From: Discostella pseudostelligera
Lineage: Eukaryota; Bacillariophyta; Thalassiosirophyceae; Thalassiosirales; Thalassiosiraceae
Assembly: GCA_036940085.1 (NCBI GenBank)
Contig: JALLBK010000389.1
Coordinates: 1-41,369 of the forward strand
Reading direction: 5' to 3'
DNA length: 41,369 nt
The notes beneath the pieces are model-generated. The model saw nothing but the letters and a program-made list of their open reading frames with translations, was not told the DNA's origin and did no database searches. This document shows positions 1-41,369 of this stretch, piece by piece (the first letter of the stretch is position 1; every line of letters begins with the position of its first letter). A program made the translations under genes and the position numbers.

Positions 1-176
1 TACTCCTTCACCGGTACGTTGTTGGCTTCCTTTTCAATTGTCTTCTTCCTTTTCCCGTTGTGCTTCTCGTCTTGATTCACCGATAGCCTGTCAATTAGAT
101 TATCCAATTCTGCAATAACGAGGGATGATGCGGAATTGGATGTCGAAGCAAGTTCGGCTACTATTTGGTACCCCAT
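1..176 (-). CDS. Possible 5' part of a gene running off the left edge
   Basis: On the minus strand an ATG at 176-174 opens a frame of about 58 codons that stays open to the window edge. It reads into a charged helical segment (AELDNLIDRLSVNQDEK, then a Lys-rich stretch with KRKK). A stop codon sits directly before the ATG. A TATTGCAG at about 115-122 could instead be a splice acceptor, so this may be an internal exon. I do not recognise the family. Support is only open frame plus plausible helical composition. Confidence 0.3.
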   Translation of the reverse strand, partial: MGYQIVAELASTSNSASSLVIAELDNLIDRLSVNQDEKHNGKRKKTIEKEANNVPVKE

Positions 177-580
177 TCATGAATAGTAGAAGCCTTATTA
201 AGGATAATAATTTTCAAGCAGGAAACCAACACTGGATGCAATTATACGTGCATCATCATGACAAAGAGTGCATGAGAATTTCGCTTGTAACTTCTCTGAA
301 AGGTCATGATCATATTTTTCAACTTTGGTATTTCGCCAATCGTCACGTCATGTCACTGAGGCATGCGTGTATCAAACTTTTGGAGAGGTTGTTTGAATGA
401 TAATTGGAAGAGCGACGCTTCATGTTGCAACAATGTAGTTGGGGCAAAGAAAGTGCCGATGATGAGTTGCTACTCTCGATAAATCAGGTGTACTAATATT
501 ATGGGCATGAATGGCCTGCTATCAGTGGTCTATAAATATGTCGATTGTCGAACCTCAATACGCATCGTTGTCTCCTTTCC
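177..580. other. Intergenic, nothing recognised
   Basis: Only short overlapping open frames without recognisable domains are present. This probably holds the 3' flank of the RanGAP-like gene and the 5' flank of the partial left-edge gene. Confidence 0.5.
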
Positions 581-3067
581 CTAAACCAAACTAGTCAATA
601 GAGTATGCAATTCATCCAAACTTTCGGGCTTCACTTGCAGCATGAACCACTCCACGCCTTTGCTTTCCTCCTCCACGGCAACAAATCGGACGTTTGCCAC
701 CTTATTTCCTCCTTTCCCATTCGTCTCAACCTTCTCAAATTTCATCCCCGACGAAACAGCCACATTGAGACGCACTTTGCCACATTCGTTCCGAACTGCC
801 ATGCGATGAGTCCTCGTAACCTTGTGACGATACACACGAAGAGCACCAATGTCTCTCTTCTTCCACTCGGTGTTCTCCTTTTTGAGAGGAATGGCACGAA
901 CTTCATACAATACCTCCTCTTCGGTGTTCTCCATTCGTTCGACAAACTCAACCTTGCCATCGTCGGGGTTCGCCGTGGGATCATCCTCCTCCTCATTCTC
1001 CTCGACGCCGCCGCCGCCGACATTGCTGACAGTGTGAGAATTGGTAGTTGAAGGAGCTGAGGTGGTGGTGGTGGTGGCGCCAAAGGAGATTGTCGGCACG
1101 GAAGAATTGGTAGATGATGCAGCTGAAGTGGTGGCGCCAAAGGCAAATGACGGGGTGGACGATGATGGAGCAGTAGCAGAAAACGAAAATGGAACGGATG
1201 GTCTATCGGTAGACGATGGTGCCGCCGCCGGGGCAGTTGCTCCAGATAACAACCACGAGGAACTTGCCGGTTGAGGTTGATTGGAAGAAGAAGTTCCGGC
1301 ACGGGTACCTGAAGAAGGATGATTGGTTGAATTTCTCTCCTCCTCTTCTGCTTGCGCCGCCTCGAAATCCGCTTCTATTTTATCTGCATGCTTCAGATAC
1401 TCCGTCAGAAATCCTGAATAATCATCCGCTTTGTGCCCTCCTTCATAAAGGTCGATAATCGTTTGCCACAAGAGGATGTTCAAATCACGCATTTCTTTGT
1501 TCCTTTTCGCCAGCGCAGTCATGGGTTGAGAAGATGGGGTGGTGGAATTGGAGGTGACTGTTCCAGAGCCAAATTTCCTACAGGGAGGACAAGAAATAAT
1601 GATTCGTAATGTTTCACATTAATGAGTATGTTGTCTCGCAAAGAAGGGGAAATGCCCCCAAAAGAATGTACATCATCCTCTCACCCTCTCGAGAACCTGA
1701 CAATCTTCCGCCGTTTGAGCACGTCTTGGCTGGCGCGTTCAAATCCTGTACCAATACATGCCCCCAGGGAATGCAATACCGAGGAGGTCTGAACCACGGG
1801 GGACGGTGAGTTGAGGTCCAACCCCCCCAGACCACGGCGCACACCTCCATCCCTCTCATCTTCCTCCTCTTCGTCATCAGAGAGATCATCATCCGCATCT
1901 CCATCGGAGTCATTGTCGTCCACCTCACCGAGTCTGAAATCGAATGCAACCTCGAGCTCGCTCAAAACATCTCCAGCAAAAGAATTGCCATTCAGGAAAA
2001 TTGCGTTCAAATTCGGAAGATTCTTACCATTGGGTCCGAAGGCGGCCATGAGAGCTCGCGCGCCGATGGCACCAACCATACAATTGTTCAATTGCAATTC
2101 CTCGATGCTGTATCCATCCACACTGCCACGAAACGCTGCAGCAATCAACTCAATTCCCTTGCTCGTCAATTCGTTATCCTCTAAGCGAAGTGTTTTCAAC
2201 TTGCCCCCACGATCACGAATGTAGTCAGCAATATGCTTGGCACCACGCCTCGTAACAACATTTCCACTAAGGTCTAGATGTTCCAAGCTCGAGTCACATC
2301 CAAACAAGGCGTCGCAAACTTTCTCCACTCCATCATCCTTCATATCGCAGTTACCCAGGTTTAGGTGAGAAAGAGATGTGGTAGATCCCAATGCACGGAA
2401 CAATGCCTCATGGGAAGCGGTGCTCGAGAAGGTGTTGTCGTATAGATCCAACTTCCTCAAATTGGGGTTGTTTCCAGCGCCGAGGAACGCGTCCAATACC
2501 GATGCAATAATATCACTCCCGGCTTTTCCAGCACGAGTGCCCGAGAATCGAAGATCTTCCATCCTGGTGCATTTCTCAAAGATTCGAGCAAATTCCGTGC
2601 ATCTTTGTCAAGTAAGTAAGCGAATAGTAGCCGAGAAGTAAGTACGACAATTCGGAGAATTGATGAACGACACGAGACCGACAAAAACAAGACGACACTA
2701 CTTACCCCTTCTCACCACTCATATTATTGTAAATATGAAGCTTTGTCAAATTGCCCGCAATACACCCCGCTCCATCATTGTCTCTCGTTAGCAAGTCAGC
2801 CACCGTCGTCATGGTCTCACCACTGAACCCATTGTTGCAAAGCGATAGCCGTTCCAATGACTTTAGAGTGACAACCGTCTCACAAGCCCCAATGGCCTGT
2901 TCACCAATGGCATTTTCACTGAGATCGACTTCGATGAGATTGGAATTGGCAAATGCACTACAGATCAATCGGAGGACGAGTATTCCCTCCGCGGTCGAAC
3001 GGCCGCTGGCGTCACAACCCTCATGACGTCTCTCTCGCGTCATGCTGTTTGATGCCTCTGGGCGCAT
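581..3067 (-). CDS. RanGAP: RanGAP-type LRR domain fused to Nup50-like FG region and Ran-binding domain
   Basis: The model is three exons: 3067-2706, 2602-1685 and 1577-581, with GT-AG introns (GTAAGT donor at 2705, GTGAGG donor at 1684). The exons sum to 2277 nt, or 758 residues. Residues about 20-350 are RanGAP-like leucine-rich repeats resembling plant RanGAP (VDLSENAIG, IYNNMSGEKG, MEDLRFSGTRAG). SGRS near residue 23 matches the position of the catalytic Arg of Rna1p/RanGAP. An Asp/Glu-rich tail follows, as in RanGAP. Then comes SQDVLKRRKIVRFSR, similar to the Nup50/Nup2 segment that binds importin-alpha. FG motifs (KFGSG, FAFG, ISFG) and a C-terminal RanBP1-type domain (from EVLYEVRAIPLKK, about 646-758) complete it. 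The inferred role is Ran-GTP hydrolysis coupled to the nuclear-pore basket. The first RanGAP LRR is not seen upstream, so the 5' end is uncertain. ATG 3067 or 3043 is favoured because upstream frames are not LRR-like. Confidence 0.85.
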
Positions 3068-3187
3068 TATTATGGCCGGGGTAGGCCGGGATAATATGGT
3101 TGGAAGGGCTCCGTAGGGGGTGGCGGTGGCGGCGGCCGCCGGTGGGTGAGATATTATCGTTGGAGTGTGTTTTTGAAGTTGGAGATA

Positions 3188-3197
3188 TTGGCGGGAA
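3188..3197 (+). promoter_or_regulatory. E2F-like element TTGGCGGGAA
   Basis: Matches the E2F/DP consensus (TTTSGCGC/TTTGGCGGGAA). It lies about 300 bp upstream of the Ran-like start codon and about 120-150 bp upstream of the RanGAP-like start. It is one of a series of similar elements in this window. Confidence 0.5.
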
Positions 3198-3326
3198 GAC
3201 CTCCACATGGAAGTTGCACGAAAAGGGAGCACGAAAAGGGAGGAAGAGCGATGTGCCCGTACAAACTTTGAAGTGTATTCAACTCCTTCGTGGGTCGCCT
3301 GCGCCGCCCCCTTTTCGTGTGCGAAA

Positions 3327-3348
3327 AGCTGCGAATTAATTCGCAGCT
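3327..3348. repeat. Perfect 22-bp palindrome
   Basis: The arm AGCTGCGAATT is followed directly by its exact reverse complement AATTCGCAGCT, giving a 22-bp perfect dyad. It lies in the shared Ran/RanGAP promoter and abuts a second inverted repeat. It could be a dimeric factor site. Confidence 0.7.
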
Positions 3349-3488
3349 GAAATTTGCCATTTTCCCCTTTGCGGGGCCCACAAGTGAGAGTGGAGAGCGG
3401 AGAGTCGATCAATCAATTCAATCCAAGCTTCTACTATCCCTAGACCCTAGACCACTACCCCCACAGTATTACCTTCTTGATTATCAAC

Positions 3489-4134
3489 ATGGTGCGTTAA
3501 TTGTCAATCGTTCAATGTTGAGTGTCAGCCTTGTGTTCTTCATCTAATCCACTGTCTCCTATCCATCTATTTATAAATCGGTTTGGCACAGCAGGCGGCA
3601 CAGCAGCCATTCAAACTCATTATCATTGGCGAAGACGGAGTGGGCAAAAAAAGCTTTGTGGACAGGCTCTTAGGGAGGAACATTCCCGTCAGGTACGAAC
3701 CGACCATGGGACACAATGTTCATGAGCATGTCCTTAGGACAAACCAAGGTGACATCGAGTTTGAGATCTGGGATACCTGTGGTCAGGAGCGACCTGGTCG
3801 ATTGAGGAGCGAATACTACCAAGGCGCTAAATGCGCCCTTCTCATGTTTGACATTACATCGGTGACTACCTACAGAGAAATGAGAAGGTGGTACTATGAT
3901 ATTGTCAGAGTTACTGGAGAAGAGATCCACTTTGCCCTTGTTGGGAACAAGATTGATCTAGGACGTAGGCCAACCATGGAGAAGTATATCACCCTTCACA
4001 AAAAGGTTAGAAACATGCAATACTTTGAAATGTCCGTCATGACCCAAGGAGACAAAGATATACGAGTGCCACTCCTTCATTTGGCTGAGAGAGTAATCGG
4101 GATGGAGCCGGGGACCCTCAGCTGGAGGGAGTGA
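3489..4134 (+). CDS. Divergent Ran-like small GTPase
   Basis: The start codon at 3489-3491 is followed at once by a GTGCGT donor. Exon 2 begins after GGCACAG at 3592, or 3 nt later at the tandem CAGCAG acceptor, giving 180-181 residues. Switch and core segments resemble Ran (HEHVLRTNQGDIEFEIWDT, then ALLMFDITS, YYDIVRV, FALVGNKID, LHLAERVIG). The switch I Thr (YEPTMG) and the catalytic Gln (WDTCGQE) are kept. The P-loop reads GEDGVGKKS, where Ran has GDGGTGKTT, so the Mg-binding Thr24 position is Lys. The SAK motif is SVM. The protein ends at about residue 181, without the Ran C-terminal helix and acidic DEDDDL tail. The frame is intact. Inferred to be a specialised or catalytically altered Ran paralogue, not the housekeeping Ran. 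Confidence 0.85.
3492..3591 (+). other. Intron directly after the start codon, tandem acceptor
   Basis: A GT donor follows the ATG immediately, so exon 1 contributes a single codon. The acceptor CAGCAG is a NAGNAG pair giving M-Q-A-A-Q-Q or M-A-A-Q-Q. The shorter form looks more like other Ran N-termini. Confidence 0.75.
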
Positions 4135-4467
4135 TGGGTAATGGAGATGGAGCCTGGGACCGTCGTCATTTCATTTAGGAGCAGCAGATAACTACATTTA
4201 CTTAGTTCACATTTATTTCAACAACGCAACTCCATCTGCTGGGAGCGCAATGCGTCCTCCATGCCGTATCTCACCAACTCCCACCACCACCAAGACCAAT
4301 TGCTCTCAGCACGGTAGAGACAATACCATACTCATACCTGGAGCACTGCATCCGTTATCGGCGAAATGGGTTTTCGACGAACGTAACCCAACTCAGGTGA
4401 GCGCCACCCCTCTGTATTTTGAGATACAAGTGAATTTGAATCTCTGTAATCTAGCCTTGACACTGTA
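4135..4467. other. Intergenic, nothing recognised
   Basis: 3' flank of the Ran-like gene. A short imperfect repeat of GATGGAGCC[GT]GGGACC spans the stop codon (about 4100-4160). Nothing else was identified. Confidence 0.5.
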
Positions 4468-7190
4468 TCACCCTCCTCTACTGTGTATTGAAGTACAAGT
4501 GTTTCCGTCCTCGATCCATATTATTTGTACCTTGCAATGCAATGAGGTACATTCAATATAAGTTCCAAGCCTTTGTCGACCTACAAAACGATGCAATATC
4601 ATTAGATCGGCAGAGAAAAATGATACCAATGAAATTTCAAACATCCAACTTACTTCGACAGGTTTGTCAAGTAGTGATACTTTGAAGAAGAGAGTGTCCC
4701 CGACAGTATATATTCCATTTGGCGTCGAAGACTCTTGTGGTATTATACTCGTAACAACTGGAGGTGCAGTGTTGATGGTAATATGCTTTGCAACGGAGAT
4801 TGATCCAAGCTTTGGATCTGCCTGGATAGATGCTGTACCAAGGAAGTTCGTCATCAAAAGCTCTGAGTCTTCGCTATTTGAAATGCAAAATCTGAGCCCC
4901 GACAATTCCATATATCTCGCCTGGTAGGACGCCGAAAGTGAACCGCAAGCTCATGTTGCCTGATCCATCGACGTATAGTGCTGTTCTTGTTGTGCACATT
5001 GCTATATCGCCATCGTCAGCATTCCAGTCAATCAATGCACTATTCGTCGTGAGTAAGCTCATGATAATAGAAACGTCTGCACCAATTAGCCCCGAATCAT
5101 CCACACGCTTGTCTGTTATGAAATCACTGACACCCATGAAGTGAATCGCCATCTGAATCCGTTTGACTCTGCGAATGCGATCTTGAAACGCAGGCATCAC
5201 CTCGAAAGCTCTGAAGTGAATCTATCATCCTCGATCTCCATCGCAGACGAATTACTAGGGATACATCTAGACCGTTCACCTTTGTACAACAAGTTGAAGT
5301 ATGATTCTGACAGCAGTTCGCTCTCTGAGGACAATATTTCAGGGACAGCGATTGAACTTTGAACGTTGAGAGGGAGGCCCAGATTTCCAGTAACGGCGAC
5401 ATGTCGATCGAAAGTCACCATGAAGTTCGCTTAGTCACCAGCCCCATGCTCTCCCGCTGGAAGATCGATTGAAACGCGTTCAATTATCTGTCGATCGTCA
5501 GAAATGCTCATTGATTTCGAAGCCGCCAAAGATGAACTTGATCCAATAGCTGGTAAAGTTAGATCTGCACTCCTACCAAAAGCATCCTCAATAGCGTACC
5601 TGTTGGACACAAACGCGTCAATTGACAAAAATACTCGAGTTCAATTTGCGAATGTCCACTTTTCACTTCGTAACGAAACAATATTGTTCGTGTAAAGGAC
5701 CCTTCGTGAAGTTGTGGTAAAAGTTCGCCATACACTGCTTCCGAGCCAACAATTTTCAGTGCTATTTGTGGGATAATAGCGCCACCGTTTGCCTGAAAAA
5801 GCGTAACTTCCTGAGTGAATGTACGTCGATTTGAATAATATCGCCTGGTCCATAAGACACCCTTTCTTCATCTCTTATGCTCGGTGCAAATGCGGCTTGT
5901 GCGATGACTGGGATAGCGTCGTTGATGGAATTTATAACAATGTGCGCTAACGACGGTGTTACGTGAGCAATTACTCATAATGTCGAGTCTCCGACAATGA
6001 TGGTACCTCCCATATCCATTAAGGCAAGTATTGGCTGTGTCGAAAATGGTTGGTTCCCTGCCCAGCCACCCAAAGAATGCCGTAAGAAGGAAAGTGTGGT
6101 AGGTGGGCGAATCTCGACATTGAAGAACGAGCTGTGACGGGAAATGAATTGGTCGGGACATCCAAGTTGGTTTGGTCAAGAAAGATAGTTTACTCACCAA
6201 TATGAACATTGAGGTCTCCTCCAAGCTCCAAGTGGTCGCCAGTGTGCTTCAAGAAAACATATTTTGATCTGTATCCAGTACCTGCTTTGTCAAATGGAAA
6301 GGCCGTGAAACGGAACCATCCCTTTGTCCAAAATCCCAGCTGTCCCGCTTAGCGGCGATAGCTCTCCTACGGGTTGCTGTGCATTGAAACTCGAATGGCT
6401 GATGAAAAGCCGTTAACGGGTAGATGATTTCCACCTGCGTCGCGTATCTCTAACTTTGGCTATGGCAAGAAGGTCGTCCCACCCACAACAGATCCATCAG
6501 ATCCATCAGATGCATCATTGAATAGGATGATGCTGGCTGCGGCTCCGACCCCTACAGAAAATACGCGAGATTTTTCTTCGGTTCGCCCTTCAAGCAACAG
6601 ATCCGTTGAAAACCGAAGGGAATATTACGTTCCAACCTCGTTGATAAAAAATCATGGAAAGGTGCAAGCCCGTCTGTAAAGGGAACGCTGAAACCATCCT
6701 CGTCAGTGCATCGTAAAGCTGAGCCGATCGGACCGTTTTGAAGCGCCACAGACGCCTGGAGAAAGAAACAAAGTTAGCCCTAGGCTCCAACAATGCAGAT
6801 TATGGAAATAATACATATAGCTCTTGCAACGTGAACGTACCATTCCAATGTGAATGTTTCAACCTTTCACAATGTTTCCACCCCGATCCTGGACGCCTAC
6901 TACTGGTTGGCTTCCAAAGACTGTCCCTCCAGAAGCGGTTTCAGGCTGAGTTACAGCACCTAGCTGAAACACCTCGCCGACCTCTACGATAAACTCTTCG
7001 CTTACAGCTGTGCCCATGAGTAACTCATGCTCGTCATAGAAAGCAAACTGCAACCGATACCCTTCCCCAGCAGCATCAATCCCAAGTCTTGAGGATATTC
7101 TTGCTAGCCCATCCTCTAGACTCTCAGAAACAAAATTATTCGCATTGTCGGTCAGTATTGTATTGATTCTCCGTCCTTCCACACGGGTTC
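4468..7190 (-). pseudogene. Decayed large extracellular beta-sandwich repeat protein
   Basis: Minus-strand fragments in shifting frames form a coherent order. They include repeats such as NGIYTVGDTLFFKV, RVSYGPGDIIQIDV, VTFDRHVAVTG, QPVVGVQDRGGN and KLEIRDAGGN, separated by GxxYxLxF blocks. These resemble the repeat architecture of large diatom/stramenopile surface proteins; I cannot assign a named domain securely. Plausible introns survive (acceptor TTTCTTTCTCCAG near 6757; donor GTGAGTAAAC near 6190). Lesions include an in-frame TAA after INEVGT (about 6625), a TAG in TTFLP*PKLEIRDAGGN (about 6465), a TAG and TAA near 6350-6370, a stop near 5975, and several frameshifts (about 6400, 5830, 5430, 4900). 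It runs tail to tail with the Ran-like gene. Calling it a pseudogene assumes these lesions are not unrecognised introns; their number makes that unlikely. Confidence 0.7.
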
Positions 7191-7289
7191 ATTCGTGCAA
7201 TTAGGACACTACTCTATTTGTACAGTTATCCTCCCCTGGATAGTTCGTTGTAGCCCCCTCCTTTTATTGTTGACCGCCACCACAGGTTG

Positions 7290-7382
7290 TCTCATGTTTT
7301 GAGAGGAATTGGGAAGGATACAGCACCAGGCCAACCCATCATGGATTCCTTGTTGTTCGTTCAGAGCCAGTCTGTGTATTAT
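7290..7382 (+). repeat. Direct repeat copy 1 (about 93 bp)
   Basis: Begins TCTCATGTTTTGAGAGGAAT and runs to GTGTATTAT. It is nearly identical to 7759-7853, differing by an AC insertion and a few substitutions. There is no coding sense, terminal inverted repeat or target duplication that I can see. Confidence 0.85.
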
Positions 7383-7758
7383 CGAATAATATTTTGTGGC
7401 AAAATGCCACTCAATTAACCCAATAAAATGTGCCGAAAATTTTTGCTAGGGATTCCCCCCTACCCTGGAAATTGACACATTATTCCGCAGCAATGGCAAA
7501 GTCTTCATGGATGAGCTGGGATGGAGGGTGGTGGGATGGATGAATTGTTCTTCCTCCCAACAAGCAACAGCAATGGGAGGAAGAAGGGTAATGTGCTGGA
7601 TCTTCTCCCCAATACCACAACAAGACAAAGAAAATGCACAGACGATGTACAATAATAATACGATCCATCAAATCAGAGTTTGGAGTAAGTGGGGTATGCA
7701 GGGTCTACTGATGTGCCACTCCCCTGATGAGACAAGTATTTTATACATCATCTGCACA

Positions 7759-7853
7759 TCTCATGTTTTGAGAGGAATTGGGAAGGATACACAGCACCAG
7801 GCCAACCCATCACGGATTCCTTGTTGTTCGTTCAGAGCCAGTCGGTGTATTGT
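7759..7853 (+). repeat. Direct repeat copy 2 (about 95 bp)
   Basis: Second copy of the 7290-7382 sequence, about 470 bp downstream in the same orientation. The spacing and length could fit short terminal repeats of a degraded element or a local segmental duplication. Sequence between the copies shows no transposase. Confidence 0.85.
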
Positions 7854-8404
7854 AGTGAAGGGGTGTGTGGGATGGATGGATGAGAGAAAGGAGGGGAGGG
7901 AATTCAGATAGAGATAGAGAGTACTGCCTATTCCACCGCATGCCTACCACCTCCACCCCTACCACACCCAGAAAATAATACCATGCATTGGAGAGTTCTG
8001 TGCAAGAATGATGGATGGTGGGAGATGATGGGTGAGATAGAGAAGTGTGGCAATAGAACAAATAATAAATAATACAGCAAGCAGTGATGGCCAAGTACAA
8101 GTAAGTAATGTCAGGTTGGTGAAACACCTACTGCCTACAGCCCAATACCAATGCAAATAAAAATTGAGGGCGTGTGACATATTGGCATGGATAGAGAGGC
8201 ATATTCAATAATAATCTTATAACATACCTTGAATTGGATGGGATTATTATATGGCTAGGTGTGGCCGCCATGGTGGGTGGTGATGGTGTAGTAGATATGG
8301 TGTATGGAATACTCCTAGTATGGAATGGAATGGAGGGGGTAGGAGTATTTTGTGATGATGTGGTGTTGGTGAGTGGGGAGGTTATGGCGGGGTGCGTCCG
8401 TAAG

Positions 8405-8412
8405 TGACGTCA
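8405..8412. promoter_or_regulatory. CRE-type palindrome TGACGTCA
   Basis: Perfect CRE/bZIP palindrome within GTAAGTGACGTCACAG. TGACGT-type elements are known CO2/cAMP-responsive promoter motifs in diatoms. It lies about 470 bp upstream of the LRR gene start. A chance occurrence is possible. Confidence 0.35.
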
Positions 8413-8765
8413 CAGATGTAAAATGTGGCTCGCGGCGATATTTTGTACCAGTTCCTACATGCTGCCTACGTATGTCCCCACTGAAAGGCTCGCGGCTGTC
8501 GGGCTCGCGTACTAGTCAGACAACCTGGCTGCATGCTGCTGCGCGCGCGAGCACCACCGCCAACAGACCGCCGCCAAAATTCCTCACCAATGTCCGACAA
8601 TGACGATGACAATGAGATTATTTGTTATCCACTCTCCCCACCACTACTTCTTGTCTCTATGGTGCTGGAGGCTTCTCGCATAATCTTATTTATTGACGCA
8701 TCATTGAGAGGTCTTCCACTTCTTCCCGGCCACCCTTCCATTATTTTTCTGCTGAGCCGACGTCT

Positions 8766-8868
8766 CCTGTAGCTGTAGCTGTAGCTGTAGCTGTAGCTGT
8801 AGCTGTGGCTGTGGCTGTGGCTGTAGCTGTAGCTGTAGCTGTAGCTGTAGCTATAGCTTTAGCTATAG
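8766..8868 (+). repeat. (CTGTAG)n hexanucleotide microsatellite
   Basis: About 17 units of CTGTAG, with an internal block of CTGTGG variants and a degenerating CTATAG/CTTTAG tail. It ends 15 bp before the ATG of the LRR gene, so it probably lies in that gene's 5' leader. Confidence 0.95.
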
Positions 8869-8883
8869 ACAACTTCAACAATC

Positions 8884-10820
8884 ATGACAAGCAAGCCCTT
8901 CATCTACACCGGGCAGTCGGATATTCCTCGGGATTTTACTCATGTAATAGTTGATGCATCTTCCAAAAGGGTTGGCCTCTCACTTTTATTCCATGACTGT
9001 GCAAAGTTGATGTATATCAAGCCAAAGAAGGGGTTGGAGAATATTGATCAATCAGCATTTAGGGGATGCACATTGCTTGAGCGAGTCAGCATTCCATCCA
9101 CCATCTAAGTTATTGGTAAAGATGCATTCGCTGGTTGCACACAGTTGGTGCATGTTGAGCTGAGGGAGGGGTTAAAGAATATTGATAGATGGGCATTTCA
9201 TGAATGCACTTCGCTTGAGAGTATCAGCATACCATCCTCCGTAAAAGTTATTGGATGTGCTGCATTCGCTGGTTGTACCCAGTTGATGCTTGTCCAGCTG
9301 AGAGAGGGGTTGGAGATTGTCAATGATGGGGCGTTTTGTGAATGCACATCACTTGAGCGAATCAGCATACCATCTACCGTCAAAGTTATTGGTGAATATG
9401 CATTCTATCATTGCACGCGTTTGATTCATTTCGAGCTCAGGGAGGGGTTGGAGAAAATCGACCGATTGGCATTCAGAGAATGCACATCACTTGAGCGCAT
9501 CAGCGTACCATCCACCGTAAAAGTTATTGGTGGTAATGTATTCCTTAGATGTACTCGTTTGATGCACGTAGAACTGAGAGAGGGGTTGGAGAGGGTCAAT
9601 GAAGGGGCGTTTTGTGAATGCACATCACTTGAGCACATCAGCATACCATCCACCGTCAAAGTTATTGGTGAATGTACATTCTATGATTGCACGCGTTTGA
9701 TGCATGTTGAGCTGAGGGAAGGGTTGGAGAGTGTCGATGAAGGGGCGTTTTCTGGATGCACATTGCTTGAGCGCATCTGCATACCATCCACCATCAAAGT
9801 TATTGGTAAAGACGCATTCTATGATTGCACTCGTTTGATGCATATTGAGCTGAGGGAGGGGTTGGAGAGTGTAGATGAAGAGGCGTTTTGGGAATGCACA
9901 TCACGTGAGCAAATCAGCATACCATCCACCGTCAAAGTGATTGGTAAATATGCATTCGTTAGATGCATGCGTTTGATGCATGTTGAGCTGAGGGAAGGGT
10001 TGGAGAGTGTCAATGAAGGGGCGCTTTGTGGATGCACATTGCTTGAGAGCATCACCATACCATCCACAGTGAAAGTGATTGGTAAGGAGGCCTCCCTTAA
10101 TTGTGATCAATTGTTGAACATTGAACTGAGTGAGGGATTGGAGAGTATTAGCGATGGGGCATTTTTTCGATGCACATTGCTTGAGAGAATCAGCGTACCA
10201 TCCACCGTCAAAGTTATTATTAAATTTACATTCGCTTGTTGCATATTGAGCTGGGGAGTATTGATAGACGGGCATTTTATGAATGCACATCACTCGAGCG
10301 CATCAGCATCCCATCCACCGTCCACTACATTGAGAAGGATGTGTTCAGGAACTGCTCTGATTTGGTAGCAGTTGAATTTTGTGAGGAAATTGAAGAATTT
10401 GTTTCTGCAATGGAACTACAGCCTTGGTGGAATAATGGAACATCAAATCTGTCATTGTGGACGGGTTCTTTTTTGGCTCGATGTAATATTCCAGAGCGTG
10501 TGGGTATGATAAACTTGTGGGTGTGGAAGGCACAAATTCATGCTATGTTGCAGAGCATTCCTACCGTGATGTCTTTCGTGAATGATGACGGAAACGACAG
10601 AGAGCTAGAGAATTGCTATTCTTTTTCCATCAACTCCCGGCTTGCCAACTATGAACAATTGCGAGATGTTGCCCCTTTATTGGAACTTGCCCTCTGGAAA
10701 GCAAAAATCATGGAACTATGTGATGGTAACCCCATCAATGACAATGTGAAGTTGATGTGTCGTATTGATTCTCTCGCACTGGTGAACTTGATCATTCCGA
10801 ATGTTCTGTCCTTTCTTTAG
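8884..10820 (+). pseudogene. BspA-like leucine-rich repeat (LRR_5) protein, disrupted
   Basis: The ATG at 8884 begins MTSKPFIYTGQSDIPRDFTH, a normal-looking N-terminus. Alternating 23-residue LRR_5 units follow (VKVIGxxAFxxCTRLMHVEL and LExVDExAFxECTSLERISI), then a C-terminal cap (SINSRLANYEQL, LLELALWKAKI, LIIPNVLSFL). Such proteins are a large family in diatoms with suspected binding or adhesion roles, but the function is not known. Two lesions break the frame. AAA is replaced by TAA at 9106-9108 inside the conserved IPSTIKVIG. A deletion near 10235-10250 removes about 13 nt plus an in-frame 12 nt between CC and LHIEL, shifting frame so the C-terminus continues from 10236. Neither lesion looks like an intron. 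Copies are very similar, so decay appears recent; readthrough or assembly error is the alternative. Confidence 0.75.
9109..10330 (+). repeat. Tandem 138-bp coding repeats (about nine copies)
   Basis: The box AAAGTTATTGGT recurs at about 9109, 9246, 9384, 9522, 9660, 9798, 9936, 10074 and 10212, that is every 138 bp (46 codons, two LRR_5 units). High nucleotide similarity between copies suggests recent tandem expansion or gene conversion. Confidence 0.9.
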
Positions 10821-11104
10821 GATGGATAGATGCCACTCTGTTAGATGAGTAACTCATGTGAAATGAAATCTAAGCGGATTGATCGAAATGATGCGGATTG
10901 AATGTTGAATGTTGATTATCAGTATATGCTCTAATTGTAAAGTTTATATGACATTTTCTATTATGCTAACATGATCGCATCAATAACCGTGAAACCGCAA
11001 CACCTATACCTTAATTTACAAGCGAGAAGTGGAAAGCGATAGAGTGGGAGTGAGATAAACGAGGTATGAATAATCGTCGTGATAAGGAGGAACAATAATT
11101 GGCA

Positions 11105-12526
11105 CTAATACGCACCAATGGTGATGGCAGAACCAAGTACACCCCATACTGTTGCATCTATTACTAATACTGATCGATGTTGTTCCTCTCGCCTTCTACT
11201 TTCATTGTTTTTGTTGTCGTCATTATTAATTCTGCCAGACGATGACGCTAATCCCATAGCAAATGCCGCTGCCGTGGATGGACCACCAATGGCAGCATTA
11301 GAGGCTGTAAGTACCTCGTCCCAACTTGATGACGGAAAATTCAGTGTCAGAGCTTGCAGTGCCTGTCGCAGTTGTTGTGGTAGTATCATTCCAAGATATT
11401 ATGTTGATGATGAAGATGCTGCATCGCCACCACACTCATCACTTCTCACAACTCTTTGCCTCGTCTACCCAAAGTCATACCGCCATACGTAACCAATAAT
11501 GTCACCACCGAATTCACACCCAATGCCAGCAAAGCAAACAGCAATGCCGATGAACGTCCGATATGGCCGATGACAAATTGGCAGTAGTTCCCACAGAGGG
11601 GAAGGGTGGGTAGAAACAAGTGTCGGAGAGCATAGGAGCAATGTGTGGGATATGTTAATTGTTGTATCATAAACTGAATTATACTCGCCAACATCAATCC
11701 ATGCAAAGCTAGGAATGTACACATTGTACCAGGAGGATTGAAGGGTGGAGGTAAAAACGTCGATCTCACCAATTTTCCTCAAATGGGTGGCAATTTGGAT
11801 GGAGAGCAGTGCCATGGATGATGCCGGAATTGCTGCGGCAGTAATTGAGGTAGACATTGGGGTAGTCGTTCGCTCCTTTCACAGAGATGTTGGTGTGGTG
11901 GTCGTATCAGCCGGGTTGATGGAGCTCGCGGAGTTGGAAATCAATGTTGTGAAACTCTTTCGTTTCGTCGTCGTCGTCATCATCATCGTTGTCACCAACG
12001 TCATCACCAGCACGATCATTGTCACGTTGTTGCCGTCATTTGCTCGAAAATATTTGGTGTAGCCACTTTGATCGTGTCGCATTTTGCAGCATGGCAAACT
12101 ACAATGCCCACCAAATCTGCCCCTGCCATACACTCCCAATGGCACTCCCAATAGTATGTGTTGTTATTGTTGATATTGTCTCCGCCACTGCCGCCACTGC
12201 CGACATCTGTTACTGTAGAAACAAAATCCTTGTTGTTCTTCAATACTACCTGAGCCATTGCAAAGAAATTGTTCACAGTGCCACCAATGTCAAACATCCA
12301 GCAAGCAAAAAGCCGTCACCTTCCGTGTGGATAAGACATTGTAATGAAATGGAAGGATGCAATACATCCAAGTATATGGAGCCTATACCATACTTCCAGC
12401 TACGAAGGGAAGCATCATCCCAAGGATGGTATTTTGAATGATGTTATTGTTTGTTTTGCGTTTGGGCGAGGAGGATGCTGTTGTCGTCGCTCTCACTGAT
12501 TCAGTACTTGTTGACAATGTCGTCAT
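11105..12526 (-). pseudogene. DUF819-type multi-pass membrane protein, fragmented
   Basis: Several minus-strand pieces match the order of DUF819 membrane proteins. There is an N-terminal ATG piece at 12526 (NTILGMMLPFVAGSM). Next is DIGGTVNNFFAMAQVV (about 12240-12300), like the family IGGSVNF/GGTVNFFAV segment. Then come a hydrophobic NDGNNVTMIVLVMTLV piece and ALHGLMLASIIQFMIQ through LLFALLALGVNSVVTLLVTY (about 11450-11720). SNAAIGGPSTAAAFAMG and VWGVLGSAITIG lie at the end (11105-11389), like the DUF819 C-terminus. One intron is plausible (GTGAGATCG donor near 11770, TTCCTAG acceptor near 11706). Other joins need stops or frameshifts, so I call it a probable pseudogene. An unresolved multi-intron gene is the alternative. 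DUF819 proteins are uncharacterised membrane proteins. Confidence 0.5.
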
Positions 12527-13774
12527 TTGTTGCAAGAGTTATGCCGCTGATGAAGAATCTACGCAGTAGAAGAAGATGCTAAGAAGAGCAAACACCAACA
12601 CCACTCATATAGAAAATGATTCACGGGGATGATCTCGATACTCCTATCCGTCCATTCTCCGAGCGATATAATATTGAGAAACATTCGATAGAAATGCCAC
12701 CGTAAGCAATGTGATTGACGTGTCTACTACCACCACCACCGCCGCCATTACTTCACTCAAATTGGATACAATTGTAAGATGATAAAAGGAGCGTTATAAG
12801 TAGTAGTGGTTGACGAGAGCGACAATGAAGATTGAAGATATAAAGTTTTGAGGTTATTGCTGCTGCTGCTGGGAGAGCTCTCACCACATGGAGAAGTGAG
12901 CTTTGATTCCTCTTGTATATCGAAGTAGTGAAAAGTGAGATCGAAGAGAATTCTTCTCTTGATAATGTCGCCATGTGATAATGACGTGGCCGTCTCAAGG
13001 TTATGATGGTAATAATGATGATGATGGCGGCGGTGGCGCCTTCTTGATGATGACCATGATGATGGTTGGTACAACACCTACACTTTTTGGTGGTGCCGCT
13101 GCCAACGACAGTGGGTGGAGGGAAAGAATTAGTAGTACTGCTGATGCATCAACTGCGATATTTTATGTTACTCCTATTATTGTTTGCTTTGGCGTGGGGC
13201 CGGGTGGGCTGGGTTGATTGGTGGCTGTGGATATGGCGGGAAGAAAGATACTTGGCGGGAGACTACCCCATCCCAAAAGAAAATGACTCGACTTCCATCT
13301 CTTCTACGTTGAATAGATAAGATACTTAACAATACTGGAGGCTCTACTTAACGACCGAGAATTTGGGTCATTGTCATTATGACCCTTCTGTGAAGTGACT
13401 ACTACTACTCCATCCTAAGTATCACACCTATCATCTACCCAGGAGACAGGAGATGAGGCCACGGCAGAGGGCACGCAGGCAGGGGGCTGATCTTTGATCA
13501 TCATGTTGTCCGCTCCATCCTTGCCATAAAGCGCCAGTATCTACTACTACTATCGTACTGCCCCCTCGACGCTCTTAATGGCGATGACTAGTTATCAATA
13601 GCTCTTAATGATGCTGTTATTGTGATCTGCTCACCCATCCAGCAGTATCTAGTAGTTTGTAATTAATTAGAGAAGCACGCAAACGCAACGAGGGAACGAC
13701 GCCCGACGCCGCCGCGCTCCATCATCGTCACCATCTGATAATACATACCTATCGTATAAGTATTCGAGGATATT
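12527..13774. other. Intergenic region upstream of the coiled-coil/MORN gene
   Basis: No gene recognised. The DNA is rich in GATGATGG and CCACCACC simple repeats (for example 13000-13060). Two GGCGGGA boxes lie at 13233-13260, about 520-540 bp upstream of the next start. Confidence 0.5.
13233..13260 (+). promoter_or_regulatory. Pair of E2F-like GGCGGGA boxes
   Basis: ATGGCGGGAAG at 13233-13243 and TTGGCGGGA at 13252-13260 lie in the same orientation. The spacing to the gene start is larger than for the other elements, which would fit an unseen 5' UTR or leader exon. Confidence 0.4.
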
Positions 13775-16700
13775 ATGTTCAACGCGAGGAGATCCAAATC
13801 CTGCCAACGCCCCACCCGGGCAGCCAGCGTCGACTACTACAATGACGGGCACGGCAAAGACAACGAAGATGAAGACATGGGTGATCTGCGCGAGACCATC
13901 GCCCATCTCAAAGAATCTGTAATGACGCACGCCAACTCCTCCGCCGAGACCATGGAACATTTCGTCACGCTCCAAAAGGCCCACGACACTCTTTACGGGG
14001 ATTACACCCGTCTTCAGGAACAGATGGACGATGCCGTCGAACTACTCAAATATCTCAAGGAGGATAAATCAAATTACGAAGGGAAAGTTGGTGACATGAC
14101 CGCTGAGCTGGAAGTGCTGCGCAAGGAGTCGAAGAATATTGCTGCTTTAAATGCCAAAAATTCAGAATTATCAGCCAAGATCGAAGCGTTGGAGAAGTCC
14201 AATAAGGAGGCGCGCGCATTGCAGACGAAGCAACAGTTGGAATATGAAACGACACTGAGCAATTTCTTAAAAGAGCGGGGGGAACTACTGGATAAAGTCA
14301 AGGTGCTCGAGCAAGATTCAACAACTCGGGAGAATAAAAAAGTGGAAGATCTCAATAATAAATTGGCCACGTCGCTTGAGAAGATTGCTCAATTGCAACG
14401 CGAACGACGCATATTGTCCTTATCGCAAGCGAACGATTCGAGTACCAATGCATTGATGGAGAAATTGAATGAACGAATCGAACATTTGGAACGAGATAAT
14501 CGCGAGTTGCTTCAAGAATCCAAAGACATGAAATGTGAGTCCAAGTATTCATTGTATTGTGATAGTACACCGTCCCACTGCGGCATAATTTTTTGTTGAC
14601 GACACTATCGTTGCATTGGACGTTAATCATCATTCTCATTTTGCTTTGATCCACGACGCACCCTAGTGTATGTGACATCGATGGAGGAAGCGCTTGTAAA
14701 GAAAGATGAGCAGTCAGAAGCAACCGAGAATGAATTTCAAAATGAGAAGGAAGAGTTGCAACAACATTTGGTATCGTTTCAGGAACAGATTTCTGGCTAT
14801 CAACAGCAACAGGAGTCGCTACAGGAACAGATTCAGAAGTATCAGCAGCAGGACCAATCACGACAAACGCAGTTACTGTACTACCAGCAATTAGAGGAAA
14901 GGCACAATGAAATAATGCTTGAAAGTGAATCTCTGAAGCATCAGCTCCAAGAATTGCAAAATGTGGTGGAAGAGCAGAGCAATGCCTCCCGACAATATCC
15001 TGCACATTTAGAAAAGGAAATGCAAGAGCGCCTGGCTCAGCGGTGAGTATATTGTTTCATTAACATCCCCTCCATCGGTGTATCCATTAACTACAAACCT
15101 TTCATTTTCATCTGTTCACAAAATTACAGCATTGCCGTTCAATTGCAAGATAGTAAACTTTCAATGGAGGCACAAATACGTGAAGAGCTCGAGTCCGAAT
15201 ACATGGTCAAACAGAAGGAAATAATTTCATCATACGAAAACAGGAATATATCAAATCTTGAGAGTAAATTACGAGAAGAACTTTTGCAGGTGAAGGATGA
15301 ACGTGAGCGGTGGAAGACAGAACAAGAAGACCTGATGAAGAAGGTCAGAGATAGTCAGCAGCAGTTTGAGATTGTGCGCGAGGGGTTCAAAAGTACGTGG
15401 TCGTCGTCTTCCTTGTTTTTTGAACGTTGGCTCCTTAATACTGGATTGACACTCACCCATCTCCATTCCACCATCCTGGTGCATCATTTTCGTTACGATC
15501 CGACAGAGAAACTTGAAAAGGAAAAGAATCGGTGCAGAGAATTAGAGAAGGAGAAGGAAGGACAGGAAATTGTGATTGAGAAACTGTCAGAAGAATATCA
15601 CGATGCTATGAACGAAGTTGGTAAGTTACAGGCTCAAGGAGAGGCACATCGGCAATCATTGGAAGAACTCTCCATGCAGCAATTAGAGCAGGAGAAGTCT
15701 AGCCTTGTCCACCAGCACCAACGGCAGTTAGAAGATTCGGTTCGACGTGAGGAAGAGTTCACACTACAAATTCGCAAGCTGCAGAACAAAATTGAAGAAT
15801 TATTGAATGAGCAAACGTCGCATGTGCACGAGCGGAATCGATGGGAAGAGGAGAAGCAATCACTCTTAGCAAAGTGCAATGAAAAGGATGATGAAATCAG
15901 ACGCGCCATGGATGATCTCGAAGAATTGAATTCCGAAAATGCCGATTATTTGCAGAAGATTGAAGTATATACGAACTCAATGGATTCGTTTGAGGAATCA
16001 AGGGTCAAATACAGGTAAGAGCGACTAGGGTGCGAGGAAGAGGGAGTGAGAATGATCAGCAATATTCACTTGCATTAATAGCTTGCGTGCGTCATCATCG
16101 TTCATCTACGACCGTTCCAAATTAGTGCTTGATCGAATCGTTCTCATGGTTGATAACATTATTTGCACATGATTGTTAGTGTCCTCCAGATTGAACATAA
16201 ACAAGTGATTCAGAAGTTGACAAAGCAGGAAGAGCTAAATGAAAGCCTAACCAGGCAGTTAGAGCAGCTAAACGCCGAGAACGGAGACCTTCAACAACGA
16301 ACGACTGAATTAACTCTCAATCTCAACTCAATGCACCAAGAAAGAGAAACTCTAGAACAATCCTTGAAAGAATCTAGCGAGCTGTGTTCAAAGATTCAAA
16401 GTGAATTGTTGTCTGTACGAAAGGACGAAGAGGATCAAACCGATCTTCCACCAAGTTCTGCCCCAGCTGCTGGATTTGGAGTTGTGGGGAGAGACAACTC
16501 AGTGAAGGATACGCTTGAAATCGAGTCGAGGCATAGAAAGTTAGTACATGAGATGCAGGCACGTATTTCTGACTCCACAACGCAAATTTCGAAACTGATT
16601 GATCAACTATCCATCTTCTCGAGCGAAAAGGCATCTCTCACGACAAAATTAGAATCCGTGACTTTGGAACTATCCAAAATGAAAGAGAAGGCCGAAGGTC

Positions 16701-19622
16701 AGGCCAGCGAGACCTCACAGCTCAAGGCCTCAGTCGAGTTGCTTACTGCAGAACGTGACGCGGCTACTTCACTATTAGCCGAAGGAAATCTGGCACTCTC
16801 TTCTTTGTCGTCTGAGAAGCTAGAGCTCATATCCGTTATTGATGAAAAGAGGAAAGAAATGATGTCGGTCGAGGCTGAGAAAGCGCAGGCACTCGCCAAG
16901 GTTGGAAATCTAATAGATAGCGTGAGAGAACTGCAAGACAAGGCAGAATGCTTGGAAGCAGAATTAGATTCATCCAAATCTGAGATTAGCAAGCTTATGT
17001 CACAGATAGGTCTAGCAAATCAACAACCAATCGAAGACGAGCGTAAATGTGATGCACCAGCCTGTATGCTTGATTCCAACACGCCAAATGTCATCGAGGA
17101 CTATGAGGAGAAAATTAGAGCTCTCCGATCTGAAATCGAGCAGCTGAAAGTGGAAAGAGAAAAGTCAAAGATTCAAGCCGACGTCATTCATACATCGCCT
17201 CATTGCACAAACGAAGAAGTTCAGAAGTTGAATATCGAGTTGACGGAGTTACGAGAGAGCAATGTGGCGCTGCAGGAGGCAATCCAAGGTGATCAATTCA
17301 GACTACTTCCATTCGAAAGTTACTTGTTAATGAATTTACTCACACTCCACAATGTGTTTCTGTGTACTGAGTACAGATATTCAGGTAGATAAGGTGAGGA
17401 ACCCAGTGAACAATATATTCAAGCTGATTTGTAAGTGTCGAACCTTACTGAATTCATACTTTGCATCTGCCGCCCCTAAAGGAGGACTTCGAACAAGAAA
17501 ACGAGGAGCTCGCATCCAAACTAGCAGACCTCACCACGCAAGCAAAGATGATGCTTCTGAACAACGAATCGTTGGAGGAAGCAATTCAAGACCAGCAAAT
17601 CGAATACGAGGAACGAATCGCTGAGCTAGAGGGGTTGTTGGCAGAAAAATATGAAGATGACGACCAATTACTTCAAAGTCAATCGGAGAAAGATGTCTTA
17701 TCAGGACGAGAGTCAAATGGAGCTTACGACGGTGCACATCTTACCCAGGACAAAGATTTGAATTTGGAAGTGGGACAAGTAATTGATCGTTCGTCGGAGA
17801 GTGATCCTAGCAATATTATGGCGAAGCCCGTGGATATTACTTCTGACGCCACGTCCGTTACCACAGGAAAGTCCCAATCCGACGATGAAGAAATAGCACG
17901 CAAAGAGATCGCGACAACCCACAGTCCTTCCACAGAGGCTCAATTTGATCGCCTTCAATCCCCTTATCACGATTTTGATGATACTGCAAATCATGTTGAA
18001 GGCGAGATGCAACATCACACATCAATTGATCACAACGCTGCGAGGTCCACACACGTATTCGACCAATCCTCTGAGTTGATGGAAAGATCCGAGCGGATAC
18101 AAAATTCCACAATTCTTTCGGCAGCAGCAATTCCCCTCGGAACACTTATGACTTCGCCGACATCTCCAGTGACAACGGCAAACGAGCAAATGATATTAAT
18201 GCCTGCCGAAACCAAAGCTCTCGTACAGTATCATGAGGATGCACGATCCGCCCAAGGAATGATGATGGGTGATATTGAAGATCAAGTGAAGAAACTGATC
18301 GTTGAGAATGGGAAATTGGCCCAGCGGTTGGGAAATGCAGTTGCTGACAAAGAATGTAAGAGTATGGTGTTCTAGTCGATACATGCTCTCTTTTGCCTTA
18401 TTCTTCTAGCACTCTCACCGTTCCACGAACGCGTACTTTCTCTATTCGTTTCACCTAGTTGCGATGCACACACTCTCGCAGCTAGGAGCCAAGATGGAAG
18501 AACTGATGGAGCGTAATAGGAAATTGAGCAATCTTGCCGGTTTTAAGTGTAACAACCAAAGCCATGGATCAAGCTACTACTCAGTTGGGCTCTCTATGAA
18601 GAGTCATAGTGTGTACAATCACAGTGGAATTAGGTCAAGCAACACGGGACGTGGTCGTGATCCAGTTGAAGTCAATAAGAACAACAGCAGCAGCAGCAAC
18701 AACAACAACAGCAACACGACGGCAGTTTCGTGTAGTGATTACATCGAACCATCATATTTCCCAGCTCCATCGGATCATGATGATCAATCTGCATACAGTT
18801 TTTTGGGATCCACTATTCTCACTTTTGAATCTTTGAAACAACTAGAACCGGAATCCTCCTATTCGATTGCAGACAAGGGAGTCGATATTATCGGCCTCAA
18901 ACAAAGACATTCCTTCGGTCGGGAAGGTCAAAGTCGAANTTGCAGACAAGGGAGTCGATATTATCGGCCTCAAACAAAGACATTCCTTCGGTCGGGAAGG
19001 TCAAAGTCGAAGTGTCGCCAAGCACAGCAATGAACAATCGAATGATATCAGTTCCCGAGAGACGCACCGGGTCAAATTTCCCGGTGGTGAATACATTGGA
19101 TGCCTAAATCGACGTGGTCAGAAACACGGTTATGGGAAGATGAAGTACGACAATGGCAACGAGTATGAAGGAGAGTGGATGAATGACAAGAGAGCTGGCA
19201 AAGGAACAACGAAGTATTCATCGGGAAATGTATATATTGGCAAGTAGATACTTCATCGATCATCAGATTGTCACTTCGGTACCAAATAAATCATTCTCAC
19301 ACCATTCTACTGTTTAATAGGCGCCTGGAAAGGAGGGAAACGACACGGCTTTGGTGTGTTTCACATCAAGAAAACTGGTGATGTCTACCGTGGCAATTGG
19401 GCGCATGGTCTTAAATCTGGTCCTGGCGGGTACGAATATGAAGATGGAGAACTCGATATCAGCTTCTACAAAGACGATGTGCGTGTGGGTGAGGGCGTTC
19501 GATGGAGTGCCTCTCGTCACCAGGCCTCCCGATTAGTAGATGGCCAATTGGTTGGAGAAGAGGGTGGCATGTCATTTGAGGAAGCGACAAAGCTTACGAA
19601 ACAGTTAGGATTCATTGTTTAG
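13775..19622 (+). CDS. Long coiled-coil protein with C-terminal MORN repeats
   Basis: Nine exons are modelled: 13775-14534, 14667-15042, 15130-15392, 15507-16014, 16180-17288, 17377-17393, 17482-18355, 18459-19239 and 19321-19622. After removing a 73-nt assembly duplication in exon 8 they total 4917 nt, or 1638 residues. Residues about 30-1100 are nearly continuous coiled coil (many QEQ, EKE and LEKE heptads). An acidic, Ser-rich linker follows, then another short coil (HTLSQLGAKMEELMERNRKL). A Ser/Asn-rich segment precedes at least three MORN repeats (YIGCLNRRGQKHGYG, YEGEWMNDKRAGKG, YIGAWKGGKRHGFG, YRGNWAHGLKSGPG). MORN repeats often mediate membrane or cytoskeletal scaffolding. A structural role (basal body, cytokinesis, silica vesicle or cortex) is inference. 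The intron at 15393-15506 has no in-frame stop and a length divisible by three, so its retention would be tolerated. Confidence 0.85.
17377..17393 (+). other. 17-nt microexon
   Basis: Bounded by GAGTACAG and GTGAGG. It joins CAA-G of exon 5 to GAGGAC of exon 7 through D-I-Q-V-D-K and keeps the frame. Without it the exon 5 and exon 7 phases do not match. Confidence 0.6.
18867..19011. repeat. Assembly artefact: 72-bp duplication around a single N
   Basis: 18867-18938 is identical to 18940-19011, with N at 18939. Collapsing the copy restores the reading frame of the MORN gene (QSR followed by SVAKHSNEQ). This is an unmerged contig overlap, not a biological repeat. Confidence 0.95.
19240..19320 (+). 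other. GC-AG intron inside a MORN repeat
   Basis: The donor is GCAAGT rather than GT. The acceptor is TTTAATAG. Splicing joins NVYIG to AWKGGKRHG, completing a canonical MORN repeat. No GT donor in the vicinity gives that frame. Confidence 0.8.
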
Positions 19623-19905
19623 CGTTCATGGAATATTTCAGTAGTTGTCAGCATTGTACGGGATTTTAGCTTTATAAATTACCCTTCTATCGCCCCCTGA
19701 ACCTCCACACTAAATCAAGACATTGCAACAGAACACCCCAGACAATGCCACCTTTCTTTTCTACTTGACTTAAATGCCGTAGTGAAAAGATGTGTCGTAA
19801 ACCAAGTAGGAGTTCGTTTGGACTCCTATCCGGAACGAGAGAGATGAAATATCTGTACAACCACCTCAAACTTCTGACCTCTCCCGCTAAACAAAGTCAT
19901 TGTCT

Positions 19906-22064
19906 CTAATTCTGGAGGTAATAATGATGCGGACTCACAGTTCCATTGTCTCCTTTGCACATGATATTGTACAAGCGAAATCCATTCTCTTCCCCTCGCT
20001 GGCGGATATCATCACAAAGCGGCACCTCGGGTACCGATGTATTCAATTGGTACTGAAAAAACGTCTCGACAAATTTCTCCATAATATCCCATCGAATATG
20101 TAAGTTTCGTCTATCCCACCGAAAGAGTTGGTCATTCTCGACATACAAGCAGTACTCTAATTCCGAAGCAGTGATGTTGTCTCCCTTTTATGTAATTGAA
20201 ATGTTGGAGGCAACAGTGTTGGACTTGTCCAGGCAGAGAAGAACACTGTCTCTCTCTAACGTGTACGAGACTTCATTAATATCTGTATTGTGCCAAACTA
20301 TACCCATAGGGCTACGAATGCATTTGCCGTGGAGGTAGGTAATAGGATATGAAGATGACTCCACCCCATTCTTCTCGTGGGAACCATTGAAACATTTCCA
20401 TCATGACCGATCCCGATGGCATCAATACCCCCTGTGTCAAATGCGATCCATGTATCCCAACGAGAGCAATGATGGATCGATACATGACTAATTGCTCTTG
20501 AACACCAGTCAATACCTCGTTGTTACAGTTGCCAACAAAGTTGGTAGGTAGGTTGGCAACATCCACCTCCACACACACAATTTGATTGGTATGGAATTGT
20601 GTGTTGCATTGTGCAATGGTTTCATTAATATTGAGCCATCGTCGATTATCTGCCCGTTGTGCCAATCCAATAATTCTCCACACCTCTGCATGATTATTTG
20701 AAACATCCTCACCGAGGAATGCGCTAGCAACTTCTTCGGTGATACTTCCCAGAAGAGCATTGTAAATCAAGTGTTTTCGGTAAGCAGTAATGTCCTTGTT
20801 CAAATATGGATTGTTCCGTTCGTTATTTTCAATAAGCGATGTTCGTAAGGTTTGCCATATGTGACATCCTTCATTGGTTAAGCGGTCGGCACCAGTGTGA
20901 TGTATCGCCTGACAATCGTATTATTAGTGTATTACCGGATAGGGACGGGTGTTTGGTAGATTCGTCTCTAGAGAAGAAGCTGATGCTACTGATGGATTCC
21001 CCTCCTGCTTCTCTAGATCTTGTTGCTCTTGTCGTTCACTTTCACTTTCACCCTTATATCCACAAAAGACTACACGTCGATAGCATGTACAGTTCCTAGG
21101 ATCAGTTAATGCCCAAGATTGTAACCGCTGGCCGTGTCCATAGGGCATTCCCATCATGTACAACCCCTGCGAGGGATCGATATCCATCGATTCGAACAAT
21201 TCGACTGGTGAACCATCTATGGTAATATAATGATAGTACTGAACCTCCGTGTAGAGATTCTACTTCTTCTTAGGCGAACACTACTAGTGCTACTGCTGGC
21301 AGTGGAGTTGTTGACATGTTGTTCATAGTCCTTCATCAAAAACGACAGTGACAATACCACGCGACCATAGTACTCTCCCATCATGAATGAATGTGCGCCA
21401 TGGGTAACAACATGCGTTCGTGTCGATGACAGATTGCAATAGTATGGTTCTTTGGAAATCAGCAAGAAGGGCAGCGAGAAGGGTAGCTTGATAGTGTTCG
21501 ATGATGTAATGTTGATGTAAACTTTGGAAGCAGGATCCATTACGGTGAGCAATGGTTGCTTTGGTTGGTATTTGTTGGTAATATTTGAAGATGTGTCATC
21601 ATCTTTGTCGAATGTGCAAGAGAACCGCTTGTTGTCGGGAGGTCGACATATGTTGTCTAGTACATGACAGAATGATTGGACGCTTCCCAATCATCAAACG
21701 GATCATCATCGTCGACATAGAGTAGGGGCTAGTCATTGTCTGATAATGATGATGCTAATGCTAATGCAGAGTGGTGCAGCATGTCTTCAGGTATTTCATT
21801 AATTCTGCTGCCATCGCCAGCAGCAGCACTGGAATTGGAATTACCAATCGAATAATTGTAATTGACCCTAACCCTTGCATTCGCAGTAGTCGAAGCACTA
21901 CTATAATAATATGAAGTCAGCAGGTTCCCAAAGTTTTTGGTGCTGATGATGAATTGACGTGCTACTAGGAGCAGTATCAGTGATACAATCAAGACCTTCC
22001 TCACGGGCGATCGAGCTCGCCTTCCTAGAGGTAGAGGCTTGCTGGAGCCGCCGTTGGCCACCAT
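19906..22064 (-). pseudogene. GT61-like (DUF563) type II glycosyltransferase, broken
   Basis: The N-terminus from 22064 has a basic stretch and one transmembrane helix (VRKVLIVSLILLLVARQFII), typical of a Golgi type II enzyme. Downstream fragments fit a GT61/DUF563-like fold. They include GLYMMGMPYGHGQRLQSWA, NCTCYRRVVFCGY, WRIIGLAQR, the diagnostic ALVGIHGSHLTQGVLMPSG, and SPMGIVWHNTDINEV, ending in VSPHHYYLQN. GT61 enzymes transfer xylose, arabinose or GlcNAc onto glycans; the substrate here is unknown. Lesions include an in-frame TAG (21731-21729), frameshifts near 21700, 21240 and 20365, a 27-nt GT...AG block with two stops (20935-20909), and TAA at 20190-20188. This number of lesions indicates a pseudogene. 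Flanking intact genes argue against poor sequence quality. Confidence 0.7.
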
Positions 22065-22834
22065 AATGATAATGACCTGTGTGTATTAAGTAGGTATTAG
22101 GGAAGTCTCTCTCCCTCACACAAATAGATCGCTATAGAGGTAGGACGTAGTCGATGCTACCTCTTGCGCCGTTAGCCGTCATGGTTGATCACCCCGTCGG
22201 TGTTCATGGTCGTACGATGTCCGGTCCATGGTCCATGGTCCATGGTCTTGCTTGCTCTTTGCTTGGCTTTGGTTTACAATAGTTTGCGGTGGAAGGTTTG
22301 GCGATTTTTGTAAAATGGTACTTACGATAACGGAGACTATCGGGCCTTTCTTCTTTTCTATTGATTCCAACGTGAAATCGGCGATGCAGCTATGTAAAAA
22401 TAGGAGTAAGAGAAAGGCCCAAGAGGAGGCCGTAGTACTCCTGATGTGTGTCTTAAGTGAGTAAAAGGGCTTATGTGAATCGCGGGATCGGTTAAACAAA
22501 AATGAGACACATCTCTCAATTCTGAACATATCAATCTCATAGATATTTAAGGAAACCCGTGATTCCGCCATAAAGAAACAGCATAAAATGACTACCATCT
22601 CTTTTTTATAGTTAGGATCTCGTATGTTTTCTTTGCGGAGGGGAGATTCTCTCTCAGCATTCCCGAGTTCACCATCACACCGAGCTCCAGCAAGCTGCAA
22701 TCAAGGGGCCAGCAGCAGCAGCGCATTTCATGACCATGAAAATGAAATTCAAGCATTATCCCATCTGCCGCCGGCCGCTGGATAAGTAGTACTCTAGCAA
22801 GTAGAGAGAGAAAGAGAGAGAATAAGAGGCAGAG
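22065..22834. other. Intergenic between GT61-like relic and coiled-coil gene
   Basis: Divergent promoter interval. It contains a short GGTCCAT tandem repeat (22223-22246) and a purine-rich GAGAGAAAGAGAGAG run just before the ATG at 22835. No GGCGGGAA box was found. Open frames here show no domains. Confidence 0.5.
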
Positions 22835-25807
22835 ATGTGCGCCAGCGATGCAATCATGAGCAACAATACTTCAACTACCACGAGGGGTCGGAATCGGATC
22901 ATTCACAGGAGCGTCAGCAGCAATAACATTGCCACCTCTACCGCCAATAGCAATAGCAGCAGCAACCCCATTGGTGTTAGTCGTCTTCGACAATCACCAA
23001 AGCATCATCATGAACAACAGCAACTACTTATACAACCTCGAGAGAGAAGATCTCAATCATTGACACGATTTGTGAGCAATAACATTGTTGGTAGTAGTGG
23101 CGATCGAGGAGGAGGAGGAGGAGGAACAGCAGCAACACGACGACGGCGATCATTTCAACAGCAACAATCACAAGAGGAAGAGTCACGTCAAGGTCAAGAC
23201 GATGAACAACCGCAACAGTCATCATCACAGCTGTCTAACAACACCAGACAACGATCATCCAGCTTGTCCTCCTATCGCATCAGCTCCAGCGCAACAGTCT
23301 CCTCAGCATCGACAGAACTACTTAATGAACCAGGATGGTTCAGCCATGCCTTTCATGGAAGTGGAGCTTGTACATGCAGTTTGTTGGTGGGGTCGCATCA
23401 TGCGGATGATCATCATCATTCTACTCCTGCTTCTACTACGGATGCTTTGCCTCATACGAATGATGATGACGATTATGATCATGATGCACAACAGGTAGTT
23501 AATGACGGCGAGGGTGAGAGTGACAATGTAGAGTCTGGAAATGAAGTTGGTGATGGGAGCACAGGAAAAAATTCCACCATTGATCACAACAAGCAGGGCG
23601 TTCTTAGTGATAACATGGAGAATGATGGTCTTGCGGATGGAAGCAGACTAGTAGGTAGAACGGAGGGGGATAAGACCGACGGGAAGATTGGCGGGGGCAT
23701 TGAAATGAACGATGTTGAAGGTGTCGTCTGCAGCACTAGCAGCAACAATAATTTACAAGGAGTAGGAGCAGTGATATTTGGAGCAACAGACACTGACATG
23801 AACAGCACCAAGATTCAGCACGTCACTACCACCACCACTACGAAGGATGAATGGAAGCACAATCGACATCATGATCGGATTATGCATGATATACATGAGG
23901 TAGTGAAGCATCATCCTACCTCATTTTCAGACGAGCCATCATTATTATCATCATCGTCGTCCTTATCATCGTCATCCTACGCCTCCAACAACCATAACGA
24001 CAACCGCCGCCATCACCACCAAATTAACGACGCACTGATCACAAAGGTTGGTGATTTGGCCGTAGAAAATGGCTTACTAATGGAAAAGTGCAAAACACTT
24101 GAGGAGGAATTAGCTACGATGAAACAGAAGATATCAACGCAAAAAGAGCACTCCTTGGACGAGAACAAGGCCATGCTGTTCATGGCGGCAATCTCGACAA
24201 CGATGATCGAATCATTCCGGGTGGGGAATGCGCACCTACGCAAGCTGTCGTACTTTTTGTCCACGACTACTGCCGATAATCATCGGTCACCATGTACGAT
24301 CGATCAAGCTTTGGCATCGTCCAAAGTTGAAGATACGACTACTTCCAACCAGATGATGCCAATCACGGAAATGAAGCAAGAAGAGGTACTCGTAATGATT
24401 CAAGACATACAGACCGAGAATGATGCGCTGCACGTTTCGATGAAGGAGTCCATGCAATCGTTGATTGATTCGTCACGTGAACAAATGGCGGCCATGGTCA
24501 AAACTCATAAAGCTACCGTCGAAGAGTACACTTCCCAAGTCAACGCTCTGCGACACGAGTTGAATATGGCCATGTCGGCAAGGGATGTGATGGCAAACGA
24601 AATGATCACACTAAACAATGAAAATACCAACATTACCATTCGATTGGAGAAGGCAAATAGTGCAGCGGCCGCTGAGTATGGTGCCAAGATTGCGGCGTTG
24701 ACGGAGGAGTTAAATGAAAGGACTTCGTCGAAGCACGAACTGTCCAGAGAAATGGAACTGTTGAGAAAGGAAAATCATATGCTGTCTGTTGAACTGGAAG
24801 AGGCAAGAAGTCTTGTGATCGCCTCGGTTCATGATGAGATAAAACAGGAGCAGCTGGTTCAGGAGATACGAAATTCTGAGAATGAAGAGCAAGTTTTGGA
24901 GATGGAGAGGTTGAGGAATGAAAATGGCAGGTTGCACGAATCCATGAATGAAATGAAAAATTTGGTATCCACGCTCATGAATAAGCTGTCTGAAGAGAGT
25001 GCATCGCTCAAGGATGCACGGGAGTCCTACGAGCAGCAAGGAGAAGAGTTAAATGTTGAGAAGATGGCCAACACATATTTGCGGGACGAAGTAGAGAGCA
25101 TCTCTGCAGAGCGGGAGGAGGCATACGATGCGTGCAAAGTGTTGCAGCAAGAGATCAATTTGCTACGAAAAAAATGTGCGAAGTTGGACGAACGGTTCGA
25201 TAGCGATGATTCCATACCATCATCGGATGATAATAGCAAGGAAGATAAGTTGTCAGAGCTCACCAAGGTGACTGATACGCTGATGAAAGAATTACATCAG
25301 AAGAATGAGGCGCTCCAGGCAGTCCAATCCGTGCTGAAAAGTCTCAAGGAGGAACAATCGATCATCAAGAAGACCATCACCGAGCTGCGAACGGAGAATG
25401 CCGAACTTCGAGATACTACATCGAAAACAAAAACTACCTCTCTACCGCCTCTGGTGCCTCCTCCACCTCCAAAGTCGACCTTGCAACATAAAGCTTCCTT
25501 GGATAGCTCTTCGTCGGATAGCAGTATCCAATCCCAAATCATACACCTCGAAGTTCGACTGAAAAAGGTTGAGAAGGAAAACAAGGGACTGCGAGAGGCA
25601 AATAATATCATGTCCACCAAGCTATTTGATGAAATGGAGAAGACGGAATCGTTAAAAATTGCCAATGAAGGGTTGGGTGCACGAATATGCAAGTTGGTGA
25701 AGTATATCCAGCAGAATTCCGGTGGCGCTTCGAACGGCGGCAGTTGTGGAGGAGAGGGTGGTGCTAGTACAGTCGGCACTTCGATATCCTCCGGCAAAAC
25801 TCGATAA
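22835..25807 (+). CDS. Single-exon coiled-coil protein with disordered N-terminus
   Basis: 990 residues without a visible intron. Residues 1-400 are disordered: Ser/Asn/Gln- and His/Asp-rich, with a Gly run (GGGGGG) and basic patches (RRRRS). From about residue 405 (LITKVGDLAVENGLLMEKCKTL) a long coiled coil extends to about 860. It is interrupted by an acidic Ser stretch (DSDDSIPSSDD) and a Pro-rich linker (LPPLVPPPPPKS), and is followed by a short C-terminal coil and a Gly/Ser tail. No enzymatic domain is present. A scaffold or cytoskeletal role is inferred from architecture only. I do not recognise the family. The start is the first ATG after upstream low-complexity DNA and is not independently confirmed. 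Confidence 0.8.
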   Translation: MCASDAIMSNNTSTTTRGRNRIIHRSVSSNNIATSTANSNSSSNPIGVSRLRQSPKHHHEQQQLLIQPRERRSQSLTRFVSNNIVGSSGDRGGGGGGTAATRRRRSFQQQQSQEEESRQGQDDEQPQQSSSQLSNNTRQRSSSLSSYRISSSATVSSASTELLNEPGWFSHAFHGSGACTCSLLVGSHHADDHHHSTPASTTDALPHTNDDDDYDHDAQQVVNDGEGESDNVESGNEVGDGSTGKNSTIDHNKQGVLSDNMENDGLADGSRLVGRTEGDKTDGKIGGGIEMNDVEGVVCSTSSNNNLQGVGAVIFGATDTDMNSTKIQHVTTTTTTKDEWKHNRHHDRIMHDIHEVVKHHPTSFSDEPSLLSSSSSLSSSSYASNNHNDNRRHHHQINDALITKVGDLAVENGLLMEKCKTLEEELATMKQKISTQKEHSLDENKAMLFMAAISTTMIESFRVGNAHLRKLSYFLSTTTADNHRSPCTIDQALASSKVEDTTTSNQMMPITEMKQEEVLVMIQDIQTENDALHVSMKESMQSLIDSSREQMAAMVKTHKATVEEYTSQVNALRHELNMAMSARDVMANEMITLNNENTNITIRLEKANSAAAAEYGAKIAALTEELNERTSSKHELSREMELLRKENHMLSVELEEARSLVIASVHDEIKQEQLVQEIRNSENEEQVLEMERLRNENGRLHESMNEMKNLVSTLMNKLSEESASLKDARESYEQQGEELNVEKMANTYLRDEVESISAEREEAYDACKVLQQEINLLRKKCAKLDERFDSDDSIPSSDDNSKEDKLSELTKVTDTLMKELHQKNEALQAVQSVLKSLKEEQSIIKKTITELRTENAELRDTTSKTKTTSLPPLVPPPPPKSTLQHKASLDSSSSDSSIQSQIIHLEVRLKKVEKENKGLREANNIMSTKLFDEMEKTESLKIANEGLGARICKLVKYIQQNSGGASNGGSCGGEGGASTVGTSISSGKTR

Positions 25808-26020
25808 CTCGGTTGGTGGAGATAGGAGTAAATGCATTATGTCCTCTGAGCTACGATCCATATTGTCATCTCGACTGTTTAGGAGCACTTAATGTGTGAA
25901 TTACAAGAATCAGCCACGGGTATCCCATACCATGTCTCTCAAAAAGCAAAACCATAACCGCTGTACCTACGCAATTCTCAATTGTAATATGTTTCTCCAC
26001 CATTTCATCTGCGTGCGATT

Positions 26021-27653
26021 TCATTGGGATGCAGAGGACGTGTCACCGCCACTGCTGCCATTTTGCATATTCTTCTCTCTAACAAAGGGTAGCACATCTC
26101 CGATACTCCAAAAATCTACCGCAACAATATTCGGTACCTTATTCGAAGAACATTGACTAAATCGTTGCGTCAAGGAGTTGTGTGTGTTGAATGTTTCGGC
26201 GTTCTCTTCCGATGGCAAGTCTGCATCATTGTTCATCCAGTGATTCATTAAAAAGAATTGCATACCCTGTTGCTCATTGCCCTTAATGTCACATGTACTA
26301 TCGTTCCAATTGGTCTGAACTCACAAAGAAAAAAGGGAAGGGAGCAGCAATAAGCAACACAAGTATCAACCAGCGTTACGTTTGTGACATGAGCAAACAG
26401 GTTCCTACCTCTTCAAAATGGTCATACGTATAGAATATTCCCTCCGGACAGCTCGACGTGGCACAGCTCTCCATACCATCTCCATGAGCGAACAGTATAA
26501 CGCGGGTATTGTCATCAATGAGAGATTGCATCGTGGGCCATTCAGTGCTTACTGAGGTTGTTGAGTTTGATTTGTAGGCATAAGCGTCGAGGCCGGATTC
26601 ATCAATGGCATTGTGAAGATCGGCAAGTGTTCCACCCGTTATCTCAAACTCGATGATCAGAACCTAAATGGGTATTGAATCATGTTGGATGTGCAGATTG
26701 ATAATATATTGGTTTCCGATATATCGATAATACGGAAGAAATACCGTGAGTATAAAGGCAATCATCTATACATCTCACATCTCAAATCCACACATACCTC
26801 ATTTCTATTCACTTCTAAAAACGTTCTAATGTTCCCCAATACCTTCGAAAGCAAANAAATCCACACATACCTCATTTCTATTCACTTCTAAAAACGTTCT
26901 AATGTTCCCCAATACCTTCGAAAGCAAACGATATTGTGCAAGAGAGTAAATAAGGAAGACGGCATATGAAAGACAAACCTCCGAACGAAATTTGGAATAG
27001 CATGCAAGGTTATCAACACTAAGGACCTACCGTTGCTGGATCTCGATATCCTCCATCACATGTGGAATGACAAAATCCCAGCATAACGCCGCTTCCCTTT
27101 GTTAAAATGAAGAATAGAGAAATGAGAGAGAGAGAGAGGTTTGTGAGTAAATAAGAAGTCCACTCGACAACCGATTCAACACCAGCAATCACCCCGCCCC
27201 ACCCCACCCCACTCTCGCAAATTAGTAAGTTCAACAAACCACTTGCTGGTATTTTCTTACCGTATCTTCTTGTTCATTAAAATAATTTTCCACCTCATTC
27301 ATCACCTCCTGCGTTGTACTCTCGGCGCAATTACACGAATCTAACATTAATCCACGATACCCCGCCACCAGTGCCTTCTCTAATGATTCTAAATGATTGT
27401 ATGTGTTTACCATGAACGAATCTTCTAGACTCGACATGGCATTATGTGCCATTGCAAATGTCACTTGATTGAGTGGTTTATTGCAATTCGAAGCAAGGCC
27501 ATTGCAGCAGGATTCGCATGTGTTGAGAGCCTTTAATGTTTCGGGTGGGGAGTTGTCGTCTTCGCCGTACCATGGACCGAAGCGCCATGTGCAGAGTGCG
27601 GCTGCCGCGAGGATGACCACGCAGACGAGACTTTTTATGATGCAGCACAACAT
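26021..27653 (-). CDS. Membrane-anchored PLC-X-like phosphodiesterase, copy 1
   Basis: Five exons, all joined in phase 0: 27653-27261, 27096-27031, 26842-26798 (also present as an artefactual copy at 26915-26871), 26663-26409 and 26314-26021. They give 1053 nt, or 350 residues. An N-terminal helix (VCVVILAAAALCTWRFGPW) suggests a signal anchor. It is followed by a Cys motif (CESCCNGLASNC) and a TIM-barrel PLC-X-like domain. The two catalytic His positions are visible (AMAHNAMSS and GFCHSTC), as is the metal/charge site GYRGLMLDSC. NIRTFLEVNRNEVLIIEF and VILFAHGDGMESC follow, and the C-terminal VDFW motif is near the end. The family cleaves phosphodiesters such as phosphoinositides or GPI; the substrate here is unknown. 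A homologous copy lies at 36392-38052. Confidence 0.87.
26784..26928. repeat. Assembly artefact: 72-bp duplication around a single N, containing an exon
   Basis: 26784-26855 equals 26857-26928, with N at 26856. The duplicated block contains the 45-nt exon 3 of the PLC-like gene, so the assembly shows that exon twice. The overlap length is identical to that at 18939. Confidence 0.95.
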
Positions 27654-28388
27654 TATCTATCAGCTCTATCAGCTCTTTATTAGCTCTTTATCAGCTCAAT
27701 CTCTCTCACTCGCTCGCTTAGACAACAGAAGATATATTAATGACTACTAGTAGATGTTCTGCCCAGCATAACCACCACCTAACCACCATTGCCATCCAAC
27801 AAACGGAGCGGATGATTAATATCTCCGACCCTGCCCGCAAACATTCATTTGCGACATTACTGCCTACACGACCGACCGACTTGAGAAATGCCTCAAGCAA
27901 GACCTTCTCGGCAAGTTCGGCAGCATGTCGGTTTGTATTGGGGCTGTTCGATGCACACACAAGACATGAAGAATAACGATTTTTCATGCCAAATATGTTG
28001 TCTTTGTACAGAGGATCTAGTACAATCTTTTCGAAACTGATTCCGAAATTGACGAATCAAGAAAAGGGAAATTTAAAATATGGCGGGAAGTGCGAATTGC
28101 GCACTGTCATCTCCACACGAACCTCACATCTCACTCTCACTCACAGATCATCTTCTTGCTTCCCCTCCCAGACACCATACTCTCTATCTTTTACTTTTAT
28201 GCCAACGATCCTCTCATTCACACTAAGTCGCACTCCCGTCACGATAAGGTCTTGGTGCACGACGACGGCAGCAGGTGGTCAAGCACTGGTGGCAGTAGGA
28301 GGATAGTGGCATCACCATCAATCATCACGATCACTACCTACAACCACAGCAATATCACAACAACAACAGCAACAACAACATCGTCAAA
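27654..28388. promoter_or_regulatory. Divergent promoter region of PLC-like copy 1 and metalloprotease copy 1
   Basis: Contains TGGCGGGAAG at 28081-28090, 308 bp upstream of the protease start. It is followed directly by an inverted repeat AGTGCG-aattg-CGCACT. A pyrimidine-rich region with CAACAACA repeats precedes the protease ATG. No gene is recognised in it. Confidence 0.5.
28081..28090 (+). promoter_or_regulatory. E2F-like element TGGCGGGAAG
   Basis: Preceded by AAAATA and followed by a small inverted repeat. It lies 308 bp upstream of the metalloprotease start codon, in gene orientation. Confidence 0.5.
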
Positions 28389-29403
28389 ATGTTACGTTCC
28401 ATCATCGGTAGTATCACCACCCTTGCCGTCGTCGGCGTGGGCGGATTTCTCATTTGGAAATACGCACTTAACGAACCCACCAACATGGAAGAAGCTCAAG
28501 AGGGCCTCCAAAATCTTGGCCAACAAGCCGGGGAGCAATGGGATGAAATGGATCTCGGGAACTTCACCGATGTACTGGATGGATTGGAAGGTCTTGATTT
28601 TGGAGATTTGTTCAATGATGATCCCAAACTCGGCGATAACACCACTTATCTGTGGCGATCGGACTTTATCCAACCAACTAATGGCGGACTGCAGTTGAAA
28701 TTATTAAATGCGTTGGATGACACGTGGCAAACGGAATTTGAGCAGGCTGTGTCCGATTGGCAGGAGAGCGATGCGCTCGTATTAACTACCGAACAAGTCG
28801 ATGTCGATCATACCTGTACGCGAATCGATGGGGTTATGGTGGTGTGCAATGCCAACTTTGGTGACACGGGGTGGGTGGGTATTAATGAAAATTCCATGTT
28901 GGACGGTGTGATACAATCGAGTGTGGCCAAGATGAATGAGTATTATTTGAGGAATGCCAATTATGATCATCGACGGTTTACCATGTGTCATGAGATTGGG
29001 CATGGTGAGTAGTTTTGTCATTGATTGATTGAGTAGAGACTACTTACCTCGCAAGTGCAGGTCTGCAATTATTCATCAACACAGTTCAACTCACAAACAC
29101 AATTCCTTCCTTTTAGGATTTGGTCTGCCACACACCGATGAAAATCCGTACAATTCCAACTTGGGAAATTGTTTAGGTGAGTTTATTGCTACTCTCATGA
29201 ACTTGTCGCACTGAATAATTGTCTCATCTCTCTCTCTCTATTACGTGCGACTTCTTCTAGATTATACCGACGACCCTGAATCCAATGTCTTACCAGGTGA
29301 TGTCAACATGAACAAGTTGCGTTCAATGTACCTCTCGAGGAGGTTGCGTACGGTCGAGGAGGATGGAACGGTTGTGGAACGAACTGAATTACTATTAAGA
29401 TGA
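28389..29403 (+). CDS. Membrane-anchored metzincin-like metalloprotease, copy 1
   Basis: Three exons, 28389-29004, 29117-29176 and 29261-29403 (819 nt, 272 residues). An N-terminal transmembrane helix (IIGSITTLAVVGVGGFLIW) ends in WKYALNEPT. The catalytic domain has TFEQAVSDW-like helices (FEQAVSDWQESDALVL) and GWVGINEN. The zinc motif HEIGHGFGLPH is assembled across the first intron and fits HExxHxxGxxH, with Glu as general base. NLGNCLDYTDDP follows in the Met-turn region, but no obvious Met is seen there. A Gly/Leu-poor acidic linker (VLDGLEGLDFGDLFNDDP) separates the anchor from the domain. Predicted to act outside the cytosol on peptides; the substrate is unknown. Both introns start GTGAGT. 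The gene is arranged tail to tail with copy 2. Confidence 0.88.
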
Positions 29404-30000
29404 AACACAACAAGAAATGTAGAAAAATGATATTTGTGGAATGCTTGCGACGGTTTATCATGGATTAGTCCAAAGAGGATCGTATGAAGTGGTGTAAGAT
29501 GATTAGATAGTGAGATTATCATGCATTTTAATAATAGTGCATTCTTTGTTTAGATAGGTAATAGAGTCGAAATCTTAATGATGGCGTGAAAATCATGTTG
29601 CCACCCTTTTGCATGGTTCCTTGCTTACTCTTGTAACATCACAACGGATCGAAGGTCGTTAGAAGAGTCAAGACATCACAGCCCGTCCTCGTCGACAGTT
29701 TCGGACACAGACTGATTGCAGATGTATTGAAATTCAAACATGAAATATTAATGGAATTACGAGCACTACCGCACGGTAAGAGATAGAGTAGGCATGGTCT
29801 ATGGGCCAGCACTCCACCTTCCCTTTCAATCTGCCTCGTCGGTGCGTTTGCACTCTCTTACATCTCACCACTCTATTAGTTGTGCGTTCTACCCGGCCTC
29901 TTTCCACAGTCTGCTCTCTATCTCTCTCTTGCTAACACTTGCTCACCCATTCATACACACACACAAATCAATGTTTTCCTCACTCTCCATCCAATCGTCA
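29404..30000. other. Convergent 3' interval between the two protease genes
   Basis: Holds the 3' ends of both genes. No gene or terminator structure was identified. The segment is AT- and pyrimidine-rich. Confidence 0.5.
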
Positions 30001-31573
30001 TCATCTACGCACCACCAACTCCGTTCGTTCCACCACTGTCCCATCGTCCTCAACCCTACGCAACCTCCTGGTTAAATACATCCCACGCAACTTATCCATA
30101 TTGACATCTCCTGGTAAGACATTCGATGATGGATCATCGGTGTAATCTGTAATATATTTATAATAAAAGCCAAATGATCATTATCATCACAAGAAATGAG
30201 ACGAAAGAAGGATAGTGCAGGAATTACGATAGAGTGAGTGTTACAAGATATATATTGAGGAACGAGTGCATTGCATATCAAATGTGTCAAAAGACTCGCT
30301 CTCTACTTAGTGACTCACCTAAACAATTCCCCAAGTTGTCATTGTACGGATTTTCATCGGTATGTGGCAAACCAAATCCTTTGTTTTTGGGTCGTTTGGA
30401 TGTTCGGGAGGGAGAGAGCGAGAGAGGTTTGAGAATGATCAACGAAAACAAAGAAATGATGATTCATGATGTTGTTGGGAGAGAGAAGTCCGAAGAGAGT
30501 GGATGAACATTGTCATTTTGGCACGTTGCATTCTACTCCTCCTCTCTACAACAAAACCAATATTCCAAAACTCAAAACTACTCACCATGTCCAATCTCAT
30601 GACACATGGTAAATCTTCGATGATCATAATCGGCATTCATCAAATAATACTCATTCATCTTGGCCACACTCGAAACAATCACATCCCTAACAATGGAATT
30701 TTCATTAATGCCCACCCATCCCGTGGCACCAAAATTGGCATTGCATACTACCATATATCCATCGACTGGTGTACAGGTATGATCGACATCAACTCGTTCC
30801 GTCTCCAATACTAATGCATCACTCTCTTGCCAGTCACTCACGGCTTGTTCAAACTCAGTCTGCCAATTATCATCCAATGCATTCCGTAATGTTAAATGCA
30901 ACCCCCCATTACTTGGTTGTATAAAATCCTCTTCCCAAAGGTAGGTGGTATTATCCCCCAGCTTTGGATCACCATCGAACAAATTTCCAAAATCTAAATT
31001 GTCCAATCCATCTAATACATCACTGAAATTACCCAGGTCCCATTCATTCCATTTATTCCCTGCAGCTTGCCATAAATTCCCCGCACCTTCTTGAGTCTCG
31101 GCCCAATTGGTGGGTGCATCCAATCCATATTTCCAGGTTAGATAGCCAGCACCACCGATAATGGCCAATGTTGAGATGGCCAAGAGGGCGCGACGTGAAT
31201 TGGATTCCGGTACCATGGGTGGCTGAGGGGGTGGAGCAGCACGGCGTTTCCCTCCCCCCTTCTTATTGCCCTTGTTACTTTGCGGTGGTTTGCGCGTAGC
31301 AGCTTTGGCAACGACACCTTGGTCTTCATTACCATAAATCATTGCTTGGCGACTTTGTTCAATTTCATCCATTTCATTACTACGACTTTTGCGGCTATTG
31401 AGGATGATATTGTCATAGTCATCAGTAGTAGTATCGTTGTTCATGGCATTATTAGAATTATTGGTGTCGAATTGCTGTTGATTGCCAAAATAATCGGCAA
31501 AGTCAGTTGTTGTTGCAGTAGTATTGTTGTTCTTGTCGGAGGATGATCGTAGGAATGGCATCATGCTATTCAA
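30001..31573 (-). CDS. Membrane-anchored metzincin-like metalloprotease, copy 2
   Basis: Three exons, 31573-30586, 30378-30319 and 30146-30001 (1194 nt, 397 residues), with intron positions and phases identical to copy 1. It differs by a cytosolic N-terminal extension of about 125 residues, Asn/Thr- and Lys-rich with a Pro run (APPPQPPMVP), before the helix LLAISTLAIIGGAGYLTWKYG. The linker and catalytic domain are closely similar to copy 1 (FEQAVSDWQESDALVL, GWVGINEN, then the spliced HEIGHGFGLPHTDEN, and LDYTDDPSSNVLPGDVNM). The zinc-binding residues are intact. Inferred to be a recent inverted duplicate whose cytosolic tail has diverged, perhaps for sorting or regulation. The start is the first ATG of the open frame; internal starts are possible. 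Confidence 0.88.
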
Positions 31574-32010
31574 TGTATTTATTGATGGAGGCTCTCTCTA
31601 TGAATATGTCTACAACGACGACAACGCCAAAGCCTCCTAGTAATTATTCAACGAGGGAGAGTTCAATGCACCATGCGCCCAGAGAATTCTACTATTGATG
31701 GGGTGCCTCGGCCTCGGCTACGGACAAAGACTATCTCCTACGGAGCCGTCGTCGTCATGAACCATGCGCGCACAATTGCACCGTCGTTGCCGCCGTCGTC
31801 GCCGGCCAATCAATCTTGCAAGAGCGTTCGTAGCAGGAACAAGAACGGTGCTCAATGGATCGGATTATTGGGGCTTCTATCTACTTCTCCTTCCGTTCGA
31901 TGCCATGCTGTTTCTCACTTCAATATCAATATATCTCTTCTCTCTCGGCCTCGCACTCTTGTTTTTTGGTTCACCACGAGGAGTGGAGATGAGAACGAGA
32001 GAAAATTAAA

Positions 32011-32022
32011 TTTTGGCGCGCC
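32011..32022. promoter_or_regulatory. E2F-like element TTTTGGCGCGCC
   Basis: Matches the E2F consensus TTTSGCGC. It lies about 440 bp upstream of metalloprotease copy 2 and directly abuts a perfect hairpin. Confidence 0.45.
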
Positions 32023-32049
32023 CCTACATACACGGACTGTGTATGTAGG
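32023..32049. repeat. Perfect hairpin, 11-bp arms, 5-nt loop
   Basis: CCTACATACAC, loop GGACT, then GTGTATGTAGG. It could be a structured RNA element or a dyad binding site. No run of T follows. Confidence 0.8.
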
Positions 32050-33135
32050 ACACAGTATAAGACATTTTCAAACGAGAAATCTTGTTTTTTAGAAAGAAGA
32101 TTCCCTGCGTTGGATTTGGTACAAGACATTTTCGAACCACACTTTCGAATGCGGACACGACGACGGTGCTCGACAATGCATAGAGATTGCAGATAGTAGT
32201 AAGATGTGGAAATCAGCAACGATGATGACGAGAAGCGGTAGACAAGATGTGAGATAGGTGCTACAACACAGTATCGAGCCGATGCATGTCTTATGTCGTT
32301 TTGAAAGAATTACAAAACATAGTAGGGAGGGCGTGCTGGGGCCCATACTCTTGCCTCCTGCGTTGGTCAATCGACCAGGATGAGCGTCTACTGCGACACA
32401 ATTGCTTATTCGAGAGCACGAGAAATGAACCCAAATGAACTATGGATAGGCGGCGATAGCATTTCATTAGATAATTCGACCATGGCGTTGGCATCTATTG
32501 GCATGTTTGCCAACATTGGAACTACAATTTTGAGAGCGATATTATGAAACAACAATCAACAATCACAGTCGACAAACGACCAAACCATGTCGATCAATAG
32601 GGTGGCCGATGGCCGAGATATCTATGAGTCACAATGACAATAGCGACATTAACATTAATATCTCCTATCGCTTTGAAAGTTCCGAAATGGTGGGTTGTGA
32701 AGTAATATCCGCAATTCATCAGCTGCTAATAGTTCATAAGTCAATCATTCTCTTTGTTGTTATGTGCATGCCAAAGTGACACCTCTACTTTATCCACTCT
32801 TCACGTTACTCCATTACGGTTGAACAGTACTAAATAAATTGAGTTTGGTTACAGAAGGAGGCATCTATTATCTATTTCCGATGTCAATTGCCCAACTCAC
32901 ATCTTGTAATTTTTTGTACACATTTCCAAAGAAATCCTCTCTCTTTCGTTTGTTGGATAACAAAGGGACGATCTCCACATGAAGAGAAGCCAGACCGTAG
33001 TTCACTACCACGATAATTCATGCATCACATCAGACACCACACAGTCCTCTCTCCGATCAACCACTTCCATATCTACGATGACAAACGGCGACTCTGTCTC
33101 TGTGTCTCTATCACATTCAATATTCTTACAATATC

Positions 33136-33858
33136 TTAGTTCTCCAACACAAATCCATCCTTCACCGGGCTCGTACAAACCCCCGCACTCGTCGACAATG
33201 GCTTGCCACAATACACCGGCACGCCGTACTGACTAGTACGCAAATACGGCGCAATCTTCTCCACCACCTTCTCCACCTTCTTTTCCGCCACCGGCTCTCC
33301 ACTCGTATGTCCTGGCACAACGACACGCTCCCCGATCTTGGCATCGATGGGCACATCGACCAACTTGATGACACTCTTATCGCGATTGGTAGCACACAGT
33401 ATCATACCATGACTGGCAAATCCCGATAGTTTCTGTTTCTTGGCGTTGCACACCACTAATACCATGCGTTCATTGAGATCTTTTTCGTACATGTGCGAAC
33501 GTAGGGAGGAGGCGATTTGACGTGGACCATCCTTGGTGCCGATATTGATTTCGAAGCAGTAGAGTTTGGCATCTTTTTCGTGAGCCCAAACTTTGGTGAC
33601 TCGACCGACGCGAATGTCGAGGGAGGTGATGGGAGGTGGAGGGCTGGCGGCGGCGGCGGTGGTTGTTTTGGCAGAGGAGCTCTTGGAGAAGGGATTGGAG
33701 AAGCTGAATCGGCTGCTGGATCCGGAGCCAGACGACGAGACGGTGGAAGCCGGACTGTTTTGCTTTTGGGCCTGGATCTGCTTGACTGTGACACCGGCCT
33801 TCTTCGTATTGGCCGACGACGAGGCGTCGCCCTCCGACTTCTTCAAACTTAATTTCAT
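33136..33858 (-). CDS. EMAPII/Arc1p-type tRNA-binding domain protein
   Basis: Single exon of 240 residues starting MKLSLKKSEGD. An ATG 8 codons upstream exists, but the chosen start matches the similar MKF start of the PLC-like gene at 36392. Residues 1-75 are Ser/Ala/Lys-rich and disordered, containing FSFSNPFSKSS. From SLDIRVGRVTKVWAHEKDAKLY the protein is a tRNA-binding OB fold (MVLVVCNAKKQKLSGFASHG, ILCATNRD). It has the EMAPII-type C-terminal extension (IAPYLRT, then STSAGVCTSPVKDG). Relatives (Arc1p, AIMP1/p43, TyrRS C-domain) bind tRNA and hold aminoacyl-tRNA synthetases in complexes. Here it lacks any synthetase domain, so a free cofactor role in the cytosol is likely. Confidence 0.9.
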   Translation of the reverse strand: MKLSLKKSEGDASSSANTKKAGVTVKQIQAQKQNSPASTVSSSGSGSSSRFSFSNPFSKSSSAKTTTAAAASPPPPITSLDIRVGRVTKVWAHEKDAKLYCFEINIGTKDGPRQIASSLRSHMYEKDLNERMVLVVCNAKKQKLSGFASHGMILCATNRDKSVIKLVDVPIDAKIGERVVVPGHTSGEPVAEKKVEKVVEKIAPYLRTSQYGVPVYCGKPLSTSAGVCTSPVKDGFVLEN

Positions 33859-34748
33859 TGTGATGGTATCGTTGATGCACAATTGTATTAGATACTGTCT
33901 TTGGTGAAGCCGATGCTGCTGAGGCGGTGCATCGTCGATGGTGGCTTTAATAATTCCATTAATTCAAACTTCATGGAGAGACAACAAGAGACAAGACGAT
34001 GACACAAGAGAAATCTTCGTCATTGCGCGGCGAGAAAGCCGGGCGTAAATTTTTGGCCATCTCCGGAACTGAAGTTCGGCCCACCAAACCATATGGACGT
34101 ATCCGTATGTTGTACGTCCACCCTCGCATTACTTCCCGCCATATCACATTCTCCCGCCAAATTAATGCCACGTGGCAGGAGACTGGGCCAAGGTATTCCA
34201 CACAACAAACCTCACGACAATGCCCGCCGCCGCCGCCGCCGCCCCATACGGAGACCTTCCAGCAACACTCAGTCCATGAAAACACACCCACAGATAGCCA
34301 TTCACCCATACTTAAATATTATGGCAGGAGATTCTCAATATTCCGTCCAGTACTCGAGCGGCGCTCCTCCTACGCAGCTGGCAGTTTCACAGTGATATGC
34401 CAACGGCCGACGACGACGTATCTACTGGGGTAAAACATGGAGAGAGGGAGGAAATAGTGGCAGAATCAGCACTCGGAGGTAGATAAATGCCATTATTCAA
34501 CAATCATGCCGGCGGCATGGCAGGATTCGTTCTATTTCCCTGTCGGAGGTCTAGAGTCGGCGGTGGCGAATTTTTGATATGTATGTGTTATGCCTATGAC
34601 CACGAACCTGAACGATGTGTTTTGGGGGTCGAATGAAGAATGAGGGAGAGAGGGAGGTGTGGCGAGACAAGGATGAAATTCATATTTGATATTTATCTTC
34701 TGACTTCTGACCGATGCAACAATCTAATCGTACCCATGCAAACTAGGA
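33859..34748. other. Intergenic upstream of the tRNA-binding gene
   Basis: Contains two E2F-like boxes (34132-34161) and a CCGCCGCCGCCGCC run near 34225. No supported gene; open frames overlap low-complexity or GC-rich stretches. Confidence 0.5.
34132..34161 (-). promoter_or_regulatory. Two E2F-like boxes in gene orientation
   Basis: On the minus strand, TTTGGCGGGAGA (34161-34150) and GGCGGGAAG (34140-34132). They lie 274-303 bp upstream of the tRNA-binding protein start. Confidence 0.5.
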
Positions 34749-35520
34749 TCAGCAGTGCCTATCAGTCCCTGTACAATCTTTAGTGATGTAACAATCTACT
34801 CTTTCTCTCGTGCAATGAGAGTCTTGTGAGCATCTGTAGATCCACCAGTGCCATTTCCCGTGGATGCTGGTGTAGGAGGAGGAATGGGAGCGCTCGTCGT
34901 GGGAGACGATGTCGATGTTTCATAACCCATAAATGCCAAACAGTTTTTCCTACCAGCTTCGTCCACTTGGGTCTCGCAGCATGCATCAGTGTCACAAAAG
35001 CTTTGATAATCATGAAATTCATCGGTAGACGCAGCTTTATTTGGTCAATGTTGGAGTCAATGAAGTAACAATTCATGAGAGTATCCAGGAAATGGCTCAC
35101 TGTAAAGAGTCGATCAGGGTCGCTCATCGCCAAACTTTTCACAGTGGGTCTTGTACCCCTGGCACCAGCATGATCCAAACGTCCCTCCATCGACAATACA
35201 CTTGGGCAAATGGACAAACGTAATTAATCATACTACACTCCTGATATCCCGGAAGCTGTGTATAATCGACAACACCAGCCTTGAATTGTCCATTGTCTTC
35301 CATTCGCATCGGTAACTCCATTGCAGACGGCATCGATTTCCGAAGCGATTTCTGAAACGCATTCTACTCCACAGTCATAATGGATCGTGTACGAAATGGA
35401 TTCACATAACTTTAGTGTGCAACTTGTTCCACAAGTTCCGCCCTCATACCACGTAGTCGTAGTGTTTATTGTGATTTTTTGTTTTGAGGTTGCGTTATGC
35501 GTGACTCCAAGATCATGTCA
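34749..35520 (-). pseudogene. Broken Cys-rich secreted protein gene
   Basis: Reading the minus strand, coding-like pieces join in order. They are TTTTWYEGGTCGTSC, then CGVECVSEIASEIDAVC, GYQECSMINYVCPFAQ, CIVDGGTFGSCWCQGY, FCDTDACCETQVDEAGR, and a Pro/Ser/Thr-rich stalk ending in RVDCYITKDC. The Cys spacing suggests an extracellular disulphide-rich module. I do not recognise a named family. An intron is visible (GTGAGCC donor at 35100, AAATAAAG acceptor, exon restart at 35034). Lesions are frameshifts near 35290 and 35200 and a TGA at 35116-35114 (GDERP*STLY). The N-terminus and signal peptide are not resolved. Confidence 0.55.
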
Positions 35521-35873
35521 CAATATGATGGAGCACATTCAAGACGGCGCGATTTCTCGCCTTGGAGTAGTGGTACATACCCACATCTATCGGGATTCCT
35601 ATTGCTCCCAGCACTGCTTGATCCACGTCGCTTGTTCGGATTGTGTAGAGGAAAGATTTCCGCGGAACGACGTTAAGCAGCCGACGTCATCTTTTCATTG
35701 GCTACCTTCTCTCGACCATCCTCCGCGGTCAAATGCAGTTTGCCGTCCACAACATTGTCAGTAGTAGCGTAGTTGGTGCCGCTGCTTCTGGCAGTGTTAG
35801 TACTGACAGAAGATGGGGACCAAATCAAACATCGAGGGGTTGAACTGCAAATTTATTGTCGTCGATGGGTGTA

Positions 35874-35917
35874 GGAGCGAGGTAACTACCATGCAGGAGC
35901 GAGGTAACTACCATGCA
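35874..35917 (+). repeat. 22-bp unit duplicated in tandem
   Basis: GGAGCGAGGTAACTACCATG plus CA occurs twice back to back (35874-35895, 35896-35917). Probably a replication-slippage duplication. Confidence 0.9.
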
Positions 35918-36092
35918 GAGCTATGCATAGGTGGGCAGTGAAATCCAAAATCCAGGGGCGGACACAAAGAAGAAAGAATTGGCGCGAAAATTTCGTACTT
36001 CTTTCTCACATCGGATGCCAAAATGATTGTACTAATTCACACGTGGCCACTGTACGTACGAGGATGGGCCATTATTATTGGCGGCATTTATT

Positions 36093-36103
36093 TCTTCCCG
36101 CCC
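36093..36103 (-). promoter_or_regulatory. E2F-like element GGCGGGAAGAA
   Basis: Reads TTCTTCCCGCC on the plus strand. It lies about 290-300 bp upstream of the PLC-like copy 2 start codon, in opposite orientation to the gene. Confidence 0.45.
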
Positions 36104-36391
36104 GAATTCAAAATTTGGGAAGGGGTGCGCTGCTGCCAAAACCACAGCAAGAAGATTGAGGAGATTGATTGGCAGGCCCATGAATTGCATCATGATGACA
36201 CCATGTATGACCATGAGATGTGTGGTGCAAGCGATGCAGCAACCAGCAACAACCAGATTAGATAGCGGCCGCACTACGAAACACTGTCAAGCCACTCGTA
36301 CGAAAGTGCGAGGGCGTGAGTCATAGCAATCTGTCCAGTATCAACTACTCCATCTACCCACATTAATATAAATATCTATATCGAGCAAATA

Positions 36392-38052
36392 ATGAAGTTC
36401 AATTTCGGAAAGGGCGGCGGCGACGGCGGCACCACCACCGCGAAGAACAGCAGTGGCAGTGGTAGCAACAAGTCGCAGAGCAGTCCGGCGCCCGCTACTA
36501 CAGCATCACCATTAGCATCGATCGGGTCTAAATTCAGCTTCTCCAATCCTTTCTCCAAGAGCAGCGGCACCTCGAACAATGAACCCACCGCCACCGTGGC
36601 TCCATCTCCACCGCCATCGCCACCCAAGACGAAAAAGTCGAAGAAGAACGTTCCACCATCACCAGCAGTAGCAGCAGCGGTAGCAGCGGTTGCTCCAACG
36701 TCGCCACCCAGATCCAACAATAACAAGTGGACTATGAAAAAATTCAAAGCCAAGAAGCAGAATCAGGCGCCGCCAGTAGTCTATTATGATGATGATGATG
36801 AAGAAGATCAGCAGTACTACGAACAACAACAACAGCAACAAAGACGACGATCACGAAACAATAAGAGCAGATATTCCTCCTCCTCCAAACGATCCTCCTC
36901 CTCATCGTCATCATCATCATCATGTTGCAGCTGCTCCAACCTCCTCGGGATGACATGTTTCCTTCTCATTGGAACTGTAATTGGTGTACTCGTCTGGCGA
37001 TATGGACCATGGGCCAAAGATTCTGCCACCGTCGTATCACTCGATGCATCCACCACCTCCTGCCCCGATTGTTGCAATGGCCTGGAATCCAACTGTGATA
37101 TTCCAGTGAACGAACTTCTCTTTCCAATGGTACACAATGCTCATTCCAGTTATGACAATAACTTTGTTGCCGCGAATAATGCCAAACCATTCGAGGAGGC
37201 GTTGGTGGCAGGATATCGCGGTTTGCAGTTGAGCACTTGCGTCTGTGAAAGTCTGTTAAGCAAGGTGTTGTTGGAACGGGATGCCGATTGGGGATTGGGG
37301 GAGAGCAATGTAGGATTTTGTCATACTGCGTGTGGTGCTGGAGTGCGAGATCCCAAGGATGTGTTGTGAGTTTATCACTCCTCTTTCAGCATTTTAGTTA
37401 TTGTAGAGTTGTCCTGATGGGCAACTCCTTTTTGAGACCATTGACTTACATGCGGCCTCATAATATATCTATTGAATATGTACACAGGACGAGTTTGAGA
37501 ACATTCATCGAAGAGAATCCGCGCGAGGTACTCATCATTGAACTTGATATGAAAGATGGCAGCTCCACCGATCTACGTGCGGCACTTCAGTACTCTGGAC
37601 TGTTGGAGTATGTCTACTATCCTCAACAAGAGACAAATATCATCGAGGATTGGCCTACATTGGGAGAATTAATCTACAGTAACAAACGTATTATCTTATT
37701 CGGCGTCGGCGATGGTATGGCAAGTTGTCCGGCAAGCCAATGTCACGATGGCATACTGTACACAAATGATTACATTGTCCAAACGGCAACGGATGGATCG
37801 GACTTGACGAAATGCGAAGGCACAGTTACCGGAGATGTCATTGTTGGTTACTTTCAAATGAACAATTACAAGGAGAGCAGTAGTACTATTCCCACTCCGA
37901 GCAAGGCACGGGAGTTGAATTCGTACAGTGCATTGAAGGAGAGGTTGGAGTCTTGCAAGGGTAGCCGTCGGCCGAATCTATTATCCGTGGATTTTTGGGA
38001 TGAAGGAGAGGTATTGAAATTCGTTAAGGATGTGAATCTCGGCAAGCTTTGA
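36392..38052 (+). CDS. Membrane-anchored PLC-X-like phosphodiesterase, copy 2
   Basis: Two exons, 36392-37365 and 37488-38052 (1539 nt, 512 residues). The intron splits a Leu codon in DPKDVLTSLRTF. Residues 1-190 are a disordered, Ser/Pro/Gln-rich cytosolic tail with FSFSNPFSKSS and a Ser run. A Cys-rich helix follows (CFLLIGTVIGVLVWRYGPW), then the luminal Cys motif CPDCCNGLESNC and a PLC-X-like domain. Catalytic His positions are kept (FPMVHNAHSS, GFCHTAC). The acidic residue after the second strand is Ser (GYRGLQLSTC, against GYRGLMLDSC in copy 1), so activity may be altered. IEENPREVLIIELDMK, IILFGVGDGMASC and LLSVDFWDEGEV follow. It has one intron, where copy 1 has four. Confidence 0.87.
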
Positions 38053-38679
38053 GAGAGGGAGTAAGAGATGCATGACGCGGATTCGGATGAATGGTGTGGA
38101 ACGAGATAATTTCATTGGTTGTGTACAATACCCACAGAGAGAAGTTGATTGGATTGGGTTTTGCACGAGATTTGCCAGTATGAATGTGTAAAAGGAACGA
38201 CATCGATATCGGGTTATTGTTGTTTACTGCAGAATAGCTGAGATTGTAATCCGTTGTATATATAAAACATGAATATTGCAAGTATCATATGAATGCAATT
38301 ATTGCACACGGTCCAGCTACGAAACGACCACAACATCGTACTACAAGCTCCCTAGAGAGCGAGCAGAGTAGATGAGGAATTCGCTGCAGCATTGCATTGG
38401 GCAGTGAATGCTGGTCGACGACGACCTCCGTGGAGCGATGCCGCCGCTGGGACGACGGCGGCAAAAACGAAGTCGTTGTAGAACATGAATCGATGATGAC
38501 TCCGCCGCGCTTCTTGCCGCTGGAATGATTAAAGAAGCAGTACTACTACCTACAGTCGTTGTCGATATCAGTAGTAGATAGATACGGAGGCTGTCATGAT
38601 GTCAGTGCATGCCATGGTGTTTATTGTTTGTGTTGGCGTCACCTTGATTTGAATGTCAGAAACGAGGTTCTTAGGAGAC

Positions 38680-38828
38680 AGTACTTCTTCTACATACAGA
38701 CTGCTTGACGTAGCTCATAGGGAGGGTGCTAATTTCCAAATTTAAATTTGCAACCGAGAACTATCCATTCACAAAATTCAACGTCGGAAATAGTACTTAG
38801 TCTACCTACACACAGACTGCTTGACGTA
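38680..38828 (+). promoter_or_regulatory. Duplicated promoter block carrying TGACGT
   Basis: AGTACTT, then TCTAC, then ACAGACTGCTTGACGTA occurs at 38680-38712 and again at 38792-38828. TGACGT resembles the CO2/cAMP-responsive bZIP sites known from diatom plastid-protein promoters. Confidence 0.5.
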
Positions 38829-38853
38829 CTCCTAGCTTGATAAGGCGATCTTA

Positions 38854-38865
38854 TTTTGGCGGGAA
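38854..38865 (+). promoter_or_regulatory. E2F-like element TTTTGGCGGGAA
   Basis: The best E2F-like match in the window, 310 bp upstream of the start codon of the plastid-protein gene, in gene orientation. A TGACGT follows at 38872. Confidence 0.55.
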
Positions 38866-39163
38866 GAAGAGTGACGTGGCATCTTCCAGAACGAGCGCGC
38901 CAAAAAGTCCATCTGGCAATGACGCCGAGAACAAAATCACACTACGATACCATACGATATCGTACCAGCAAAAGATCCAGCATTGCCGCAGCAGACGCAG
39001 AAGGCAGAACACAAGAAGTGCTCAAGATTTCATTTTCACTTCCATCGACATCGACGGCGATCATCGATATAAAAATCATATCATCAGCCACCCAAGGCAG
39101 GCAGGGGCACCCTCATCTCATAATAATAGCATCTACGCATCTTATCCAACCCCCCCAAAAACC

Positions 39164-40705
39164 ATGAAGCTCTTGTTCTCCAGCTTCCTTTGCTACTACT
39201 ATCTCGCATCGTCGACATTGTCGAACTCGGACGGCAGCACTCATCGTCACTATGCCTGGGCATTTGCGCCGCCGTCGTCGTCGCAGCATCTGCATCGGCA
39301 GCAGCACCACCGCCTGTACCAACAACAGTATCAACAGCCACAACGACAATCTTCTCTCTCCATGATTGGTCTGCACGACCAACCAGCTACACCATCATCG
39401 TCATCATCCTCTCCAGAAAATGACGAACTACTTCGCAAGAAGAAAATGGCATCCCAGCAAGTTATGAAAGAGGTGGCTTTGGTTAAGGAATATTTGGCAT
39501 GGCTCATTAGTTCCAACAACAGTGATGTCATTGGCAGTGGTAACAGTGAGGGGGGGAGCCTAGGCGCTGCCACGTTTGGAGATATGATTGCCGCCGTTGC
39601 TTCTGGGAGTGGTGGCGACATGGTGGAATTATTGGGTGGGAGCAACGATGTCACTTCTACTTCTTCTTCTTCCACCTCATCTTCATCATCATCATCTTCT
39701 TCCAAATCACCCACGGAATATCTTCCCTCCTACCGATCCGACTTGGGAAACACCATTCTACTCTCGGGCACCACTGATCCAACCTTACTCCAATATCTCA
39801 ATAATAATTTCTTTGGTCAGAGTATCTTACCCAACTTCAGCTTTGATACTATCAAGGCAGTGGTATCAGATGTTGTGTCGGCAAAAAAGGGGGCGATTAG
39901 TAGGGAGGCACGATATGGTGGATTGTTGGATAAGTTGGTCATAGAACCATTGTCGTCGTCATCTTCGTCAGTATTGCCCACCCAGGAGGAAATGGGGGGA
40001 GCATCCTCGTGGATTGTGCAACTTTCATCATCATCACCATCGTTAGTGTCCATGATGACAGAGGTGGCACAACTTGCATCATCATCATCCACTTTGAAAA
40101 ATGTCATTGTCATGGTGGTTTCGGACAAGGATGATAATGATGATTCTCACGCGTCATCGGCTGCTGCTGTGCTCGAGGGATGGAATACCATTTTGGAAGC
40201 AAGTGGTGGTGATAATGGTTCCAACTTTAAAGCCACATTATTGTCCGTGGGGAAATTGTATGATGGTGGGAATGAGGGGGGATTTTATCATATTGGTCCA
40301 TTGGCAACCGGAACTACTGGAACCACTGCTGCCCTCTCCACGGCTTCTACTACTGCTACTCCTGCAACGACTCCATCCAAACAGCTATCGAGGAAGAAGG
40401 CCTATCAACTCCTTGCTCACGCATTGGCATTGGACAGTACCGCCCAACATGCCTATGTAGCATATGAATACTCCACTTCCGATGCTGCCATGATGGAGGC
40501 AATTGCTTCTCCCGTTGCCGAGGGAGACTTTGCTTTGCGTGATGAAGAGGAGAAGGAACTTGTCGATGAGTACAAGGATGTAAAGATGACATGCCGGATG
40601 ATTCAGGCTATGAGAGAAGTTGGTTTTACTCAGGTTATGGAATTGGATGTTTTGGTTGGGAAGGGAATTGAGGTATGTGACTTTACCGATGTGGTCTTTC
40701 TCTAG
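39164..40705 (+). CDS. Plastid-targeted protein of unknown function
   Basis: 513 residues from the ATG at 39164. The open frame extends upstream without an ATG that gives a better leader. The N-terminus is a signal peptide (MKLLFSSFLCYYYLASS) followed by HYAWAFAPPSSSQ. The A|FAP context with a Ser/His/Gln-rich transit-like stretch is the bipartite presequence of complex plastids (ASAFAP motif). The mature part alternates Ser runs with conserved-looking segments: MKEVALVKEYLAWLI, ISREARYGGLLDKLVIEPL, LKNVIVMVVSDKDD, ATLLSVGKLYDG and KAYQLLAHALALDST. The last resembles an NAD(P)-binding-type fold seen in some stramenopile plastid proteins, but I would not assign a function. No intron is seen. 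Confidence 0.8.
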   Translation: MKLLFSSFLCYYYLASSTLSNSDGSTHRHYAWAFAPPSSSQHLHRQQHHRLYQQQYQQPQRQSSLSMIGLHDQPATPSSSSSSPENDELLRKKKMASQQVMKEVALVKEYLAWLISSNNSDVIGSGNSEGGSLGAATFGDMIAAVASGSGGDMVELLGGSNDVTSTSSSSTSSSSSSSSSKSPTEYLPSYRSDLGNTILLSGTTDPTLLQYLNNNFFGQSILPNFSFDTIKAVVSDVVSAKKGAISREARYGGLLDKLVIEPLSSSSSSVLPTQEEMGGASSWIVQLSSSSPSLVSMMTEVAQLASSSSTLKNVIVMVVSDKDDNDDSHASSAAAVLEGWNTILEASGGDNGSNFKATLLSVGKLYDGGNEGGFYHIGPLATGTTGTTAALSTASTTATPATTPSKQLSRKKAYQLLAHALALDSTAQHAYVAYEYSTSDAAMMEAIASPVAEGDFALRDEEEKELVDEYKDVKMTCRMIQAMREVGFTQVMELDVLVGKGIEVCDFTDVVFL

Positions 40706-40830
40706 AGAGTGACTTGTCACTACTACTATTATTTTTGTTCCGTGTCTTCATTTATTGGCCTTCATCACTCAAAACCTACTTCCCTCGGTTCTAACCATCT
40801 CTCGTGTGTTATCTTTCTATTGTTCGGCGT

Positions 40831-41367
40831 ATGCACTACCACGAAATAAAACAGGCATACACGGAATACATCGCCAACCCACCCAACAGGGAGAATGTCT
40901 TTAGCGCCTTTACCCCCGCACGAGATGAAGAGAATGAGCGGATTATGAAAATGCTCGAGGAAGAGAGTGAAAAAAATCAATCCGTTATGACTGAGAACCA
41001 GGAGGAGGAGAAGAAGATTGCCATTGAGGGAATTGCGAAGGAATGGGCTATTAAGGAGTACACGTTACGTATGCTCAACGGAATCATTGACGATTCACTC
41101 AGCGAGAATGAATTCGTGGAGTCGGTTTGGGACGAGGCCCTTGCCGAGGGTGCAAAGACATACGAACTCATTACCTCGGAGGAGTACAAGCGCTCGAAGG
41201 AAAAAAGTCAAAAGTCTATGACGGAGATTGGGCAGAAGTTGTTTTGGGACGACATGCCACCCCTCCTTCGGAAGAAGCGGGAGAAGATGGTCGAGAAGGT
41301 GAAGCAACAGTACATGGATTTGTTGTCGGAGGAGGAATTGGAGAAGATTATTTTGATGAGTGAGTAG
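40831..41367 (+). CDS. Charged helical protein, possibly incomplete at the window edge
   Basis: 178 residues from the first ATG at 40831 (MHYHEIKQAYTEYIANPP) to TAG at 41365. The protein is rich in Glu and Lys with predicted helices (EEESEKNQ, EEEKKIAIEGIAKEWAIKEY, KKREKMVEKVKQQYMDLL). No domain is recognised. The 3' end reads ATGAGTGAGTAG, where A|GTGAGT is a strong splice donor at 41361, so the gene may continue beyond the window. The start lies only about 125 bp after the preceding stop, so a same-strand close neighbour or a missed upstream exon is possible; no acceptor AG is seen just before the ATG. Confidence 0.65.
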   Translation: MHYHEIKQAYTEYIANPPNRENVFSAFTPARDEENERIMKMLEEESEKNQSVMTENQEEEKKIAIEGIAKEWAIKEYTLRMLNGIIDDSLSENEFVESVWDEALAEGAKTYELITSEEYKRSKEKSQKSMTEIGQKLFWDDMPPLLRKKREKMVEKVKQQYMDLLSEEELEKIILMSE

Positions 41368-41369
41368 AA

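Follow-up and report, generated by a model that had tools for sequence, protein, structure and literature searches.

The window analysed here, 41,369 nucleotides and the whole of contig C389 in an assembly of 23.0 Mb and 963 contigs, carries on its minus strand a gene that we read, with a probability of roughly 0.6, as a truncated copy of a lineage-specific fusion between RanGAP and Nup50, the intact form of which would be a one-chain machine resembling RanBP2/RanGAP1. Three exons, from 3004 (or further upstream) to 2706, from 2602 to 1685 and from 1577 to 581, give one open frame when joined, with the stop codon at 583-581. The first-pass annotation had proposed a single spliced protein made of a RanGAP-like array of leucine-rich repeats (LRRs) and a Nup50 part, and this holds, as the joins 2706/2602 and 1685/1577 are in frame and both introns run from GT to AG. 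The apparent stop of the LRR frame, a TGA, does lie inside the donor of the second intron (1684-1578), which keeps the frame and ends in CTGTAG as had been described, but the donor reads GTGAGA and not GTGAGG. The gene had been drawn as far as 3067, which is too long, since its own sequence starts at about 3004. The features of the locus and its surroundings are as follows.

2706 to 3004, minus strand: exon 1, RanGAP-homologous, with the catalytic-arginine codon (3001-2999) and the LRRs that follow; 85% identical to residues 114-214 of P0002 (tblastn).
2603 to 2705, minus strand: intron 1, 103 nt, GTAAGT..CAAAG; the joined product NNMSGEKG/CTEFAR continues the LRR of the relatives without a gap.
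1685 to 2602, minus strand: exon 2, with the rest of the RanGAP LRRs, the acidic tail, the linker and the second half of the Nup50 importin-alpha region.
1786 to 1920, minus strand: the acidic tail together with the leading portion of the linker, DDNDSD...GGVRRGLGGLDLNSPSPVVQT, with the same letters in P0002 save for the first residue.
1685 to 1753, minus strand: Nup50-derived end of exon 2, GTGFERASQDVLKRRKIVRFSRG, where the homology to contig C54 starts (blastn, 1558-1753); 92% over 74 bases.
1578 to 1684, minus strand: intron 2, 107 nt, GTGAGA..CTGTAG, inherited from Nup50.
581 to 1577, minus strand: exon 3, with the Nup50 middle segment, the FG stretch (about 1297-983), the Ran-binding domain (about 982-584; Ran_BP1 2.4e-8 in the genome scan) and the stop codon.
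465 to 580, minus strand: downstream flank common to the Nup50 gene on C54, in which the duplicated block ends; 110 of 119 aligned bases identical over 465-583.
3005 to 3370: dispersed repeats that now form the 5' side, with 3005-3043 like C332, 3094-3197 like C612, 3208-3369 like C427 and 3300-3365 like C755.
3489 to 4134, plus strand: degenerate Ran paralogue, with a probable first-exon ATG at 3489 and its main frame at 3577-4134; best PDB match Ran (2bku_A, 8e-41).

The joined product consists, in this order, of RanGAP-like LRRs, the acidic C-terminal tail of the RanGAP part (1920-1843), the linker, the segment ERASQDVLKRRKIV from Nup50, a short FG stretch with two FG dipeptides and the Ran-binding domain. 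A search with domain models, which had been suggested as a check, finds LRR_6 (1.2e-12) and Ran_BP1 (3.7e-8; 34.1 bits, cut-off 23.2) on the joined protein, and the Pfam NUP50 model reaches 17.4 bits against a cut-off of 22.5 (17.2 bits in another scan). The window sequence retains the second importin-alpha segment (KRRKIV), with this NUP50 score under the Pfam cut-off; the first importin-alpha site (the N-terminal K-R) is absent from the window fusion, as the C54 homology begins downstream of that site. LRRs, acidic tail, FG repeats and Ran-binding domain are present as the first-pass annotation had them, but of the importin-alpha region of Nup50 just the second half is. Nothing in the window matched Rfam at gathering scores.

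None of the 47 proteins matched by the joined protein is called RanGAP in the names listed. We take the LRR part as a likely RanGAP because of an alignment with Rna1 that spans the whole array (query 157-485 to chain 31-358, 7.5e-11), a RanGAP1-like catalytic loop, the acidic tail and motifs of plant RanGAP, which we presume to fit. Among the PDB matches of the joined protein are RanGAP1 (3.3e-12) and Rna1 (7.5e-11), with general LRR proteins scoring above both; in a profile search of the PDB, Rna1 came 12th (4.6e-17). The loop SDIIAGR of P0002 aligns with SDMFTGR of RanGAP1 (chain 9b62_G), weakly at 8e-4 for the N-terminal half alone, and via P0002 the GR of the window (3004-2999) aligns with the GR of the same chain, the preceding strand being absent. 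The catalytic arginine is kept in 11 of the 13 sequences of alignment A1, P0002 included; P0013 and P0014 have Q. Over residues 207-455 of the stand-alone protein P0003 the RanGAP part of the window is 72% identical, and P0002 is 57-66% identical to the twelve stand-alone diatom RanGAP-like proteins P0003-P0014. Like the fusion, these proteins as well as Rna1, RanGAP1 and plant RanGAP combine an LRR array, a catalytic-arginine loop and an acidic tail, whereas the VDDLAxAMxKSLVV-type C-terminal tail of stand-alone RanGAP is replaced in the fusion by the linker and the Nup50 part, and the window copy is without the first 113 residues. An NES-like match occurs in the C-terminal 40 residues of 10 of the 12 stand-alone RanGAPs, against 0.9 expected from shuffles. 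The NES-like VRRGLGGLDL in the window linker (1842-1813), found also in the linker of P0002, is a match that arises in 17% of shuffled linkers; it is a hint, and only that, which would fit a cytoplasmic model. Another RanGAP was not found in the 963-contig, possibly incomplete assembly, where the other LRR matches have 28-34% identity.

P0013 (whose CCRYP tag we read as Cyclotella cryptica), P0014 and P0016 form one clade in which all have Q instead of the catalytic arginine. In P0016, with P0013 as its nearest relative in the tree, a RanGAP paralogue stands behind the C-terminal ARM repeats of importin-alpha (residues about 1-143; PDB importin-alpha 9.3e-30, Arm_3 2.7e-10) in a frame of 633 aa; it may be a second case, independent of the first, of RanGAP being fused to the importin-alpha/Nup50 axis, or else an assembly artefact.

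The first-pass annotation had also pointed to other diatom genomes as the place to look for the same fusion. The best by far of the 47 matches, P0002 (Discostella pseudostelligera ACHAWU_005121, deposited without a function name), is the same fusion from end to end, 74% identical over 99% of the query; the query started at ATG 3208, its first residues are not RanGAP, and it is by chance that both proteins have 805 aa. The next 14 proteins (P0003-P0016) match 44-45% of the query only, which is the RanGAP half. The two fusions have 44 identical residues in the tail and linker, DNDSDGDADDDLSDDEEEEDERDGGVRRGLGGLDLNSPSPVVQT, and both lack about 115 low-complexity residues that follow KFGAGT in separate Nup50; the linker stretch up to KIVRFSRG is unrelated, being SSVLHSLGACIGTGFERASQDVLKRR in the window and an FG-containing piece in P0002. 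The same fusion, the identical residues and the common loss place its origin before the split of the window and P0002 lineages, and on this comparison at least two related diatoms have kept the fusion. Genomes of D. stelligera and D. stelligeroides are listed in PMC12159174. An independent origin of the two is unlikely given the common tail and linker and the common loss, though the Nup50 part of the window is closer to C54. In P0002 the second importin-alpha site is eroded (TTTTSQKIVRFSRG) and Pfam NUP50 was not detected; Ran_BP1 is above the cut-off, as in the window.

Among 16 RanGAP-like proteins placed in a tree, the two fusions come out as one clade at 100% support. Their stem is long (0.25), and the tips measure 0.101 for the window copy and 0.106 for the intact P0002, so that the truncated copy evolved at no higher rate than its intact counterpart, a point against a gene long dead. 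Of 114 positions that do not vary in P0003-P0016, each of the two fusions departs from the rest at 13 (5 of them common), where leaving out each of P0003-P0016 in turn gives 1-10; together with the long stem this suggests relaxed or altered constraint. In the lists from the searches for homologues of the fusion and of Nup50, the fusion is the only sequence labelled D. pseudostelligera, and the majority of the diatom-like ones are without a species name. This is weak evidence that the species of P0002 has neither a separate RanGAP nor a separate Nup50; P0049 may be its separate Nup50 or that of a near relative.

The source of the Nup50 part can be traced within the assembly. A separate and complete Nup50 gene lies on contig C54, with the start MKRVQEHQ, both importin-alpha segments, the same intron position and Pfam NUP50 and Ran_BP1 both above the cut-off. 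Identity to C54 at the DNA level is 86.6% over window 465-1556 and 80% over 1558-1753, and the second intron of the window agrees with that of C54 at 84 of 98 aligned bases. From this DNA identity the fusion appears to have taken Nup50 from about codon 26 on, together with its intron and downstream flank; judged by these alignments, the Nup50 part of the window is a duplicate of the complete C54 gene and the fusion breakpoint is the start of C54 homology at the end of exon 2 (1753). Nup50/Nup2 proteins (C54, P0052 and P0053) and the fusion have the middle segment, FG and the C-terminal Ran-binding domain in common, and the window alone also the second importin-alpha segment, but the fusion is without the N-terminal MKR segment, is shorter by about 115 residues and has RanGAP in front. 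Over the Nup50 part (313 codons), dN/dS between window and C54 is 0.38 (NG86) or 0.48 (YN00).

Identities in the Nup50 part are 86.3% for window and C54, 82.6% for window and P0002 and 91.4% for C54 and P0049, the latter (304 aa) being placed on the D. pseudostelligera side by inference, from residues common to P0002. That the window is closer to C54 than to P0002 would favour separate origins if it were not for a conversion reading. In a four-way test of these sequences, 10 columns unite the fused proteins, 6 group by lineage and 0 crosswise; the 6 lineage columns all lie within 35-79 and the 10 fused columns within 68-296. We read columns 35-79 as a conversion-like tract, and the whole as one old fusion followed by gene conversion.

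Some further sequences touch on this part of the protein. P0050 is a Nup50 mosaic, in part C54-like and in part window-like, by gene conversion or as a metagenome or assembly chimera, and P0051 (source jgi) is nearly identical to the window exon-3 protein. Ran-binding domains in the genome lie on C570, C389 and C54, and NUP50 motifs on C447, C54 and C389; the motif on C447 (6180-6398, L027) lies in a 499-aa frame, and none of the three Ran-binding domains is on that contig. Importin-alpha IBB domains were found in the assembly on C355 and C96.

In the first-pass annotation the first RanGAP LRR seemed to be missing, and it is: the complete RanGAP N-terminus with the first LRR is present in P0002 and absent in the window. 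The alignment with P0002 begins at residue 114-115 of that protein (window about 3004), with a single residue ahead of the catalytic arginine. When two N-termini were compared with the window by tblastn, the best of the matches listed had E 0.095 and none of them looked like the N-terminus; in the assembly, at E up to 10, the P0002 N-terminus gave 3 matches, all starting at residue 114 or later, and with P0003 as query the alignment sets in at residue 105. An open frame extends to 3412, with in-frame ATGs at 3208, 3067 and 3043, and what the repeat DNA encodes there is not RanGAP. A hidden upstream exon for the first LRR was considered and rejected, as the N-terminus has no convincing match in window or assembly and 3005-3370 holds repeats of other contigs; an AG at the homology edge (..GCCAG), tried as a splice acceptor, sits at the edge of the 39-base repeat common to C332. 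By these criteria the window copy is a 5' truncation, in which a rearrangement with its edge on a dispersed repeat removed RanGAP residues 1-113. Since these residues are gone and the homology starts one residue before the catalytic arginine, GAP activity of the window copy is most likely slight or absent, and the GAP function ascribed to it earlier is improbable in intact form. A perfect 22-base palindrome, AGCTGCGAATTAATTCGCAGCT, lies at 3327-3348 in a region that matches C427 and C755.

Head to head with the fusion, the possible starts being about 280-450 bases apart, lies the Ran-like gene, which the first-pass annotation had missed. Of the best 60 of its 846 PDB matches the first 45 are Ran/Gsp1 (8e-41 to 9.7e-29), and Ypt51 and Rabs follow from 1.8e-22. 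It shares 43% identity with the canonical Ran of C310, and its P-loop reads GEDGVGKKS (GKK and not GK[ST]), as in P0113, the altered residue being in our reading that of Ran T24. The acidic C-terminus is gone (the protein ends in PGTLSWRE) and the SAK motif is lost, while the Q of DTCGQE and NKID are kept; the protein probably lacks normal GTP handling. At E up to 1e-10, among 27 candidates only, its relatives are P0113 (98% identical) and two distant proteins. A viral origin was rejected: 4 stretches of viral contigs matched a pattern and none encodes a relative, in a comparison that would show close relatives only. The canonical Ran (C310, 19145-19627, L022) has NKVE at a position where NKxD is the rule.

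How could such a protein arise and work? A Nup50 duplicate without its first 25 codons would have landed in frame behind RanGAP before the window and D. pseudostelligera lineages separated, with loss of RanGAP's own last residues. The intact form would then unite in one chain the LRR GTPase-activating domain, the acidic tail, a partly invariant linker with its NES-like motif, the FG repeats and the Ran-binding domain. The FG repeats would catch complexes of transport receptors with RanGTP, the Ran-binding domain would expose the RanGTP and the tethered LRR domain would speed its hydrolysis. A GAP sited at the nuclear basket would counteract the RanGTP gradient, and as a basket position would be harmful in this way, we favour action on the cytoplasmic side. 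Release of importin-alpha is unlikely to be the main job, as Nup2 needs two sites, of which the window keeps the second and P0002 neither in full.

The first-pass annotation had gone further and placed GAP, Ran-binding domain and importin-alpha release on one molecule of the pore basket. The joining of RanGAP and Nup50 in one protein stands, with a second species to match, but this reading of its function is doubtful, and we regard a basket molecule as quite improbable. The kept KRRKIV, the FG repeats and the Ran-binding domain would suit it; yet release by the fusion is not a safe conclusion with the first site absent, about 115 residues gone and the second site eroded in P0002, as both sites are needed in yeast Nup2 (PMC7891619). 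Furthermore, the complete Nup50 on C54 exists for the basket job, and a basket GAP would dissipate nuclear RanGTP. It is barely credible that two adjacent genes were misread as one. The Nup50 part is indeed a duplicate with its own downstream flank, but RanGAP, linker and Nup50 motif lie in one exon with neither a stop nor an in-frame ATG between them, and P0002 has the same arrangement together with the 44 identical residues.

That the 5' end of the window copy is an assembly chimera or belongs to a single haplotype, the true gene having a full N-terminus, seems unlikely to us: two repeat-sharing contigs do end close by (C755 at the last base of the repeat and C332 392 bases past it), but a chimeric join would be perfectly identical, whereas the edge match to C332 is 95% over 39 bases and the other repeat matches are 78-96%, with one 35-base piece identical to C427. 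We give even odds to a 5'-truncated dying or regulatory duplicate, with the working RanGAP (perhaps an intact fusion) outside the assembly, a reading compatible with our main reading of the intact form as a one-chain RanGAP-Nup50 machine. RanGAP is expected to be essential, and yet residues 1-113 were not found in the contig or the assembly, which together with the truncation edge on a repeat and an assembly of no stated completeness would speak for a working copy elsewhere. Conversely, the frame is intact over three exons, the tip does not exceed that of P0002 in length and dN/dS is below 1, all of which weigh against a dying gene, and beyond the Nup50 end no second copy of window 1680-3010 was found in the assembly.

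RanGAP is placed differently in different eukaryotes: by SUMO and RanBP2 in animals, by the WPP domain in plants and not at the pore in yeasts (PMC11825100). In the vertebrate RanBP2/RanGAP1-SUMO1/Ubc9 complex the proteins are separate and binding depends on SUMO, whereas the fusion is covalent and has one Ran-binding domain of the Nup50 type. The trypanosome RanGAP and RanBP1, on the cytoplasmic side of the pore, are likewise a lineage-specific placing of RanGAP near a Ran-binding protein, but there the GAP is related to RabGAPs and the proteins are separate, in contrast to the single chain of the fusion (PMC11825100). The cytoplasmic place of mammalian RanGAP1 depends on Crm1 (PMC4624696), and in yeast Nup2 both importin-alpha sites matter in vivo (PMC7891619). 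No RanGAP-Nup50 fusion was named in the titles and abstracts from our literature search, which left subscription papers mostly outside reach and is no proof of absence.

Ran is the master switch of nuclear transport, and RanGAP sets the direction of that transport. Tentatively, and as less likely than not, we suggest that in Discostella-type diatoms a single-chain RanGAP-FG-RanBD protein may have replaced free RanGAP, so that Ran GTP hydrolysis would be hard-wired to an FG/Ran-binding nucleoporin module; a Cyclotella-like lineage would have joined a RanGAP paralogue to importin-alpha ARM repeats in P0016, and RanGAP would thus have been joined twice to the importin-alpha/Nup50 axis. The window fusion and the Ran with the altered GTP site would perhaps form a non-catalytic Ran sensor pair. 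If true, a covalent FG/Ran-binding tether would be a further solution to the placing of RanGAP and would offer a natural experiment on the need to keep GAP and Ran-binding domain as separate molecules, and it raises the question of how a cell manages when the one RanGAP in sight is attached to part of a nucleoporin. Inside one narrow diatom group, a presumed essential gene would have been reshaped by a duplicated nucleoporin, by gene conversion and by truncation at a repeat.
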